Assembly (NCBI RefSeq): GCF_017876495.1
Contig: NZ_JAGIOB010000001.1
Location: forward strand, 186,001 to 250,000
Direction: 5' to 3'
DNA from: Microlunatus capsulatus
GTDB lineage: Bacteria; Actinomycetota; Actinomycetes; Propionibacteriales; Propionibacteriaceae
Length of the DNA: 64,000 bases
Shown: piece after piece, positions 1 to 64,000 of the stretch
How positions within the stretch are numbered: the stretch's first letter is position 1
Layout: every line of letters starts with the position of its first letter
Position numbers and translations under genes: made by a program
Notes under the pieces: generated by a model
The model's input: only the letters and a program-made list of their open reading frames with translations
What the model was told of the DNA's origin: nothing
The model's database searches: none

Positions 1-363
1 CTGCTGGCCGCCCCGCAGCACCCCTACACCCGGGCGCTGCTCGAGGCGCTGCCGGCCGCGGTCCCCCGCGACCAGCCGCTCCGCGTCATCCCGGGCGCCC
101 CGCCCCCGCTGGTCGGCCTGGGTGCCACCTGCCGGTTCCTCGACCGGTGCGAGCACCGGCAGGACGCCTGCAGGACCTGGCCCACCGAGCTGGTCGGCAC
201 CGGGCCCGGCCACCTCAGCCGGTGCCGCCGGGCCGCCGAGCTGGGCCCCACCGCCCTGCCCGTGCCCGTCGCCGCCGCCCCGCTGCCCGTCAACCCCGTC
301 CCCGTCCCCCTCCACCCCGACTCCCACCTCTCGTCCGACCCCACCCCAGGAGACCTGTCATGA
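1..363 (+). CDS. Oligopeptide/dipeptide ABC transporter ATP-binding protein, C-terminal part
   Basis: Only the last 120 codons are inside the window; the start and the Walker motifs lie upstream. The visible part opens with the QHPYTRALL motif typical of the C-terminal end of OppD/OppF/DppD/DppF ATPases. It continues with a cysteine-bearing oligo_HPY tail (CRFLDRCEHRQDAC), a feature of peptide-importer ATPases that can bind an iron-sulfur cluster. The last 40 residues are a Pro/Val-rich tail. Its TGA overlaps the ATG of the next gene by 4 nt, so it is probably the end of a peptide-import cassette feeding the genes downstream. The family is clear; the substrate is not. Confidence 0.85.
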   Translation: MLAAPQHPYTRALLEALPAAVPRDQPLRVIPGAPPPLVGLGATCRFLDRCEHRQDACRTWPTELVGTGPGHLSRCRRAAELGPTALPVPVAAAPLPVNPVPVPLHPDSHLSSDPTPGDLS

Positions 364-1514
364 CCGCCACCCCGTCCGGTGCCACCCCGGAGAAGAAGAC
401 CCTCAACGTCGGCGTCGTCGGCACCGGGCGCTGGGCCGTCCGCTCCCACATCCCTGGCTGGCAGCGCGACTCGCGCTGCACCGTCGTCGGCCTGGCGGAC
501 GTCGACCAGGCGCTGGTGAAGTCCGCCGGCGAGCAGTTCGGGGTCTCGAACGTCACCGACGACTACCGCGACCTGGTGAACGACCCCGACATCGACGTCA
601 TCGACGTCGTCACCGGCGACGCCATGCACTTCGAGGTGACGATGGCCGCGCTCGAGGCCGGCAAGCACGTGCTGTGCGAGAAGCCGGTGCACCACAGCTA
701 CGCCGAGGTCGACCGCGCCGCCGACCTCGCGGCCAGCAAGGGCCTCAAGACCAAGCTGGGCTTCACCTTCCGCTACGCCCCGGCGACGATGTACGCCGCC
801 GAGCTGATCCGCGAGGGCTTCGTCGGCACGCCGTACATGCTCAACGCCTACGAGCAGAACAGCCAGTGGCTCGACCCGTCGAACCCGCTGCGCCAGCAGA
901 ACAACCCGGGCGACCCCGACGAGATCCAGGTGGCCTCCATCGAGGGCTACGGCGCCCCGGTGATCGACATCATGCACTGGTGGATGGGCACGCCCCTGAC
1001 GTCGGTCGTCGGCACCATGCGCAACTTCGTGCCCGAGCGCGTCGTCCGCGACACCGGGAAGATGACGCGGATGAACATCGACGACGGCGACATGTGGCTG
1101 GCCGAGTTCGAGGGCGGCGGCCTGGCGTCGGTGCAGTCCTCCTTCGTCACCGTCGGCAACTACCCCGGCATCGAGGTGCGGGTCTACGGCTCCGAGGGCG
1201 CGATCATCGTCCGGCTGGTGGAGGAGGCCGGCATCTGCCAGACCATCCGCACCGCCACCAAGGACGCCGTCGAGTTCGTCGAGCGGGAGATCCCGCAGCG
1301 GTTCTTCCCCGAGGGCGGCACCTCGCTGGAGGCCTGGCCGTTCCTCTTCTACTCCAACCTCATCGCCGACTTCGCCACCGAGATCCTCTCCGGTGGCCCC
1401 GAGAACCAGGGCGACTTCCGCCAGGGCGCGCTGGTGCAGCAGACCATCAACGCCTTCGAGGCGGCCCACCGCCGCCGCGCCTGGGTCGACTTCCCGCTGC
1501 CGGCGCAGGCATGA
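360..1514 (+). CDS. Gfo/Idh/MocA family NAD(P)-dependent oxidoreductase
   Basis: A 384-residue soluble protein. An N-terminal Rossmann fold begins with GVVGTGRWAVRSHIPGW, and the CEKPVHHSY segment near residue 105 carries the EKP lysine that is catalytic in this family. The C-terminal half fits the usual alpha/beta substrate domain. Such enzymes oxidise or reduce polyols, sugars or amino-polyols. I chose the ATG at 360 because it makes a 4-nt ATGA overlap with the ABC ATPase and gives a normal N-terminus; an earlier in-frame ATG at 147 would overlap that gene heavily. It overlaps tldD by 4 nt. Being next to a peptide importer and TldD/TldE is unusual for this family. The substrate is unknown. 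Confidence 0.88.
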   Translation: MTATPSGATPEKKTLNVGVVGTGRWAVRSHIPGWQRDSRCTVVGLADVDQALVKSAGEQFGVSNVTDDYRDLVNDPDIDVIDVVTGDAMHFEVTMAALEAGKHVLCEKPVHHSYAEVDRAADLAASKGLKTKLGFTFRYAPATMYAAELIREGFVGTPYMLNAYEQNSQWLDPSNPLRQQNNPGDPDEIQVASIEGYGAPVIDIMHWWMGTPLTSVVGTMRNFVPERVVRDTGKMTRMNIDDGDMWLAEFEGGGLASVQSSFVTVGNYPGIEVRVYGSEGAIIVRLVEEAGICQTIRTATKDAVEFVEREIPQRFFPEGGTSLEAWPFLFYSNLIADFATEILSGGPENQGDFRQGALVQQTINAFEAAHRRRAWVDFPLPAQA

Positions 1515-2989
1515 GCGCCGACGCGCACGGCTGGGGCGGGCTGGACGACGGCACCGCCCGCCAGGTCCTGGAGGAGGCGCTGGCCGCCGCCTCCGGGCCC
1601 GGGGTCTCCTTCGCCGACGTCCGGCTGGTCGAGGCCGAGGAGGAGCGGCTCTACACCGACTCCCGCGGCGAGCTGGACGAGCGCCGCGAGCACAACGCCG
1701 GGCTGGGCGTCCGGGTGCTGCTCGACGGCGCCTGGGGCTTCGCCTCGGGCCCGCTCGACGGCCCCGACGCCGTCCGGGCGGTGGCCCGCCGGGCCGTCGC
1801 CGTGGCCGCGTCGTCGTCCGGGCTGGCCCGGGTGGTGCTGCCGCCGCGGGAGCCCTCCAGCGGCACCTGGTCGGTGCCGGTCGAGGTCGACCCCTTCGCC
1901 GTCGACGCGGCGGAGCGGCACGGCCTGCTGCAGCGCGTCGTCGCCGCGGCCTCGGCCCCGGCCGAGGTCCGCTCGGTGACGGCCGGGCTGAACGCCAAGC
2001 GCCAGCACAAGCACTACGCCGACACCGAGGGCGCCCGGCAGCACCAGCACCTGGTGGAGACCGGCGCCATGTTGCTGGCCGTCGCGGCCGACGGCTCCGG
2101 CGCCCAGCGGCGCAGCTTCCCCAACTCCTTCCACGGCAACACCGCGGCGGGTGGCTGGGAGTACGTGCTGGGCCTGGGCCTGGAGGCCCAGGCGGCCCGC
2201 GTCGGGGAGGAGGCGGTCGCGCTGCTCCGCGCCCCGCAGGCCCCCGGCGGTACCGCCGACGTGGTCATCGGCCCGGCTCAGATGGCCCTGCAGATCCACG
2301 AGTCGGTGGGCCACGCCCTCGAGCTGGACCGCATCCTCGGCGACGAGACCAACTTCGCCGGCCGCTCCTGGGTGCAGCCCGAGGACATCGGGACGCTGCG
2401 CTACGGCTCGCCGGCGGTCACCGTCGTCGCCGACCCCACCGTGGCCGGCACCCGCGGCAGCTTCGCCTGGGACGACGAGGGCACCCCCGCCCGCCGGCAG
2501 CCGCTGATCGAGGAGGGCGTGCTCCGCCAGGTGCTCTCCAGCCGCGACTCCGCGGCCCGCTACGGCAGCGAGCCCACCGGCGCGGCCCGCGCCGACGGCT
2601 GGGGCTACCTGCCCGTCTGCTTCGCCACCAACGTCTACCTGGAGCCCGGCGAGGGCTCGCTGGATGCCCTGCTGGACCGGATGGGCGACGGCTACCTCGT
2701 CGACGACAACCGCAGCTGGTCGATCGACGACCGGCGGATGGCCTTCCAGTTCGGCACCGAGGCCGCCTGGGAGGTGCGCGGCGGCAAGCGCGGCCGGCTG
2801 CTCAAGGGCTTCTCCTACGGCGGGCTGACCCCGCAGTTCTGGGGCTCGGTCGAGGCCGTCGCCGGACCGGAGGAGTTCCGCGCCTTCGGCATGCCGTGCG
2901 GCAAGGGCGAGCCCAAGCAGTGGGGCTTCCTGGGCCACGGGGCTGCGCCCACCCTGTTCCGCGGCATCGCGACGGGGGTGGCCGGATGA
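1511..2989 (+). CDS. tldD: TldD family metalloprotease
   Basis: A 492-residue protein of usual TldD length. The zinc motif HESVGH is at residues 263-268, and a late cysteine in MPCGKGEPKQ at residue 463 matches the third metal ligand known for TldD. In E. coli, TldD works as a heterodimer with TldE (PmbA) and degrades unstructured peptides, including maturing microcin B17 and CcdA. Here tldE follows immediately with a 4-nt ATGA overlap, so equimolar co-translation is likely. The start at 1511 gives an ATGA overlap with the preceding oxidoreductase. The operon setting with a peptide transporter suggests cleavage of imported peptides; that is inference. Confidence 0.93.
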   Translation: MSADAHGWGGLDDGTARQVLEEALAAASGPGVSFADVRLVEAEEERLYTDSRGELDERREHNAGLGVRVLLDGAWGFASGPLDGPDAVRAVARRAVAVAASSSGLARVVLPPREPSSGTWSVPVEVDPFAVDAAERHGLLQRVVAAASAPAEVRSVTAGLNAKRQHKHYADTEGARQHQHLVETGAMLLAVAADGSGAQRRSFPNSFHGNTAAGGWEYVLGLGLEAQAARVGEEAVALLRAPQAPGGTADVVIGPAQMALQIHESVGHALELDRILGDETNFAGRSWVQPEDIGTLRYGSPAVTVVADPTVAGTRGSFAWDDEGTPARRQPLIEEGVLRQVLSSRDSAARYGSEPTGAARADGWGYLPVCFATNVYLEPGEGSLDALLDRMGDGYLVDDNRSWSIDDRRMAFQFGTEAAWEVRGGKRGRLLKGFSYGGLTPQFWGSVEAVAGPEEFRAFGMPCGKGEPKQWGFLGHGAAPTLFRGIATGVAG

Positions 2990-4419
2990 GCGCCGACCTG
3001 ACGCCCGTGCTGGGCGAGAGCCGGGCGCTGGAGGCCTGCCGGGCCGCCGTCGACGGCGCCCGGGCTGCGGGCGCCGACGAGGCCGAGGCCTTCCTCACCG
3101 GCCGCGCCGGCAGCTGGACCCGCTTCGCCGAGGACCGCATCTCCCAGCCGCAGGACATCACCGAGTGGCAGCTGATGGTCCGGGCCTCGGTCGGCGGCCG
3201 GTCCGCCCGGATCGCCACCACCGACCTGGCCGCGGCCCGCGAGGCGGGCGCCCGGGCGGCGACCCGGGCCCGGGTGCTCACCGAGGTCGCCGGCCCGCTG
3301 CCGGTGCTCCCCGCCCCTGCCGCGGCGCCGGCCCTGCCGCCGCTCGGCGCCGACGTCCTCTGGGCCGAGGACACCGCCGGCTGGGACGTCGGCGCCCGCG
3401 TCGGCACCGCCCGCACGGCGATGGCCGCCGCCCGGGCGGCCGGCGGCAGCGCCTTCGGCGTGCTGGGCCAGGCCGTCGGCGAGGTGGCCGTGGTCACCGC
3501 CGACGGCAGCACCCGCTATGCCGCGGGGACCGAGGCGCTGGGCTCGCTGACCGTCCGGGTCGGCGACGGCACCTCGCATTGGGTCGACCTCGACCGCCGG
3601 CTCGGCGTGCTCGCCGTCGACGCGGCCGTGGCCACCACGGTCGAGGAGGCCGTCCGCGGCCAGGGCCGGCGCGAGCTGCCGGCCGGGCGCTACGACGTCG
3701 TCTTCGGCCCGCTCGCCACCGGCGGGCTGCTCGAGGGCTTCGAGTCGTTCGGCTTCAGCGGCGACGCGGTGGCCGACGGCGTGGGCGCCGTCGCCACCCG
3801 GCAGGGCGAGCGGGTGGCCCCGGCGTCCGTCGACGTCGCCGACGACCCCCGCGCCCGGCGCGGGCTGCCCTTCCCCTTCGACCTGGAGGGGACGCCGTCG
3901 TCACGGGTTCCGCTGCTCGACCACGGCGTCGTCGGCGGCGCGGTCACCGACCGGGCCAGCGCGGCGCGCGCCGGCCTGGCCGCCACCGGCCACGCCCACA
4001 TCGCCCGCGAGGAGACCCCGCACCCGACGCCGTCGAGCCTGACGATGGCGGCCGGCGACGCGAGCACCGCCGAGCTGCTGGCCGGCGTCGAGCGCGGGGT
4101 CTACGTCCAGCGGCTCTGGTACCTCCGCGTCGTCGACCCGGTGGCCACCACCCTCACCGGCGGCAGCCGCGACGCCTGCTTCCTCGTCGAGGACGGCCGG
4201 CTGGCCGGCGCGCTCGCGCCCGCCCGCTTCACCGAGTCGGTCTTCGGCGCGCTGAGCCGGGTCGACGCGATCGGCCGCGACGTGCTGGCGCAGCCGCTGC
4301 CCAACGTCTGGAACGGGGCGGTCACCGCCCCGGCCGTCCGGGTCCGGGGCTTCCGCTTCGGCCCCCACGGCTCGCCTCCCCCCACCCCGACCCCCACCCC
4401 CACCCCCGCGAGAGGCTGA
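2986..4419 (+). CDS. tldE: TldE/PmbA family protein, non-catalytic partner of TldD
   Basis: A 477-residue TldE/PmbA-like protein with the family N-terminal region (repeated Ala-rich helices, then LMVRASVGGRSAR) and a conserved C-terminal beta domain. I see no HExxxH zinc motif, as expected for the TldE partner, which closes the peptide cleft but is not itself catalytic. The start overlaps tldD (ATGA at 2986-2989). The last twelve residues are a Pro-Thr repeat encoded by a C-rich tract at 4377-4407, which looks like a disordered tail not needed for the fold. The next gene begins one nucleotide after the stop. Confidence 0.9.
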   Translation: MSADLTPVLGESRALEACRAAVDGARAAGADEAEAFLTGRAGSWTRFAEDRISQPQDITEWQLMVRASVGGRSARIATTDLAAAREAGARAATRARVLTEVAGPLPVLPAPAAAPALPPLGADVLWAEDTAGWDVGARVGTARTAMAAARAAGGSAFGVLGQAVGEVAVVTADGSTRYAAGTEALGSLTVRVGDGTSHWVDLDRRLGVLAVDAAVATTVEEAVRGQGRRELPAGRYDVVFGPLATGGLLEGFESFGFSGDAVADGVGAVATRQGERVAPASVDVADDPRARRGLPFPFDLEGTPSSRVPLLDHGVVGGAVTDRASAARAGLAATGHAHIAREETPHPTPSSLTMAAGDASTAELLAGVERGVYVQRLWYLRVVDPVATTLTGGSRDACFLVEDGRLAGALAPARFTESVFGALSRVDAIGRDVLAQPLPNVWNGAVTAPAVRVRGFRFGPHGSPPPTPTPTPTPARG

Positions 4420-4420
4420 C

Positions 4421-5305
4421 GTGGACGTCCGCACCAACGCCGACCGGCTGGTCACCCAGGTCCTCACCGGCGAGGTCTGGCCGGCCACCGCCGACCGGCA
4501 CGCCTACCGGGTGGACGGCGACGGCCACCCCTTCGTGCTGCCGGGCATGGGCGGGGTCACCCTCGCCGGCCACCTCGGCGACCCGGCCACCGGCTGGGCC
4601 GCCGACCACCTGGAGCCGGGCCTCTCGGTCCGGCACCGCGACCCGGCGGCGAACTTCGCCCTGCAGTACCTCACCTGCGTCGGCAACGAGGTCACCGTGC
4701 TCTCCGGTGCCGCCGCGGGCGGCACGGGCGTGGCCATCGGCCAGCACGCCTACGTCCTCGTCGACGCCGACGACGCCGTGCTGGAGGCGACCACGGTCGG
4801 CGACCGCGTCCGGGTGGTGGCCCGCGGGCAGGGCCTGCTCCTGCTGGACCACCCGGACGTCCGGGTGAAGAACCTCGACCCGGCGGTGCTGGCGGCCATG
4901 CCGGGCGGCACGACGGCCGACGGCCGGCTGGCGGTGCACGTCGCCCGCGACGTGCCCGCCGACGCGGCCGGGGCCGGCGGCGGGATGTCGTCGGAGTACG
5001 CCAACACCGACCTGATGGGCGCCTACGCCGGGCTGGCCGACGACCTGTCGCTGGGCCTGGAGTCGCTGCGGATCGGCGACCTCGTCGTGCTGCGCGACAC
5101 CGACCACAGCTGGGGCCGCGGCTACCGGCCGGGCTGGCTGACCATCGGCACCATCTCGACCGGGCAGTGCGCGCTGTTCGGCCACGGCCCCGGCCCCAGC
5201 ACGCTGATGAGCGGACCGGCCGAGGCCTTCACGATCGTCGAGGACCCGGACGCGAACCTCGGCCACTACGTCGGGCGGCCCGCCGCCCAGGAGGTGCCCG
5301 CATGA
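4421..5305 (+). CDS. DUF4438 family protein, first of a tandem pair
   Basis: A 294-residue protein of no assigned function, starting with GTG one base after the tldE stop. It resembles DUF4438 proteins (Thermotoga TM1086 type): an N-terminal half with YRVDGDGHPFVLPGMGG, DHLEPGLSV and CVGN, and a C-terminal half with RIGDLVVLRDTDHSWGRGYRPGW and FGHGPG. No signal peptide or membrane segment is visible. The Gly/His/Asp-rich motifs suggest a ligand- or metal-binding beta fold, but that is inference. It overlaps its paralogue by 4 nt. Placement beside TldD/TldE and a peptide importer suggests a role in handling a peptide or modified peptide. The DUF4438 assignment rests on remembered motif similarity. 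Confidence 0.75.
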   Translation: MDVRTNADRLVTQVLTGEVWPATADRHAYRVDGDGHPFVLPGMGGVTLAGHLGDPATGWAADHLEPGLSVRHRDPAANFALQYLTCVGNEVTVLSGAAAGGTGVAIGQHAYVLVDADDAVLEATTVGDRVRVVARGQGLLLLDHPDVRVKNLDPAVLAAMPGGTTADGRLAVHVARDVPADAAGAGGGMSSEYANTDLMGAYAGLADDLSLGLESLRIGDLVVLRDTDHSWGRGYRPGWLTIGTISTGQCALFGHGPGPSTLMSGPAEAFTIVEDPDANLGHYVGRPAAQEVPA

Positions 5306-6195
5306 GGACCGTCGCCATGAACCTGGCCGGCGTCGCGGAGTTCCCGGCGATCGGCTCGACGCCGTACCGGGTCGACGTCGACGGCCGGCCCTACGTCCCC
5401 GTCGGCGACGGCGGCATCGTGCTCGGGGTCTCCCTCGGCGACCGGGTCACCGCCACGGCCGGCGACCACGTCGCCCCCGGCGTCTCGGTCGGCCACCCGG
5501 ACCCGGCCGCCCGCTTCGCCCTGACGGCGCACGCCTGCGTCGGCAACCCCGTCGTCGTCCGCGACGGCGCGGCCGCCGGAGCCACCGGGCACGTCATCGG
5601 CAAGCGGGGCGAGGACGGCCGGGTGCTGGCCTGGCTGCCCGAGGAGGCGCTGGCGGTGATGGTGCCCGGCGACGGGCTGAGCGTGCGGGCCTCCGGCCAG
5701 GGCGCCCGGCTCGACGGCGGGCCCGACGACGTCGCGCTGCTCAACCTCGACCCGTGGCTGCTCGACGGCCTCGGCGTGCAGGTGGGCCGCGACGGCGTCG
5801 GCGTGGGCGTCCGGGCCGTCGTGCCCAGCCGGCTGGCGGGCAACGGCGTCGGGCGGCCGGCCCAGCTGTGGGACCTCGACCTGGCCTTCCCGGCCGGCGA
5901 CCCGGTGCTGGAGGGCCTGCGGCTCGGCGACCTGCTGGCCGTCGCCGACCTCGACGTCCGGCACAACATGGGCTTCCGCCGCGGCTGGCTGACCGTCGGG
6001 CTGGTGGTGCACGGCGACAGCCCGATGCCGGGCCACGGCCCGGGCTTCGCGCCCCTGCTGACCGGGCCGGCCGCCCGGCTGGAGGCGCTCGTCGACGCGG
6101 GCGGCCACACCGGGCTCACCCTCGACGTCCTGTCCGGCGGACGCCGCGGACCGGCGGAGGTTCCCGCACCGGCCCCCGGGGGCAGGGCAGGATGA
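5302..6195 (+). CDS. DUF4438 family protein, second of a tandem pair
   Basis: A 297-residue paralogue of the preceding protein. Shared landmarks in the same order are YRVDVDGRPYV, DHVAPGVSVGHPDPAARFAL, CVGN, GAAAGATG, LRLGDLL, RRGWLTVG and GHGPG. It differs in that several acidic/His positions of the first copy are replaced (DTDHSWGRGY versus DLDVRHNMGF). The two may therefore form a heteromer or have split functions. It starts with ATG at 5302 inside an ATGA overlap, and its stop overlaps a possible ATG of the regulator at 6192. Function is unknown. Confidence 0.73.
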   Translation: MRTVAMNLAGVAEFPAIGSTPYRVDVDGRPYVPVGDGGIVLGVSLGDRVTATAGDHVAPGVSVGHPDPAARFALTAHACVGNPVVVRDGAAAGATGHVIGKRGEDGRVLAWLPEEALAVMVPGDGLSVRASGQGARLDGGPDDVALLNLDPWLLDGLGVQVGRDGVGVGVRAVVPSRLAGNGVGRPAQLWDLDLAFPAGDPVLEGLRLGDLLAVADLDVRHNMGFRRGWLTVGLVVHGDSPMPGHGPGFAPLLTGPAARLEALVDAGGHTGLTLDVLSGGRRGPAEVPAPAPGGRAG

Positions 6196-6257
6196 TCACC
6201 CAGACACCGGCCGTCCGCGAGGCCCGCGCCGGCCGAGGGACAGGAAGGGGAGCTGCC

Positions 6258-6908
6258 GTGCTGGAGCACCAGTCACTGCCGGAGACGGTGCGCGACGCGC
6301 TCCGCCGGCAGATCCTCAACGACGAGCTGCCGGCCGGGGCCCGGCTCGTGGAGGCCACGATCGCCGCCGACCTGGGCGTCAGCCGGGCCACCGTCCGGGA
6401 GGCGATGCGCGGGCTGGCGTCCGAGGGGCTGGTGGAGATCGCCCCCCGCCGGCACAGCGTCGTCACCCGGATGAGCGCGGAGGACGCCGACGACGTCTGC
6501 TTCGCCCGCTACGTGCTGGAGGCCGGCATCGCCAAGTCGCTGACGCCGCAGGACAAGGTGGGCCTCGACGAGGCGCTCGCCGAGGCCCTCGACCGGATGG
6601 ACGAGGCCGCCCAGGGCGGGGACCTGCAGGCGCTGGTCGCCGCCGACGTCCACTTCCACGGGCTGATCGTCCAGGCGTCCCGGCGGCGCCGGGCCGTCGA
6701 GCTGTGGGGAGCCGTCAACGGCCAGATCGGCGCCCTGATGCGCGCCTCGATCGACCGCCAGCACCTGGCGCTGGCCGGGGTCCGGGCCCGGCACGAGCCG
6801 GTCCGCCAGGCCCTGGCCAGCGGCACGGCGCGGCAGATCGAGAAGGCGATCTACGCCCACTACGTCACCGACCGCGACCTGGTGCCCGAGCACCCCGGTC
6901 CCGCGTGA
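6258..6908 (+). CDS. GntR family transcriptional regulator, FCD (FadR-like) subfamily
   Basis: About 216 residues from the GTG at 6258, which has a good ribosome-binding site (AAGGGGAG about 5 nt upstream). A longer form from the ATG at 6192 would add 22 residues and overlap the previous stop as ATGA. The winged HTH covers roughly residues 8-70 (VRDALRRQILNDELPAGARL, SRATVREAMRGLASEGLV). It is followed by an all-helical FCD ligand domain with the metal-site type histidines DVHFHGLI and ARHEPV. Such regulators usually bind small organic acids and repress the cluster they sit in. Being inside the operon, it is likely a self-limiting feedback regulator of this module. Confidence 0.9.
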   Translation: MLEHQSLPETVRDALRRQILNDELPAGARLVEATIAADLGVSRATVREAMRGLASEGLVEIAPRRHSVVTRMSAEDADDVCFARYVLEAGIAKSLTPQDKVGLDEALAEALDRMDEAAQGGDLQALVAADVHFHGLIVQASRRRRAVELWGAVNGQIGALMRASIDRQHLALAGVRARHEPVRQALASGTARQIEKAIYAHYVTDRDLVPEHPGPA

Positions 6909-7915
6909 GCCGCCCCGAGCCCGTCCGCTGGGGCGTGCTGGGCACCGCGGGCATCGCCCGCGCCCAGTTCCTGCCCGCGCTGGCCGAGGCGGGGGGCCGG
7001 GCCGTCGTCGTCGGCGGCCGCGACGTCGCGCGCACGGAGGCGTTCGCTCGCGCCGAGGGGGTCGAGCGGGCCGTCGAGGGCTACCAGGCCGTGCTGGACG
7101 ACCCGGCCGTCGAGGCCGTCTACGTGCCGCTGCCCAACCCGCTGCACGCCCGCTGGGCCGCCGCCGCCCTGGAGGCGGGCAAGGCGGTGCTGTGCGAGAA
7201 GCCGCTGACGACGTCACCGGCCACCACGGAGGCGCTGCTGGCCGTCGCGGCCCGCAGCCCGCGGCCGCTGTGGGAGGCCTTCGTCTTCCCGTTCCAGGCC
7301 CAGCACCGCCGCGTCGTCGAGCTGGTGGCCTCGGGTGCGGTCGGCGAGCTGCGCGAGGTCGTCGCGTCCTTCCACTTCACCGTCAGCCGGCCCGAGAACA
7401 TCCGGCTGTCGGCCGACCTCTTCGGCGGGGCGCTGGCCGACGTCGGCTGCTACCCGCTGCGGCTCGCGCACGAGCTGTACGGGGTCCCCGCGCTCGACGC
7501 GGCCGTCGTGGCCGAGCCGGCCGGCGGTGCGGGCGGCGTCGAGGTCGAGGCGGCGGGCCGGCTCACCTACGCCGACGGCCGCCGCGTGCTGCTGACCTGC
7601 GGGTTCCGGCGGGCGCCGGAGACGACGACGCTGCTGCTGGGCACCGAGGGCAGCATCCGGCTGGACAACCCGTGGCACCCGACGCCCGGGGCCGCGCTGC
7701 AGCTGCGCCGGACCGGGGCCGATCCGGTCGTCGAGCACCCGACGACGGACGCCCGCTCGTTCACCGCCGCGCTGCGGCACGTGCACGCGGTGCTGCGCGA
7801 GGAGGCGGAGCCGGAGCTGCTGGCCGCCGGCTCGGCCGGCCCGGTCGCGGCCGCGCTGGCCCTGGCCCGCCGGTCCGCCGGCCTGGCCGAACCCGGACCG
7901 GAGGCGACGCCATGA
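6905..7915 (+). CDS. Gfo/Idh/MocA family oxidoreductase, second in the operon
   Basis: A 336-residue protein starting with GTG in a GTGA overlap with the regulator. The Rossmann motif GVLGTAGIARAQFLPAL is at the N-terminus, followed by CEKPLTTS with the EKP lysine. The C-terminal substrate domain contains ADVGCYPLRLAHELYG, typical of dimeric dihydrodiol-dehydrogenase or glucose-fructose-oxidoreductase types. It is clearly a different subgroup from the enzyme encoded at 360-1514, so the operon carries two separate pyridine-nucleotide steps. The stop overlaps the ATG of the following flavin oxidoreductase by 4 nt. Substrate unknown. Confidence 0.9.
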   Translation: MSRPEPVRWGVLGTAGIARAQFLPALAEAGGRAVVVGGRDVARTEAFARAEGVERAVEGYQAVLDDPAVEAVYVPLPNPLHARWAAAALEAGKAVLCEKPLTTSPATTEALLAVAARSPRPLWEAFVFPFQAQHRRVVELVASGAVGELREVVASFHFTVSRPENIRLSADLFGGALADVGCYPLRLAHELYGVPALDAAVVAEPAGGAGGVEVEAAGRLTYADGRRVLLTCGFRRAPETTTLLLGTEGSIRLDNPWHPTPGAALQLRRTGADPVVEHPTTDARSFTAALRHVHAVLREEAEPELLAAGSAGPVAAALALARRSAGLAEPGPEATP

Positions 7916-8724
7916 CCCGCCGAGGGCTCTTCCTGCCCCCGTTCGACGTGCTCGCCGACCCGGCCCTGGTGGCCGAGCTGGCCGCCGAGGCCGAGGAGGC
8001 GGGCTGGGACGGCGTCTTCGTCTGGGACCACCTGATCTACGCCGACCCGGTGCGCGAGATCGCCGACCCCTGGATCTGCTGCGCCGCGATCGCCGCGGCG
8101 ACGTCGCGCATCCAGCTCGGCCCGATGGTCACGCCGCTGTCGCGGCGCCGGCCGCAGGTGCTGGCCCGCCAGGCCGCCTCGCTCGACCGGCTGTCCGGTG
8201 GCCGGCTGGTGCTCGGCTTCGGGCTGGGCGACGACGGCCGGGTGGGCGAGCTCTCCCGGTTCGGCGAGGAGACCGACGCCAAGGCCCGGGCGGCGATGCT
8301 CGACGAGGGCCTGGGGGTGCTGCGCGGGCTGCTGTCCGGCGAGCCCGTCGACCACGACGGCCCGCACGCGCCCGCCCGCGGCGTCACCTTCGCCCCCGCC
8401 GGCACCCGGCCCGGCGGCATCCCGTTCTGGATCGGCGGCCGGTGGCCGAACAAGCCGCCGCTGCGCCGGGCGGCCCGGCACCAGGGCGCCTTCGTCATCG
8501 CCGTCGAGACCCCCGACGACCTCGCCGGCGCCCGCGCGGTGCTCGCCGACGTCCGGGCGGCGGCGGGTGCGGGGATGGACGGCTTCGACCTGGTCGTGCA
8601 GCTGGGCCCGGGTGAGGACCCGGCGCCGTGGGCGGACGCGGGCGCCACCTGGGTGCTCACCCAGGTCGGTCCGTACCACCTGGACCTGGCGGAGGTCCGG
8701 CGCGTGGTGCGCGCCGGTCCCTGA
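7912..8724 (+). CDS. LLM class flavin-dependent oxidoreductase
   Basis: A 270-residue bacterial-luciferase-like protein (TIM barrel using FMN or coenzyme F420). Recognisable segments are AEEAGWDGVFVWDHL near the N-terminus, LDRLSGGRLVLGFGLGDDG near residue 95, and a C-terminal PGEDPAPWADAGATWVL strand-helix unit. In actinobacteria many such enzymes use F420, but the cofactor cannot be decided from sequence alone. It is the last gene of the operon, joined by a 4-nt overlap. The operon ends at an inverted repeat that includes its stop codon (8721-8765). It probably performs an oxidative or reductive step on the same substrate as the two Gfo/Idh/MocA enzymes. Confidence 0.9.
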   Translation: MTRRGLFLPPFDVLADPALVAELAAEAEEAGWDGVFVWDHLIYADPVREIADPWICCAAIAAATSRIQLGPMVTPLSRRRPQVLARQAASLDRLSGGRLVLGFGLGDDGRVGELSRFGEETDAKARAAMLDEGLGVLRGLLSGEPVDHDGPHAPARGVTFAPAGTRPGGIPFWIGGRWPNKPPLRRAARHQGAFVIAVETPDDLAGARAVLADVRAAAGAGMDGFDLVVQLGPGEDPAPWADAGATWVLTQVGPYHLDLAEVRRVVRAGP

Positions 8725-8765
8725 GGTCGCAGGCGCGTCCCGCGAGGGCCGGTGCCGGACCTCAG
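8721..8765. terminator. Short bidirectional inverted repeat between convergent genes
   Basis: CTGAGGTC (8721-8728) and GACCTCAG (8758-8765) are perfect 8-bp inverted arms about 29 nt apart. The left arm contains the stop codon of the flavin oxidoreductase, the right arm the stop of the convergent penicillin-binding protein. There is no U-tract, so termination is plausible but weak. Confidence 0.35.
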
Positions 8766-11029
8766 CGGCGGCCGCGCGGCTCCTGGCCGGGGACCGCCTG
8801 ACCGGGGGCCGGCTGGCCGGGGGCCTGCTGGCCGGGCAGGGGCTGACCGGGGAGCGGCTGACCGGGCTGGCCGCCCGGACCGCCCCGGAAGGTGCTCGAG
8901 CCGTCGCCGTAGACCAGCGCCGGGGGCGGGGCGTCGAACGTGGTCGCCGGACGGCCGTCCAGGTAGGACTCCATGGCCGGCTTCCAGATCTCCTGGCCGG
9001 CGTCGCCGCTGCCCGAGCCCTCGAGCACGCGCCCGGTCGAGGGCACGACGTAGCCCTTGAGCCCGGCCCGGCCCCGGCCGCCCTCACCGGCCTTGAACGG
9101 GGCGCGCGCGTTGTCGATGGAGATCATCGCCGCGCCGGCGGCGTCGGGTGTGTAGCCGACGAACCAGGTGGCGGCGTTGCTGTCGATGGTGCCGGTCTTG
9201 CCGGCCTGCGGGCGGCCGTCGGCGGTGGCGACCCGGGCCCCGGTGCCCTGGGTCATCACCCCGGCCAGCATGGCGTTGACGGCGTCGGCGACGCCCTCGT
9301 CCAGCACCCGCTCGCAGCTCCCGTCCGGCACGTCCAGCGAGGCGCCGGAGGCGTCGGTGACCGAGTCGAGCACCACCGGGTCGCAGTGGATGCCGCCGGA
9401 GGCGAAGGTGGCGTACGCGCTCGCCATCGAGAGCGGGTCGACCTCGACGGTGCCCAAGGTGAAGGACGGCTTGTCGTCGTAGGAGCTGACGGGCGCGTCG
9501 GCGGTGCTGCTGCGGACGCCGACCTTCTCGGCCATCCGGGTGACGTCGCACATGCCGACGTCGAGGGCCAGCTGCACGAAGTAGGTGTTCACCGAGCGCT
9601 GCGCGGCCAGGTTCATGTCCATCACGCCGTTGGTGCCGGTGGAGTTGCTGACCTCCCACTGCCCGTTCACCTGCCGCGTGCCCTCGCAGCTCTCGAAGCT
9701 GGCACCGGAGAAGTCGACGGTCCGGCGGGCGTCGTAGCGGGTGGACAGCGGCAGCCCGTCCTGCAGGGCCGCGGCGGCGGTGAAGGCCTTGAACGTCGAG
9801 CCGGCCTGGAACCCCTGGGCGCCGCCCAGCGCCGGGGGCACCGAGTAGTTCCAGTAGGTCTCGCCCTCCTCGGCGTCGGAGCCCATCACGGGACGGCTCT
9901 GCGCCATCGCCAGCACCCGGCCGGTGCCGGGCTCGACCATGTCCATCACCGAGATCAGCGGGTCGGTCGGGGCGACGACGGCGCTGACGGCCTCCTGGGT
10001 CGCCTCCTGCGTCGACGGGTCGAGCGCGGTCCGGACCGTCAGCCCGCCGCGCAGCACGGCCTGCTCGCGCTCCTCCGGGGTGGCGCCCAGGCTGGGCGTC
10101 TGCAGCAGCGTCTTGTAGACGTAGTCGCACAGGAACGGGAAGTCGCTGGTGGTGCAGCCGCTGGTGGTCGTCTCGACGGCGTCCTCGTCGAAGCCCTTCT
10201 TCTGCGCCTTGGTGGCCTGGGCATCGGTGATGGTGCCCAGCTCGGCCATCCGGGCCAGCACGACGTCGCGGCGCTGCAGGCCGGCCCGCTCGTTCTCGAC
10301 CGGGTTGTAGGCCGTCGGGTTCTGCACCAGCCCGGCCAGCAGGGCGGCCTGGGCCAGGGTCAGCTCGGCCGCCGTCGTCCCGAAGTAGTGCTCCGCCGCG
10401 GCCTGGACGCCGTAGGCGCCGTCGCCGTAGTAGGCGATGTTGAGGTAGCGCTCGAGGATCTCGTCCTTGGTGAGGTTCTGCTCCACCGAGACGGCGTAGC
10501 GCAGCTCCTTGATCTTGCGGCTGTAGGTGCCCGCGCGGGCGGCCTCGACGGCCGCTTCGTCGCCGGCCTTGGCGGCCTCCTCGACCTGGACCATCTTCAC
10601 GTACTGCTGGGTGATGCTCGAGCCGCCCTGCGTGACGTCGTCGGACGCGGTGTTGCGCAGGAAGGCGCGCAGCGTGCCGATCGGGTCGATGGGGCCGTGC
10701 TCGTAGAAGCGGTGGTCCTCGATGGAGATGATCGCCTCGCGCATCACGGGGGCGATGGCGTCCAGCCCGACGTAGACCCGGTTCTCGGCGTAGAACGTCG
10801 CCAGCAGGTCGCCGTCGGCGTCCAGCACCCGGGTGCGCTGGGACTGCGCCGGGGCGTCGAACTCCACCGGCAGCGTCGTCAGCTCCTCCGACGCGGCGTC
10901 GGTGGCCCAGGCCGCGGCGGCCACCGCCGGCAGCACCAGGCCGGCCGCCAGCAGCCCGGCGACGGCGCTCACGACCACGAAGACGAGGGCCGCGGTCGAG
11001 CGGCGGCGGGGTCGCGAGGAGGGAGGCAC
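8762..11029 (-). CDS. Class A penicillin-binding protein (transglycosylase/transpeptidase)
   Basis: A 755-residue bifunctional peptidoglycan synthase. A basic N-terminus is followed by one membrane anchor (about residues 12-42). The GT51 transglycosylase domain has EDHRFYEHG and GGSSITQQYVK. The transpeptidase has the serine motif STFK (Ser411), an SxN-type SVN, and KTGT. The C-terminus is a disordered run of PGQ/PGQP repeats ending in a basic stretch, common in actinobacterial PBPs. The start is GTG at 11029. It is convergent with the peptide operon and appears monocistronic. It would act at the outer face of the membrane, polymerising lipid II and cross-linking stem peptides. Confidence 0.95.
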   Translation of the reverse strand: MPPSSRPRRRSTAALVFVVVSAVAGLLAAGLVLPAVAAAAWATDAASEELTTLPVEFDAPAQSQRTRVLDADGDLLATFYAENRVYVGLDAIAPVMREAIISIEDHRFYEHGPIDPIGTLRAFLRNTASDDVTQGGSSITQQYVKMVQVEEAAKAGDEAAVEAARAGTYSRKIKELRYAVSVEQNLTKDEILERYLNIAYYGDGAYGVQAAAEHYFGTTAAELTLAQAALLAGLVQNPTAYNPVENERAGLQRRDVVLARMAELGTITDAQATKAQKKGFDEDAVETTTSGCTTSDFPFLCDYVYKTLLQTPSLGATPEEREQAVLRGGLTVRTALDPSTQEATQEAVSAVVAPTDPLISVMDMVEPGTGRVLAMAQSRPVMGSDAEEGETYWNYSVPPALGGAQGFQAGSTFKAFTAAAALQDGLPLSTRYDARRTVDFSGASFESCEGTRQVNGQWEVSNSTGTNGVMDMNLAAQRSVNTYFVQLALDVGMCDVTRMAEKVGVRSSTADAPVSSYDDKPSFTLGTVEVDPLSMASAYATFASGGIHCDPVVLDSVTDASGASLDVPDGSCERVLDEGVADAVNAMLAGVMTQGTGARVATADGRPQAGKTGTIDSNAATWFVGYTPDAAGAAMISIDNARAPFKAGEGGRGRAGLKGYVVPSTGRVLEGSGSGDAGQEIWKPAMESYLDGRPATTFDAPPPALVYGDGSSTFRGGPGGQPGQPLPGQPLPGQQAPGQPAPGQAVPGQEPRGRR

Positions 11030-11157
11030 CCCCCGAGGGTAGGAGCACCGCGGCCCCGAACCCAGGGCGTGCGGACCTCGTCACACCGGGAACTCCTGGC
11101 CCTGACCAGGCGTTCCGCCCCGGTCGCGGGGGGTGGGACCGGTCCGACCGGCGGCCC

Positions 11158-11706
11158 TCAGGGGCGGGGTCGGCCGCCCCGTGCGGCGGTCCGGGCGGCG
11201 CTGACGTAGCGCTCGGTGACCAGGTACTGCCCGGCCCGGGCCAGCGGCGCGCCGAGCACGGTGAACCAGCGGCCGCCGCGGGAGAAGGCGACGAGGTCGA
11301 AGAAGACGGCGCCGTCGGCGGCCAGCTCGACGGTGAAGGACTCCTCGCCGCGCTCGGGGTGGCCCGGCAGGGTGCCGTAGACGAAGCCGAGGCGGTGGTC
11401 GTCCTCGACGACCTCCAGCACGCGGACCGGGATCCGCAGCCCCACCCGGCGCGGGCCGAGCCGGAGCTCGGCCACGGTACCCACGCGCACGCGGTGGTCG
11501 GACACCCGCGCCGACAGGCCGGCGCCCTCGTGCACGCGCCAGGTGAGCAGCGCCTCGCCGGCGGCCTCGAACGCCGCCCGGCCCTGGCCCACCCGGGCCG
11601 AGACGTGCTGGTGGTGGTAGCCGGCCGGCAGCGTGCTCCGGGTCGCCCCGACCTCGGGGTAGGTGAGGCCGGCGGTCTGCAGCGCGAGCGCTGCCGCGGG
11701 GGCCAT
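11158..11706 (-). CDS. DUF1990 family protein
   Basis: About 182 residues. The pattern TYPEVGATRS near the N-terminus, a central region ending VGLRIPVRVLEV, then FVYGTLPGHPERGEESFTVEL and a C-terminal FSRGGRW segment match the DUF1990 family, which has no established function. I place the start at the ATG at 11706; a GTG at 11718 is an alternative and neither has a clear ribosome-binding site. It lies 77 nt downstream of the yczE-like gene on the same strand and could be co-transcribed with it. Confidence 0.75.
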   Translation of the reverse strand: MAPAAALALQTAGLTYPEVGATRSTLPAGYHHQHVSARVGQGRAAFEAAGEALLTWRVHEGAGLSARVSDHRVRVGTVAELRLGPRRVGLRIPVRVLEVVEDDHRLGFVYGTLPGHPERGEESFTVELAADGAVFFDLVAFSRGGRWFTVLGAPLARAGQYLVTERYVSAARTAARGGRPRP

Positions 11707-11783
11707 CAGCTCCGCCACGCTCCCCACCCCCTCCCCCTGCCCGGTGCCGGACGCCCGTGATCCTGCCACGGCGCCCGGGCGGC

Positions 11784-12482
11784 TCAGGCGCCGGGACCGG
11801 CGGCGGCCACCGGGGACGCCGGGGCGGTCGTCGTCGCCTCCGGCCGCGGGTCCAGCCGGACGGCGACGTGCGGCAGGAACAGCTGCACGAGCGGCCCGAT
11901 CCCGACGGCGTAGAGGACGGTCCCGAGGCCGACGGTGCCGCCCAGCGCGAACCCGACCGCCAGCACGACCACCTCGATCCCCGTGCGGACGAGCCGCAGG
12001 CTCGCCCCGGTCCGGCGGGCGAGGCCGGTCATCAGCCCGTCGCGCGGGCCGGGGCCGAAGTGGCTGCCGATGTAGACCGCGCCGGCCAGCCCGTTGGCGA
12101 CGACCCCGCCGACCAGCAGCAGCACCTGCAGGACCAGCGGCCCCGGCGTGCGCAGCACGGCCAGCCCGAGGTCGGCCGCGATCCCGACGGCGAAGACGTT
12201 CGAGATCGTGCCCAGGCCCGGGCGCTGCCGCAGCGGCACCCACATCAGCAGCACCAGCGCGCCGACGACGATGGTGATGGTGCCGTAGCTGAGCGGCACC
12301 CACCGCTCCAGGCCCTCGTGCAGGACGTCCCACGGAGCCAGCCCGAGGTCGGAGCGCAGCATCATGGCCATCGAGAAGCCGTAGAGCGCGAGGCCGAGGT
12401 AGAGCTGGGGCAGCCGGCGGGCCAGCCGGCCGGCGCGGAGCTGCTGCAGGGGGCCGAGGGCGGAGGGGGCGGACGTCGTCAC
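11784..12482 (-). CDS. YczE-like integral membrane protein
   Basis: A 232-residue hydrophobic protein with about six membrane spans. The landmark segments are LYGFSMAMMLRSDLGLAPWDVLHEG near the N-terminus and GSHFGPGPRDGLMTGLARRTG in the middle, characteristic of the YczE/COG2364 family. The C-terminus is a Pro/Ala-rich tail. It starts with GTG at 12482 and is divergent from a MocR-type regulator. Pairing of yczE with a MocR regulator (YczR) is known from Bacillus and other genera, so the membrane protein is probably the target of that regulator. The transported or sensed compound is not known. Confidence 0.82.
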   Translation of the reverse strand: MTTSAPSALGPLQQLRAGRLARRLPQLYLGLALYGFSMAMMLRSDLGLAPWDVLHEGLERWVPLSYGTITIVVGALVLLMWVPLRQRPGLGTISNVFAVGIAADLGLAVLRTPGPLVLQVLLLVGGVVANGLAGAVYIGSHFGPGPRDGLMTGLARRTGASLRLVRTGIEVVVLAVGFALGGTVGLGTVLYAVGIGPLVQLFLPHVAVRLDPRPEATTTAPASPVAAAGPGA

Positions 12483-12562
12483 GGTGCCATCGTCGACGAC
12501 GCCAGGACCGGCCCACCAGGGCCAATCCGTCGGCACTGGCCTGCTCCTACGGCGAGGACCCC

Positions 12563-12586
12563 GGATTGGTACGGTACGACCAGTCC
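12563..12586. promoter_or_regulatory. Candidate MocR operator between yczE-like gene and mocR
   Basis: GGATTGGT (12563-12570) and ACCAGTCC (12579-12586) form an inverted repeat with 7 of 8 arm positions matching, separated by ACGGTACG. Another CCAATCC half-site lies about 40 nt to the left. The position, 16 nt before the MocR start and in the divergent intergenic region, suits an autoregulatory operator. No binding data exist. Confidence 0.45.
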
Positions 12587-12602
12587 ACCCGAGGAGCGCG
12601 CG

Positions 12603-14042
12603 ATGACCCCCACCCGCTGGCTGGCCGCGGCCGGGCTGCGCGACCTGCTGGGACCGGACGCTTTCCGCTCCCCCGCCTACCGCGACCTGGCCGAGCGCGT
12701 CCGCTTCCTCGTCGTCGACGGCCGGCTGGCCGTCGGCACCCGGCTGCCCAGCGAGCGGGAGCTGGCCCGCGTGCTGGGGCTGAGCCGCTCCACCGTGACG
12801 GCCGCCTACGCCCACCTCGCCACCACCGGCTACCTGCGCACCCGGCAGGGCTCGGGCGCGTTCGTCGAGGTGCCGCCCGGCCAACCGCTCGGCGGCCTGC
12901 CCGGCGTGGGCCTGGCCGGCGCCGGGGCGCTGAACTTCGCCTTCGCCGCGCCCGCCGCCCCGGCCGGTGTGGCGGAGGCGTACGCGGAGGCGGTCGGGCA
13001 GCTGCCGACGCTGCTGCGCAGCCACGGGTACTCCGCCGACGGGCTGCCGGTGCTGCGGCAGCGGATCGCCGACTGGTACACGGCCCGCGGGCTGCCGACA
13101 GCCCCGTCCCAGGTGGTCGTGACCGGCGGCGCGCTGGCCGCGCTGAACCTCGTGGCGGCGTCGCTGCTGGGTCCGGGCGACCGGGTCCTGGTGGAGACCC
13201 CGACCTACGCCAACGCCCTCGATGCGCTGCGCCGGCGCGGCCTGCGGCCGATGGCCTACCCGCTGGGGCCGGACGGCTGGGACGCTGCGGGTTTCGACGC
13301 GACGGTCCGGCAGACCGCACCGCGCGCGGCCTACCTGATCCCCGAGTTCCAGAACCCGACGGGCGGCTGGCTGGAGGCCGGGCTGCGCCCCGAGCTGGCC
13401 GCGTCGCTGCGCCGGACCCGCACCGTCGCGGTGGTGGACGAGACCCTGGTGGAGACGCGGCTGGACGGCCAGCCGCCGCGGCCGCCGCTGGCCTCCTTCC
13501 TGCCCGACGCCGTCACCCTCGGCTCGGCCAGCAAGGCGTTCTGGGGCGGTCTGCGGATCGGCTGGGTGCGCGCGCCGCGCGAGCTGGTCCGCACCCTGGT
13601 GGAGAACCGGGCGACGCTCGACCTGGGCACCCCGCCGCTGGAGCAGCTGGCCCTGGCCGCGCTGCTGGCCGACGCCGGGCCGGTGCTGGCCGACCAGCGG
13701 CTCCGGCTCCGCGAGCAGCGCGACCGGCTGGTGGGCCAGCTGGCCGCCCACCTGCCCGCCTGGCGCTGCACGACCCCGGGCGGCGGGCTGAGCCTGTGGG
13801 TGGAGCTGCCGACGGAGTCCTCGAGCCGGCTGGCGGCCGCGGCCGAGCGGCAGGGCCTGCTGCTGAGCGCCGGCCCGCGCTTCTTCCCGGGTGCCGGGGG
13901 CGAGCGGCGGGTCCGGATCCCCTTCGCCGCCGCGCCCGAGGTGCTCGACGACGCCGTCCAGCGCCTGGTCCGGGCGTGGGCCGCGGTCGAGGACGGGACG
14001 ACGGGCGCGGCCGTCCCGCCGGCGCTGGACCTCAGCGCCTGA
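12603..14042 (+). CDS. MocR family transcriptional regulator (GntR HTH fused to aminotransferase-like domain)
   Basis: A 479-residue protein. The winged HTH spans about residues 18-90 (RLPSERELARVLGLSRSTVTAAYAHLATTGYL). An aminotransferase class I-like domain follows, with PEFQNPTGG and SASKAFWGGLRIGW, where the lysine is expected to bind pyridoxal phosphate. MocR proteins sense PLP or PLP-amino acid adducts and regulate divergent genes, here the YczE-like membrane protein. The ATG at 12603 has GAGGAG 6 nt upstream. The PdxR-like sensing role is family knowledge; the effector is unresolved. Confidence 0.92.
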   Translation: MTPTRWLAAAGLRDLLGPDAFRSPAYRDLAERVRFLVVDGRLAVGTRLPSERELARVLGLSRSTVTAAYAHLATTGYLRTRQGSGAFVEVPPGQPLGGLPGVGLAGAGALNFAFAAPAAPAGVAEAYAEAVGQLPTLLRSHGYSADGLPVLRQRIADWYTARGLPTAPSQVVVTGGALAALNLVAASLLGPGDRVLVETPTYANALDALRRRGLRPMAYPLGPDGWDAAGFDATVRQTAPRAAYLIPEFQNPTGGWLEAGLRPELAASLRRTRTVAVVDETLVETRLDGQPPRPPLASFLPDAVTLGSASKAFWGGLRIGWVRAPRELVRTLVENRATLDLGTPPLEQLALAALLADAGPVLADQRLRLREQRDRLVGQLAAHLPAWRCTTPGGGLSLWVELPTESSSRLAAAAERQGLLLSAGPRFFPGAGGERRVRIPFAAAPEVLDDAVQRLVRAWAAVEDGTTGAAVPPALDLSA

Positions 14043-14051
14043 CGGCCCGGC

Positions 14052-14651
14052 TCAGCCCGCGGCGGCCTGCTCCGCCTTCGCGGCCTTCTTCGTGGCCTTG
14101 ACGGCGCGCTTGCTCTCCCGGACCCTGGCCAGCGACTCCTCGTCGACGACGTCGGCGACGGAGCGGAACCCGTCCTGGCCGAAGGGCCCGGCCGCCTCCT
14201 CCCACCCGGTCGGGGTGACGCCGCGGTGCTTGGCCAGCACGGCGACGAAGATCGTCGCCTTCTCCTCCCCGAAGCCGGGCAGGGCCAGCAGCGCCCGCTT
14301 CAGCCCGGCCCCCGTGGTCGCGTCGCGCCAGACGTTCGCGGCGTCGCCGTCGAACTCCTCGACGAGCACCTGGCAGACCTGACGGACGCGCTTGGCCATC
14401 GCCCCGGGGAACCGGTGGACGGCCGGCCGCTCGGAGCAGAGGGCGATGAAGGCGTCCTCCTCCATCGCGGCGATCGCGGCCACGTCCAGCCGCCCGCCCA
14501 TCCGCTCCGCGATCACCGCCGGCCCCGCGAACGCCTTCTCCATCGCGACCTGCTGGTCCAGGACCATGCCCAGCAGGAGCGCGTTGTCGTCGGTGGTCAG
14601 CAGGTCGTCGGCGGCGTCGTCGCCGGTCAGCCAGATGCGGCGGGAGGTCAT
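14052..14651 (-). CDS. HhH-GPD type base-excision DNA repair family protein
   Basis: A 199-residue protein of the Ada/AlkA-like HhH-GPD family widespread in actinomycetes. Visible are the N-terminal LLGMVLDQQVAMEKAFAGP helix pair, a central helix-hairpin-helix LLALPGFGEEKATIFVAVLAK, and a Lys/Ala-rich basic tail (AVKATKKAAKAEQ). The residue that would be the catalytic Asp in glycosylases is not obvious to me, so activity is uncertain. The start is ATG at 14651; a longer form from 14687 is less likely. It is convergent with mocR, with 9 nt between the stops. Confidence 0.8.
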   Translation of the reverse strand: MTSRRIWLTGDDAADDLLTTDDNALLLGMVLDQQVAMEKAFAGPAVIAERMGGRLDVAAIAAMEEDAFIALCSERPAVHRFPGAMAKRVRQVCQVLVEEFDGDAANVWRDATTGAGLKRALLALPGFGEEKATIFVAVLAKHRGVTPTGWEEAAGPFGQDGFRSVADVVDEESLARVRESKRAVKATKKAAKAEQAAAG

Positions 14652-14852
14652 GGCGCCAGTCTGGCCCGCCGGCCCGGACGGGTCCACCGCTGTCCCCGAG
14701 CCCGACCCCGCGCCCTGAGCCTGTCGAAGGGCCCTCCGCCCCCTGAGCCCGCCCTCCGCTCCCTGAGCCTGTCGAAGGGCCCCTCGCCCCCTGAGCCCGT
14801 CGAAGGGCCCCTGCTCCCTGAGCCCGTCGAAGGGCCAGACTCGCGCCGGCCT
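14652..14852. other. Gene-free stretch holding the repeat patch
   Basis: Between the HhH-GPD gene and the possible small gene at 14853 I see only the repeat cluster and short GC-rich spacers. No RNA gene or strong promoter is evident. Confidence 0.5.
14713..14834. repeat. Cluster of five REP-like repeats (CCCTGAGCCYGTCGAAGGG)
   Basis: Four full copies (14713-14731, 14761-14779, 14789-14807, 14816-14834) and one truncated copy (14741-14750) of a 19-bp imperfect palindrome lie head to tail in a non-coding stretch. A related copy is at 20642-20660. The element resembles short palindromic intergenic repeats known in many high-GC bacteria. Copies differ at one position (CTG or CCG). Confidence 0.8.
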
Positions 14853-15086
14853 CTACCCGAGCGGCGCGCCCGCCCGTGGCTCGTCCGCCCGCGGGTCCGT
14901 CCGGACCACCCCGTCCCCGGCCCGAGCCGTCGGCGCGGGAGCCGGCGTGACTGACCGCCGGAACGGTTCGTGCAGGTCGACCCGGTCGGTGAGCGAGCGC
15001 TCCACCTCGGGGCGCGGCGGCCGGGCGGACGGCCTCTCCACCCCGGGGTGGATCAGCCGGGCGACGGCGAAGCTGGCCGGCTCCAC
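14853..15086 (-). CDS. Small hypothetical protein, possible
   Basis: A 77-codon frame from GTG with strong G/C third-position bias. It reads as a plausible N-terminal helix (EPASFAVARLIHPGVERP) followed by a Pro/Arg/Asp-rich tail. The coding-like bias continues upstream of the GTG (RALPERYGRP), so the true start could be different. It lies 64 nt downstream of the lipoprotein gene on the same strand and may be its last cistron. I do not recognise the family, and a chance frame in GC-rich DNA is possible. Confidence 0.3.
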   Translation of the reverse strand: MEPASFAVARLIHPGVERPSARPPRPEVERSLTDRVDLHEPFRRSVTPAPAPTARAGDGVVRTDPRADEPRAGAPLG

Positions 15087-15150
15087 CGGGCGGCCGTAGC
15101 GCTCCGGGAGGGCCCGCGGCGGCGCTCGGCGCGGGGGCCGAGCGTGTCGC

Positions 15151-16158
15151 CTACTCGTAGAGGACGTACTCCGGCCGCGGCCGCAGGGCCAGCACCTGCG
15201 CGGGCGTCATCAGCGGCCCGGCCTCGGCGTCCTCGTCGTAGAACAGCTTGAAGCCGGCGTGCACGTGCTCGGGGGTGGTGCGGTCGACGAGCCGGTAGGT
15301 CGCCTCCTTCGCCCCGCGGCTGCCGATGCCGTCGACGGACTTCACGACGGCCACCCCGCGGTGGTCGCGCAGCCCCTGCTCGCGCCGGACCACCGAGGGC
15401 GCCAGCTGGTGGTAGACGAGGACCTTCTCCGGCAGGTCCCCGGCCGCCACGACGTCGGACAGGTAGCGGGCGACGCCGTCCAGCTCGCGGCCGGTGGTGT
15501 GGCCGAAGACCCGGCCGGGCACCTGCCCGGGTCCCATCGCCCACTCGGGGTCCAGGGCCAGGCCGACGTCGGGCTCGTCGAGCCAGCGCCGGTAGGCCTT
15601 CGCCTCGTCCAGGAAGTCGGCCCGGCCCGGCTGGATGTTGAGCAGCAGCAGCGCGTCGTGCGCCCGGGCGGCCCTCAGGTACCGGGCGATCTGGTCGTCG
15701 CCGATCCGGGTGCGGTACGTGCCGTCCCGGCCCGGGTCGGCCTGCACGATCGTGGCGATCACCTCCAGCACCGGCAGCACCTCGCGCCCGTCCCGGTAGG
15801 GCCGGGCCCGCCGCTCCAGCTCGTCCACCCGCTGGTCCAGCGGCCCGGTGCCCAGCCGGCCCAGCGTCGGCGCCCCCGTCAGGCCGGCGTAGCCGACGAG
15901 CCGGTACCGCGGGAAGACGGTGCGGCCACCGCGCGGCAGCTCCAGGGCGGCCGGGGTCGGCGACGGCGTCGCCGACGGCGACGGGGTCCCGCTCGGCGTC
16001 GGGGAAGGAAGGGCGGTGCTCGCGGGTGACGGCGTCGACCCGGCGGTGCTGGCGCTCGGCTCCGGCGTCGGGCCGGCCCCGCCGTCGGCGCCGCAGCCGC
16101 CGAGCAGCAGCAGTCCGGCCGCCAGCGCGGCGGTCACGGTCGCGGTGCGGGTGCGCAC
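15151..16158 (-). CDS. Secreted lipoprotein of unknown function
   Basis: A 335-residue protein with a lipoprotein signal peptide (hydrophobic core ending in LLGGC, Cys22). A Ser/Thr/Pro-rich wall-spanning linker (about residues 30-72) leads to a globular domain with DPEWAMGPGQVPGRVFGHT and EKVLVYHQLAPSVVRREQ. The domain looks like a TIM-barrel-type fold with possible acidic catalytic residues, but I cannot assign an enzyme class. GAGGAGGAC lies just upstream of the GTG start. It would be anchored to the outer face of the membrane. It is divergent from the LacI regulator (125 bp apart), which may control it. Confidence 0.8.
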   Translation of the reverse strand: MRTRTATVTAALAAGLLLLGGCGADGGAGPTPEPSASTAGSTPSPASTALPSPTPSGTPSPSATPSPTPAALELPRGGRTVFPRYRLVGYAGLTGAPTLGRLGTGPLDQRVDELERRARPYRDGREVLPVLEVIATIVQADPGRDGTYRTRIGDDQIARYLRAARAHDALLLLNIQPGRADFLDEAKAYRRWLDEPDVGLALDPEWAMGPGQVPGRVFGHTTGRELDGVARYLSDVVAAGDLPEKVLVYHQLAPSVVRREQGLRDHRGVAVVKSVDGIGSRGAKEATYRLVDRTTPEHVHAGFKLFYDEDAEAGPLMTPAQVLALRPRPEYVLYE

Positions 16159-16270
16159 ACGTCCTCCTCGGGTCGACGACGGCCGACGGGCCGCTTCGGC
16201 ACGGTACGGGGTGCGGGTGACGACCCGGGCGCGGCCGGGTGAAGCCCCTGGCCAGCCGCGGGTCGCGGTG

Positions 16271-16283
16271 TAGGTTGACCGCC
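16271..16283 (+). promoter_or_regulatory. Leaderless-type -10 element of the LacI regulator
   Basis: TAGGTT (16271-16276) matches the actinobacterial TANNNT -10 box and ends 7 nt before the ATG, so transcription would start at or next to the start codon. No ribosome-binding site is visible, supporting a leaderless transcript. Confidence 0.5.
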
Positions 16284-17408
16284 ATGTCCACGGACACCGC
16301 CCAGCAGCGCGACGGAGCCGTGCGGGCCGACAGCAGCGCCCCCCGCGACGACGCGGGCCGGCTCTCCCCCGCCGACGCCACCGCGGACGGCGCCGTCCGG
16401 TCCTCCCGGCCGCAGCCCACCCTGGAGATGGTGGCCGCCGTCTCGGGCGTCAGCCGCTCGACGGTGTCCCGGGTGGTCAACCACTCGCCCAGCGTCCGGC
16501 CCGAGGTGGCCGCCGCCGTGCGGCGCGCGATCGAGGCCCTCGACTACGTGCCCAACCGCGCCGCCCGCTCGCTCGCGAGCCGGCACACCTATGCCGTCGC
16601 CCTGCTCGTGCCCGAGGAGTCCAGCCGGTTCTTCGGCGACCCCTACTTCGCCTCCATCGTCCAGGGCATCACCGGCGCGCTGGAGAGCAGCGACTACGTC
16701 CTCAACCTGCTGGTGGACCGCGACGGCGGCGGCGGCAAGGCCCGCCGCTACCTGCAGGGCGGCAGCGTCGACGGCGCCCTGGTCGTCTCCCACCACCCCC
16801 GCGACACCGACCTCCGCGCGATCAACGCGAGCCTGCCCGTCGTCTTCGGGGGCCGGCCGGCGCTGCCCGATCTCGACCCCTGCTACAGCGTCGACGTCGA
16901 CAACGTCGGCGGCGCCCGGCTGGCCACGGGCCACCTCGTCGGGCTGGGCCGGCGGCGCGTCGGCACCGTCACCGGACCCTCCGACATGCCGGCGTCGGTC
17001 GACCGGCTGCAGGGCTGGCGCGAGGTGCTCGAGGCTGCCGGGCTGCCCGACGACGCCGTGGCGGTCGGGGACTTCACGACCGCCGGCGGGGCGGCCGCCA
17101 CGCACGCGCTGCTGGAGCGCGTCCCCGACCTCGACGCGCTCTTCGTCGCCAACGACCTGATGGCGCGCGGCGCCCTGGCCGTACTGGCCGAGCGGGGGCG
17201 GGCGGTGCCCGACGACGTCGCCCTGGTCGGCTACGACGACAGCCCGGCCGCGACGTGGGCCGAGCCGCTCCTGACCACGGTCAGCCAGCCCTCGATCGCC
17301 ATGGGCGCCCGGATGGCCGAGATGCTGCTGGGCCTGCTCGCCAGCCGGGAACCGGAGAGCCGGGCCTGCGTGCTGCAGACCCGGCTCGTGCTCCGCGCGA
17401 CCGCCTGA
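16284..17408 (+). CDS. LacI family transcriptional regulator
   Basis: A 374-residue regulator with a 45-residue disordered N-terminal extension before the HTH. The HTH-hinge is VSGVSRSTVSRVVNHSPSVRPEVAAAVRRAIEALDYVPN. The periplasmic-binding-protein-like ligand domain follows (YAVALLVPEESSRFFGDPYF, then GYDDSPAATWAEPLLTTVSQP near the end). The ligand is probably a sugar. No sugar transporter or glycosidase lies directly next to it, so the target may be the divergent lipoprotein or distant genes. The ATG at 16284 is preferred because of the upstream -10 box. Confidence 0.92.
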   Translation: MSTDTAQQRDGAVRADSSAPRDDAGRLSPADATADGAVRSSRPQPTLEMVAAVSGVSRSTVSRVVNHSPSVRPEVAAAVRRAIEALDYVPNRAARSLASRHTYAVALLVPEESSRFFGDPYFASIVQGITGALESSDYVLNLLVDRDGGGGKARRYLQGGSVDGALVVSHHPRDTDLRAINASLPVVFGGRPALPDLDPCYSVDVDNVGGARLATGHLVGLGRRRVGTVTGPSDMPASVDRLQGWREVLEAAGLPDDAVAVGDFTTAGGAAATHALLERVPDLDALFVANDLMARGALAVLAERGRAVPDDVALVGYDDSPAATWAEPLLTTVSQPSIAMGARMAEMLLGLLASREPESRACVLQTRLVLRATA

Positions 17409-17429
17409 CCTCGCGGCCCGGCGGGTCGC

Positions 17430-18827
17430 TCAGAGGTTGATCATGTGGCCCGAGATGCCGTGCGCGGCCTCGAGCAGCGCCTCCGACAGCGTCGGGTGAG
17501 CGTGGATGTTGCGGGCGACCTCGTCGGCCGTCAGGTCCCACAGCTGGGCCAGCGTGAGCTCGGGCAGCAGCTCGGTGACGTCCGGGCCGATCATGTGCGC
17601 GCCGAGGATCTCGTTGTGCTCGCTGTCGGCGATCACCTTGACGAAGCCGACGGGCTCGCCCAGCCCGTGGGCCTTGCCGTTGGCGGTGAAGGGGAACTTG
17701 GCGACCTTGACGTCGTAGCCCTTGTCCTTGGCCTGCGCCTCGGTGTAGCCGAACGACGCGACCTGCGGCTGGCAGTACGTGGCCCGCGGGATCATGTCGT
17801 AGTTGATCGGCATGGTCTCGGCCCCGGCGATGGTCTCGGCGGCGACGATGCCCTGCGCCTCGGCGGTGTGGGCCAGCAGCAGCTTGGCCGTCACGTCGCC
17901 GATGGCGTAGATGTGGGGCACGTTGGTGCGCATGTGGTCGTCGATGGCGATGGCGCCGCGCTCGGTCAGCTCGACGCCGGTCTTGTCCAGGCCGTAGCCG
18001 GCGGTCCGCGGGGCGAAGCCGATGGCCTGCATGACCTTGTCGGCCTCCAGCACGGTGGACTCGCCGCCGGCGGCCGGGGAGACGGTGACCTTGACCTTCT
18101 CGCCCGAGTCGTCGATCTTCTCGACCTTGGTGCTGGTCATCAGCTTCACGCCGAGCTTCTTGTAGTGCTTCTGCAGCTCGGCGGAGACCTCGGGGTCCTC
18201 CAGCGGCAGCATCCGGTCGAGGAACTCCACGATCGTGACGTCGACGCCGTAGTTGGCCAGCACGTAGGCGAACTCGGTGCCGATGGCGCCCGAGCCCGCG
18301 ATGATGATCGACGCCGGCAGCTCCTCGGTGAGGATCTGCTCCTCGTACGTCACGACGCGCTCGGTGACCTCGGTGCCCGGCAGCAGACGGGTGGTGGCGC
18401 CCGCGGCGATGATGAGGTTGTCGAAGCTCACCTGCGTGGTGCCCTTCGGGCCCTCGACGCTCACGTGGTGGTCGTCGGTGAAGGTGGCCCAGCCGTCGAT
18501 CTCGGTGACCTTGTTCTTCTTCATGAGGAAGTGGACGCCCTTGGCCATCCGGTCCGCCACGCCCCGGCTGCGCTTGAACGCCGAGCCGAAGTCGAACGTG
18601 ACGTCGCCGCTGATCCCGAACGTCTTCGCCTCGTGGTTGAAGATGTGCGCGATCTCGGCGTTGCGCAGCAGCGACTTCGTCGGGATGCAGCCCACGTTGT
18701 TGCACACCCCGCCCCAGTACTTGAGCTCGATGATGGCGGTGGACAGCCCCAGCTGGGCGGCTCGGACCGCGGCCACGTAGCCACCCGGTCCGGCACCCAG
18801 CACGACGACGTCATAGTGATCGGTCAT
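17430..18827 (-). CDS. lpd: Dihydrolipoyl dehydrogenase
   Basis: A 465-residue FAD-dependent E3 subunit. The N-terminal FAD motif is [13 protein letters not shown], the redox disulfide is in [16 protein letters not shown] (Cys42/Cys47), and the NAD motif is [11 protein letters not shown]. The C-terminal dimer domain ends in [16 protein letters not shown] with the catalytic His. It reoxidises lipoyl groups of pyruvate and 2-oxoglutarate dehydrogenase and the glycine cleavage system. The ATG at 18827 gives the usual [11 protein letters not shown] start. No E1 or E2 genes are adjacent, as is common for lpd in actinomycetes. Confidence 0.96.
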
Positions 18828-18940
18828 GGCCTCAACTCTAGGGGGGCGGCGCCGCGCGCGGCCAACCGGCCGCGGGCGATCGCTGAGGGCGTAGCGGCCG
18901 CCGTGCCGAGCAGGCGACACGCCGCCAGTTCTCAGAAAAT

Positions 18941-18959
18941 CTCACATGTGAGTTAACCT
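18941..18959 (+). promoter_or_regulatory. Palindromic operator overlapping the leaderless murA promoter
   Basis: CTCACATGTGAG (18941-18952) is a perfect 12-bp palindrome immediately before TAACCT (18954-18959), a TANNNT -10 box ending 7 nt before the GTG start of the HTH-MurA gene. The palindrome would sit in the spacer of this promoter, an ideal repressor site. The encoded HTH domain itself is the obvious candidate ligand. Confidence 0.6.
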
Positions 18960-18966
18960 CGTCCGC

Positions 18967-20493
18967 GTGACTGACACCTACGCAGACCGCATCGGAGGGC
19001 TCATCCGTGACGCTCGCAAGCACCGGGGGCTCACCCAGACCCAGCTGGCCGACGTGCTCGGGACCAGTCAGAGCGCGGTGCACCGCATCGAGGCCGGGAA
19101 CCAGAACCTCAGCCTCGACATGGTGAACCGCATCGCCGAGGCGCTCGAGTCGCCGCTGATCTCGGTCGGCCCCAACGGCCCGCTGCACCTGCGCGTGCAG
19201 GGCGGGGTCAAGCTGTCGGGCTCGATCGCCGTCCGCTCCTCCAAGAACGCGGCCGTCGCCCTGCTCTGCGCCAGCCTCATCAACCGCGGCCGCACCGTCA
19301 TCCGCGGCATCGCGAAGATCGAGGAGGTCAACCGGATCCTCGAGGTGCTGACCAGCATCGGCGTCCGCGCCACCTGGCTCAACGGCGGCAACGACCTCGA
19401 GCTGGTCCGCCCCGACGAGCTGGACCTGGCCGCCATGGACGTCGAGGCCGCCCGCCGCACCCGCAGCGTCATCATGTTCCTCGGGCCGCTGCTGCACTCC
19501 TACCCCAGCTTCCAGCTGCCCTACGCCGGCGGCTGCGACCTCGGCGCCCGGACCATCGAGCCGCACCTGCAGGTGCTCCGCCGCTTCGGCCTCGACGTGG
19601 TCCCCACCGAGGGCTTCTACCAGTGCAGCGTCGACGAGTCGGTCGAGCCGACCCGCCCGGTCACCCTGACCGAGCGCGGCGACACCGTCACCGAGAACGC
19701 CCTGCTGGCCGCGGCCCTGTCCCCCGGCGTCACCGTGCTGCGCAACGCCAGCCCGAACTACATGGTCCAGGACCTCTGCGTCTTCCTCACCCACCTCGGC
19801 GTCGAGATCGACGGGATCGGCACCACGACCCTGCGCGTGCACGGCGTCGAGAGCATCAACACCGACGTCGAGTTCGCCCCGTCGGAGGACCCGATCGAGG
19901 CGATGAGCCTGCTCACCGCGGCGATCGTCACCCAGTCCGAGCTGACCATCGAGCGCGCGCCGATCGAGTTCCTCGAGATCGAGCTGGCGATCCTGGAGGA
20001 GATGGGCCTCGACTTCACCCTCAGCGACGAGTACGTCGCCGACAACGGCCACACCCGGCTCGTCGACCTGACGGTGCGCCCCAGCGCCCTGCGCTCCCCG
20101 ATCGACAAGATCCACCCCATGCCGTTCCCGGGGCTGAACATCGACAACCTGCCCTTCTTCGCGGTCATCGCGGCCACGGCCGAGGGCAAGACGATCATCC
20201 ACGACTGGGTCTACGAGAACCGGGCGATCTACCTCACCGAGCTCAACCGGCTCGGCGCCCAGGTGCAGCTGCTCGACCCGCACCGGGTGATCGTCGAGGG
20301 CCCGACGCGCTGGCGCGGCACCCAGGTGGTCTGCCCGCCGGCCCTGCGCCCCGCCGTCTGCATCCTGCTCGGCATGCTCGCCGCCCGCGGCGAGTCGGTG
20401 CTGCGCGACGTCTACGTCATCAACCGCGGCTACGAGGACCTCGCCAACCGGCTCAACGCCCTGGGCGCGAACATCGAGGTCTTCCGGGATTGA
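18967..20493 (+). CDS. murA: MurA-type UDP-GlcNAc 1-carboxyvinyltransferase with N-terminal Xre HTH domain
   Basis: A 508-residue fusion; ordinary MurA has about 420 residues. Residues 6-66 form a Cro/C1-type HTH (GLTQTQLADVLGTSQSAVHRIEAGNQNLSL). The rest is an EPSP-synthase-like MurA fold. Counterparts of the catalytic set are present: Lys93-Asn94 (SSKNAAV), the PEP-reactive Cys190 in AGGCDLGAR, and Asp393 in LNIDNLPF. MurA commits UDP-GlcNAc to peptidoglycan synthesis in the cytoplasm. The Arg/Gly loop around the Cys differs from canonical PGGCTIGARP, so it may be a second, specialised MurA. A palindrome in its own promoter suggests autoregulation. Confidence 0.9.
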   Translation: MTDTYADRIGGLIRDARKHRGLTQTQLADVLGTSQSAVHRIEAGNQNLSLDMVNRIAEALESPLISVGPNGPLHLRVQGGVKLSGSIAVRSSKNAAVALLCASLINRGRTVIRGIAKIEEVNRILEVLTSIGVRATWLNGGNDLELVRPDELDLAAMDVEAARRTRSVIMFLGPLLHSYPSFQLPYAGGCDLGARTIEPHLQVLRRFGLDVVPTEGFYQCSVDESVEPTRPVTLTERGDTVTENALLAAALSPGVTVLRNASPNYMVQDLCVFLTHLGVEIDGIGTTTLRVHGVESINTDVEFAPSEDPIEAMSLLTAAIVTQSELTIERAPIEFLEIELAILEEMGLDFTLSDEYVADNGHTRLVDLTVRPSALRSPIDKIHPMPFPGLNIDNLPFFAVIAATAEGKTIIHDWVYENRAIYLTELNRLGAQVQLLDPHRVIVEGPTRWRGTQVVCPPALRPAVCILLGMLAARGESVLRDVYVINRGYEDLANRLNALGANIEVFRD

Positions 20494-20561
20494 TGGCTGC
20501 GTTGTCTGCCCTCGCTCCGCTCGGGCGCGGAGCGCGCTCCGGCCCGCCGTCTTCCTCCTGC

Positions 20562-20590
20562 GCTCGCCGACGAAGAACGTGTCGGCGAGC
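20562..20590. terminator. Hairpin downstream of murA
   Basis: GCTCGCCGAC (20562-20571) pairs perfectly with GTCGGCGAGC (20581-20590) across a 9-nt loop. There is no U-tract, so it is a plausible but unproven terminator for the murA transcript. Confidence 0.45.
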
Positions 20591-20641
20591 TCCGGTCGTC
20601 CAGACGGCGGCGCGCGCTCCGGCGTCCGCCGGGTCTCCGCT

Positions 20642-20660
20642 CCCTGAGCTCGTCGAAGGG
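20642..20660. repeat. Single REP-like repeat
   Basis: CCCTGAGCTCGTCGAAGGG matches the units clustered at 14713-14834 except for the central CTC. Confidence 0.7.
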
Positions 20661-20806
20661 CTCCTGGCGCTCAGGAACTGCTGAGGGGTTGCGGCCGCGA
20701 GCCTCCTCGCCCGCCACCTCTCAGCGGTTTCCGCACTGAGGGCTGGATCGGGACAGGTGCGCGGGCTCTGCTGCTGCCTCCGGTCAGCACTCGGTGACCG
20801 GGTCCG

Positions 20807-21658
20807 TCAGACCGGGACGGCCTGAAAGGTCCGGGTGGGGGCGGCGATCTCGTCCTGGGCGGCGACGAGCTGCAGCTCGGCCTGGCCCGAGCGGACGGTG
20901 ACGTCGAGGACCCCGTGGACGACGGCGGCGGTGTGCGCCACCGAGGCGGCGACGTCGCGGGTGCGCAGGTAGGTGGCCAGGAAGGTCGCGGCCGTCAGGT
21001 CGCCGGCGCCGGTGAAGGTGCGCGGCAGCAGGGGCGTCGTCACCCGCCAGGCGCCCTCGCCCGAGACGGCGACCATGTCGATCGTGCCCGGCTCGGCGTC
21101 GGTGTGCACGACGCTCGTGACCAGGACGATCTCGGGGCCCAGCGCCCGGGCCGCCTGCGCGGCGGCGAGCACCTCGGGCAGGGTCGTGGTGCCCAGCCCC
21201 GTCAGCAGCTCCAGCTCGAACTGGTTCGGGGTGATGACCTGCGCGGCGGGCACGACCCGGTCGCGCATCAGCTCGGGGATGCCCGGTCGGACGTAGACCC
21301 CGCGGCCGACGTCGCCGAGCACCGGGTCGCAGCAGTACAGCGCGGACGGGTTGCGGGAGCGGACCAGCGCGACGGCGTCGAGGATGACGGCGCCGACGTC
21401 GGCCCCGCCCTGGTAGCCGGACAGCACGGCGTCGCAGCGGTCCAGCACGCCGCGCTCGTCGATCCCCCGGATGACGTCGGCGACGTCCTCGGCGCGCAGC
21501 AGGGGTCCCCGCCAGCCGGGGTAGCCCGTGTGGTTGGAGAAGTGGACGGTGAGCACGGGCCAGACCTCGACGCCCATCCGCATCAGCGGGAACGTCGCCG
21601 CGCTGTTGCCGACGTGGCCGTAGGCCACCGAGGACTGGATGGACAGGATCGTCGTCAC
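20807..21658 (-). CDS. pdxY: Pyridoxal kinase
   Basis: A 283-residue PfkB/ribokinase-fold enzyme of usual PdxY length. Key segments are SIQSSVAYGHVGNSAA at the N-terminus, SGYQGGADVGAVILD, YCCDPVLGDVGRGVYV, ITPNQFELELLTG and the FTGAGDLTAATFLA anion hole with the catalytic Asp. It phosphorylates pyridoxal to PLP in B6 salvage. The GTG at 21658 gives the conserved TTILSIQSSVAYG start; a GTG at 21676 would add six residues. It is convergent with murA. Confidence 0.93.
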   Translation of the reverse strand: MTTILSIQSSVAYGHVGNSAATFPLMRMGVEVWPVLTVHFSNHTGYPGWRGPLLRAEDVADVIRGIDERGVLDRCDAVLSGYQGGADVGAVILDAVALVRSRNPSALYCCDPVLGDVGRGVYVRPGIPELMRDRVVPAAQVITPNQFELELLTGLGTTTLPEVLAAAQAARALGPEIVLVTSVVHTDAEPGTIDMVAVSGEGAWRVTTPLLPRTFTGAGDLTAATFLATYLRTRDVAASVAHTAAVVHGVLDVTVRSGQAELQLVAAQDEIAAPTRTFQAVPV

Positions 21659-21692
21659 GCGGTCATCATCGCGCACCGGGACGGGCCGCCGC

Positions 21693-22994
21693 TCAGCCCG
21701 CGGGCGGGTCCGCGCGGTGCGTGAGCCGGCTCAGCATGCTGCGGGCGGCGTGGGCGACCAGGTCGCGGTCGTAGGTGAGGATGTAGTCGAACTCGCGGTC
21801 GCGCTGCCGGCGCACCGGCGCCCGCAGGTCCGTGGCCGCCAGCATCACCGACATGGTCGGGGCCAGCACCAGCACGTTCCACTCGTGCACCAGCGGGTCC
21901 GAGGCGTCCAGGGCGGTGACCGAGACGCCGGGGGTGTCGGTGGCGTGCAGGTCGTGCGCGGCCGCCATCACCAGCGTGCTGCGGGTGGCGAGGTCGCGGT
22001 AGCGCTCCCGGGTGTCCGGGGTGAACTGCTCCGCGGTCTGGAACGCGGCCAGGATGAGGCTCGAGCGGCCCGCAGGACCGGCGATCGCCTCCAGCCGGTG
22101 GCTCAGCGCCACCAGCACCGGCTTGGTCGCCCGCCGCGGGGTGTGCCGGCGGGCCGCGAGCTCGTAGGGGCTGTGGTGCGGGACGGGCAGCGGCGGGGTG
22201 AACAGCCGCAGCACCTCCTCGGCCGGTCGCAGCGGCGAGCGCCGGGTGCGGCCGTGGTAGCGCGGACCGCAGGCCAGGGTCGCCCCGGCGGCGACGGCCG
22301 CGGCCTCCGACGCCGCGTCCGAGACGTCCTCGGCCGCCACCACCGCGCCGGAGGAGTGGCTGAACGCGGTCGTGGCCTGGATGGTCTCGACGCTCAGCTG
22401 GCTGGTGGGCTCGTCGAGGACCCGGCGGCTGAGCACGACGAGGGCGGGCTCCACCACGGCGACGGCGGCGAGGCTCGCGGCGCTGCTGCCGACGTCGCGC
22501 AGGCCGATCTCCCAGCCCTGGGCGCGCGCGGCGGACACCAGCCGCAGCATCTCGGCGGGCCGCTCGACGGCGTCCCCGCTGTCGACCACGAGCACGACGA
22601 GCGTGGGGTCGGCGTTCGGGGACAGCTGGCTGAACGAGGCCAGGTGGGCGTCGAGGACCAGCGGGGCGTCCGGCAGCAGCGGCGCCAGCCGGGCCTCGGC
22701 CAGCGCACGGGCACGGGTGGCCTCGTCGAGGAAGGCGGCCTGGTCGGAGGCGGCGACGAGGGACCGCAGCCGGGCGGGGGCCGCCGCGTCGTCGTCGGCC
22801 GGGCCGTGGGCCACCAGGCGGACGGCGAGCGGGCGGCCGCTGCCGATCTCGACGAGCGGGGTCTGGGTCACCTGGAGCCGGCCGTGCCGGAAGAGGCGCT
22901 CCAGCACGTCGTCGGGGACGGGCTCCTCGGGCGCGGTGGCGCGCTCGGGTCGCAGGTCCTCGTCCGGGCTCACGGCGGCGTGGTCGTCCAGCAC
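21693..22994 (-). CDS. Degenerate EAL-like domain plus DICT sensory domain protein
   Basis: A 433-residue soluble protein. Residues about 30-250 resemble an EAL phosphodiesterase fold (LQVTQTPLVEIGSGRPLAVRLVAHG, then repeated strand-helix units). The E-x-L signature and other metal-binding acids are replaced, so c-di-GMP hydrolysis is unlikely. Residues about 290-425 look like a DICT domain (KPVLVALSHRLEAI, AAFQTAEQFTPDTRERY, HEWNVLVLAPTMSVMLAATDL), a sensory module found with cyclases and two-component proteins and suggested to be light- or ligand-linked. It may be a c-di-GMP receptor or photoresponse partner. The start at GTG 22994 is uncertain. Confidence 0.72.
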   Translation of the reverse strand: MLDDHAAVSPDEDLRPERATAPEEPVPDDVLERLFRHGRLQVTQTPLVEIGSGRPLAVRLVAHGPADDDAAAPARLRSLVAASDQAAFLDEATRARALAEARLAPLLPDAPLVLDAHLASFSQLSPNADPTLVVLVVDSGDAVERPAEMLRLVSAARAQGWEIGLRDVGSSAASLAAVAVVEPALVVLSRRVLDEPTSQLSVETIQATTAFSHSSGAVVAAEDVSDAASEAAAVAAGATLACGPRYHGRTRRSPLRPAEEVLRLFTPPLPVPHHSPYELAARRHTPRRATKPVLVALSHRLEAIAGPAGRSSLILAAFQTAEQFTPDTRERYRDLATRSTLVMAAAHDLHATDTPGVSVTALDASDPLVHEWNVLVLAPTMSVMLAATDLRAPVRRQRDREFDYILTYDRDLVAHAARSMLSRLTHRADPPAG

Positions 22995-23104
22995 GACGCC
23001 AGGCTATGCACCGGCCCAACCCGGGTGCCGCCGGGTCGCGGTCGGAGCGGCTGTGCTGTCGCTGAGAATCCGGGATCGGGCGGACCCGGTTTGCCCGCGG
23101 ACCT

Positions 23105-23116
23105 TAGGGTGGCGGC
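23105..23116 (+). promoter_or_regulatory. Leaderless-type -10 element of the PGPGW gene
   Basis: TAGGGT (23105-23110) matches TANNNT and ends 6 nt before the ATG at 23117; no ribosome-binding site is seen. Confidence 0.45.
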
Positions 23117-23692
23117 ATGTCGCCCGACGTCGAGCAGCCTGTGCCGCGCGACGTCCACCCCGTGCCCGACCTCGACCCGCCGCGGTCGCGGACGGCCCCG
23201 CACGCCGCCACCCTGGACGACGCGGCGGAGCCCCTGCCGGCGCCCGACGACGACCACGCCGGACCGGTGCCGCACGGCAGCCACCACATCCTGCGCGACT
23301 CGCCGGAGGACCGGTGGCGCTGGCGGGCCCGCATCCGGCAGAGCCCCCACCAGCTGCGGGTCTACCGCTTCGGCGTCGGGATCGTGGGCACCCTGCTCGT
23401 CGTCCTCGGCTTCGTCACCGGGCCGCTGCCGGGTCCCGGGGGCATCCCGCTGGTCCTGCTGGGCCTGGCCGTGATGGCCAGCGAGTTCGTCTGGGCCGAG
23501 CGGCTGATGGCGGTGTTCAAGGCGCAGCTCCACCGGTTCCGCTCGTGGTCCCGCGCGCGCCAGACGGCGGCCTTCCTCGTCTTCATCGCCGGCTGCGGCC
23601 TGGTCGGCTACGCCTACCTGCTGACGCTGGGGCCGCCCACCTGGCTGCCGTCGCAGGTCGACGGGCTGCTGGCCCGCCTGCCCGGCCTCTGA
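23117..23692 (+). CDS. TIGR02611/PGPGW family membrane protein
   Basis: A 191-residue protein. The first 75 residues are acidic, Pro-rich and probably disordered. Two hydrophobic segments follow (about 83-110 and 142-165), with the family signature TGPLPGPGGIPLVLLGLAVMASEF at the end of the first. Both termini may be cytoplasmic. This family is common in actinobacteria and has no established function. It is followed by the GDPD gene on the same strand after 85 bp. Confidence 0.83.
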   Translation: MSPDVEQPVPRDVHPVPDLDPPRSRTAPHAATLDDAAEPLPAPDDDHAGPVPHGSHHILRDSPEDRWRWRARIRQSPHQLRVYRFGVGIVGTLLVVLGFVTGPLPGPGGIPLVLLGLAVMASEFVWAERLMAVFKAQLHRFRSWSRARQTAAFLVFIAGCGLVGYAYLLTLGPPTWLPSQVDGLLARLPGL

Positions 23693-23777
23693 GCGGTCCG
23701 TCCCCGCTCCGCCCGCGGACGCCCGCAGAGCTGGTGTCGAGCGGCCCCGCGCGCGCTCCGCGTGCTTCGATGAGCGC

Positions 23778-24560
23778 ATGAGGGCCGACGAGTACCCGTT
23801 CTTCGACGCCCCGTTCCTGGCGTTCGCCCACCGCGGCGGAGCCCGCTACGCCCCGAACCTGCACCGGGAGAACACCCGGCACGCCTTCGAGCAGGCGGCG
23901 GCGCTCGGCTACCGGTACTTCGAGACCGACGTCCACGCCACCGCCGACGGCGTCCTGCTGGCCTTCCACGACGACCGGCTCGACCGGGTGACCGACCGGA
24001 CCGGCCTGGTGGCGGCGCTGCCCTGGTCCGAGGTCGCCGAGGCCCGCATCCACGGCCGCGACCCCATCCCCCGGCTGGCCGAGCTGCTGACGGCCTTCCC
24101 CGACGCCCGCTTCAACGTCGACGCCAAGTCCCCCGGCGCGGTGGACCTGCTGGCCGACGCCGTCGAGGAGCACGAGGCCTGGGACCGGGTCTGCGTCAGC
24201 TCCTTCGGCGTCCGCCGCCTGCACCGGCTGCGGCGCCGGCTGGGCCGCCGGGTCGCCTCCTCCGCGAGCGCCGCGGGCGTGGCGGCCAACCGCTTCCTGC
24301 CCTGGCTGACGCGGGTGCTCAACACCTCCGCGCCCGCCCTGCAGATCCCCGTCCGGCACCTGCTGGCCCGCCGCGACGTCACCCTGCTGACGCCGGCGCT
24401 GGTCCGCTCGGTGCACCGGGCCGGCAAGCAGGTCCACGTCTGGACCGTCGACGACGCGCCGCTGATGGAGTGGCTGCTGGAGCAGGGGGTGGACGGCATC
24501 TTCACCGACCGGGTGGACACGCTCAAGGACGTGCTGACCGCGCACGGGCGGTGGACGTGA
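23778..24560 (+). CDS. Glycerophosphodiester phosphodiesterase
   Basis: A 260-residue GDPD-family TIM barrel. Conserved elements are AHRGG near residue 18, ENT at 34-36, the metal-binding pair in ETDVHATADGVLLAFHDDRLDRVTDRTG, and the late VWTVDDAPLMEWLLEQGVDGIFTDRVD. It hydrolyses glycerophosphodiesters to glycerol-3-phosphate and an alcohol. No signal peptide is visible, so it is cytoplasmic. The stop overlaps the GTG of the UMF1 transporter (GTGA at 24557-24560), implying coupled expression with a carrier that may supply the substrate. Confidence 0.93.
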   Translation: MRADEYPFFDAPFLAFAHRGGARYAPNLHRENTRHAFEQAAALGYRYFETDVHATADGVLLAFHDDRLDRVTDRTGLVAALPWSEVAEARIHGRDPIPRLAELLTAFPDARFNVDAKSPGAVDLLADAVEEHEAWDRVCVSSFGVRRLHRLRRRLGRRVASSASAAGVAANRFLPWLTRVLNTSAPALQIPVRHLLARRDVTLLTPALVRSVHRAGKQVHVWTVDDAPLMEWLLEQGVDGIFTDRVDTLKDVLTAHGRWT

Positions 24561-25897
24561 GCGCCGCGACGACCGGACCGGCGCCCACCGCGCCGGCCGA
24601 CCCGGGCCGTCCGGGGGTGCGCCGCCGCGTCGTGCTGGCCTGGGGCCTGTGGGACTGGGGCTCGGCCGCGTACAACGCCGTCATCACCTCCTTCGTCTTC
24701 GGCCCCTACGTGGTGCGCGGCGTCGTCGGCGACGCCGAGCCGGGCGGGTTGAGCGCCAACACCTGGCTCGGCATCTCGGGGTTCGTCGCGGGCCTCCTCG
24801 TCGCCCTGATCGCCCCGATCACCGGGCAGCGCTCCGACGCCGGCGGCCACCGCCGGCGCAACCTGGCGATCTGGACCGGCCTCGTCGTCGCCACCATGCT
24901 CGGGCTCTTCACCGTCCGCGACGAGCCGGCCTACCTGTACGCCGCGCTGGTGCTGCTCGCCGCGGGCGCGGTGTTCCAGGAGTTCGCCGGCGTCTCCTAC
25001 AACGCGATGCTCCCCCAGGTGTCGACGCCGGCCACGGTGGGCCGGGTGTCCGGCTTCGGCTGGTCGATGGGCTACTTCGGCGGCATCTTCCTGCTGCTCA
25101 TCTGCTACGTCGGCTTCATCGCGCCCGACGTCGGCTGGTTCGGGGTGACGTCGGAGGGCGGCCTCAACATCCGCGTCGTCGCCGTCTTCTCGGCGGTCTG
25201 GTTCGCGCTCTTCGCCCTGCCCGTGCTGTTCGCCGTCCCCGAGCTGCCGCCCGGCCCGCCGAGCCGCCGGGTGTCGGTGCCGCAGTCCTACCGGCTGCTG
25301 GTGGGCGACGTGAAGAGGCTGTTCGCCCGCGACCGGAACGCCGTCTGGTTCCTGCTCGCGTCCGCGCTGTACCGCGACGGGCTGGCCGCCGTCTTCACCT
25401 TCGGCGCCATCCTGGCCGTCAGCGTCTACGGCCTCGACCAGGCCACGGTGCTCGTCTTCGGCGTGGCCGCCAACGTGGTCGCCGCCCTGGGCGCGCTGGT
25501 CCTCGGCGTCGTCGAGGACCGGGTGGGGCCGAAGCAGATCATCATGGTCTCCCTGGTGGGCCTGCTCGTCTCCTGCACGGTGCTGCTGTTCGCGTCCGGC
25601 CCGACGATGTTCTGGGTCTTCGGGCTGCTGCTGTGCCTGTGGGTCGGTCCGGCCCAGGCCAGCTCGCGCTCGTTCCTGGCCCGGGTGGCCCCGCCCGGCC
25701 GCGAGGGCGAGATGTTCGGCCTCTACGCCACCACGGGACGGGCGGCCTCGTTCCTCGCGCCCGGCCTGTTCGCCCTGTTCTCCGGGTTGTTCTCCGACCG
25801 GGTGGGTATCGTGGGGATCGCGCTGGTCCTGCTGGCCGGGGCGGTCGCCCTCTCCAGGGTCGCCCCTCCCCCGCAGGTGACGCGCCGACCCGGCTGA
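24557..25897 (+). CDS. UMF1 (Atg22-like) family MFS transporter
   Basis: A 446-residue protein with about 12 membrane segments. The N-terminal WGLWDWGSAAYNAVITSFVFGPY and the FQEFAGVSYNAMLPQVSTPATVGRVSGFGWSMGYFGG stretch are typical of the UMF1 family. The yeast homologue Atg22 exports amino acids from the vacuole; bacterial substrates are largely unknown. GTG start in a 4-nt overlap with the GDPD gene. Import of glycerophosphodiesters or export of their products is inference from this coupling. Confidence 0.88.
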   Translation: MSAATTGPAPTAPADPGRPGVRRRVVLAWGLWDWGSAAYNAVITSFVFGPYVVRGVVGDAEPGGLSANTWLGISGFVAGLLVALIAPITGQRSDAGGHRRRNLAIWTGLVVATMLGLFTVRDEPAYLYAALVLLAAGAVFQEFAGVSYNAMLPQVSTPATVGRVSGFGWSMGYFGGIFLLLICYVGFIAPDVGWFGVTSEGGLNIRVVAVFSAVWFALFALPVLFAVPELPPGPPSRRVSVPQSYRLLVGDVKRLFARDRNAVWFLLASALYRDGLAAVFTFGAILAVSVYGLDQATVLVFGVAANVVAALGALVLGVVEDRVGPKQIIMVSLVGLLVSCTVLLFASGPTMFWVFGLLLCLWVGPAQASSRSFLARVAPPGREGEMFGLYATTGRAASFLAPGLFALFSGLFSDRVGIVGIALVLLAGAVALSRVAPPPQVTRRPG

Positions 25898-25931
25898 GGG
25901 TCGGGGTGGGACGGGGGCGCAGGCAGCGGCC

Positions 25932-25957
25932 GGAACATTCCGGCTGCCTCGGGAGTT
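25932..25957 (+). promoter_or_regulatory. SigR/SigH-type promoter of rbpA
   Basis: GGAAC (25932-25936), an 18-nt spacer and GTT (25955-25957) match the GGAAT/C-N18-GTT consensus of SigR-class (thiol-oxidative stress) ECF sigma factors. Streptomyces rbpA is a known SigR target. The promoter lies about 48 nt upstream of the start codon. Confidence 0.65.
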
Positions 25958-25980
25958 GTAACCGCTCGGGGAGACAAGCG

Positions 25981-25992
25981 CTAGACGTCTAG
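25981..25992. promoter_or_regulatory. 12-bp palindrome in the rbpA leader
   Basis: CTAGACGTCTAG is a perfect palindrome just upstream of the ribosome-binding site GGAGGT (25995-26000). It could be an operator; no known regulator matches. Confidence 0.35.
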
Positions 25993-26005
25993 ACGGAGGT
26001 AAGTC

Positions 26006-26389
26006 ATGGCTGATCGTTCACTGAGGGGCACCGGACTGGGAGCCAAGAGCTTCGAGGACGAGGCCGGCGTCGAGTTCGCCGCGCGCCAGGAGGTCGGTTA
26101 CGACTGCTCCCGCCAGCACCACTTCACGCTGGTGTTCTCGGCCGAGGCCGAGATCCCCTCGCTGTGGGAGTGCCCGCGCTGCGGCGCCGAGTCCCTGCGG
26201 TCCGACGGGCAGCGCCCGGAGGCCAAGGAGGAGAAGGCCGTCCGCACGCACTGGGACATGCTGCGGGAGCGCCGCTCGATCGCCGAGCTCGAGGACCTGC
26301 TGGCCGAGCGGCTGACGCTGCTGCGGGCCGGCGAGCTGGGTTCCACGGCCTGGTCGCGCACCGCGCCGACGAAGAAGAAGACCGCCTGA
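26006..26389 (+). CDS. rbpA: RNA polymerase-binding protein RbpA
   Basis: A 127-residue actinobacterial RNA polymerase partner. The N-terminal tail and zinc-ribbon-like core domain (YDCSRQHHF, LWECPRCGAESL) are followed by a basic linker and the sigma-interaction domain (THWDMLRERRSIAELEDLLAERLTLLR). RbpA stabilises sigma-A holoenzyme and the open complex. The ATG has an ideal GGAGGT 5 nt upstream. The SigR-like promoter and very strong downstream terminator suggest a monocistronic, stress-inducible unit. Confidence 0.97.
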   Translation: MADRSLRGTGLGAKSFEDEAGVEFAARQEVGYDCSRQHHFTLVFSAEAEIPSLWECPRCGAESLRSDGQRPEAKEEKAVRTHWDMLRERRSIAELEDLLAERLTLLRAGELGSTAWSRTAPTKKKTA

Positions 26390-26418
26390 CCTCCGGGTCG
26401 GGCCCAGCACGACACCGG

Positions 26419-26464
26419 ACCGCCCCGCGCGGACCGACCACCTGGTCGGTCCGCGCGGGGCGGT
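26419..26464. terminator. Very strong bidirectional hairpin between rbpA and fxsA
   Basis: Arms 26419-26440 and 26443-26464 are perfect 22-bp inverted repeats, GC-rich throughout, with only 2 nt between them (a 4-nt RNA loop in practice). It lies between convergent rbpA and fxsA and probably terminates both transcripts, although no U-tract follows. Confidence 0.8.
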
Positions 26465-26468
26465 TCCG

Positions 26469-26516
26469 CGTCAGCGGTCGGATACCTCGCCGCGTCAGCG
26501 GTCGGACACCTCGCCG
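26469..26516. repeat. 24-bp tandem duplication at the fxsA 3' end
   Basis: Units 26469-26492 and 26493-26516 differ at one base (T/C). On the minus strand the copy at 26493-26516 holds the last codons and stop of fxsA. The second copy is untranslated, a micro-duplication. Confidence 0.8.
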
Positions 26517-27001
26517 CGGATGACGGTGGGGCCCTGCGGCCCGGGGGCCGGGTCGGGGACGGTCTCGCCCTCGATGACGTCGCCGCGGCCGGCGGCCGGG
26601 GTGGGCACACCCAGCCGGTTGAGCCGGCGGGCGATGAAGAAGGCGACGAGCTTCCGGGCCGCCGGCCGGGTCATCGGCAGCAGGAAGAGAAAGCCGACGA
26701 TGTCGGTGGCGAAGCCGGGAAGCATGAGCAGCAGGCCGCCGACCAGGACCAGCGCCGCGTCGGCCAGCTCCCCGCTGGGCACCTTGCCGGTGGCGAAGGC
26801 GTCGGTCAGGGCCGTCCAGGCCCGGCCGCCCTCGCGGCGCATCAGCCAGCCGCCCAGCACGGCCTCGACGACGAGGATGCCCAGCGTCAGCAGCGCGCCG
26901 ATCCGGTCGGCGACCTGCAGCAGCAGCCAGACCTCGAAGATCGGCACCGCCACCAGCAGGACGAGGAAGACGACGAGCGGCAGCCCGCCGCGCAGCCTCA
27001 C
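26495..27001 (-). CDS. fxsA: FxsA family membrane protein
   Basis: A 168-residue FxsA-family cytoplasmic membrane protein. Hydrophobic segments cover about residues 6-50 (LPLVVFLVLLVAVPIFEVWLLL) and 80-110 (LVLVGGLLLMLPGFATDIVGF), separated by the conserved VVEAVLGGWLMRREG. The C-terminus is hydrophilic. E. coli FxsA relieves phage T7 exclusion by the F plasmid; the cellular role is unclear. It begins with GTG in a 4-nt GTGA overlap with ppm1 and is the last gene of the minus-strand operon. Confidence 0.88.
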   Translation of the reverse strand: MRLRGGLPLVVFLVLLVAVPIFEVWLLLQVADRIGALLTLGILVVEAVLGGWLMRREGGRAWTALTDAFATGKVPSGELADAALVLVGGLLLMLPGFATDIVGFLFLLPMTRPAARKLVAFFIARRLNRLGVPTPAAGRGDVIEGETVPDPAPGPQGPTVIRGEVSDR

Positions 27002-27789
27002 CGCGACACCGCCGGGGCCCGCCGGGCCAGCGAGCGCAGCTGCTGCCCCCGGTGCCGGATCCCCCACAGGGTGGTCAGCAGCAGCGCCTCGACGACGATC
27101 CGCTGGCTCATCTTGCTGACGCCGTGCTCCCGCTCGATGAAGGTGATCGGCACCTCGACCACCCGGAAGCCCGCCTTGAGCGCGCGCCAGGCCAGGTCGA
27201 CCTGGAAGCAGTACCCGGCCGAGACGACGCCGTCGAGCTGCAGCCCGCGCAGCGTCGCGGCGCGGAAGGCGCGGTAGCCGCCGGTGGCGTCCTTGAGCGG
27301 GATGCCCAGCACGAGCCGGGTCCACAGGTTGCCGCCGCGGGAGAGCACCTTGCGCGACAGCGGCCAGTTGACGACCGTGCCGCCGGCCACCCAGCGCGAG
27401 CCCAGCACGAGGTCCGCGCCGGACAGCGCCGTCAGCAGCCGCGGCAGCTGCTCGGGCTGGTGGGAGCCGTCGGCGTCCATCTCGACGAGGACGTCGTAGC
27501 CGGCCTCGAGGCCCCAGGCGAAGCCGGCCAGGTACGCGGCGCCCAGGCCCTCCTTGCCGGCCCGGTGCAGCACGTGCACGTGGTCGTCCTCGGCCGCCAG
27601 CCGGTCGGCGAGCTCGCCGGTGCCGTCCGGGGAGTTGTCGTCGGCGACCAGCACGTGGGCGTCGGGGACGGCGGCGCGGACCCGGCCCACGATGAGCGGC
27701 AGGTTCTCGCGCTCGTCGTAGGTGGGGATGATCACCAGGGTCCGCTCGTCCCCCCGGGGGGCGCCTCCGGTCGGCGTCGGCTCGCTCAC
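26998..27789 (-). CDS. ppm1: Polyprenol monophosphomannose synthase
   Basis: A 263-residue GT2 enzyme of the dolichol-phosphate-mannose synthase type. Motifs are VIIPTYDERENLP, VADDNSPDGTGE, VEMDADGSHQPEQLP and KDATGGYRAFRAATL. It transfers mannose from GDP-mannose to polyprenyl phosphate at the membrane, feeding protein O-mannosylation and lipoglycans. In mycobacteria the homologous domain is often fused to Lnt. Here it is a separate gene whose GTG overlaps the lnt stop by 4 nt (GTGA), so the pair is probably translationally coupled. No membrane anchor is present in this polypeptide. Confidence 0.93.
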   Translation of the reverse strand: MSEPTPTGGAPRGDERTLVIIPTYDERENLPLIVGRVRAAVPDAHVLVADDNSPDGTGELADRLAAEDDHVHVLHRAGKEGLGAAYLAGFAWGLEAGYDVLVEMDADGSHQPEQLPRLLTALSGADLVLGSRWVAGGTVVNWPLSRKVLSRGGNLWTRLVLGIPLKDATGGYRAFRAATLRGLQLDGVVSAGYCFQVDLAWRALKAGFRVVEVPITFIEREHGVSKMSQRIVVEALLLTTLWGIRHRGQQLRSLARRAPAVSR

Positions 27790-29489
27790 GTCCAGTCTCT
27801 TCCGTTCGTCGGCGTCGGCGCCCGGACGGGGCCGACGGGGTCGGGGCGGGGTCGCGTCGAGCGCGTCCCCAGCAGGGCCAGCGCGCAGCACAGCGCGGCC
27901 AGCAGGGTGAGGCCGCGGTCGAGCCACGGGGCGAGCAGCACGGCCGGCGTCAGGGTGCTGCGCAGCGGCATGGTGACGACCCGGTCGTCGGCGGTGAACT
28001 CGGTGGTGCGGGTGACGACGTGGCCGTCGCGGTCGATGAAGCCGGAGACGCTGTTGGTGGTCGCGACGGCGATCTCGCGGCGGGACTCCATCGCGCGGGC
28101 GCGGGTGATGGCGAACTGCTGCTCGATCTGCCCGGTGCCGCCGTAGGTCGCGTTGTTGCTCTGCACCACCGACACCTGGGCGCCGGCGGTCAGGGTCTCG
28201 TAGACGGTGGCGTCGTAGGCCAGCTCGAAGCAGATGACGTCGCCCACCTTGACCGGCCGGCCGCCCACCCGCACGTCGAGGACGCCGGGCGTGGTGCCCG
28301 GGATCGACTGGGCGCCCACCTGGGCCAGCACGGGCACCAGCGGCAGCAGCTCGTCGCGGAAGGGGATCCACTCCCCGAACGGCACGAGGTTGCGCTTGTC
28401 GTAGCGGGCGAGGATCCCCGCGACGGGGTCCCACCACAGGGCCGTCGTCTGCCGCTCGTCCTCGCCCGGACCCTGCATCACCGCGCCGACGAGGATGGGC
28501 ACGCCGGCGATCTGTGCGGCCGACTGCACCGTCAGCCCGGTGAGGCCGTCCTTCGTCGGGTCGATGTCGGTGGAGTTCTCCGGCCAGAGCAGGAAGTCCG
28601 GGGTGGGCACCTGGCCGAGCCGGGCCTTGGTCATCAGGTCGACCGTCTCGGCGAGGTGGTTGTTGGTGACCGAGCGCGCCCGGCCCATCGCCTCGATGCC
28701 GCGCCCGGGCACGTTGCCCTGGACGATCCCGACGTCGACGCTGCCCAGCCGGCCCGCGGCGGGCTCCACCTGGAAGCCGCGCAGCGCCGTCCCGGCCACC
28801 ACCAGCAGCACGAGGGCGCCGGCGACGACCAGCAGCGGGCCGCGCCGGGCGGCGGGCGGGGCCGTCGGCGTGCGCCGCCGCAGCCCGAGGCCCGACCGGC
28901 TCAGCACCAGCCAGGCCACCAGCTGGCCCACGAGGGCGACGACGAACGACACGCCCGCCACCCCCACCAGTGGGAAGAAGCCGGCGACCGGGGTGTCGAC
29001 GGCGGCGTAGGCGAGCCGGACCCAGCCGAAGCCGCCGAAGGGGATCCGGGAGTAGGCGAACTCGACGCCCACCCAGCAGCACGCCGCGGCCAGCGGCCAG
29101 GCGCGCAGCCGCAGCACCAGCGTCAGGGCGGCGGCGAGGACGCCGAAGAACAGCGCCTCGAAGACGATGAGCAGCGCCGCCACCCAGACGCCCAGCACGT
29201 GCAGCCAGCTGATGCTCACCGCCAGCAGGCCGAGGCCGAACAGGTAGCCGAGGCCGAACGCGCGGCGCGGCGGGCGGCCGCGGACCAGCAGCGTCAGGGC
29301 CGGCACGCCGACCAGCAGCAGGGGCCACAGGCCGTAGGGCTGCCAGGCCAGGCCCAGCACCGCCCCGGCCGCGAGCGCCCCCAGCGCGCGGAGCCGAGGC
29401 CCCCGTCGGGTGTCCGCGACCGGCCCGGTGACCGGGTCCGGGGCGGGGTCGACCGCTGCGGCGGGGGCAGGGGTCAGGGGCGTCGACAC
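27786..29489 (-). CDS. lnt: Apolipoprotein N-acyltransferase
   Basis: A 567-residue protein with about six N-terminal membrane segments, a nitrilase-like extracytoplasmic domain and a C-terminal anchor. The catalytic triad is visible: Glu304 (WPENS), Lys365 (YDKRNLVPFGE) and Cys420 (VICFELAYD). It N-acylates the cysteine of diacylated lipoproteins, consistent with lipoproteins such as that at 15151-16158. It starts with GTG at 29489 and overlaps the upstream amidohydrolase gene by 16 nt. It forms an operon with ppm1 and fxsA. Confidence 0.95.
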   Translation of the reverse strand: MSTPLTPAPAAAVDPAPDPVTGPVADTRRGPRLRALGALAAGAVLGLAWQPYGLWPLLLVGVPALTLLVRGRPPRRAFGLGYLFGLGLLAVSISWLHVLGVWVAALLIVFEALFFGVLAAALTLVLRLRAWPLAAACCWVGVEFAYSRIPFGGFGWVRLAYAAVDTPVAGFFPLVGVAGVSFVVALVGQLVAWLVLSRSGLGLRRRTPTAPPAARRGPLLVVAGALVLLVVAGTALRGFQVEPAAGRLGSVDVGIVQGNVPGRGIEAMGRARSVTNNHLAETVDLMTKARLGQVPTPDFLLWPENSTDIDPTKDGLTGLTVQSAAQIAGVPILVGAVMQGPGEDERQTTALWWDPVAGILARYDKRNLVPFGEWIPFRDELLPLVPVLAQVGAQSIPGTTPGVLDVRVGGRPVKVGDVICFELAYDATVYETLTAGAQVSVVQSNNATYGGTGQIEQQFAITRARAMESRREIAVATTNSVSGFIDRDGHVVTRTTEFTADDRVVTMPLRSTLTPAVLLAPWLDRGLTLLAALCCALALLGTRSTRPRPDPVGPVRAPTPTNGRDWT

Positions 29490-31045
29490 GGAGGGAGTTT
29501 ACCCAGGGCTCCCGGGTCGGAGTGGATCACGCGACCGGCCCCGAGCGTCGCGACGCAGACCGGCAGCGGGTCGCCCGGGTCCAGCCGCGGCAACCCCGTC
29601 GTCTCCTCGAGCAGCGCGGGGTCCACGTCCCAGACGGCGACGTCGGCCGGCCGGCCCGGCGCGAGCACGCCGCGGACCTCGTCCCGGGCGGCGGCGTGGG
29701 CGCCCCGGGTGGCGGCGTCGAAGGCCACCGCGACCGGCAGCCGCTGCTCGGGCCGGACGTGCTGCACGGCCGCCCGCACCGTCGCCCAGCCGGCCAGCGC
29801 CGTGACGGGCGCGTCGGTGCCCAGGGCGAGCGCGACGCCGGCCCGGTGCAGGTCGCCGAAGGGGTTCATCGTCGCGGCGCGCCGGCCCAGCCGCTGCTCG
29901 TACAGCTCCCCCGGCCCGCCCCAGGCGGCGTCGAACGCGGGCTGGACGCTGGCGACGACGCCGAGGTCGGCCAGGACGGCCAGGTCGTCGGCCGCGACCA
30001 TCTCGACGTGCTCCAGCCGGTGCCGGGCGGCCCGGACCGCCTCGGGCCCGAGGACGGCGGCGGCGCGGCGCAGCCCCTCGACCGCGGCCGCGACCGCGTC
30101 GTCGCCGATGCAGTGGAACCCGCCCTGGACGCCGGCCCGGGTGCAGGCGACCAGGTGGGCGGTGACCTGGTCGTCGTCGAGGTAGCGGACACCACGGGTG
30201 TCCGCGTCGGCGTAGGGCGCGCGCAGGGCCGCGGTGTGGGAGCCGATGGCGCCGTCGACGCAGAGGTCGCCGGCCAGCCCGACGGCCCCGACGGCGCGGG
30301 CGGCGGCCAGCGACTCCTCCGCCGCCAGCTCGCCCCAGTAGGTGACGGCCCGCAGGCCCAGGGCCGCGGCCTCCTCGGCCACCCGGACGAGGTCGGCGAG
30401 CGGTCCGAGGTGGGCGCCGCCCAGCTCGTGCACCGTCGCCACCCCCTCCGCCGCGGCGGCCGTCAGCGCCGTCCGGACGGCGGCCCGCCGCTCGCCGTCG
30501 GTGAACAGCCGGTCCATCGCCCCGCGGCAGGCGTGGTGGGCGTCCTGGGTCAGCCAGCCCTCCGCCGTGGCCCCGGGCAGCCCGTCCAGCGACGGCAGCC
30601 GCTCCAGCAGGGCGCTGGAGACCAGCGCGGAGTGGACGTCCACCCGGGCCAGGTAGACGGCGACGCCGGGGGCGGCGCGGTCCAGCTCGGCCCGGGTCGG
30701 CGGCACCGGCTCGGGCCAGCCCCGCTCGTCCCAGCCCTGGCCGACGAGCACCCGGGTGCCGGGCCGGGCGGCGACGTGGGCGGCCACCCGCTCCAGCACG
30801 TCGGTCCGGCTGACGGCGTCGTGCAGGTCGAGGCCGTCGGCCACCTGGCCGACCTGGACGCAGTGCACGTGGGCGTCGACGAGGGCGGGGGTGACCAGCC
30901 GGCCGCCGAGGTCGACCTCGGGGGCGCCGGACGCGGCCGCGCGGGCGGCGGCGTCGGCCCCGACGAACGCGACCCGGCCGCCCTGCAGCACCAGCGCCGT
31001 GGCGCCCGGGGCGGCGGGGCTGACGACGCGGCCGCCGGTCAGCAC
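29474..31045 (-). CDS. YtcJ-like amidohydrolase family protein
   Basis: About 523 residues of the amidohydrolase superfamily (YtcJ-like). After a short N-terminal beta region, VTPALVDAHVHCVQVG gives the first metal-binding His pair. FHCIGDDAV and RLEHVEMV supply further metal ligands, and LGTDAPVTAL the catalytic Asp. The C-terminal strand region ends in PCRRP. Substrates of this subgroup are poorly known, typically N-acyl or cyclic amides. The start is doubtful: GTG at 31045 is the first reasonable one and lacks a ribosome-binding site, so translation may depend on coupling to the AsnC gene 41 nt upstream. Its 3' end overlaps lnt. Confidence 0.85.
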   Translation of the reverse strand: MLTGGRVVSPAAPGATALVLQGGRVAFVGADAAARAAASGAPEVDLGGRLVTPALVDAHVHCVQVGQVADGLDLHDAVSRTDVLERVAAHVAARPGTRVLVGQGWDERGWPEPVPPTRAELDRAAPGVAVYLARVDVHSALVSSALLERLPSLDGLPGATAEGWLTQDAHHACRGAMDRLFTDGERRAAVRTALTAAAAEGVATVHELGGAHLGPLADLVRVAEEAAALGLRAVTYWGELAAEESLAAARAVGAVGLAGDLCVDGAIGSHTAALRAPYADADTRGVRYLDDDQVTAHLVACTRAGVQGGFHCIGDDAVAAAVEGLRRAAAVLGPEAVRAARHRLEHVEMVAADDLAVLADLGVVASVQPAFDAAWGGPGELYEQRLGRRAATMNPFGDLHRAGVALALGTDAPVTALAGWATVRAAVQHVRPEQRLPVAVAFDAATRGAHAAARDEVRGVLAPGRPADVAVWDVDPALLEETTGLPRLDPGDPLPVCVATLGAGRVIHSDPGALGKLPPCRRP

Positions 31046-31086
31046 CAGGGGTGCCGGGTCGGCGGGGCCGGGGCGGGCGTGCGTGC

Positions 31087-31524
31087 TCAGATCTGCGGTC
31101 GGTCCTCGTACGGCACCGAGAGCACGGTGGTGGTGTGGGTGGAGACCTTGCCGTCGGCCCGGATCCGGGCCAGCAGCGACTCCAGGTGGCTCATCGTCGG
31201 GACCTGCACCTTGAGCAGGTAGCTGGGCTCCCCGGCCACCGAGTAGCAGGAGATGATCTCCTCGATGTGCTGCAGCCGCTCGGGGGCGTCGTCGGGCTGG
31301 CTGGGGTCGAACGGCTTGATCGCCACGAAGGCGGTCACCATCAGGCCCAGCTCGGCGGCGTCGAGGACGGCCCGGTAGCCGGTGATCACGCCGCGCTGCT
31401 CCAGCCGGCGGACGCGCTGCTGGGCGGCGGAGGTGGAGAGGCCGGTCTCGCGGCCGATGTCGGTGTAGGACATCCGCCCCTCGCGCGCCAGCAGCGCGAG
31501 GATGCGTCGGTCCAGCTTCTCCAT
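31087..31524 (-). CDS. Lrp/AsnC family transcriptional regulator
   Basis: A 145-residue feast/famine regulator. Residues 1-55 hold the HTH (MEKLDRRILALLAREGRMSYTDIG, LSTSAAQQRVRRLEQRGVITGY). Residues 65-140 form the RAM ligand domain (VTAFVAIKP, CYSVAGEPSYLLKVQVPTMSHLESLL). It probably binds an amino acid. It is the first gene of the operon with the amidohydrolase and is divergent from the exonuclease gene with only 26 bp between start codons, so both promoters must overlap. Confidence 0.92.
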   Translation of the reverse strand: MEKLDRRILALLAREGRMSYTDIGRETGLSTSAAQQRVRRLEQRGVITGYRAVLDAAELGLMVTAFVAIKPFDPSQPDDAPERLQHIEEIISCYSVAGEPSYLLKVQVPTMSHLESLLARIRADGKVSTHTTTVLSVPYEDRPQI

Positions 31525-31550
31525 GGCCGTATCGTGCCAGGATTGCCCGC

Positions 31551-32507
31551 GTGACCGCGCAGCGACTGCTACTTCTGGACACGGCCTCGCTGTACTTCCG
31601 CGCCTTCTACGGGGTGCCGGACTCCCTGCGGACGCCGGACGGCCGGCCGGTCAACGCGGTCCGCGGCCTGCTCGACTTCATCGCCCACCTCGTCACCACC
31701 TACCGCCCCACCCACCTGGCCTGCTGCTGGGACAACGACTGGCGCCCGGAGTGGCGGGTCGAGCTGATCCCCTCCTACAAGGCGCACCGGGTCGCGGGCG
31801 GCGGGGACACCGTCGTCCCCGAGATGGCGACGACCATCCCCGGCGAGTCCGCGCCCGACGCCCTGGCCGCGCAGGTCCCGATGATCCTCGACGTGCTCGC
31901 CGCGCTGGGGCTGCCCGTGGTGGGCCTCGACCACTACGAGGCCGACGACGTCATCGGCACCCTGGCCAGCACGGCGCCGATGGCCACCGACGTCGTCACC
32001 GGCGACCGCGACCTCTTCCAGCTGGTCGACGACGCCAAGCCCGTCCGGGTCCTCTACATCGCCCGCGGCGTCGGCAAGCACGAGGTGGTCGACGACGCCT
32101 GGATCCAGGGGAGGTACGGCGTCCCGGCGTCGGCCTACGTCGACTACGCCACGCTGCGCGGCGACGCCTCCGACGGCCTGCCCGGGGTCTCGGGCATCGG
32201 GGAGAAGACGGCCGCCTCGCTGCTCACCAGCTACGGCGACCTGCACGGCATCCTCGAGGCCTCCAGCCGGGAGAACAGCCCCGTCTCCGGCGGCGTCCGG
32301 TCCAAGCTCGGGGCGGCGATCGACTACCTCGCCGTCGCCCCGACGGTGGTGGCGGTGGCCCGCGACCTGGAGCTGGGCGTCACCTGGGACGACCTGGTGC
32401 TGCCGGAGGCACCGGCCCACCCGCGGACCTTCGCCCGGCTGACCGAGGAGCTGGGCCTCAGCGGGAGCGCCGCCCGGGTGCTCGCCAGCCTGTCCCGTGA
32501 CGCCTGA
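31551..32507 (+). CDS. 5'-3' exonuclease, FEN/PIN type
   Basis: A 318-residue stand-alone 5' nuclease homologous to the N-terminal domain of DNA polymerase I. Metal-binding motifs are LLLLDTASLYFRAFY, HYEADDVIGTLA, VTGDRDLFQLV and the helix-3-turn region RGDASDGLPGVSGIGEKTAASLL. It would remove RNA primers and flaps and act in repair. GTG start, with CAGGAT 7 nt upstream as a weak -10 box. Its end overlaps the start of the pabB-pabC fusion by 11 nt. Confidence 0.92.
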   Translation: MTAQRLLLLDTASLYFRAFYGVPDSLRTPDGRPVNAVRGLLDFIAHLVTTYRPTHLACCWDNDWRPEWRVELIPSYKAHRVAGGGDTVVPEMATTIPGESAPDALAAQVPMILDVLAALGLPVVGLDHYEADDVIGTLASTAPMATDVVTGDRDLFQLVDDAKPVRVLYIARGVGKHEVVDDAWIQGRYGVPASAYVDYATLRGDASDGLPGVSGIGEKTAASLLTSYGDLHGILEASSRENSPVSGGVRSKLGAAIDYLAVAPTVVAVARDLELGVTWDDLVLPEAPAHPRTFARLTEELGLSGSAARVLASLSRDA

Positions 32508-34617
32508 CCCCGCCGACCCGAGCACCTGGACCGCCGCCCCGTCCGCGGTCGCGCTGGGTCCCGGCTGCCCGCCCGAGCGGCTGGTGGCCCGGCTGCCCGT
32601 CTCCGACCGGCCGGCCGTGCTCAGCGGGGAGTGGTTCGGCGGCGGCGTCCTCGTGCTGCGCCGGCCGCTGCTGGTCCGCGAGCCCGTCGACGCGGCCGAC
32701 GGCTTCGACGACCTGGCCCGGCTGCCCGCGGTCACCCCGCCCCGTCCGGGAACACCCGCCGACGTCGTCGGCGGCGGCTGGGTCGCCGCGCTCGGCTTCA
32801 GCCCCGGCCGCACCGTGCTCGCCTTCCACGGCTCGCTGCTGCGCTGGCGGCCCGCGGAGGGCTGGACCTTCGAGACGTTGGGGCTGGCCGGGCGGGAGGA
32901 GGCCGACGCGGCCGAGCTCGCGCACTGGCGGGCCGAGCTGGCCGCAGCCGCCGGCGAGCCCGACGAGCCGGTCGGGACGCCCGGCCTCGACGTCGTCCGC
33001 ACGCCCGCGGACCCCGACGCCGCCCGGGACCAGCACCTGGCTGCCGTCGAGGACGCCGTCGGCCGGATCCGCCGCGGCGACTTCTACCAGGTGAACCTCT
33101 GCACGCGGGCCGTCGGCCGCTACGCCGGGGAGCCGGCCCGGCTCTTCGCCCGGGTGGTCGAGCGGCTGCACCCCGACCGCGCCGCGCTGGTCACCGGCCC
33201 CGGCGGCCGGGCCCTGGCCGGGTTCAGCCCCGAGCTGTTCTGGAGCCTGCACGAGGGCCGGGTGACGAGCTCGCCGATCAAGGGCACCGCCCCGCGGGCG
33301 CCCGGGGAGACCACCTCCCCCGCCCTGGCCGCGTCGGCCAAGGACGCGGCCGAGAACGTGATGATCGTCGACCTCGTGCGGCACGACCTCGCCCAGGTCA
33401 GCGCGGCCGGCAGCGTCGAGGTGCCCGAGCTGCTGGCCCTGCGACCGCACCCGGGGGTCTGGCACCTGGTCTCCACCGTCACCTCCCGGCTGGCGCCCGA
33501 CCGCGACCTCGCCGACCTGCTGCGCGCCACCTTCCCGCCCGGGTCGGTGACCGGGGCGCCCAAGGCGGCCGCCCTGGCCGCGCTGCCCGCTCTGGAGCCG
33601 GCGCCGCGCGGGGCGCACACCGGGGCCGTCGGCCTCGTCACCCCGACCCGCGGCGCCGAGCTGGCGGTCACCATCCGCACCTTCGAGCTGGCCGACGGCA
33701 CCCTCGAGCTGGGGGTGGGCGGCGGGATCACCACCGACTCCGTGCCGGTGCTGGAGTGGTACGAGTGCTGGCACAAGGCCGCGCCGCTGGTCGAGGCCGC
33801 CGGCGGACGGCTCGACCCGGCGCTGCCCCGCCGGGCGCTGCCGCCGACGGCCGCCCAGCGCGCGGGCGGGGTCTTCGAGTCGGTGCTGGCGGTGGCCGGC
33901 CGGCCGCTGCGGCTGGCAGCGCACCTGGCCCGGCTCGACCTGTCCTGCCGCGAGCTCTACGGCCACGGCCTGCCCGACGACCTCCCCGGCCGCGTCCTGG
34001 CGGCTCTGGCTGAGGTCGAGGTCGAGCCCCGGGCGGCGGTGCGGATCGCCGTCCGACCGGTCAGCCCTGCGGCTCGACCTGACGTCGAGGTCGCGGTGCG
34101 GGGGCTGGGTCCGCGTCCGGAGACGTGCGCGCTGCGGCGGGCCGAGCGGCCGGTGGAGTCCTGGCGGCACAAGTGGTCGGACCGCGCGGCGCTGACCGCG
34201 GCCGAAGCGGCCGTCGCGCCGGCGCTGCCCTACTTCGTCGGGGACCAGGCCACCGGGGTCACCGAGTCCTCCCGCGGCAACCTCTTCTGCTGGGGCGCCG
34301 ACGGGGTGTGGCGGACGCCGCCGCTCGACGAGCACCTGCTGGCCGGCGTCACCCGCCGGGAGGTGCTGGACCTGCTGGCCGACCTGGGCCAGCCCGTCCG
34401 GGTCGCCCGCCTGCACCCCGCCGACCTGCCCGCGGCCCGGGCCCTGGTCTGGACCAGCAGCCTCAGCGGGGTGGTGGCCGTCACCGCCGTCGACGACCGG
34501 CCGCTCCCGCCGCCCCCGCCCCTGGTCGCCGAGCTCGTCCGTCGGCTGGGGCTCGCCGGCCCCGCTCCGGACGACCGGGCCGACCCCGGCGCCCGGCGTG
34601 GCACGATGCAGCCATGA
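32497..34617 (+). CDS. Aminodeoxychorismate synthase component I fused to aminodeoxychorismate lyase
   Basis: A 706-residue fusion of PabB (about 1-450) and PabC (about 455-690). The chorismate-binding part has PIKGT with Lys262, the nucleophile used by aminodeoxychorismate synthases, and the [16 protein letters not shown] and [11 protein letters not shown] motifs. The lyase part is a class IV PLP fold with Lys559 in WRHKWSDR and ESSRGNLF. It converts chorismate to p-aminobenzoate for folate. The glutamine amidotransferase PabA is not in the window. GTG start overlapping the exonuclease; the ATGA overlap with aroQ links folate and shikimate steps. Confidence 0.94.
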
Positions 34618-35075
34618 CCGCGGCCCTGGTCCTCAACGGACCGAACCTCAACCTGCTCGGCACCCGCGAACCCGGGGTCTACGGCCACGCCACACTGGCC
34701 GACGTCGAGGCCGACTGCCTGGCCACCGGCCGCGAGCTGGGCCTGGACGTGGAGTGCCGGCAGAGCAATTTTGAGGGCGAGCTGGTGGAGTGGGTGCAGG
34801 AGGCCGGCCGCCGCCAGGCCGACGGCGAGCTCGTCGGCGTCGTGCTCAACGCCGGCGCCTACACCCACACGAGCATCGCGCTGGCCGACGCGGTCAGCGG
34901 CTCCGGGACCCGGGTGGTGGAGCTGCACATCTCCAACGTGCACCGGCGCGAGGCGTTCCGGCAGCACTCCTACCTGTCCCCCGTCGCCGCCGGCGTCATC
35001 GTCGGGCTCGGGGTGGCCGGCTACCCGCTGGCGCTGCGGGCGCTCACTCTGCTCGCGGCGCAGGAGCTGCGCTGA
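34614..35075 (+). CDS. aroQ: Type II 3-dehydroquinate dehydratase
   Basis: A 153-residue dodecameric-type dehydroquinase. Conserved are [20 protein letters not shown] with the catalytic Tyr, the [15 protein letters not shown] lid region, [13 protein letters not shown], and [21 protein letters not shown] with the catalytic His. It performs the third shikimate-pathway step. It starts with ATG overlapping the fusion gene stop (ATGA). Its end overlaps the convergent glycopolymer gene by about 30 nt. Confidence 0.96.
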
Positions 35076-38000
35076 GCGACGGGTCGCCCGCCACCCGGTG
35101 GGCGGCTGCCTCCGCGCTGGCGTAGCGGCCGTCGACGACGTCCCGCGCTGCCGAGAGGAACCCCTCCGCGTCCTGGCCCGGGGCGAACTGGCCCAGGTAG
35201 TAGACGCGCGTCTCCCGCCGGACGTCGGCCTTCGGGTCGGTGACCAGCAGCTCGTCCAGCACCGTGCCCAGGTTCGAGAGGTCCTCGCGCAGCACGTAGG
35301 CCGCGCGGGCCGCGGGGGCCTCGACCAGCAGCTGCTCGGGCGTGCGGCCGACCGAGACCATCGCGAAGGGCTTCTCCGAGCGCAGGTAGTCCGAGACCAC
35401 CGCCGAGACGTCGGCGACCATGGCGTCGGACAGGTTGAAGCAGTCCTCGACGCTGAGCTCGGACTCCGCGGCCGGTCCCCAGAGGTGCTGGCGGCCCGTC
35501 CGCTCCCGGTCGGCGTCCAGCAGGGCGCCGACCGCGGCGACCATGGCCCGGCACTCGGCGTAGCGGTAGTTGAACGGGTGCACGCGGAAGACGACGCGGA
35601 CGCCGCGCTCCAGCAGCGCGCCGACGATCTGCTCCCCCAGCGGCAGCGAGAAGACCCGGCTGTCGGCGTAGGGGCCCTGCCAGGTCGGCGCGTAGAGCAC
35701 CGTCGGGGGCTGCTGCGCAGAAACCGGCCCGCGGGCCGCCTCGATCTGCTCGACTTGCGGGCGCCCGACGACGAGGAACTTCTCCTCCGGGATGTGCACG
35801 CCGTGCCGCGCGTAGCGGTCGATGCCGGCCTGGCCGGCCGCGAAGATCAGGTCGTAGATGGCGTGCACGGGGTTGTAGCAGGCCGGCTTCTCGGAGTCGC
35901 CGTGGTTGAGCCAGACGTGGGTGAGCTCGCGGCGCTCGATGAAGTGGGTGTTGCGGACCGCGTTGTTGACGTAGAACGCCGACGTCATCGACGGCACGAT
36001 GACGTCCTCGAGGCTGCGCAGCGTGGGCCGGTGCACGACCGGGACGTCGACCCCCTGCTCCGCGCAGACCTGCGCCACCTGGCGCAGCATCGGCAGCGTG
36101 CGGGTGACGACGACGAACGGCCGGCCCGTCCGGACGAAGTAGGGCAGCCACATGCCCACCTGGTAGGCGGCGCCGACGGTGGAGGCGAAGTAGACGGCGA
36201 ACTGCGGGGCCCGGGCCTCGAGCGCCGGCCGCAGCCGGGCCTCCCCCCGGACGACCGCGACGGCCCGCCGCAGCGCCTGGACCACCACGGGGACCAGGGC
36301 GACCAGCACCAGCAGGGCGGCGGCCAGGACCACGAGCTCGAGGGTGCGCCGCTGGGCGGGCAGGGCCGCGGCGAGCGGCCCCAGCAGCACCGTCGCGACC
36401 AGCACGACGACCACCCAGGCCCGGGCCGGCCACTCCCGCGGCAGGACCTCGCGGACCGGCCGGACCGCCTCGGGCAGCCCGACGGCCTGCAGCCCGAAGC
36501 CGCCCCAGCAGGCCTCGACGGTCCGCTCGGCGACCAGGGCCGCGACCAGCACCAGCAGGGCGGCGACGACCGGGCCGTCGACTCCCGACCGGGTGACCAG
36601 CAGGGCCAGCACGACCAGCAGCAGGACCCGCAGGACGGAGGCCCGGTCCAGCAGGCGCGGGCGTCGGCCCCGGCGGCCGCGGGTGAGCGAGACCAGCCCG
36701 AGGACGGTGGCCAGCACCGCGAGCGCGGCGGGCAGCCCGGCCGGGGTGTCGAGCACCGCCGTCAGCACGGCCACCAGGGCGACGCCCACGGCGACCAGCC
36801 CGACGCCGAGCCCGAGCAGCAGGCCGGTGTAGCGGCGCAGACCGGCGGCGGCCCGGGACTGCTCGGCCTCGTCCTCGCCGCCCGGACGAGCGTCCTCGGC
36901 GCCCGGGGCCTCCTCGGCCTCGGCGTCGCCGCGGTCCTCGGTGTCCTGGTCCTCCCGCGCCTGCGCGGCGACGTGGCGGACGGCGTCGACGAAGGCGTCG
37001 GCGTAGTGGGCGGCCGGGAAGTCGCCGAGGTAGTCCGAGCGCAGGGCCAGCCGCTGCTCGCGCAGCGGGTCGGGCCCCAGCAGCGCGGCCAGCTGCTCGT
37101 CGAGGTCGGCGAGGTCGCCCCGGACGACGTAGGACGCGGCGGCGACGGGGAACTCGGCCACGAAGGCCGCCGGTTCCGCGGGCACGGCCACCATGGCGAA
37201 CGGCTTGCCCGAGAACAGGTAGTCCACGACGACGCTGGAGACGTCGGACACCATCGCGTCCGAGGCGTTGATGCAGTCGAGGATGCCGCGCTCGGACTCG
37301 GCCGCGGCGCCCCACAGGTGGGCCCGGCCGCTGCGCCGGGCGTCCGCCGCCAGCAGGTCGTGGATGCGGCGGATGACGGCCGCGTCCTCGGGGAAGTCGT
37401 AGCTGAAGGGGTGCGGGCGGAAGATCACCGTCGCCCCGCGCGCCAGCAGGGTCCGGACCACCTGCTCGCCGCCGGGCAGCGAGTAGAGCATCGTCTCCTC
37501 GACGTGGCCCCGCCAGGTCGGGGCGTAGAGGACCACCGGCTCGTCGACGTCGCCGATGGGCCGGTCGACCTGGTGGACGTCCTCGGCCTGCGGCCGGCCG
37601 ACGACGCGGAACTTCTCGGCGGGGATCCGGACGCCGTGGGCGGCGTAGCGGCGGGCCGCGGCGGGCCCGGCGGTGAACACGACGTCGTACATCGCGTGGG
37701 TGGGGTTGTACGAGGGCGGCTTGTCGGAGTCGCCGTGGCCGAGGTAGATGTGCGTCAGGTGCTGGAAGCGGACCATGGCGCCGTTCCCGGAGGAGGCGTT
37801 GACGTAGAACACCGCCTTGAGCGACGGCACCACCAGCCCCTCGAGGTCGGCCGTGCTGCGGGCCTCGACCACGGGGACGTCGGTCTGCCCGGCGAGCGCG
37901 GCCGCCGGCACGGCGTTGCGGGTGACCACGAGGAAGCGGAGCCCGGCGCGCTGCAGGTAGGGCAGCCACATGAGGATCTGGTACGAGGCGTCGTCGGGCC

Positions 38001-38664
38001 GGGAGGTGTAGACGATGAACTCCGGCGCGTAGTCGGCGACGGCCTGCGGCACGAGCGCGCGGCGCCGTCGGGCGGCCACGACCTTGGCCCGGCCCGTCAG
38101 CCCGAGCACGGCGGACGGGACGGCCGCGAGCACGGCGGCGCCGAGCCACCACCACGGCGACAGCTCGAGCAGGGCCACCAGGACGCCGGCCACCACGGCC
38201 GCGGACGAGGCGACGACGGCGGGCGGGCCCAGCGGCGGCGAGGTCGGCGCGTCGGGCACCCCGGGCAGCCGCGCCGCCACGGGGACGGTGAAGCGGGCCG
38301 CGCGGGCGAGCACCGGCTCGACGGTGAGGCAGCCGAGCAGCACGGCCGCCGCCAGCACCACCGCCACGACGCCGTCCGCGGTGCCGGCCCCGGTGGCGAG
38401 CAGCGCGGCCAGGGCGGCCGGCGGCAGCGCCCGGAGCGTGAGCAGCTGGCCGAGCGGGCTCCAGCCGGGGGTGCGGCCGCGGGCCAGCAGCGCCGTCCGG
38501 AGCGCCACGACCAGCAGGGCGGCCAGCACCACGAGCGGTCCGGCCGGCTGCCCGGCCCGGTCCAGCAGCAGGCCGCCGACGGCGAGCAGCCCGGTGAGCA
38601 GGTCGAGCAGCAGGTCGCGGGCCCTCTGCAGGCCCGGCCGGGTGTCGTCGCGGACCACGGTCAC
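35044..38664 (-). CDS. Giant CDP-polyol phosphotransferase with two TagF-like domains, copy A
   Basis: A 1206-residue protein. Order: membrane segments (about 10-215); TagF/Glyphos_transf domain 1 (about 225-600) with LGHGDSDKP (His310), [10 protein letters not shown] and [15 protein letters not shown]; an acidic linker; a second membrane block (about 620-815); domain 2 (about 825-1190) with [13 protein letters not shown] (His921) and [15 protein letters not shown]. Domain 2 has RVHP where others have RPHP. The His motifs correspond to catalytic His of TagF-type polymerases, which transfer glycerol- or ribitol-phosphate from CDP-polyols at the inner membrane face. GTGA overlap with copy B. 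The cytidylyltransferase/SDR nearby makes ribitol-phosphate the likely donor. It ends inside the 3' end of aroQ. Confidence 0.88.
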
Positions 38665-41600
38665 TCCCCGGTGCTCAGCGCGGCGGCCTGCCAGCGCTCG
38701 GACGGTGTGCGGGCGTCGATGACCTCGCGGGCGGCGTCGAGGAAGCCGTCGGCGTAGGTCTGCACCGGGAAGTCGCCGAGGTAGTACCGGCGGGTCTGCT
38801 CCCGCACGCCCACCAGCGGGTCGGACCCCAGCAGGTCGCCCACGACGGCGTCGAGGTTGGAGAGGTCCTCCAGCAGCACGTAGGCGGCCCGGGCCGCGGG
38901 CGCCACCTCCACCAGCTGCTCGGGGGTGCGGCCGACGCTGACGATCGCGAGCGGCTTGCCGGAGTGGAGGTAGTCGGTGACGACGGCGGAGACGTCGCTG
39001 ATCATGGCGTCGGAGAGGTTGAAGCAGTCCTCCACCGACATCGTCCGCTCGGCGGCGGAGCCGTACAGGTGCGGCACCCCGGTCTCGCGCCGGTGCCGGG
39101 CCAGCACCCGGTTGACCTTCTTGATCATCGCGACGCAGGCGGGGAACTGGTAGTTCGTCGGGTGCGGGCGGAAGATCACGCGCACCCCGGCGGCCAGCAG
39201 GTGCTGGACGAGCGGCACCCCCACCGGCAGGGAGAACAGCCGGGTGTCGGCGTAGGGGCCCTGCCAGGTGGGCGCGTACAGCACGGTGGGCTGCTCGACG
39301 GTGCTGACCGGCGCCCGCGCCGGCTCGATGCTCTCCACCTGCGGGCGGCCGACGACGCGGAACTTCTCCTGCGGGATGTGCACGCCGTGCCGCGCGTAGC
39401 GGTCGACGCCGGCCTGGCCCGCGGTGAAGATCAGGTCGTAGATGGCGTGCACCGGGTTGTAGCAGGCCGGCTTCTCGGAGTCGCCGTGGTTGAGCCAGAC
39501 GTGGGTCAGCTCGCGGCGCTCGATGAAGTGGGTGTTCCGGGCGGCGTTGTTGACGTAGAACGCGGTCGTCAGGGAGGGCACGAGGACGTCCTGCAGGCTG
39601 GTGAGCGTGGGCCGGACGACCACCGGGGCGTCGACGCCGTGCCGGTTGAGCGCCCGGCCGATCTCGCCGAGGGTGTCCGGCGAGCGGGTGACCACCACGA
39701 AAGGACGGCCGATCCGGGCCAGGAAGGGCGCCCACATGCCCACCTGGTAGCCGGCCCCGACGGTGCCGGCGAAGTAGACCGCGAACTCGGGGGCCAGGGC
39801 CGTCAGCTCCTCGCGCAGCCGGTGCTCGGCCCCCACCAGGCGGGCCGCCCGGTCGAGGGCCCGCACCAGCACGACCAGGAAGAGGGCGAGCAGGGCGAGC
39901 GCGGCGACGACGAGCACCGGCCACGGGACGGCGACGACGTCGGCGACCAGGACCAGCAGCAGGGCGGCGGTGCCGGCCAGCGGGAGCGCACCGCGCGGCA
40001 CGCCCTCCGCGACCTGGGTGCGCATCGCCGGGAAGTTGCGGACCTGCAGGCCCAGCCGGCCCCAGGCCCGCTGCACCGCGGCCTCCCCCACGACCACGCA
40101 GGTGAGCAGCACCAGGACGACGAGGGCCGCCGGAGCCGGCAGCCGCGCGTCGGGCACCGCGACGACGGCGGCGGCGACCAGGACCACCCGCGCCCCGCGG
40201 CCCTCGCCCAGCAGGCGGTGCCAGCGCTTGCGCCGGCGCAGGGTCGGGCGGACCGTCATCACCAGGGTGGCCAGCGTGGCGAGGCCGGACAGCGCGACCG
40301 CGGGGCCCGGCCCGCCGACCAGGGCGACGACCAGCGTGAGCAGCGCGAGCACGGCGGCGCCCTGCGACCAGCGCCGTGGCTGGGCGAGTCGCCGCTGGAG
40401 CTTCTTCAGCCGCTTGCGGGAGCGGGAGCGGGAGCGGCGGACCGGGGTGGGCCGGCGGACCGCCGGGGTCCCGTCGGCGACGGGGCCCTCCTCCGCCGCG
40501 GCCGCGGACGTCCCGTCGAAGGTCTCGTCGCCGGTCTCGTCGCTGTCGGTGCGCAGCCGCTCGGCCCCCGCCACGGCCTCGACCGCGTCGACGAAGGCCG
40601 ACGCGTAGCCCTGGCTGGGGAACGGGCCGAGGTAGTCGACGCGCTGCGCCCGCCGCACCGGGGCCAGCGGGTCGTCGCCGAGCATCGTCCTCAGCGTCGG
40701 CGCGAGGCCGTCGAGGTCGGAGGGGACGACGTAGGCCGCCCGCGCGACCGGGTACGAGGCGCGGAACCGCTCCGGGTCGCCCGGCACCGCGACCATCGCG
40801 TAGGGCTTGCCCGAGAAGAGGTAGTCCGAGACCACGCTGGAGACGTCCGACACGAGGGCGTCGGAGAGGTTGAAGCAGTCCACGACCCCGCGCTCGGTCT
40901 CGGCCGCGGGGCCCCAGAGGTGCGGACGTCCGGTGCGGCCCCGGTCCTCGGCGAGCAGCTGCTGGATCCGCTCGACCAGGGCCGCGTCCTCGCGGAAGCC
41001 CTGGCTGAAGGGGTGCGGGCGGAACACGACGGTCGCCCCGGCCTCCAGCAGGCCGCGGACCACGCCCTCCCCGACGGCCAGCGACGACAGCGACGTCTCC
41101 TCGACGTGCCCGCGCCAGGTGGGCGCGTAGAGCACGACCGGCGGGCGGCCGTCGGTCCGCGGCGCGGCGGTCTGGATCGCCTCGACCTGCGGGCGGCCCA
41201 CGACGACGAACTTCTCGTCCGGGATCGTGATGCCGTGCTCGCCGTAGCGGCGGACAGCGGCCTCGCCGGCGCAGAAGATGCGGTCGTACATCGCGTGCGT
41301 GGGGTTGTAGGACGTCGGCTTGTCGGAGTCGCCGTGGCCCAGGAAGACGTGGGTGAGCTGCTGGTACCGGACCAGGACGCCGTTGCCCGAGGAGGCGTTC
41401 GGGTAGAAGGCCGCCCGCAGCGAGGGCGTCACGATGACGTCGAGGTCGGCCGGCCCGCGCGCCTCCACCACGGGCACGTCGACGAGGTCGGCGAGCGCCC
41501 GGGCGCTCGCGCTGCTGCGGGTGATCACGAGGCAGCGCCGGCCGGTGCGCTGCAGGTAGGGCAGCCACATCGTCACCTGGTGGACGCCGTCGGCCCCCGG

Positions 41601-42254
41601 CCAGGAGGTGTAGAGCGCCAGCTCGGGCTCCAGCGCGGCGACCGCCCCCGGGAGGTCGCGCTCGTAGCGCCGGAGGGCCGCGGCCCGGCGGGCGCTGTCG
41701 CGGGACACCAGCACCCGGGTGGCGGCCGCGAGGACCGCGAGCGGCACCCAGAACCACGGCGACACCCCGAGCGCCGCCAGCACGAGGCCGGCGGCGGTCG
41801 CGCCGAGGTCGGCGAGCAGGACCTGCCGGCTGAGGTCGGCGGGCACCGGGGTCGTGCGCACGCCCGGGAGGTGCGCCACCACCGGGACCTTCACGTCCGC
41901 CCCGGGCCGCAGGTAGGGCTCGTAGAGGACCGCGGCCACGAGCACCGCGCCGCCGAGGGCCGCGCCGAGGGCGTGGTCGGGCCGGAGCAGGGCCAGCGCC
42001 GTCGCGGCCGACGCGCCGATGAGGGCGCGCTGGCCCAGCTGGCTGGTCAGCAGGTTGAGGCGGGGGCTGCGCCGGCGCATGGTGACCGCGCGGCCCGTGG
42101 CGGCGGCCAGGGCGAGGGCCAGCAGCACCAGGCTCCAGCGGGAGTCGTCCAGCGCCAGCGCCGTCGCGGCGGCGGCCAGGGCGGTCGTGCCGAGATCGGC
42201 GCCCAGCTTGCGCAGCCGGCTCCTGGTGCCGAGGTCCTGCCGTCCGCGGGTCAC
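38661..42254 (-). CDS. Giant CDP-polyol phosphotransferase with two TagF-like domains, copy B
   Basis: A 1197-residue paralogue of copy A with the same layout. It has an N-terminal membrane block (about 20-185) and domain 1 (about 205-590) with HGDSDKP (His307), RPHPFSQGF and [16 protein letters not shown] basic Arg/Ser/Lys linker near 625-640 and a second membrane block (about 645-800) follow. Domain 2 (about 825-1180) has [13 protein letters not shown] (His923), RPHPTNYQFP and DVSAVVTDYLHSGKP. The second domains of A and B are near-identical over long stretches, implying duplication or gene conversion. GTG start at 42254, with a TATATC-like -10 box about 80 nt upstream (42336-42341 complement). 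Predicted to build the polyol-phosphate backbone. Confidence 0.88.
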   Translation of the reverse strand: MTRGRQDLGTRSRLRKLGADLGTTALAAAATALALDDSRWSLVLLALALAAATGRAVTMRRRSPRLNLLTSQLGQRALIGASAATALALLRPDHALGAALGGAVLVAAVLYEPYLRPGADVKVPVVAHLPGVRTTPVPADLSRQVLLADLGATAAGLVLAALGVSPWFWVPLAVLAAATRVLVSRDSARRAAALRRYERDLPGAVAALEPELALYTSWPGADGVHQVTMWLPYLQRTGRRCLVITRSSASARALADLVDVPVVEARGPADLDVIVTPSLRAAFYPNASSGNGVLVRYQQLTHVFLGHGDSDKPTSYNPTHAMYDRIFCAGEAAVRRYGEHGITIPDEKFVVVGRPQVEAIQTAAPRTDGRPPVVLYAPTWRGHVEETSLSSLAVGEGVVRGLLEAGATVVFRPHPFSQGFREDAALVERIQQLLAEDRGRTGRPHLWGPAAETERGVVDCFNLSDALVSDVSSVVSDYLFSGKPYAMVAVPGDPERFRASYPVARAAYVVPSDLDGLAPTLRTMLGDDPLAPVRRAQRVDYLGPFPSQGYASAFVDAVEAVAGAERLRTDSDETGDETFDGTSAAAAEEGPVADGTPAVRRPTPVRRSRSRSRKRLKKLQRRLAQPRRWSQGAAVLALLTLVVALVGGPGPAVALSGLATLATLVMTVRPTLRRRKRWHRLLGEGRGARVVLVAAAVVAVPDARLPAPAALVVLVLLTCVVVGEAAVQRAWGRLGLQVRNFPAMRTQVAEGVPRGALPLAGTAALLLVLVADVVAVPWPVLVVAALALLALFLVVLVRALDRAARLVGAEHRLREELTALAPEFAVYFAGTVGAGYQVGMWAPFLARIGRPFVVVTRSPDTLGEIGRALNRHGVDAPVVVRPTLTSLQDVLVPSLTTAFYVNNAARNTHFIERRELTHVWLNHGDSEKPACYNPVHAIYDLIFTAGQAGVDRYARHGVHIPQEKFRVVGRPQVESIEPARAPVSTVEQPTVLYAPTWQGPYADTRLFSLPVGVPLVQHLLAAGVRVIFRPHPTNYQFPACVAMIKKVNRVLARHRRETGVPHLYGSAAERTMSVEDCFNLSDAMISDVSAVVTDYLHSGKPLAIVSVGRTPEQLVEVAPAARAAYVLLEDLSNLDAVVGDLLGSDPLVGVREQTRRYYLGDFPVQTYADGFLDAAREVIDARTPSERWQAAALSTGE

Positions 42255-42410
42255 GCCGTGTCTCCCCTCACCGGTGCGCAGCGTCTCGCAGAGGTGCGGT
42301 CGTGCGGTCGTCCGGGCTCCCGGCCGACGACCCAGGATATAGCCGGGTCGGCACCTGCCCCGGGGACGTCGGGTCCGGCGCGTGCCGCGCCGCCACGGCC
42401 GGCACGGGGT

Positions 42411-44111
42411 TCAGGACCGCCCTCGGCCCTGGCCGGTGGTGCGCGCGACGAGCGCCCGCGCCCGCCGCGCGACCCGGCGGCCGAGGCCCGGTCCGGTGGG
42501 CGCGGGTTCCCCGGCGGCCGGCGCCGGTACGGAGGTGCTGCTGGGGGCGGTCTCGGCGGGGGCGGCGGCGGCCGTCCTGGCGGCGGCGGCCGCGTCGCGG
42601 GCGGCGGCCGCGGCCCGCTTCCACTCCGGAGGCTCGTGCTGACGGCCGACGGCGACGGTCAGGCCGCGGCGGCCCTGGGTGTAGTAGAGGGCGACGGGCT
42701 GCTCCCCCAGCCGGGCCGGCCGGCCGACGGCGGCGTCGTCGCCGGACCAGCGGCTCGGCAGCTCCAGCCGGACGCGTCGGCGGATGCCCAGGGCGGTGAG
42801 CTCCACGTAGAGGTCCCAGCGGCCGGGGCCGAGCGGCTGGCCGGCCTCGGCCCGCGTCAGGTCGAGCGTGGCCTCCAGCTCCCAGCGCAGGCCGTCGGCC
42901 CGGCTGGTCACGGGCAGGTCCCAGCGCTCCTGCGAGGTCCGCTCGAGCGCGTAGAGCACGAGCTTCGCCGCCGCCAGGGCGCGGTCGAGCTCCTCGGGAG
43001 CGACCTCCCCCAGCAGCGCGGTGGTCGCGGTCGGCCCGGCGTCGAGCTCGCCGTCCTCGCCGGGCACGCCGAGGGCGGCCCGGCCGTGCACGACCAGGTC
43101 GTCGTCCGACCAGGTGGCGTCGAGCAGCTCGGCGCGTCCCTGCCACCGGACCTCCTCCCGGGCCAGCTCGAGCAGCCGGTCCAGGTCGCCGGCGACGAGC
43201 GCCCGTCCGGCGGCGCGGGTCCGGAGCGGGAGCAGCTCGGCCACGCCGGGGCCGAAGTAGGCGGCGGCGGTGCGGTGGGCCGCGGTGAACAGGTCCGACA
43301 GCTCGGGGTCGGGCCGCTTGAGCAGGCTCCGCCCGGAGTGCCGCTTGACCATCTCCGTCTGCAGCCAGCGGCGGAAGATGCGGTCGCGCAGCGGGCCCGG
43401 CTCGGTGTGCGCGACGACCACGTCCAGGGCCTCGCGCAGGTTGCCGAAGTAGGCCTCCCAGTCCACCGCGTGGTACGCCGCGTTCGCGCCGTCGTCGCGC
43501 CGGATGTGGTAATAGCAGGTGTAGTCGGCGTAGACGGCGATGTCGTCCGCCAGCAGGTAGGCGGTGACGACGAAGAGGTGGTCCTCCAGTCGGCGCCGGC
43601 CCTCGGGGAAGCGCAGCCCGTGCTCGTCCAGGAAGGCCCGGCGGAAGAGCTTGTGCGGGGTGAGGCTGTCCATGATCGTCGAGTCGGCCAGGCTGACGTG
43701 CGGCCGGGTCCGGGCGAAGAGGTTGTGCGGGACGGCGCGGTTGATGCCGGACATCTTGCCGATCAGGACGTCGGACCCGTTCGCGACGGCGTAGTCGTAC
43801 ATCCGCTCCAGCGCCTCGTCGCCCAGCCAGTCGTCGTGGTCGCAGAAGAAGACGTACTCCCCGCGGGCGGCGTCGATGCCGACGTTGCGCGGCTTGCCGG
43901 GCCAGCCGGAGTTCTCCTGGTGGATGACGTGCAGGTGGGGGTGCTCCGCGGCGACCCGGTCGAGCAGGGCCGGGGTGTCGTCGGTGGAGCCGTCGTCGAC
44001 GAAGATCGCCTCGAACTGGTCCACCGGCAGGGTCTGCGCGAGCAGCCCGTCGATGCAGGCCTGGACGTAGGGGCCCGGGTTGTAGACGGGGACGATGACG
44101 CTGACCTTCAC
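42411..44111 (-). CDS. GT2 family glycosyltransferase with C-terminal beta domain
   Basis: About 566 residues. The N-terminal GT-A domain has VSVIVPVYN, FVDDGSTDDT, NSGWPGKPRNVGIDAARGEYVFFCDHDD (DHD as DXD) and RLEDHLFV, of the kind found beside teichoic-acid polymerases. A helical middle (about 215-330) and a beta-rich C-terminal domain precede an Ala/Pro tail and a basic end. I use the GTG at 44111: a TAGAGT box (44119-44124, complement) sits exactly 7 nt upstream, giving a leaderless start. A GTG at 44120 would overlap that box. It probably glycosylates the polymer or its linker; donor and acceptor unknown. Confidence 0.88.
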   Translation of the reverse strand: MKVSVIVPVYNPGPYVQACIDGLLAQTLPVDQFEAIFVDDGSTDDTPALLDRVAAEHPHLHVIHQENSGWPGKPRNVGIDAARGEYVFFCDHDDWLGDEALERMYDYAVANGSDVLIGKMSGINRAVPHNLFARTRPHVSLADSTIMDSLTPHKLFRRAFLDEHGLRFPEGRRRLEDHLFVVTAYLLADDIAVYADYTCYYHIRRDDGANAAYHAVDWEAYFGNLREALDVVVAHTEPGPLRDRIFRRWLQTEMVKRHSGRSLLKRPDPELSDLFTAAHRTAAAYFGPGVAELLPLRTRAAGRALVAGDLDRLLELAREEVRWQGRAELLDATWSDDDLVVHGRAALGVPGEDGELDAGPTATTALLGEVAPEELDRALAAAKLVLYALERTSQERWDLPVTSRADGLRWELEATLDLTRAEAGQPLGPGRWDLYVELTALGIRRRVRLELPSRWSGDDAAVGRPARLGEQPVALYYTQGRRGLTVAVGRQHEPPEWKRAAAAARDAAAAARTAAAAPAETAPSSTSVPAPAAGEPAPTGPGLGRRVARRARALVARTTGQGRGRS

Positions 44112-44129
44112 CGCAGCCACTCTAGGACG

Positions 44130-45761
44130 TCAGCCCGCTCCGGCCCCGGACGTCGGCCGGGTCGGGCCGTGCTCAGCGGCCGAGCAGGCGGCGGCGCGGG
44201 TGACCGCGCCCTCGGCCGTCGTCCTCGCGCTGAGGTTGCCGAGCTGGGTCACGTAGAGCGCCGGTGCCCCGCGCCGGCGCGGGGGAAGCCCGTCGGCCGG
44301 CGCGGCCAGCCGTCGGGCGACCCGCCGCCCCAGGCCGTCGAGCTCGGCGCTGAGGTCCACCACCGCCTTGCCGGCGGGGCCGGGCAGCGCGGCCAGCTCG
44401 GCCGCCTCCACCCGCCCGTCGCCGGTGAGGACCAGCCGCGCGCTACCGTCGCCGCCGTCCTCGCCGTCCAGCGGGACGATCCGGTACCGCGCCGGCACGC
44501 AGACCGAGTGGTCCTCCGGGGCCCCGCGCCGGCGCAGCAGGAGGTGCAGGCGGGCCTCCGCGAGGTCGGCGGTCACGTCGAGGACCGGGCGCGGGAGCGG
44601 CCCGAGGTCGACCGGCGGCACCCAGAGCACGGCGTCGCCGTCGCGGCGGAAGCGCACCGGGCTGCCGTCGCGGTAGCGGAGCTCGAGCTCGAGGCCGACG
44701 ACGGCGGCCGTCCCGTCGAGCGCGACGTCCGCCGGGCGCCACGACCCCGTCAGCCCGTTCTCGGCCCGGGCGAGCGCGACGAGGTCGTCCAGGCGGTCCT
44801 GCTCGACGAGGAGCCGGCGGACCCGCATCGGGAACTCCAGGTGGGCCGTCACCCCGGGGGTGAACCGGGCCGCCGTGAGCGCCTTGACCTCCTGGAAGAT
44901 CTGCTCGCGGCGGGCGGGTGCGTAGCCGAGCACCGCGCGCCCCGACAGGTGGGCCAGCACCTTCTTGCCCAGCCAGTAGGCCTTGAGGCGGTCGCGCCGC
45001 GGTCCGGGCTCGGTGTGCTGGTCGACGACGTCCAGGACGGTGCCCAGCGCCACCGTGAAGTACTCGTGCGGGTCGAAGCGCTCCGAGGAGGCGTTCGCGA
45101 CCCCCTCGCGCTTGGTCCAGTGGTAGTAGGCGTAGTCGCCGTAGATCGAGATCCGCTCGGCGGCGAAGAACACCCGCGCGTTGAACTGGTGGTCCTCCAG
45201 CCGCACCTTGCCGCTGGGGAACCGGATGCCCTCGCGGTCCAGCAGCGCCCGCCGGTAGACCTTGTGCGGGGTGAGCAGCTGCACCACCGGGTCCTCGTCC
45301 AGCCGGGCGTCGGGGATCGTGCGCCGGAAGACGAAGCGGCCGATCGTGCGGCCGACCCCCACCTCGCGCGCGATGACGACGTCGCTGGCGTGCTGCACGG
45401 CGAAGGCGTGCACCAGCGCGAGCCCGTGCTCGCCGAGGTAGTCGTCGTGGTCGAGGAAGGCGACGTACTCCCCCCGGGCCAGCTCGAGCCCGACGTTGCG
45501 CGGGGTGCCCGGCCAGCCGGAGTTCGGGATGTGGCGCACCACGACGTTCGACCGCTCGGCGGCGAGGGCGTCCAGCCGCTCCGCCGTGCCGTCGGTCGAG
45601 CCGTCGTCGACCAGGAGCACCTCGAAGTCCGAGGCCGGCATGCTCTGCGCGTCCAGCGACCGCACGAGGTCCTCGATGACCGGACCGGTGTTGTAGACCG
45701 GCACGATCACGCTCATCTTCAGCGGTGGGGCCTTCGGCCGCCGCTTCCACCACGTCCTCAC
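44130..45761 (-). CDS. GT2 family glycosyltransferase, second copy
   Basis: About 543 residues, same architecture as the previous enzyme: VSVIVPVYNTGPVIEDLV, LLVDDGSTDGT, NSGWPGTPRNVGLELARGEYVAFLDHDDYL and RLEDHQFN in the GT-A domain, then a helical middle and a beta-rich C-terminal domain. The GTG at 45761 adds a short basic stretch (RTWWKRRPKAP); an ATG at 45716 is an alternative. It starts 20 nt after the methyltransferase stop and ends 18 nt before the next GT2, forming a likely operon. The two GT2 proteins are paralogues and may add different sugars. Confidence 0.88.
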   Translation of the reverse strand: MRTWWKRRPKAPPLKMSVIVPVYNTGPVIEDLVRSLDAQSMPASDFEVLLVDDGSTDGTAERLDALAAERSNVVVRHIPNSGWPGTPRNVGLELARGEYVAFLDHDDYLGEHGLALVHAFAVQHASDVVIAREVGVGRTIGRFVFRRTIPDARLDEDPVVQLLTPHKVYRRALLDREGIRFPSGKVRLEDHQFNARVFFAAERISIYGDYAYYHWTKREGVANASSERFDPHEYFTVALGTVLDVVDQHTEPGPRRDRLKAYWLGKKVLAHLSGRAVLGYAPARREQIFQEVKALTAARFTPGVTAHLEFPMRVRRLLVEQDRLDDLVALARAENGLTGSWRPADVALDGTAAVVGLELELRYRDGSPVRFRRDGDAVLWVPPVDLGPLPRPVLDVTADLAEARLHLLLRRRGAPEDHSVCVPARYRIVPLDGEDGGDGSARLVLTGDGRVEAAELAALPGPAGKAVVDLSAELDGLGRRVARRLAAPADGLPPRRRGAPALYVTQLGNLSARTTAEGAVTRAAACSAAEHGPTRPTSGAGAG

Positions 45762-45781
45762 CCGAGAGGCCCGGCGCGCGC

Positions 45782-46540
45782 TCAGGCGGGGACCGCGACG
45801 AAACCGGGCCCGAACCGGCGGCTCACCAGCTCGCGCAGCTCCGGGGCGAGCGCCGCCGCGGTGACGTCGGCCGGCTGCCCCGCGAGCAGCTCGACGACCC
45901 CGGCCTCCAGGAAGCGGTGCGGGGCGACGACGCTCAGCCGGTCGAGGATCTCCCGCGGCACGGGCTGGGGGTCGGGCCGGCGGAACTCGGCGAGGATCTC
46001 CTCGAAGTGGTCGACCAGGACCGTGTTCTGCGGGTCGAGCCCGACGACGGCCAGCAGCCCGGTCGGCTTCGTGTCCAGCGGCAGGACGAGCAGGTCCGGG
46101 CGGTAGCGCTCGAGGACCTGCAGGACGCCGAAGACGTCGCCGGTCCACTGGTGGGTGTGGCGCTCGCGGGCCGCCTCGGGCACGTCGCGCGGCAGCACGT
46201 CGTCGAAGACGATCATCCCGCGGGCCGCGGAGTGCCGCTCGGCGAAGATGAAGTCGCGCAGCGCGAACTCGAACAGGTGCAGCCCGTCGATGAAGCTCAG
46301 CTCGAACGGCTGGCCGCCGGTGGGCGCGAGCGGGTCGGGCCGGCTGAAGTACTCGTCGCTCGTCGTCCGGAACAGCGCGACGTCCCCGTCCAGCTCGGCG
46401 TGGATCGCGAAGGCCGGGTCGATGCCCACCGCGCGGCCACGGGCCAGCGCCAGGCTCCCGCCGTTGCGGACGCCGATCTCGAGGTAGGCGGCCGGGCGGA
46501 GCCGCTCGTGCACCGTCGCGAGGAAGTCGAGGTAGAGCAT
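45782..46540 (-). CDS. Class I SAM-dependent methyltransferase
   Basis: A 252-residue protein. A Rossmann-like SAM-binding motif YLEIGVRNGGSLALA is near residue 20, followed by acidic loop GIDPAF, SFIDGLHLFEFALRDF and IVFDDVLPRDVPEA. This pattern matches class I methyltransferases in polysaccharide clusters (Methyltransf_24-like). It would methylate a sugar or polyol of the polymer. ATG start with TACAGT (complement of 46546-46551) 5 nt upstream, consistent with a leaderless transcript. Divergent from the GT2-like gene across 112 bp. Confidence 0.8.
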   Translation of the reverse strand: MLYLDFLATVHERLRPAAYLEIGVRNGGSLALARGRAVGIDPAFAIHAELDGDVALFRTTSDEYFSRPDPLAPTGGQPFELSFIDGLHLFEFALRDFIFAERHSAARGMIVFDDVLPRDVPEAARERHTHQWTGDVFGVLQVLERYRPDLLVLPLDTKPTGLLAVVGLDPQNTVLVDHFEEILAEFRRPDPQPVPREILDRLSVVAPHRFLEAGVVELLAGQPADVTAAALAPELRELVSRRFGPGFVAVPA

Positions 46541-46602
46541 GGCTCACTGTAACGGCCGCGGCGTGGCCGGCCGAGGACCGCCGCCGCACCCGGGCGGGCC
46601 GC

Positions 46603-46608
46603 TATCCT
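46603..46608 (+). promoter_or_regulatory. Candidate -10 box of the plus-strand glycopolymer genes
   Basis: TATCCT matches TANNNT and lies about 45 nt upstream of the ATG at 46653, which has its own GGAGGAGGG ribosome-binding site. The divergent methyltransferase -10 (ACTGTA on plus, 46546-46551) is about 50 nt away. Confidence 0.4.
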
Positions 46609-46652
46609 GCGACGGCCAGGGCCCGATCCCCGGGTCCGGAGGAGGGTGGACG

Positions 46653-48161
46653 ATGTCGCCGGAGCTGACCGTGGTCGTGGACACCGCCGAGGGCGACGGC
46701 CTCCCCGAGCTCCTCCGCTCGGTCGACGAGTCGACCCTGCACCCCGACCGCTTCGAGCTGCTGCTGCTCACCTCGGCCGCCGCGCCCGAGGTCACCGACT
46801 GGCCGCGGTTCGCCGGCCGCCGCCCCAACGTCCACCTCGTGGCCGAGGACCAGAGCTGGTCCGAGCAGGCCCGCGGCACCTTCGTGCTCCACCTGCGGGC
46901 CGGGCAGCGGCTGTTCCCCGAGGCCCTGGAGCGGCTGCTGGAGACGGCCGACGTCGCCGCCCTCGACGCCGTCGTCGGCCGGGAGGTGGTGCCCGGCGGA
47001 CCTGTCGACCCCCGGCTGCTCGTGGACACGACCGAGCCGGCCGGCGACGCCGAGGAGCTCCTGGCCGGGCCCGTCGTCCTGCGGCGGCGCGAGCCCGGGA
47101 CGCAGGACGGGACGTCCGTCCGCGTGGGCGTGGTGGGGGTCTACCCGGCCACCCTCCGCACCGCGGACGAGGCGCCGGCCGACGCCCTGCCGTCGGCGCC
47201 CGCCGTCGACGACCCGGAGATCGCCTGGGAGGGCGCCTCGGTCCGGCTCCGGCTCGCCGGGCGTTCGCCCGCGGGGACCGAGCCCCGGCCCGTGCTCCTG
47301 GTCCGGGAGCTGACCTCCGGGCTCGCCTTCCCGGTTCCCCTCACCACCTCCGCCCGGCCGGGCGCCGAGGACGAGGTCGCGTGGACCGCCGAGGGCGCGC
47401 TGGACCTCCGCACCGCCGCGGCGGGCGCGCCCCTCCCGTCCGGGGAGTGGCAGCTCGAGGTCGCGGTCCCGGCGTCGGGTCCCGCGCAGCCGCTCCCCCT
47501 CCCGGAGGTGGCGCTCCCCGTGGCCCTGGTCGACGACCGGGTCGTGGTGACGGCCGGCCCGGGTCTGGTGCTCGACATCGGCCCGACGGCCCGCGGCTGC
47601 CCCGCGTTCCCCGCGCCCGGGGCGGCCACCGTCACCGAGTCCGCGGCCGGCTGCCGGCTGGAGCTGCGGCTGACGGGCTGGCACGTGGCCGGCGACCAGG
47701 GCGTCCCGGCCCGGATCGCCGTCGACCGCCTCCGCCTGCCCGCCCGCGTCGTCGCGCGCGACGGCGAGGCCGTGCTGACCGCCTTCATCAGCGGCCTGGC
47801 CGGCACCTACCCGCTCTCCCTGCAGCTGGGCCGGGCGCCGCTGCAGCCGACCGGGCTCGCGGTGGTGATGGCCGGTGACGGCGGCGTCACCGTCACGACG
47901 GCCCCGGAGCGGCCCGCCCCGGTCGTGAAGCCCGTCGTGCCGAAGCCGGTCGCCGCCCCCAGGACTGCCGCGAAGAAGCCGGCGACCGGCGCTGCCCCGA
48001 AGAAGAAGAAGAAGAAGAAGGTCCCGGTGCCCGCCAGCGGTCCGGTCGCGCGGGTCCGACGGGCGGTGCCGCGCTCCTGGGAGCCGCAGGTCGAGCGGCT
48101 GGCGCAGGTCCCCGCGCTGCGCACGGCCTACCGGCGTCTCACCGGTCTCGCGCGTCGCTGA
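46653..48161 (+). CDS. GT2-like protein lacking visible catalytic motifs, with polylysine tract
   Basis: A 502-residue protein. The N-terminal 150 residues keep the GT-A layout of the neighbouring GT2 enzymes (LTVVVDTAEGDGLPELLRSVDESTLHPDRFELLLLT, then RAGQRLFPEALERLL). However, the DDGS and DXD signatures are missing. The middle is beta-rich, resembling the C-terminal domain of the GT2 paralogues. The C-terminus carries seven consecutive Lys codons (AAG, 48000-48020), a Pro/Ala linker and a basic helix (RVRRAVPRSWEPQVERL). It may be a non-catalytic scaffold or a diverged transferase. ATG with a good GGAGG site. Confidence 0.7.
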   Translation: MSPELTVVVDTAEGDGLPELLRSVDESTLHPDRFELLLLTSAAAPEVTDWPRFAGRRPNVHLVAEDQSWSEQARGTFVLHLRAGQRLFPEALERLLETADVAALDAVVGREVVPGGPVDPRLLVDTTEPAGDAEELLAGPVVLRRREPGTQDGTSVRVGVVGVYPATLRTADEAPADALPSAPAVDDPEIAWEGASVRLRLAGRSPAGTEPRPVLLVRELTSGLAFPVPLTTSARPGAEDEVAWTAEGALDLRTAAAGAPLPSGEWQLEVAVPASGPAQPLPLPEVALPVALVDDRVVVTAGPGLVLDIGPTARGCPAFPAPGAATVTESAAGCRLELRLTGWHVAGDQGVPARIAVDRLRLPARVVARDGEAVLTAFISGLAGTYPLSLQLGRAPLQPTGLAVVMAGDGGVTVTTAPERPAPVVKPVVPKPVAAPRTAAKKPATGAAPKKKKKKKVPVPASGPVARVRRAVPRSWEPQVERLAQVPALRTAYRRLTGLARR

Positions 48162-48211
48162 GCCCCGGCCGGGAGCCGGTGTCGGACCGGCTCCCCGACG
48201 GCGCTCCAGGC

Positions 48212-48224
48212 TAGGGTCAGTCCG
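48212..48224 (+). promoter_or_regulatory. Leaderless-type -10 element of the CDP-ribitol gene
   Basis: TAGGGT (48212-48217) followed by 7 nt and the GTG start; no ribosome-binding site present. Confidence 0.5.
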
Positions 48225-49634
48225 GTGACTCCTCTACGCAACGTCGCGGTCGTGCTGGCCGGCGGGACGGGCACCCGGGTCGGGCTCAGCATCCCCAAGC
48301 AGCTCATCAAGATCGCGGGCAAGCCGATCATCGAGCACACGATCGCGGCCATGCAGCAGTCCCCGCTGGTCGACGAGATCCTCGTCCTGATGGCGCCCGG
48401 CTACCTCGACGAGGTGCGGGCCATCGTCCGCGGCGGCGGCTACGACAAGGTCAGCCAGATCCTCGAGGGGGCCGGCACCCGCAACGACACGACGGCGACG
48501 GCCCTCGCCGCGCTCGGGGACCAGGAGTGCAACGTGCTCCTGCACGACGCCGTGCGCCCGCTGGTCTCCCAGACGATCATCGCCGCCAACGTCGAGGCGC
48601 TGCAGCACCACCGGGCCGTCGACACCGCCATCCCCTCGGCCGACACCGTCATCCAGGTCGGCGCGGCCTCGGAGACGATCGCCGACGTGCTCCCCCGCCA
48701 CCTGCTGCGCCGCGGCCAGACCCCGCAGTCGTTCCGGCTCTCCACCATCCGCGAGGCCTACGCGGTCGCCGCGCAGGACCCGGACTTCACCGCCACCGAC
48801 GACTGCACCGTCGTGCTGCGCTACCTGCCCGACGTCGACATCGCCGTCGTCCCCGGGCACGAGCGGAACATGAAGGTGACCGAGCCGATCGACGTCTACA
48901 TCGCCGACAAGCTGTTCCAGCTCACCTCGGCCGACATCCCGGCCGCGCTGACCGACGAGCAGTACCGCGCCGGCCTGGAGGGCCGCACGCTCGTCGTCTT
49001 CGGCGGCTCCTACGGCATCGGCGCCGACATCGCCGCCCTCGCCGCCTCCTACGGGGCCGACGTGCGGACGTTCTCCCGCTCCAGCACCGGCACCCACGTC
49101 GAGCGCCGGTCCGAGGTGGCCGCCGTCGCCGCGGAGGTGCTCGCCGACACGGGCCGCATCGACTTCGTCGTCAACACCGCCGGGGTGCTGCCGCGCGGGG
49201 AGCTGACCGAGACCAGCGAGGAGACGATCTACGCCTCCACCGACGTCAACTACCTGGCGCCGATCTTCATCGCCCAGGAGTTCCAGCCGCACCTCGCGGC
49301 CAGCAGCGGCTCCCTGCTGCTGTTCACCTCGTCCTCCTACACCCGCGGCCGCTCCGGCTACTCGCTGTACTCCTCGGCGAAGGCCGCGGTGGTCAACCTC
49401 ACCCAGGCGCTGGCCGACGAGTGGGCCGGCAGCGGCATCCGGGTGAACTGCATCAACCCCGAGCGAACGTCGACGCCGATGCGGACCAAGGCGTTCGGGG
49501 AGGAGCCGGCGGGGACGCTGCTGACCTCCGAGGCCGTCGCGCGCCAGTCCCTCGACGTGCTGCTGTCCGGCCAGACCGGCCACGTCATCGACATCCGCCG
49601 CGAGGACGGGCCCGCCGCCATCGCCAACGGCTGA
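48225..49634 (+). CDS. Bifunctional cytidylyltransferase/SDR reductase, probable CDP-ribitol synthase
   Basis: A 469-residue fusion. Residues 1-235 are an IspD/TarI-type cytidylyltransferase (VVLAGGTGTRVGLSIPKQ, LLHDAVRPLV, ATDDCTVV). Residues 248-465 are a short-chain dehydrogenase (FGGSYGIGADIA, NTAGVLP, YSLYSSAK). The same domain order occurs in Haemophilus Bcs1/Acs1, which reduces ribulose-5-phosphate and activates ribitol-5-phosphate to CDP-ribitol. That gives the donor for the giant phosphotransferases. GTG start, leaderless: TAGGGT (48212-48217) ends 7 nt before it. It lies downstream of the GT2-like gene and has its own promoter. Confidence 0.88.
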   Translation: MTPLRNVAVVLAGGTGTRVGLSIPKQLIKIAGKPIIEHTIAAMQQSPLVDEILVLMAPGYLDEVRAIVRGGGYDKVSQILEGAGTRNDTTATALAALGDQECNVLLHDAVRPLVSQTIIAANVEALQHHRAVDTAIPSADTVIQVGAASETIADVLPRHLLRRGQTPQSFRLSTIREAYAVAAQDPDFTATDDCTVVLRYLPDVDIAVVPGHERNMKVTEPIDVYIADKLFQLTSADIPAALTDEQYRAGLEGRTLVVFGGSYGIGADIAALAASYGADVRTFSRSSTGTHVERRSEVAAVAAEVLADTGRIDFVVNTAGVLPRGELTETSEETIYASTDVNYLAPIFIAQEFQPHLAASSGSLLLFTSSSYTRGRSGYSLYSSAKAAVVNLTQALADEWAGSGIRVNCINPERTSTPMRTKAFGEEPAGTLLTSEAVARQSLDVLLSGQTGHVIDIRREDGPAAIANG

Positions 49635-49749
49635 GCGGGTCGCCGCCCCCGCCCCCGAGCGGCTGACGTGGCGTCCTGCGTGTCCCCGGGCGGGCCCGGC
49701 GCCCACCGCCCTACAGTGCGAGCACACCACGAGGACGAGGAGTCCCTGC

Positions 49750-52386
49750 ATGCCCACCCTGGCGCGACGACTGGCCCGCCGTCACCTCCCGCACCGCGTC
49801 CGCCAGGCCGGTCTGGCGCTCGCCGGCCGCGCGCCCGCCGGGCCGACGAAGGCGCAGCAGAAGGCCGCCGCCCAGCAGGCCGCGGAGGCGACGGCGGCGA
49901 AGGTGGCCAAGGCGCTCGCCGCCGCCGAGCGCCGGGCGGCGAAGGCCCGCAAGGCCGCCGGACCGCCGCCCCAGCCGTTGGCCGACACCCTGCGCCGCGG
50001 CGCCAGCCTGGAGGAGGCCGTCCGCGTCGAGGTGGAGCACCTGCTCGACGCCGGCGAGCCGGACCGGGCGTTCTCGCTGGGGGCCGGACTCGGCCGCACC
50101 CCGGCCACCGCGCCGGCCGGCGACCTGGCCGTCGGGCTGGTCGCGGCCTCGCGCGGTGACCACGCGCTGGCCTGGTCGCGGCTCCGCGGGCTCGACCCGC
50201 AGGTCTGGGGCCGGCACGCGGCGACCGCGTGGGTGACGAGCGGGCTCGACCAGGACCCGACGTCGACGCTGGAGCACCTCGGGGCCCTGGTGGCGGAGGC
50301 GCCGGCCTGGGTGCCCACCCGCACCTGGCTCGACCTGCTGGGCCCGGTGTTCGGGCACGGCGACCACGCGCTGGCCCGGGCCCTGCACGAGCGGCTGGAC
50401 CAGCGGGTCGGCACCGGCGACGGCGTCGAGCGCGACCTCGTCGTGCAGCGCGACTGGCTGCGCCGCTGGGTGGCCGCCGAGCCCGGCGGCCGGCTCGCCC
50501 CACGGCCGCCGGAGGGCTCGGTGGCCTTCGCGATCATGGACTACGACCACCCGGGCCGCAGCCGGGCCTCGGCCAACATCGGCGACCACGTGCAGAGCCT
50601 CGCCTCGCTCGGGCACCTCGTCCGGCACGCCGACCTCGACTTCGACGGCCCGCAGGACCTCGTCGACCTCGTCGGCGAGCTCCGCGGCCGGGTCCGGCCC
50701 GAGCTCGCCCGGCACGGGGTCGAGGGCCGCGTGCAGCTGCTGCAGATCGACCGCGACGCCTCCGAGTACGCCACCGTCCCGGAGGGCACCTGGACGCTGG
50801 CGTTCGGCTGGTTCATGCACGCGCTGTTCCAGAGCCGCTACGGCTTCCCCCTGCACCCGGGGCTGCGGCCGCTGTTCATCTCCTTCCACGCCAGCAAGCG
50901 CGACCTGCTGGTCCCGGAGGCGATCGACCACCTCCGCCGCTACGCCCCGATCGGCTGCCGCGACTGGACGACGGTGGACCTGCTGCTCTCGGCCGGGGTC
51001 CCCGCCTTCTTCTCGGGCTGCATGACGACGACGGTCCGCACCGTGTTCCCGGCCCAGGTCGACCGGCCGCCGGCCGACGCCCCCGTCGGCTACGTCGACG
51101 TGCCCGCGTCGACCGTGCCGGCCGGCGGGGTGACCTACGCCCACAGCAGCGACAAGATCCGCTTCCGCAGCTTCGCGCGGAACGTCGGCGACGCGGTCAC
51201 CCTGCTGGAGACCTACCGGCGCCGGCACCCCGCGATGGTCACCAGCCGGCTGCACTGCTACCTGCCGGTCCGCGCCCTCGGGGTGCCCGTGGACTTCCAG
51301 CCGAAGAACCGCTCCGACCCGCGCTTCGCCGGGCTGATGGACATCACCGACGAGGAGTTCACCGCCATCCAGGACCGCATCGACGGCCGGCTGGAGACGG
51401 TCCTCGGGGCGGCCCTGGGCGGCGCGTCCGAGGAGGAGGTGTACGCCCTGTGGCGCGAGGTCAACGCCGCGGACGTCCGGCTGGCCGAGGAGCGGCACGC
51501 GGCGAGCCACCCGCTGCCCGCGGCGCGCGCCGACCTCGCGGCCGAGGTCGGGCCGGTCCTCCAGGGGGCCGCCGCCGTGCCCGCGGACGCCCTGCCCGTC
51601 GTGGTCGCCGTCGGCCGCGACCGGGCCGAGGCGGTCCGCGTGCTGCTCGCCTCCCTCGCCGCCCGCACCTCGCGGCCCCTGCACGTCCTCCTGCTCACCC
51701 ACCACCCCGACGAGGTGGCCGCCGTCGGAGGGCACGACGGCGTCACCGTCCAGGTCGTCGACACCAGGACCGTCGGGGACGACCTGCGGGCCGCCGGACG
51801 TCGGCTCTCGGCCTCGGAGGTGGGCCTGCTCCTGCTCCCCCACCTGCTGCCCGACGCCGAGCGGGCCGTCGTGCTGCCCGTCGACGCCGTCGTCGAGGAC
51901 GACCCGGCCGAGCTGGGCGCGCTGGACCTGGGCGGACGGCTGCTGGCGGCCCCGCAGCCGGTCGGCAGCGGCTCGGCGAGCGGCTTCGCCGTGCTCAACG
52001 GCGCCGCCAACCGGCTGGGCGACCGGACGGGCCCGGCCGCCGAGCTGCGGCGCCGGGCCTACGGCCGGCACACGTTCGACTTCGAGGCGTTCGACGTGTC
52101 GGTGCTGGTCGTCGACCTCGCCGCCTGGCGCCGGCACGAGGTGCTGGGCGACCAGCTGGCCTGGGTCGAGGAGTTCGGGCTCGGCCCCCGCGAGCTGCTG
52201 CACCTCGCCGTCGGCCCGGACCGGGCCGTGCTCCCGACGCGCTGGCACCGGGTGCCGGGGCGCGACCTCACCGAGGACGCCGCACTGCTGCACTGGGCAG
52301 GCCGCACGAAGCCCTGGTCGGACGAGCTGGTCCTGGACCAGGAGCGGTGGGACGCCGTCGCCGGCGGCGCTCCTGCGGCCGGCTGA
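49750..52386 (+). CDS. Polysaccharide pyruvyltransferase fused to a GT8-like glycosyltransferase
   Basis: An 878-residue protein with three parts. Residues 25-75 are an Ala/Lys coiled coil. Residues about 265-535 are a polysaccharide pyruvyltransferase domain (SANIGDHVQSLASLGHL from about residue 274, HASKRDLLVPEAIDHL, GCRDWTTVDLLLSAGVPAFFSGC, MVTSRLHCYLPVRALGVPV). Residues about 595-870 resemble GT8 (AVVLPVDAVVEDDPAELGALDLGG, FDVSVLVVDLAAWRR, LLHWAGRTKPW). The first domain would add a ketal-linked pyruvate from PEP to a sugar; the second would transfer a hexose. ATG with GAGGACGAGGAG upstream; TACAGT at 49712-49717 is a likely -10 box. It suggests acidic pyruvylated side groups on the polymer. 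Confidence 0.82.
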   Translation: MPTLARRLARRHLPHRVRQAGLALAGRAPAGPTKAQQKAAAQQAAEATAAKVAKALAAAERRAAKARKAAGPPPQPLADTLRRGASLEEAVRVEVEHLLDAGEPDRAFSLGAGLGRTPATAPAGDLAVGLVAASRGDHALAWSRLRGLDPQVWGRHAATAWVTSGLDQDPTSTLEHLGALVAEAPAWVPTRTWLDLLGPVFGHGDHALARALHERLDQRVGTGDGVERDLVVQRDWLRRWVAAEPGGRLAPRPPEGSVAFAIMDYDHPGRSRASANIGDHVQSLASLGHLVRHADLDFDGPQDLVDLVGELRGRVRPELARHGVEGRVQLLQIDRDASEYATVPEGTWTLAFGWFMHALFQSRYGFPLHPGLRPLFISFHASKRDLLVPEAIDHLRRYAPIGCRDWTTVDLLLSAGVPAFFSGCMTTTVRTVFPAQVDRPPADAPVGYVDVPASTVPAGGVTYAHSSDKIRFRSFARNVGDAVTLLETYRRRHPAMVTSRLHCYLPVRALGVPVDFQPKNRSDPRFAGLMDITDEEFTAIQDRIDGRLETVLGAALGGASEEEVYALWREVNAADVRLAEERHAASHPLPAARADLAAEVGPVLQGAAAVPADALPVVVAVGRDRAEAVRVLLASLAARTSRPLHVLLLTHHPDEVAAVGGHDGVTVQVVDTRTVGDDLRAAGRRLSASEVGLLLLPHLLPDAERAVVLPVDAVVEDDPAELGALDLGGRLLAAPQPVGSGSASGFAVLNGAANRLGDRTGPAAELRRRAYGRHTFDFEAFDVSVLVVDLAAWRRHEVLGDQLAWVEEFGLGPRELLHLAVGPDRAVLPTRWHRVPGRDLTEDAALLHWAGRTKPWSDELVLDQERWDAVAGGAPAAG

Positions 52387-52430
52387 GGCGGTCGACGCCG
52401 TCCACCACCCCCGGACAGCACCCGGACGTG

Positions 52431-52470
52431 ACAGGACCCCGGGGCGGCTGCGGCCGCCCCGGGGTCCTGT
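52431..52470. terminator. Bidirectional terminator between the pyruvyltransferase and nuclease genes
   Basis: A perfect 18-bp stem (52431-52448 with 52453-52470) and a TGCG tetraloop lie between two convergent genes. GC-rich, no U-tract. Confidence 0.8.
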
Positions 52471-52484
52471 GCGTCGGGACCGGG

Positions 52485-53849
52485 TCAGAGGACCAGGTCG
52501 CTCACGATCATGTTGTGGTCCGAGGGCCGGGAGGAGTCCACGGGCCGCATGACGTTGACGAAGCGCTTGGAGCCGCGGCTCCCCTTGACCATGATCACGT
52601 CGATCCGCGAGCCGAAGCCGTTGGCGCCGGGCGAGAGCCGGGTGTCGAAGTGGTTGATGGTCGAGTACTGCAGGTTCACCTTGCTCTGGGCGTTGGCCCC
52701 GTCGAAGAAGCCGGCGCCGACCAGGTGGTCGTGGGCCCGGTAGCCGCCCTTGTTGTTCTGCCAGGAGTTGATGTCGCCGGCGAGGACGACCCGGTCACCG
52801 GTCGTGTTGACCTGGGCCAGACGGGCGGTGACCGTCTTGATCTGCCGGGCGCGGAGGTCCTCGTAGACCCGCTCCTTGGCGAGGCTGCCGCTGTGCCGGG
52901 CGTCGAGGTGCACCGAGGCCACCCACAGCTTGGCGCCGGTGCGGCGGTCCTGGAAGCGGGCGTAGGCAGCGCTGCGGATGGCGTTGCGGCCGTCGCCGGC
53001 CAGCTTGGGCAGGTCGAGCGAGCAGCTGGTGCTGTAGTTCCGGTTGCCCGTCTTCTCGGCGCAGCGGCTGATCAGCGTGTAGCGGCTCGTGTCGTAGAGG
53101 ATCCGGGTGCCCTGGCTGCCGTGGCTGACGCCCGGCTTGACGTAGGGGGTCTCGCGCACCAGGCGGTACTTCGGGGCGCCGACGCTGCGCATGGCGTTGA
53201 CCAGGCTGGTGGTCTGCCGCACCGAGCCGGTGGTGCTCTTGTTCTTGCCGTCGGCGCGGCCGGGGCTCAGCTCCTGGATCGCGACGATGCCGGGGTTCTG
53301 GTCGCGGATCTCGCGGGCGACGTCGGTGGCCCGGCTCAGCCAGCGCGGCCCGCCGTCGACCTTGGCGGAGCGGATGTTGAACGAGCCCATCCGCAGCGGG
53401 CTGCCGGCGGCCTTGGGGGCGGCCGCCTTCGGCAGCACGGCCTGGAGGCGGGGGTACGCGCGGGTGGCGGAGCCGTTGACCGCGGAGAGCCGGAAGTAGA
53501 GGTGGTTCGCCGAGGCGACGGAGGCGCCGGCGGCGCTGGCCTGGGCCGCGCTCATCGTCCAGGAGCGGCTCTTGCCGCTGATCGTGAAGACCTTGGCGTT
53601 CCGGCCGCTGGTCGGCAGGGACGAGGACCGGCTCTTGCTGAAGCTGGTCAGCCCGGTCTCGAGCTTGAAGGCGGCGGTGTTCTTGCCGGCGGTCGACCAG
53701 CGGAAGGTCACCTGGCCGGCGCCCGGGCCGGGGGTGGCCTTCACGCTGGTGATGGCGGAGGGGGTGGCGGCGGCCTCGGCCGGCGCGGTGGCCAGCAGGC
53801 CGCCGACGAGGGCGAGGGCGGCGGTGGTGGCCGAGAGCTTGCGGAGCAC
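52485..53849 (-). CDS. Secreted endonuclease/exonuclease/phosphatase-fold protein
   Basis: A 454-residue secreted protein. The signal peptide (about 1-27, LVGGLLATAPAEAAA) has an Ala-x-Ala site. A fibronectin-III-like region follows (about 35-140). The EEP catalytic domain (about 150-450) has RMGSFNIRS, IVAIQELSPG, VASVHLDARHSG, VVLAGDINSW, SRIDVIMVKG and RPSDHNMIVSDL with the catalytic Asp-His pair. Substrate is probably extracellular DNA or a phosphodiester lipid. GTG start at 53849 with GAGGAG 6 nt upstream; the longer frame from 53873 would spoil the signal peptide. The leader has competing hairpins that could mask this ribosome-binding site. Confidence 0.9.
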   Translation of the reverse strand: MLRKLSATTAALALVGGLLATAPAEAAATPSAITSVKATPGPGAGQVTFRWSTAGKNTAAFKLETGLTSFSKSRSSSLPTSGRNAKVFTISGKSRSWTMSAAQASAAGASVASANHLYFRLSAVNGSATRAYPRLQAVLPKAAAPKAAGSPLRMGSFNIRSAKVDGGPRWLSRATDVAREIRDQNPGIVAIQELSPGRADGKNKSTTGSVRQTTSLVNAMRSVGAPKYRLVRETPYVKPGVSHGSQGTRILYDTSRYTLISRCAEKTGNRNYSTSCSLDLPKLAGDGRNAIRSAAYARFQDRRTGAKLWVASVHLDARHSGSLAKERVYEDLRARQIKTVTARLAQVNTTGDRVVLAGDINSWQNNKGGYRAHDHLVGAGFFDGANAQSKVNLQYSTINHFDTRLSPGANGFGSRIDVIMVKGSRGSKRFVNVMRPVDSSRPSDHNMIVSDLVL

Positions 53850-54322
53850 GGGATCTCCTCGTGTTGTGAACAAGGACGAGGAAATGCTGGGGAATTCCTC
53901 GTGGTCGACCCTGCCGATCCCCGACGGTGGAGAGGTCTGACCAGAACTCTAGAGTTCCGCTATTGGCCGCCACAAATGTCCTTCGGTCCCCGGAACCGGG
54001 ACTTCCGCTCCTCCGACCCGGGAGGAAGGTCCCGGGCAGGCGTGCGCGACCGTGACCGGGGCGTGATCGGATCGTGTCCCCTGTGACGCAGATCACCCGT
54101 TTCCAGCGGTCCGACGGGCCGTTCCGGGCACCACCGAGGGCTCCGTGACGTTACGAACACGTTTCGTGATCGTGCCGTGATGCCCTCGTGATCACGGCTG
54201 GCGCTATCACGAGGACGTGACGACGGGGTCGGAGCACGCCGTTCCGGGAACGCCCGCGGGCCTCCGGAGACGGGTCAGAAATTGACCCGTCCCGTCCCGG
54301 CGAGGTTTATCGCCGAATTCGA
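53850..54322. other. Long non-coding interval upstream of the nuclease gene
   Basis: This 473-bp stretch, less GC-rich than its surroundings, holds the leader hairpins at 53855-53902, a 14-bp palindrome GAACTCTAGAGTTC (53944-53957), and repeated CGTGAT words with an inverted pair CCTCGTGAT/ATCACGAGG (54184-54192, 54206-54214). I see no gene. It probably contains the nuclease promoter. Confidence 0.55.
53855..53902 (-). promoter_or_regulatory. Competing leader hairpins over the nuclease ribosome-binding site
   Basis: In mRNA order, ACGAGGAA (53902-53895), TTCCTCGT (53883-53876) and ACGAGGAG (53862-53855) occur. The middle element pairs perfectly with the first (8 bp) and nearly fully with the third, which contains the ribosome-binding site. 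Two mutually exclusive stems result, as in a translational switch. Confidence 0.5.
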
Positions 54323-54838
54323 TCAGCGGCCGGCGGAGGAATAGTCCTGGGTCCCGGAGGGATTCCAGACGGCCGTCGCGCCGAGGTCGCCGACCCGGTA
54401 GACCCAGAACGCGGCGACCGCGGCGAGCACCAGCAGGACGGCCAGCAGGGCGATGTCGCGACCCCGGCTCCCCCGGCGCTCGGCGGTCCCGCCGACCCGG
54501 CCGACGAGCACGGCCGAGGCCACCGCCACCACGGTCAGGGCGACGGTGATGCCGAAGAGCTGGTCGGCCAGCTCGCTGTGCCGGATGACGAGCGTCGCGG
54601 CCTCGCCCCCCAGCGACTGGTTGCCGAGCATCGTCCGCTGCAGCGCCTCACCGCTCTCCTTGGCCAGGAACACCGCGACGAGGGAGCCGACGCCGGCGAC
54701 CGCCAGCGGCCAGCGCGCCCAGCCCCGGGTGCGGGGCACGGCGAAGAGGATCGCGAGCAGCAGGGTCACGGGCAGGCCCAGCACGGCCGCGTGCAGGACC
54801 AGGGGGTGCAGGGGCAGGTCGCCGATCGAGCTGAACAC
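54323..54838 (-). CDS. DUF2231 family membrane protein
   Basis: A 171-residue protein with four hydrophobic segments (about 8-35, 40-60, 90-112, 126-148). The N-terminal DLPLHPLVLHAAVLGLPV is characteristic of DUF2231, a family that may bind haem through such His residues; His11 and His16 are candidates. The GTG start has AAGGAG upstream. It is separated from udgX by 152 bp that include a 12-bp palindrome. The function is unknown. Confidence 0.8.
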   Translation of the reverse strand: MFSSIGDLPLHPLVLHAAVLGLPVTLLLAILFAVPRTRGWARWPLAVAGVGSLVAVFLAKESGEALQRTMLGNQSLGGEAATLVIRHSELADQLFGITVALTVVAVASAVLVGRVGGTAERRGSRGRDIALLAVLLVLAAVAAFWVYRVGDLGATAVWNPSGTQDYSSAGR

Positions 54839-54920
54839 GGGAACTCCTTCGTCAGGGACAGGCAGAGCCGCTCACCCGGGCTCTCCCCCTCCGGACGAGG
54901 GCGGGACCACGATGGTTCGC

Positions 54921-54932
54921 TTGACGCGTCAA
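54921..54932. promoter_or_regulatory. 12-bp palindrome upstream of the DUF2231 gene
   Basis: TTGACGCGTCAA is a perfect palindrome 83 nt upstream of the DUF2231 start. It also provides a TTGACG -35-like box on the minus strand, so it may be a promoter overlapped by an operator. Confidence 0.4.
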
Positions 54933-54990
54933 CTTTTGCACGGCGCGCCAAGGCCGGCCCGGCCGCCGCGCCGGGACGGTGACCCGCCGG

Positions 54991-55617
54991 TCAGCCGGCG
55001 ACGGCCGCGGCCGCGGTGCGGAGGTCGGCCACCAGGCCGGCGAAGGCGGCGTCGTGCTCGGGTCCGCCCTGGGTCCGCAGCACGGCCGAGGGGTGGATCG
55101 TGGCCAGCACCGGACGGGGCCCGAACGGCGGGGGCAGCTCGAGGACGGTCCCGCGCTGGGCGGTGATCCGGAAGGCCGGGCCCAGCATGGACTTGGCCGC
55201 GGTCGCGCCCAGGGCGACGACCAGCTGCGGGTCGACGTCGGCGACCTCGGCCTCCAGCCAGGGCCGGCAGGCCTTGATGTGGGTCACCTGGGGCGTGGCG
55301 TGGATCCGCCGCTTGCCGCGCTCGGTGAAGCGGAAGTGCTTGACGGCGTTGGTGACGTAGACGTCGGCCACGGCGACGCCGGCCTCGGCCAGCGCCCGCT
55401 GCAGCAGCTGGCCGGCCGGCCCGACGAAGGGGATGCCGCGCCGGTCCTCCTGGTCCCCGGGCTGCTCGCCCACCAGCATCATCGGGCCCTTCGGGTTGCC
55501 GGCGGAGAAGACGACCTGCGTCGCCGGCTCCCACAGCTCGCAGCCCCGGCAGCCCGCCGCCGCCGCCCGCAGCTCGTCGATGCCGGCGCCGGCGGGCACC
55601 CAGGTCTCAGCGCTCAT
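54991..55617 (-). CDS. udgX: UdgX-type uracil-DNA glycosylase
   Basis: A 208-residue uracil-DNA glycosylase superfamily protein with a four-cysteine pattern for an iron-sulfur cluster (CRGCELW near residue 24). It carries GEQPGDQED as motif A and a KRRIHATP loop with His106. The GEQPG plus KRRIH combination distinguishes UdgX from family 4/5 enzymes. In Mycobacterium smegmatis UdgX the loop His becomes covalently bound to uracil-containing DNA. The C-terminal ATIHPSAVLR is the usual motif B region. ATG start at 55617, 19 nt after the GH15 stop and possibly co-transcribed with it. Confidence 0.9.
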   Translation of the reverse strand: MSAETWVPAGAGIDELRAAAAGCRGCELWEPATQVVFSAGNPKGPMMLVGEQPGDQEDRRGIPFVGPAGQLLQRALAEAGVAVADVYVTNAVKHFRFTERGKRRIHATPQVTHIKACRPWLEAEVADVDPQLVVALGATAAKSMLGPAFRITAQRGTVLELPPPFGPRPVLATIHPSAVLRTQGGPEHDAAFAGLVADLRTAAAAVAG

Positions 55618-55636
55618 GGCGCCACGGTAACCAGGC

Positions 55637-57577
55637 TCACCGACCGGCCTCGGTCGCCCCCGCCCACGAGCCGGTGTCGCCCGGGTCCTGCTGGGACTCC
55701 AGCCGGATGACGTGCATGACGGCGTTGATGAGCGCCAGGTGGGTGAAGGCCTGGGGGAAGTTGCCGAGGTGCTGGCCGGTGTGCGGGTCGATCTCCTCGC
55801 CGTACAGCTCCAGCGGGCCCGCGAACGACAGCAGCTTGGCGCAGAGCTTCCGGGCGCGCTGGTACTCCCCGATCTCGCACAGGGCCGAGACCAGCCAGAA
55901 CGAGCAGATCGTGAAGCTGCCCTCCTCGCCGCTGAACCCGTCGTCGGTCTCCTCCACCTTGTAGCGCAGCACGAGGCCGTGCACCGTGAGCTCGTCGGCG
56001 ATCGCCAGCACCGTCGCGCGGATCCGCGGGTCGTCCGGCGGCAGGAAGCGGAGCAGCGGGGCCAGCAGCAGCGACGCGTCCAGCGCCGTCGTCCCGTAGT
56101 GCTGGGTGAGCACCCCGCGCTCGTCGACACCGTGGGCGAGGATGTCGTCCTTGATCTCCTGGGCCGCCAGCTCCCACTCCGCGGCCTTGCCCAGCTCGCC
56201 GGTCTCCCGGGCCAGCTTCGCGCCGCGGTCGACGGCCACCCAGCACATGATCTTGGACGAGGTGAAGTGCTGCAGCTCCCCGCGCACCTCCCAGATCCCG
56301 GCGTCGGGCTCGCGCCAGTGCTTCAGCGCCTGGGTGACCTGCTTGTCGAGGATCGGCCAGATCCGGCCGTCGAGGTGGTCCGCCGCCTTGGAGTGCAGGT
56401 ACACCGAGTCCAGCAGCGCGCCCCAGACGTCGTGCTGCTGCTGGGCGTACGCGGCGTTGCCGATCCGGACGGGCCGCGAGCCCGCGTAGCCCGGCAGGTG
56501 GTCCAGCTCGTGCTCGGTCAGCTCGCGCTCACCGCCGATGCCGTACATGATCTGCAGCTCGTCGTCGCGGCTGGCGATGTCGGCGATGAAGGAGAAGAAG
56601 TCCACGGCCTCCCAGTCGAAGCCCAGCGAGTACATCCCCCACAGGGCGAAGGTGGCGTCGCGGATCCAGGTGAAGCGGTAGTCGTAGTTGCGGTTGCCGC
56701 CCGGGGTCTCGGGCAGCGACGTGCTGCCGGCGGCGGCGATCGCGCCCGTCGGGGTGTAGGTGAGGCCCTTGAGGGTGAGGGCGCTGCGCTGCAGGTAGCT
56801 GCGCCACGGGTGGTCGGGGAAGTCGCCGCGGGCCAGCCAGTGCTGCCAGTGGTGGGCGGTCCACACCTGCCGGCGGTAGGCCTCCGCGTAGTCCATCGGC
56901 GGCTCCACCCCGCCCCAGCTGAGGGCGATGTAGCGGACGTCGCCCTCCTTCAGCAGCGTCCGGGCGCCCGCGCGGCCGCCCTCGAAGCCGAGCCGCAGGT
57001 CGGAGGTGAGCCGCAGCTCGAGGTCGGAGCCCTCGGCGCGTCCGACGCCCTGGTGGTAGCCGTGCTCGGTGTAGGACCAGCTGACCGGCGCGCGGCCGTA
57101 GTCCAGCACGGGCTCGCAGTCGACGATGGTCTGGACCTCACCGGAGACGCAGCGGATGGTCCGCAGCAGCACGTGCTCGGCCTCGTAGTCGACGGGCGTG
57201 CGCTGGTGGGTGTGCGACCGGGTGTCCTCGTGCCGCCACGGGCCCACCAGGAGGGCGTCGCGGACGATGATCCAGCCTGTCGGGGTGCCCCAGCTGGTCT
57301 CGAGGATCATCGTGCCGGGCAGGTAGCGCCGGTCCCCCGGCACCGTGATCTCGTCCGGTGCGACGCGGAACGAGCCGGCGAGCTTGCCGAGGATGTGGCC
57401 GAAGGCACTGGGCGCGTCGAAGCGCGGCAGGCACATCCAGTCGATGCTGCCGCCGGGCGACACGAGGGCCGACACCTCGCCGTCGCTCAGGAAGCCGTAG
57501 TCCCCGATCGGCACCGACCGGGTGTGCGCGGGCTGGCTGGAGACGTGGGAGCGGACCTTGGTCCTCTTCTTGGCCAT
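55637..57577 (-). CDS. Glycoside hydrolase family 15 protein (trehalase/glucoamylase-like)
   Basis: A 646-residue cytoplasmic GH15 enzyme without signal peptide. The beta-sandwich N-terminus (IGDYGFLSDGEVSALVSPGGSIDWMCLPRFDAPSAFGHIL) precedes an (alpha/alpha)6 barrel with NRNYDYRFTWIRDATFALWG, the first catalytic-acid region, and EEGSFTICSFWLVSALCEIG toward the end. Mycobacterial homologues of this length hydrolyse trehalose, so trehalase is a reasonable guess but glucoamylase cannot be excluded. ATG at 57577 with a basic N-terminus (MAKKRTKVR). It precedes udgX on the same strand. Confidence 0.92.
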   Translation of the reverse strand: MAKKRTKVRSHVSSQPAHTRSVPIGDYGFLSDGEVSALVSPGGSIDWMCLPRFDAPSAFGHILGKLAGSFRVAPDEITVPGDRRYLPGTMILETSWGTPTGWIIVRDALLVGPWRHEDTRSHTHQRTPVDYEAEHVLLRTIRCVSGEVQTIVDCEPVLDYGRAPVSWSYTEHGYHQGVGRAEGSDLELRLTSDLRLGFEGGRAGARTLLKEGDVRYIALSWGGVEPPMDYAEAYRRQVWTAHHWQHWLARGDFPDHPWRSYLQRSALTLKGLTYTPTGAIAAAGSTSLPETPGGNRNYDYRFTWIRDATFALWGMYSLGFDWEAVDFFSFIADIASRDDELQIMYGIGGERELTEHELDHLPGYAGSRPVRIGNAAYAQQQHDVWGALLDSVYLHSKAADHLDGRIWPILDKQVTQALKHWREPDAGIWEVRGELQHFTSSKIMCWVAVDRGAKLARETGELGKAAEWELAAQEIKDDILAHGVDERGVLTQHYGTTALDASLLLAPLLRFLPPDDPRIRATVLAIADELTVHGLVLRYKVEETDDGFSGEEGSFTICSFWLVSALCEIGEYQRARKLCAKLLSFAGPLELYGEEIDPHTGQHLGNFPQAFTHLALINAVMHVIRLESQQDPGDTGSWAGATEAGR

Positions 57578-57624
57578 CCCCCGAGCATGCGGCCCGGGGC
57601 AGGGCGGGGCAAGGACCCCGGCCG

Positions 57625-59784
57625 TCAGCGGCCGAGGCCGCGTCCGAGCTCCCGGGCCTCCCGGCTCGCCGCGCGGGCGCCGCGCAGGTCGCCGCCCCGC
57701 ATCCGCAGGCCGGCGAGCTCGGACAGCACCTGCTGCAGCAGGGCGATGTGCGCGGCCGGCTCGGCCTCCGCGCGCGGGCGGAGCACCTCGACCAGCCGCT
57801 CCGCCGCCGCGCGTGTGGTGCGCCGGTCGCCCGCGGCGCGGGCCTGCTGCCAGGCCTGCCGAGCCAGGTCGAGCGGGTCGACGACGGGGTCGGCCACCGG
57901 CTCGGGGAGGGTCCTGGGCGCGGGCTCGGCGGGCACCGGCTCGGCGGGCACCGCCGGGAGCGGGCCGGGCTCGGCGTCGGGCACGGGCTCGGGCTCAGGT
58001 GCAGGTCGAACCTCGGCCTCAGGTGCGGGTCGAGGGTCGGTGGCGGGCGCGGCGGGCTCGGCGGGCGCGGGCACCGTCGTGGCTGCGGGTGCGGGTTCTC
58101 CGCGGAGGGCAGCCTCGGCCGCGGCCTCCTCGGCGGCGCGGCGCTCGGCCTCGACCCGGTAGGCCTCCAGCCGCTCCTCGCGTCGACGCTTCGTCTCCAG
58201 GCGCTCGGCTTCCGCGGCGGCCGCCTGCCGGGCCTCCTCGGCCTGCTGCTCGGCGACCTGGCGACGGCGTTCCTGCTCGGCCTGCTCGGCGGCGCGACGG
58301 GCTTCCGCGCGCTCTTCCTCCTCGCGCCGCACCGCGTCCGCCCGGGCCTGCGCCGAGCGCTCCTCCTCGAGCCGGTGGGCCTCGGCCCGCTCGGCCTCCA
58401 GCCAGCCCGTGTCCTGCGCCTCCGACGCACCGGCCGGGGCGGGCGCCGGGGCGGCGGCGGCGGCGGCGGGAGCCAGCCGGTCCCAGACGGTGGGCCCGAG
58501 CGGCTCCCAGGTGACGGCCTGCCGGCCACGGCTGACGACGCCGCGCACCCGGTCGGCCAGCCGGTCCGGTCCGGCCAGGCCGAGCTGCTGCACGACGGAG
58601 GCCACGGCCTGCTCGGCCTGCTCGGCCGCGCTGCTGTCCCCTGCGGCCCGGTGCGCGTCGGCGAGGGTCTGCTGGACCAGGCCCGCGAGCGCCGGCTGCT
58701 CGGCCGGCACCGGTCGGGCACCGAGCAGGGCCACCGCGTCGGCCGGGTGCCCGGACCCCACCAGGACGCGGGCCCTCACGACCACGGGCCAGCCGGGCTC
58801 GGCCGCGACGCCCGGGACGGCGAGGCCCTCGGCCGATGCGCTGTCGGCCTCCTCGTGCCGGCCGACCGCCAGGAGGTCGGACGCCAGGTCGGCCAGCGCC
58901 GTCGCGAGCAGGCGGGGGGCGGCCGGTCCGCCCCGGCTGCCGACCCGGCGCAGCAGGTCCACCAGGGTGCGGCGGGTGACCAGGCCGAGGTCGACCTCAC
59001 CCGTCGCGACCAGCCGGTCGGCCAGGTCGCGGTGCAGAGCCGGGGCCGGGGCGACGAGCCGGGCGACGAGGGCGGGGCTGAGGCCGGCCGGGGCGTCGAG
59101 CCGGCCGTCGACGACGGCGGACCAGCGGTCGCGCGCCCGGTGGAGGGTGGCCAGCGCGTCAGCGGGCCGGTCCGCCGCCCACCGGGTGTCGGCGACCAGC
59201 TGCTCCACCTCCAGGGTGACGGCGGTGGCGTCCGGGTCGTCCGGGAGCCCGGCGGCGACCAGCCGGCGCAGCGCCTCGTCGGCGGTGGCGGCTGCGGTGA
59301 CGACGTCGTCACCCGCCAGCGCCCCGCGGGCGGTGCAGGACAGGGCGCGGACGACGACCTCGGGGGCCAGGGGCAGCTCGAGGCGGAGGGCGAGGAACTG
59401 CTCGTGGAGGTCGTCGAGGGAGGCGACGGTGCGGCCGGCGGGCTCGGCCAGGCCCAGGCCCGCCTGGACGGCGGCGAGCTGGACGACCGCGGTGACGTAG
59501 CGGGCGGCGTCGGCGGACTGGGTGTAGGCGCCGACGGCCCCGGGCGCGGTCAGCAGCTGCGCGGCCTGCTTGACCGAGTCCTGCGCGTCCGGCCCGGCGG
59601 CGGCGTACTCGTGGCCGCTGAGGCGGTGCCCGGTGAGGGCGACGAGGGCGTCGCCCAGCTCGGGCAGCCGCGTCGGGTCCGAGCCGACCCAGCCGCGGAG
59701 CCGCTGCACCGCGGAGGTGAGCTCCTTGCTCCGCTGCGCGTAGGGGTCCTTCGCCTGTCGGGGGGCCTTCTGCTTCTGCGCCAT
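57625..59784 (-). CDS. Large Ala-rich repeat and coiled-coil protein of unknown function
   Basis: A 719-residue soluble protein. Residues about 15-470 are Ala/Leu-rich helices resembling tetratricopeptide-like solenoids. Residues about 500-590 form a highly charged coiled coil rich in Glu, Arg and Ala (EEERAEARRAAEQAEQERRR). A Pro/Ala/Glu linker (about 595-665) and a short helical end (about 670-719) follow. No catalytic motif, signal peptide or membrane segment is visible. It could be a scaffold or cytoskeletal adaptor. ATG at 59784 is chosen over one 24 nt upstream because of a nearby GGAAGGCAGG. Confidence 0.8.
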   Translation of the reverse strand: MAQKQKAPRQAKDPYAQRSKELTSAVQRLRGWVGSDPTRLPELGDALVALTGHRLSGHEYAAAGPDAQDSVKQAAQLLTAPGAVGAYTQSADAARYVTAVVQLAAVQAGLGLAEPAGRTVASLDDLHEQFLALRLELPLAPEVVVRALSCTARGALAGDDVVTAAATADEALRRLVAAGLPDDPDATAVTLEVEQLVADTRWAADRPADALATLHRARDRWSAVVDGRLDAPAGLSPALVARLVAPAPALHRDLADRLVATGEVDLGLVTRRTLVDLLRRVGSRGGPAAPRLLATALADLASDLLAVGRHEEADSASAEGLAVPGVAAEPGWPVVVRARVLVGSGHPADAVALLGARPVPAEQPALAGLVQQTLADAHRAAGDSSAAEQAEQAVASVVQQLGLAGPDRLADRVRGVVSRGRQAVTWEPLGPTVWDRLAPAAAAAAPAPAPAGASEAQDTGWLEAERAEAHRLEEERSAQARADAVRREEEERAEARRAAEQAEQERRRQVAEQQAEEARQAAAAEAERLETKRRREERLEAYRVEAERRAAEEAAAEAALRGEPAPAATTVPAPAEPAAPATDPRPAPEAEVRPAPEPEPVPDAEPGPLPAVPAEPVPAEPAPRTLPEPVADPVVDPLDLARQAWQQARAAGDRRTTRAAAERLVEVLRPRAEAEPAAHIALLQQVLSELAGLRMRGGDLRGARAASREARELGRGLGR

Positions 59785-59940
59785 CCTGCCTTCCGGTCGT
59801 CCGGGCACGAGCCGCCGCGCGGCGGCCGGGTGGGCCCCGGGCTGAGCTGGTCAGGTCCCCAGCATGCCCGCCGAGCACGCCGCGGTGCTGCCCGGTGTCC
59901 GCGTCGCCGTGTCGATTGGGGCTCCCCGCACCGGGTGCAG

Positions 59941-59946
59941 TAGAGT
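59941..59946 (+). promoter_or_regulatory. Candidate -10 box of tRNA-Pro
   Basis: TAGAGT fits TANNNT and lies 37 nt upstream of the mature tRNA 5' end. A TTGGGG -35-like word is 19 nt further upstream. Confidence 0.4.
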
Positions 59947-59983
59947 CTTCCCTCGTGGTCGCGCCGCTCCGGCGGTCGTCCCA

Positions 59984-60057
<74 letters not shown>

Positions 60058-60062
60058 CCGTG

Positions 60063-60094
60063 AAGGCTCCGACCAGGACACTGGTCGGAGCCTT
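60063..60094 (+). terminator. Terminator of tRNA-Pro
   Basis: A 14-bp perfect stem (60063-60076 with 60081-60094) and GACA loop start 6 nt after the tRNA, followed by TGT. Classic tRNA-proximal hairpin. Confidence 0.85.
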
Positions 60095-60291
60095 TGTCGT
60101 CGGCCTCCGACGGCTCCTCGATCCGTCCACCGGCCCTGCCGCGAGGACCCGCGGGGCGCACGTGGCGCCGGGCTCACCACGGCGGAGCCGTCGTCCTCGG
60201 GAGCCTTCTCCACCTGCCGAAACCCCTGGGTCCGGAGTCGACGCGCTCTCGGCGACCCCAGCTGGAGCGCGCTACCTGACAGCATCAGCCC

Positions 60292-61230
60292 GTGATGATG
60301 ACCCTCCGGCTGATCGTGCCGCCCGACCGCACCGGCCGGGTGATCGCGCGGCTGGCCGACGACGAGCGCCTCACCGATCTCGTCGTCCTCCCCGGTGCGG
60401 CGGTACGGCCACGCGGTGACCTCGTGCAGTGCGAGGTGACCCGTGAAGCGGTCTCCGACGTGCTGGGCTGGCTCCGGGACCAGGACCTCTACGAGGACGG
60501 GTCCGTCGTCCTGAGCGAGGTCGTGTCAGCGCCGTCGGCGAACGCCCGCGCCACCGAGGCCGCCGCCCCCGGGGCGCCCGATGACGCGATCGTCTGGGAC
60601 TCCGTCCTCGACAGCGCCTACGGCGAGGTCCGCGGATCCTGGTCCTTGTATGCCTTCCTCACCCTCGCGACGGCCATCGCCGCGGTCGCTGTGGTCACCG
60701 ACTCCTCCATCCTCGTGGTCGGGGCCATGGTCGTCGGGCCCGAGTTCGGGCTGGTCGCCGCCCTCGCCGTCGGCCTCGCCGGGCGTCGCCTCGGACTCGT
60801 GCGCGGCGCCGCCCTGCTGCTGCTCAAGGGCTTCGGTCTCGCCATCGCCGCCACGGTCGTCCTGGTGCTGCTCGCCCGGCTCGTCGGATGGGTCGACCTG
60901 AGCGATGTCACCGGCCCACGCCCCCTGACCGGCTTCATCTGGCGGCCGGACAAGTGGTCGGCCGTCGTCGCCGTGCTCGCCGGCTGCGCCGGCGTCCTCT
61001 CCCAGACCGCCGGCCGTTCCAGCGCCCCGGTGGGGGTCTTCATCTCCGTCACCACCGTCCCCGCCGCCGGTGACATCGCCCTCTCCCTCGCCCTCGGTGC
61101 ACCCGGTCACCTCCTCGGCGCCGCGGCTCAGCTGGGCATCAACCTCCTCGGCATCACCGTCGCGGGCGTCGCCACACTGCTCGTCCAACGAGCTCTGTGG
61201 AAGACCCGGCGACGCTCGCGAGCCGCCTAG
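60292..61230 (+). CDS. DUF389 family membrane protein
   Basis: A 312-residue protein. The cytoplasmic ferredoxin-like N-terminus (about 1-85) is followed by the acidic region DDAIVWDSVLDSAYGE and about five membrane segments. The family-typical DSSILVVGAMVVGPEFGLVAALAVGL and FISVTTVPAAGDIALSLALG with ING-like repeats lie in the membrane part. The C-terminus is basic. The start is GTG at 60292, directly followed by two ATG codons, so the exact start may be either. Function of DUF389 is unknown. Confidence 0.87.
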   Translation: MMMTLRLIVPPDRTGRVIARLADDERLTDLVVLPGAAVRPRGDLVQCEVTREAVSDVLGWLRDQDLYEDGSVVLSEVVSAPSANARATEAAAPGAPDDAIVWDSVLDSAYGEVRGSWSLYAFLTLATAIAAVAVVTDSSILVVGAMVVGPEFGLVAALAVGLAGRRLGLVRGAALLLLKGFGLAIAATVVLVLLARLVGWVDLSDVTGPRPLTGFIWRPDKWSAVVAVLAGCAGVLSQTAGRSSAPVGVFISVTTVPAAGDIALSLALGAPGHLLGAAAQLGINLLGITVAGVATLLVQRALWKTRRRSRAA

Positions 61231-61287
61231 AGGCACCCGCGGCATCGTGGCCTTCGTCCGCCGAGCGCGGCAGAGTCAGCCGGGTCG

Positions 61288-62145
61288 TCAGGCGTCGTCG
61301 TGGTCGAGGGAGCTGGACAGCTCGCGGTGCGCCTCCGCCTGGGCGAGCAGCTCGTGGGCCTTCTGCTCGACGGCGGCCACGGCGTCGGCGCCGGCCATCC
61401 AGCGCTGCGGAGGCTCGGGCAGGGCCATCAGCTGCACCAGGGCGCGGCCGAGCTTGGCGGGGTCGCCGCCCTGCTGGCCGTTCATGGCCTTCCAGGCCTC
61501 GATGGTCTGCTCGGTGCGCTCGGCGTAGTCCTCGATCGAGAGCTCGGGCCAGATCGAGGAGGCACCTTCGACGAGCAGCTCGGTGCGGAAGAAGCCGGGC
61601 TCGACGACCGTGGTGGAGATTCCGTACGGGGCCACGTCGACGTGCAGCGACTCCATCCACCCCTCGAGGGCGAACTTCGAGGCGGCGTAGGCAGCGACGA
61701 ACGCGCCGCCCACGATGGCGGCGGTGGAGGTGATGGTGACGACCTGGCCGCTGCGCTGGGCGCGCATCACAGGCAGCACGGCCCGGGTGACGTTGAGGGG
61801 GCCGAAGAAGTTGGTCTCCATCTGGGCCCGGAACTGGGCGTCGCTGATCTCCTCGAAGAACCCGGCGTAGAAGTTGCCGGCGTTGTTGACGAGGGTGTCG
61901 ACGCGCCCGAACCGCTCGACCGCGGCGTCGACCGCCGTCCGGGCCGCGGTGGGGTCGGTGACGTCGAGGGACACCGCCAGCAGGTTGTCGTGCTCGCCGA
62001 GGGCGGCCGTCACCCGGGCGGCGTCCCGGGCGGTGCCGACGACGCGGTGGCCCGCGTCCAGGGCTGCCCTGGCCAGCTCGATGCCCATGCCGCGGGCAGC
62101 GCCGGTGACGAACCAGACGGGCTGGGTGGGGGTGGTGTCAGTCAT
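61288..62145 (-). CDS. SDR family oxidoreductase
   Basis: A 285-residue classical short-chain dehydrogenase. It has the cofactor motif VTGAARGMGIELA, the LDVTDP acid, NNAGNFY, the catalytic STAA...YAASKFALEG (Tyr-x-x-x-Lys), and the C-terminal EPGFFRTELL. A preference for NADP is possible because of the Arg-rich TARDAARV loop. Divergent from an Xre/MmyB-like regulator across 126 bp with inverted repeats, a common arrangement in which the regulator controls the SDR. Substrate unknown. Confidence 0.92.
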   Translation of the reverse strand: MTDTTPTQPVWFVTGAARGMGIELARAALDAGHRVVGTARDAARVTAALGEHDNLLAVSLDVTDPTAARTAVDAAVERFGRVDTLVNNAGNFYAGFFEEISDAQFRAQMETNFFGPLNVTRAVLPVMRAQRSGQVVTITSTAAIVGGAFVAAYAASKFALEGWMESLHVDVAPYGISTTVVEPGFFRTELLVEGASSIWPELSIEDYAERTEQTIEAWKAMNGQQGGDPAKLGRALVQLMALPEPPQRWMAGADAVAAVEQKAHELLAQAEAHRELSSSLDHDDA

Positions 62146-62200
62146 GAGTGGAGCGCCTTCCTGGAGTGATGTGTCCAGTCAAGGCGTCCAGCGACAGCCC

Positions 62201-62240
62201 AGGGAGTCACCAGCGAGGGGGTCAACGCCAGGGACTCCCT
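62201..62240. promoter_or_regulatory. Inverted repeats between the SDR and Xre genes
   Basis: AGGGAGTC (62201-62208) is inverted as GACTCCCT (62233-62240), and AGGGACTCCCT (62230-62240) is itself an 11-bp palindrome around a central C. Its place, 19 nt upstream of the regulator -10 box, suits an operator. Confidence 0.45.
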
Positions 62241-62258
62241 CGACGACCCGGCGGCGCC

Positions 62259-62271
62259 TAGGTTCGGTCCC
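62259..62271 (+). promoter_or_regulatory. Leaderless-type -10 element of the Xre regulator
   Basis: TAGGTT (62259-62264) ends 7 nt before the GTG start at 62272; no ribosome-binding site. Confidence 0.5.
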
Positions 62272-63180
62272 GTGGACAGAAGGGACGACATCCGTGAGTT
62301 CCTGACCTCACGGCGCGCACGGCTCACCCCGGCCGAGGCGGGGCTGCCCGACTTCGGCGGCCGGCGTCGGGTCAAGGGACTGCGCCGTGAGGAGGTCGCC
62401 CTCCTGGCCGGCATGAGCACGGAGTACTACGTGCGCCTGGAGCGCGGCAACGGGACAGGGGTCTCCGAGGCGGTCCTCGACGGCATCAGCCGTGCCCTGC
62501 AGCTCGACGAGGCCGAGCACGCCCACCTCTACGCCCTGGTCAAGGCCGCCGACCCGGGCGCGCACCCCGCTCGCCGCCGCGGGCCCTCACGCCCGCAGCA
62601 GGTGCGCCCGGCCGTGCAGCAGCTGATCGACACCATGCGTGATGTGCCGGTGTACGTGCAGAACGGCCGCCTCGACGCCGTCGCCACCAACCGGCTCGGG
62701 GCCGCCCTGTTCTCCGAGATGTTCGTCCTGCCCCAACGGCCGGTGAACGCCGCCCGGTTCACCTTCCTCGACCCCCGGGCCCCGACCTTCTACCGGGACT
62801 GGCCGGGCAACGCCCGCCAGATCGTCGCCCTGCTCCGCGCCGTGGCCGGCCGCGCGCCCCACGACCGCGTCCTCAGCGACCTCGTCGGTGAGCTGGCCAC
62901 CCGCAGCGAGGCGTTCCGCACCCTCTGGGCCTCCCACGACGTCCGCGTCCACCGCACCGGCACGAAGCAGGTCCACCACCCCGTCGTCGGAGACCTCGAC
63001 CTCACCTTCGAGGCCCTGGACCTCACCTCCGAGCCCGGCCTCCAGCTGCTCGCCTTCACCGCCGCACCCGGCTCAGCCAGCCGGGACGGGCTCCAGCTGC
63101 TCGCCACCTGGGCGGCAACGGCGCGGCTCGAGTCCGAGGGGGCCGCCGTGCCAGCGGCCGGCACGGCGGACGAGGCCTGA
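62272..63180 (+). CDS. Xre family regulator with MmyB-like C-terminal domain
   Basis: A 302-residue protein. The HTH covers about residues 8-75 (RRRVKGLRREEVALLAGMSTEYYVRLERGNGTGVSEAVLDGI), with the LRREEVA motif typical of MmyB-like regulators. Residues 105-280 form a PAS-like ligand domain (VYVQNGRLDAVATNRLGAALF, FTFLDPRAPTFYRDW, LTFEALDLTSEPGLQLLAFTAAPG). In this family the domain may bind fatty acids or methylenomycin-type furans. It most likely represses the divergent SDR gene and itself. Confidence 0.92.
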   Translation: MDRRDDIREFLTSRRARLTPAEAGLPDFGGRRRVKGLRREEVALLAGMSTEYYVRLERGNGTGVSEAVLDGISRALQLDEAEHAHLYALVKAADPGAHPARRRGPSRPQQVRPAVQQLIDTMRDVPVYVQNGRLDAVATNRLGAALFSEMFVLPQRPVNAARFTFLDPRAPTFYRDWPGNARQIVALLRAVAGRAPHDRVLSDLVGELATRSEAFRTLWASHDVRVHRTGTKQVHHPVVGDLDLTFEALDLTSEPGLQLLAFTAAPGSASRDGLQLLATWAATARLESEGAAVPAAGTADEA

Positions 63181-63358
63181 GCCCCACCCGCCCGGACCTC
63201 CGGGCAGCGAGCGGTGAGACTTCGGCCAGGACACCGGGCGAGGCCTTCGTCGGCCCCGGGGCGGGACCCCTCCCCGGCGGGGACCCCCGCCTTCCGCCGA
63301 TGAGTTCTCCCCTCCGACGCGGTCTGCAGGTCCGACGACGACGGAGGGAGGGCGGCGC

Positions 63359-63922
63359 GTGCGGACGCTGACGTGGGCGATGAACGTCAGCCTGGACGGC
63401 TACACGGCCGCGCCGGGCGACGACCTCGGCTGGAGCGTGCCGAGCGACGAGCTGTTCGCGTGGTGGTCCGAGCGCGTCGCCGCCACGGGCGCCGCGCTGT
63501 ACGGACGACGGCTGTGGCAGACCATGAACGCGCACTGGCCGACCGCCGACCAGCAGCCCGGAGCCACCCCGGCGCACGTCGCGTACGCCCACCGCTGGCG
63601 GGCGATGCCCAAGGTGGTGTTCTCCTCGACGCTCGGCGCGGTGGACGGGAACGCCCGCCTGGTCACCGGCGACGCCGTCGCCGAGATCACCCGGCTCAAG
63701 GCCGAGGACGGCGGACCGCTCGACGTCGGGGGCGCCACGCTCGCGGCGGCGGCTCAGCGGGCCGGGCTGGTCGACGAGTACGTCGTCGTCACCCACCCGG
63801 TCCTGGTGGGCGGGGGCACGCCGTTCTTCGCGTCCCTCGACCGCTGGGTGGTCCTGGACCTGGTGGAGACCCGCACCTTCGACGGCGGCATCGTGATGAC
63901 CCGCTACCGGACCAGGCGCTGA
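63359..63922 (+). CDS. Dihydrofolate reductase-like (RibD C-terminal) family protein
   Basis: A 187-residue protein with MNVSLDGYTAAPGDDLGW at the N-terminus, ALYGRRLWQTM, the nucleotide-binding DGGPLDVGGATLAAAAQRAGLVDEYVVVTHPVLVGGG and a short strand at the end. These match the RibD-C/DHFR-like superfamily, NADPH-dependent reductases of unclear substrate. The GTG at 63359 has a strong GGAGGGAGG upstream. It appears monocistronic. Confidence 0.9.
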   Translation: MRTLTWAMNVSLDGYTAAPGDDLGWSVPSDELFAWWSERVAATGAALYGRRLWQTMNAHWPTADQQPGATPAHVAYAHRWRAMPKVVFSSTLGAVDGNARLVTGDAVAEITRLKAEDGGPLDVGGATLAAAAQRAGLVDEYVVVTHPVLVGGGTPFFASLDRWVVLDLVETRTFDGGIVMTRYRTRR

Positions 63923-64000
63923 CGACCGCGGGCTGACCCGGAAGGGCTGCTCCCCCTGCTGCCGTCGACCCCGCTGGTCGCTCGACCGGTCGCGGTCAGG
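63923..64000. other. Window end, no feature seen
   Basis: The last 78 bp after the reductase gene show no coding frame or structured RNA that I can support. Confidence 0.5.

Follow-up and report, generated by a model that had tools for sequence, protein, structure and literature searches.

Gene content and extent of the locus

The window, a stretch of 64,000 nucleotides of the Microlunatus capsulatus genome, opens with nine genes on the plus strand (positions 1-8724). The first is the C-terminal part of an oppD-type ABC ATPase gene (1-363; Pfam oligo_HPY, 1.7e-14), which is cut by the window edge; some 740 nt of the complete gene (L003:18761-19861 plus stop) precede the window. It is followed by a Gfo/Idh/MocA dehydrogenase gene, Gfo1 (360-1514; PF01408, 1e-26), by TldD with an intact HESVGH zinc motif (1511-2989; PF19289, 3.5e-38) and its partner TldE without a zinc motif (2986-4419; PF19289, 5.7e-43), and by two DUF4438 genes, the TM1086-like DUF4438A (4421-5305; PF14505, 1e-43; PF20999, 4.5e-30) and its divergent paralogue DUF4438B (5302-6195; PF14505, 7.9e-32; PF20999, 8e-20). 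A GntR/FCD regulator (6192-6908; PF00392, 1.8e-15; PF07729, 1.1e-14), a second Gfo/Idh dehydrogenase, Gfo2 (6905-7915; PF01408, 9.2e-22), and an LLM-class flavin/F420 oxidoreductase (7912-8724; PF00296, 4e-40) complete the series. Seven junctions are 4-nt overlaps (ATGA or GTGA), and the TldE/DUF4438 junction has a 1-nt gap (TGA-C-GTG). All the named genes match Pfam over cut-off, and the reading frames are considered real because they have strong homologues in the same order in other genomes. The Pfam matches and junction bases thus bear out the gene set and the overlaps described in an earlier note on this DNA.

The window edge cuts an 18-gene locus, half of which lies in the window. The plus-strand run starts 6189 nt before the window and there encodes an SDR, OppF, a solute-binding protein (SBP), DppB and DppC, so that the remainder of the transporter, which the earlier note proposed to seek upstream, is present. 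Beyond these importer genes lies a divergent four-gene run encoding a 2-hydroxyacid dehydrogenase, a DapA-like protein, an SDR and an aminotransferase. Plasmid homology was considered and set aside, with seven records covering 2-5% of the query.

A family-5 SBP, two permeases and two ATPases with an oligo_HPY tail together constitute an oligopeptide/dipeptide ABC importer, the direction following from the presence of the SBP; family 5 also includes nickel and opine binders, and peptide binding is here a prediction. The nearest solved SBP is AapF (7kz8, 3.3e-76), a relation that points tentatively to small peptides or to amides of ethanolamine as possible substrates. AapF is described as part of a system that takes up a peptide-like signal and also includes peptidases (PMC4981722). 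In the literature text searched, 7KZ8 and 8UPI had no match, and AapF matched a paper on archaeal pili. Among the Pfam matches of the module itself, no peptidase was found besides TldD/TldE, and in an NCBIfam search of the locus genes no curated cut-off for a specific enzyme was passed; the LLM protein scored 135.8 bits with TIGR03619 (cut-off 166.9). Use of the module to scavenge murein-type peptides of the cell wall, or D-amino-acid peptides, would account for the co-occurrence of an oligopeptide importer, a metallopeptidase, an aminotransferase and a 2-hydroxyacid dehydrogenase. We regard it as improbable, however, given that no amidase, LD-carboxypeptidase, racemase or amino-sugar gene was found among the matches of the locus and that the murein-tripeptide OppF model stayed well under its cut-off.

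Conservation of the module and of its paired proteins

A search for DUF4438 found 358 loci, 80 of which were kept for neighbourhood comparison, with gene presence per locus called by score thresholds that we set. The combination of a peptide-type importer, TldD/TldE, a pair of DUF4438 proteins and a Gfo/Idh dehydrogenase recurred in 36 of the 80 loci (group 1: 35 Actinomycetota and 1 Bacillota) with rearranged gene order, and the whole gene order was kept in three congeners. Since a conserved module exists in many genomes, the gene order unique to this genome that the earlier note named as grounds for abandoning its proposal is not what was found. Gfo1, both DUF4438 proteins, DppB and DppC were present in all 23 group-1 loci with at least 19 kb of DNA, and TldD and TldE in 21 of these 23. 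Gfo1 was found in 34 of the 36 group-1 loci, Gfo2 in 10 and LLM in 8, so that Gfo1 counts as core and both Gfo2 and LLM as accessory; the SDR and DapA-like genes also fall outside the core. The earlier note had counted two Gfo/Idh enzymes in the module, and both are indeed present, but they are not of equivalent standing. TldD/TldE were absent from 8 of the 36 loci within the DNA examined per locus, and the corresponding genomes held only a distant TldD (29-36%) in five cases and none in three. In a set of 96 genomes, that of M. capsulatus among them, DUF4438 matches over cut-off and Gfo1 orthologues were confined to the same four, with Gfo1 identities of at least 87% and a next best of 32%.

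Protein distances of DUF4438A correlated with those of Gfo1 (r 0.80), TldD (0.85), TldE (0.82), DUF4438B (0.85) and the 2-hydroxyacid dehydrogenase (0.91), and only at 0.44-0.55 with those of the SBP and permeases. This lower correlation fits two interchangeable importer types, the SBP being 57-84% identical in 8 loci and 25-31% in 19. The aminotransferases of most loci were only 22-29% identical to that of the window's locus.

Gfo1 has the Rossmann domain PF01408 and the EKP lysine motif of the Gfo/Idh/MocA family, EKP being kept in 34 of 34 orthologues and D-x-x-H-W in 33. As the most constant enzyme of the module, it is closer to sugar dehydrogenases than to amino-acid enzymes. The substrate could instead be an opine-like or glycosylated amino compound, with an amino acid or short peptide carrying a sugar or polyol, in which case Gfo1/Gfo2 would oxidise the sugar, the DapA-like aldolase would cleave, and TldD/TldE and the aminotransferase would take the amino-acid part. 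Gfo1 is closest to levoglucosan/inositol-type dehydrogenases among models and PDB matches, Gfo2 has D-xylose 1-dehydrogenase as its nearest curated model (NF041392, 92.3 bits, under the cut-off of 350), a DapA-like enzyme and an SDR occur in Microlunatus loci, and AgaA and the agrocinopine protein AccA are among the family-5 SBP matches, all of which favour such a substrate. We nevertheless consider it doubtful, as three of the genes that it invokes (Gfo2, SDR and DapA-like) lie outside the core, no sugar kinase, isomerase or glycosidase was found among the Pfam/NCBIfam matches examined for the locus, and no opine model exceeded its cut-off.

PF19289 (PmbA_TldD) was over cut-off in both TldD and TldE, and HExxxH was present in 27 of 27 module TldD and in none of 29 module TldE sequences, fragments of less than 200 aa or 150 bits being left out. 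By domain and motif, the pair is assigned to the heteromeric metallopeptidase family. The nearest solved TldD is 5nj5 (1.5e-26), and identity between the module TldD and the second TldD encoded in this genome is about 34%. TldD/TldE figure in discussions of the proteases that remove leaders in RiPP systems (PMC10885120), and the pair might accordingly mature a small ribosomal peptide, as the earlier note had offered as an alternative. This is highly improbable: a search for ORFs of 20-110 aa starting with ATG/GTG in the module gaps, covering the window as well as the 36 loci (516 candidates), gave no widely shared small ORF, the largest set comprising six loci and lying around the aminotransferase gene start on the opposite strand, and no YcaO, MNIO, radical SAM or lanthionine synthetase was found among the matches of the window and upstream genes. 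Moreover, the ABC system includes a binding protein, the mark of an importer.

Both Pfam halves, PF14505 and PF20999, were over cut-off in each DUF4438 protein. DUF4438A matched TM1086 (PDB 3dcl) at E 2.2e-55 by sequence, and a predicted DUF4438 model matched it at Z 36 over 274 residues. The invariant residues of the family, which include H63, E65, H109 and H255, were represented in 39 of 39 DUF4438A sequences (E65, H109 and others) and were also invariant in single-copy members. In DUF4438B, E65 was replaced in 38 of 39 and H109 in 39 of 39 sequences, and the B sequences formed a group of their own (support 100/100). At the level of residues, the loss of E65/H109 in DUF4438B parallels the loss of TldD's zinc motif in TldE, and the operon thus holds a second intact/degenerate paralogue pair beside TldD/TldE. 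A fold search with the whole model found no full-length PDB relative besides TM1086. The N-terminal barrel resembled that of F1-ATPase (Z about 9, some 68 residues aligned), a likeness with no bearing on function, and the C-terminal half alone returned TM1086 again (Z 14) followed by RsmE-like entries at Z about 5, within the range that the tool rates as a common arrangement. Formamidases and cyclophilins did not appear among the matches, which excludes neither.

The PDB has contained a DUF4438 structure since 2008. Our search of 5.39 million papers found none naming DUF4438 or PF14505 and no function for TM1086; of seven papers containing the word TM1086, six have titles on other subjects, and one on protein crystals (PMC2661377) may mention the Thermotoga protein. 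In other phyla, clusters with a single DUF4438 gene frequently include ABC genes of the peptide type, aminotransferases and M24/M32 peptidases, and in some anaerobes (e.g. L091 and L093) no transporter or peptidase stands alongside, so that the DUF4438 reaction need not concern peptides. We tentatively propose, at somewhat less than even odds, that DUF4438A/B represent a new heteromeric enzyme type that carries out the characteristic step of a catabolic pathway not yet described. Gfo1 and the peptide-type importer are constant partners of the pair.

The regulator and the palindromic motif

The regulator has a GntR helix-turn-helix and an FCD domain, and a palindromic motif with the 13-bp core GTCGA-NNN-TCGAC precedes the module. 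Only two exact copies of the core exist in the M. capsulatus genome, at C1:179626 and C1:179781 (window coordinates -6374 and -6219), and both lie within the divergent promoter. With a consensus built from the same loci in which it was then counted, the 22-bp palindrome was found at up to 5 mismatches in 25 of 40 rows and at up to 4 in 19 of 40, the latter level being reached by no Markov shuffle (20 per row, minimum 5). Twenty-four of the 25 occurrences lie before the first gene of a module operon and one lies by AT and a second transporter; the motif was also found upstream of an aminotransferase gene in L024, L031 and L051. The palindrome is not specific once mismatches are allowed: the core at up to one mismatch occurred at 9 places in its own genome versus 5 for the reversed control, the 10-mer TTGTCGACAA at 69 versus 43, and, among the matches listed, 15 genomes gave 2-25 matches each at up to 3 mismatches versus 0-6 for the control. 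All five Microbacteriaceae without GntR on our maps have a GntR-family gene whose matched part begins 19-65 bp from the motif; these genes share only 30-32% identity with the GntR gene of the window, and in three of the five genomes they are the top GntR match. The GntR/FCD protein presumably binds the palindrome, a candidate operator, and the module genes are probably under one switch. Regulator gene and conserved motif are consistent with inducible uptake plus breakdown.

A role in perceiving or quenching a peptide-like signal, comparable to that of the plant-responsive PipR/AapF system, would agree with AapF being the nearest solved SBP, with an alpha/beta hydrolase gene (proline iminopeptidase-like by eye) beside a locus lacking TldD/TldE (L017:19531-19998), and with the tuning of the response by transport and peptidases in PipR (PMC4981722). 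The module regulator, however, is of the GntR/FCD type and not a LuxR-type PipR, which places the module outside that system, and its many redox enzymes suggest consumption over sensing; we judge a signalling role quite improbable.

A proposed catabolic route and its relation to known systems

Gene content, conservation, the shared motif and the intact or lost residues are direct observations, from which we infer the steps of GntR, TldD/TldE, DUF4438 and Gfo1, the redox direction, the A/B complex and the substrate class. We favour, with a probability of roughly 0.55, GntR-controlled uptake and breakdown of a small peptide-like (amide-linked) compound. The GntR/FCD repressor would sit on the palindrome at both divergent promoters until released by an effector, probably a carboxylate derived from the substrate. 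The family-5 SBP and the DppB/DppC/OppD/OppF importer would take the compound in, and TldD/TldE, with TldD as the zinc subunit, would cleave a peptide bond. DUF4438A/B, probably as a heteromer, would act on the compound or a fragment of it, with the reactive residues (among H63, E65, H109 and H255) held by A and with B as a divergent partner. Gfo1 would then oxidise or reduce the freed part with NAD(P), while the aminotransferase and 2-hydroxyacid dehydrogenase would feed the amino-/2-oxo-acid part to central metabolism. The import-and-breakdown reading of the earlier note fits the conserved module, regulator and motif; its maturation alternative is not supported. The likeness of Gfo1 to sugar dehydrogenases and the eight loci without TldD/TldE count against the favoured reading.

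Two narrower substrates were rejected. For hydroxyproline peptides, the DAO/Fer2_4/Pyr_redox trio follows the module in L022 only, among the loci listed; for ureides, suggested by the group-2 neighbours (ureidoglycolate-lyase-like, deacetylase), the idea was not extended to group 1.

The module places DUF4438 in a defined genetic setting, with partner proteins, a regulator and a candidate operator, and so makes the function of the family accessible to ordinary genetics in soil-type actinobacteria. TM1086 of Thermotoga maritima (PDB 3dcl, 3n99) is of the same family as DUF4438A/B; several of its single-copy relatives that we examined stand without the module, whereas here two divergent paralogues share one operon. 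Levoglucosan/inositol dehydrogenases of the Gfo/Idh/MocA family provide the top curated models for Gfo1 (NF052479, 115 bits; TIGR04380, 110 bits), yet these scores are far under the cut-offs of 650 and 355. The PipR/PipA/AapA-F system for plant-responsive peptide uptake in Pseudomonas sp. GM79 has an SBP related to that of the module, and in both an importer, peptidases and a regulator are encoded together; it differs in its LuxR-type regulator and other peptidases, and the abstract that describes it does not mention DUF4438, TldD/TldE or Gfo1 (PMC4981722). With the known TldD/TldE (PmbA) peptidase the module shares the two-subunit layout with HExxxH in one subunit only, but here the pair is a dedicated copy, in an operon with and tied to its own importer.

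Layout and conservation of the module

The nine genes at 1-8724 of the window (the end of OppD, Gfo1, TldD, TldE, DUF4438A, DUF4438B, GntR/FCD, Gfo2 and LLM) were confirmed as real, in the arrangement described by the earlier note. Upstream extension of the window, as that note had proposed, recovered the remaining importer genes. The genome is a single 4.41 Mb contig in which the window is C1:186001-250000, and a plus-strand run starts 6189 nt upstream of the window (negative coordinates) and continues into the window genes. This run consists of SDR, its first gene (-6189..-5377), OppF (-5380..-4271), the solute-binding protein (SBP, -4274..-2643), DppB (-2640..-1690), DppC (-1693..-800), and OppD, which spans the window edge (-740..363). 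A divergent minus-strand run contains a 2-hydroxyacid dehydrogenase (2HADH, -6406..-7434), a DapA-family protein and a second SDR, and closes with an aminotransferase whose end is at -10329. Directly after the unit, a convergent minus-strand class A penicillin-binding protein (8762-11029) was read by eye, with a repetitive, Pro-Gly-Gln-rich C-terminal tail. At ~11784-14042 of the window a YczE-like membrane protein adjoins a divergent GntR-aminotransferase (MocR-like) regulator, also by eye; this is perhaps the known YczR/YczE pair.

A named-genome scan gave 358 relatives of DUF4438A, and the counts rest on the closest 80. The search for conserved DUF4438 neighborhoods that the earlier note had suggested found the module in 36 of these 80 loci (group 1, L018-L052 and L090), comprising 35 Actinomycetota, including Acidimicrobiaceae and Solirubrobacterales, and 1 Bacillota. 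Gene order varied, and some loci were interrupted by contig ends. Scored by thresholds of our choosing, DUF4438A and DUF4438B were present in 36/36 loci each and Gfo1 in 34/36, the two misses being contigs that begin inside the module. Importer genes followed (DppB and DppC 33/36 each, OppD 32/36, OppF 28/36, SBP 27/36), with GntR in 29/36, TldE in 28/36, TldD in 27/36, 2HADH in 23/36, aminotransferase in 12/36, Gfo2 in 10/36, LLM in 8/36 and SDR in 1/36; the second SDR and the DapA-like gene were found in 0/36 each. Among the 23 loci of at least 19 kb, Gfo1, both DUF4438 genes, DppB and DppC were present in 23/23, TldD and TldE in 21/23, GntR in 19/23, the complete five-gene importer in 17/23 and 2HADH in 16/23. 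Closer to the source genome, DUF4438 passed the cut-off in 4 of 96 relatives' genomes (our own and 3 of 19 congeners), with a weak match below the cut-off in one further genome; the Gfo1 orthologue (87-100%) was confined to the same four, the next best match being 32%. The whole order, including the divergent 2HADH and DapA-like genes, was kept in 3/3 congeners. In a class-wide sample the cut-off was passed in 4/393 genomes (own included), with a tandem pair in each. These counts demonstrate that the distribution of the module is patchy but coherent.

TldD/TldE were missing from the locus sequence examined in 8/36 group-1 loci; five of these genomes, whose completeness is not stated, have TldD at 29-36% only, and no TldD was found in the other three. 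L017, an uncultured actinobacterial locus without TldD/TldE, has an alpha/beta hydrolase (L017:19531-19998) divergent to a 2-hydroxyacid dehydrogenase and resembling proline iminopeptidase by eye, which may replace the peptidase. Two loci (L026:1020-8721 and L027:810-7615) carry two Gfo1-like genes each: one accompanies a window-type importer, on the minus strand, and the other is beside DUF4438A. At L022:14600-17715, the module and its aminotransferase are followed by a DAO, 2Fe-2S (Fer2_4) and Pyr_redox trio, which we take to be like three-subunit amino-acid or opine dehydrogenases.

The DUF4438 pair and its single-copy relatives

DUF4438B was examined at the positions that do not vary among 39 A proteins and 44 single-copy DUF4438 proteins. 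E65 was replaced by A or S in 38/39 B proteins and H109 by R in 39/39, nothing aligned to N6, and the near-invariant R233 was substituted in at least 36/39; D62, H63, C86, N89 and H255 were retained in 37-39 of 39. A tree of 84 of 122 rows separated A, B and single-copy proteins into three groups of 30, 30 and 24 rows (support 100/95, 100/100 and 98/88), with Bacillota rows as long branches of unsure placement. The HExxxH motif was present in 27/27 module TldD and 0/29 TldE proteins, short fragments excluded. By analogy with TldD/TldE, we propose that DUF4438A would be the reactive and DUF4438B the supporting subunit. The source genome has a second TldD/TldE pair (C1:4008338-4010505), which shares ~33-37% identity with the pair of the module over the matched parts.

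The predicted DUF4438 model (pLDDT 85) had a full-length match to TM1086 of Thermotoga maritima only (Z 36). Structurally, its first barrel is similar to the one in F1-ATPase subunits (Z ~9 over ~68 residues), and the C-terminal half searched alone matched TM1086 and then weak RsmE-like rows; no enzyme class could be derived from the matches of the full model or of this half.

Around the single-copy DUF4438 of group 2 (44 loci, L053-L097 except L090) there is a second conserved cluster in Gemmatimonadota, Chloroflexota and Pseudomonadota, which also holds peptide-type ABC, deacetylase, ureidoglycolate-lyase-like and AstE/AspA proteins. The neighbors in group 2, with each neighbor cluster's Pfam name taken from one representative and others from the gene map, included Ldh_2 in 30 of the 44 loci, aminotransferase in 26, SBP in 25, GntR in 21, Gfo/Idh-like proteins (named by eye) in 19, peptidases of family M24 in 17, carboxypeptidases of family M32 in 16, and amidohydrolase in 13; TldD exceeded 50 bits in 1/44 loci (L094). 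Some single-copy genes occur in anaerobes without importer or peptidase neighbors, and others in clusters of Gemmatimonadota, Chloroflexota and Pseudomonadota. Two Bacillota MAGs have, judged by eye from N-terminal sequence, an adenosine deaminase-like gene after DUF4438 (L057:10908-11963 and L096:10901-11923). From the neighbor counts, the tie of DUF4438 to peptide-type import and amino-acid chemistry reaches beyond the module, whereas its tie to TldD/TldE does not.

A palindromic motif before the module

The exact 13-mer GTCGAYWRTCGAC occurs twice in the divergent intergenic region, at -6374 (~31 nt before 2HADH) and -6219 (~17 nt before SDR), and had no further exact match anywhere in the genome. 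Allowing one mismatch added seven places (one overlapping the second site, six elsewhere). With nine places in total against five for the reversed control, most of the inexact matches are background. At the same tolerance of up to one mismatch, the shorter TTGTCGACAA gave 69 places and its control 43.

The 22-bp palindrome TGTCGATTGTCGACAATCGACA was found at ≤5 mismatches in 25 of 40 rows (the 36 group-1 loci, three congener loci and our own; L018 and L108 are the same genome). Twenty-four matches stand before the first gene of the module operon, and the remaining one (L021) lies between an aminotransferase and a second transporter. A further three rows matched at 6-7 mismatches in the expected intergenic gap, and in the other 12 the module starts at or past the edge of the available sequence. 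Because Markov shuffles (20 per row) never fell below 5 mismatches, the 19 rows at ≤4 stand out, and the six at exactly 5 do so by position only. Since the consensus was built from the loci in which it was counted, the independent evidence is the position together with the own-genome search.

Seven group-1 loci had no GntR at the chosen threshold. L027 and L049 stop within or just past DUF4438B; the other five (L021, L023, L024, L031, L051) are Microbacteriaceae, in 5/5 of which the matched part of a GntR-family gene lies 19-65 bp from the motif. These genes are 30-32% identical to the window's, matched on GntR only, and are the genome's best GntR match in 3/5. In L024, L031 and L051 the motif is seen again, ahead of an aminotransferase that is 27-28% identical to the window's. 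In 15 genomes, a 17-bp form at ≤3 mismatches matched 2-25 times per genome and the control 0-6 times, so that most of these places are meaningless. We infer that GntR binds the palindromic motif.

Importer exchange and the putative substrate

Protein distances among DUF4438A proteins, with L052 excluded and common species descent adding to the values, correlated with the distances of 2HADH (r 0.91, 23 rows), TldD (0.85, 27), DUF4438B (0.85, 36), TldE (0.82, 28), Gfo1 (0.80, 34) and GntR (0.80, 29) and more weakly with those of DppB (0.55, 33), DppC (0.54, 33) and SBP (0.44, 27); every value was reached in 0/999 permutations. Two importer types exist among module loci: a window-type SBP (57-84% identity) in L018, L019, L026, L027, L036, L037, L043 and L090, and another, 25-31% identical to the window's, in the 19 remaining group-1 loci with an SBP match above 70 bits. 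That the core stayed while one peptide-type importer took the place of another would suggest that the class of substrate is constant.

For the window-type SBP the nearest solved structure is AapF (7kz8, 3.3e-76), which presumably holds HEHEAA, an ethanolamine derivative; for the other type it is 8upi (1e-104; single locus, L025). PMC10134790 describes a solved structure for the importer required for HEHEAA and a close homologue that does not bind it, so the substrate hint is weak. According to PMC4981722, responding to leaf macerate, to peptone and to Ser-His-Ser depends on the AapF-system transporter. At L037, a RidA-type protein beside the aminotransferase is in keeping with imine intermediates.

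We read the module as uptake and breakdown of a peptide-like compound, with a probability of roughly 0.55. This value is tempered because 8/36 loci lack TldD/TldE in the sequence examined, the most constant enzyme, Gfo1, appears to be of a sugar-dehydrogenase kind, and activity is predicted only; for the same reasons an opine or sugar conjugate as substrate keeps some weight, though we judge it unlikely. Gfo1 shows similarity to models of levoglucosan and inositol dehydrogenases, with scores far below the cut-offs.

Literature searched by DUF4438 and PF14505 gave no match, and a search with TldD/TldE and operon terms gave no such module by title. The module is real and conserved, and we found no earlier description of it. 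It puts the orphan DUF4438 family into a testable context, and its general type, regulated ABC import with catabolism, is already known.
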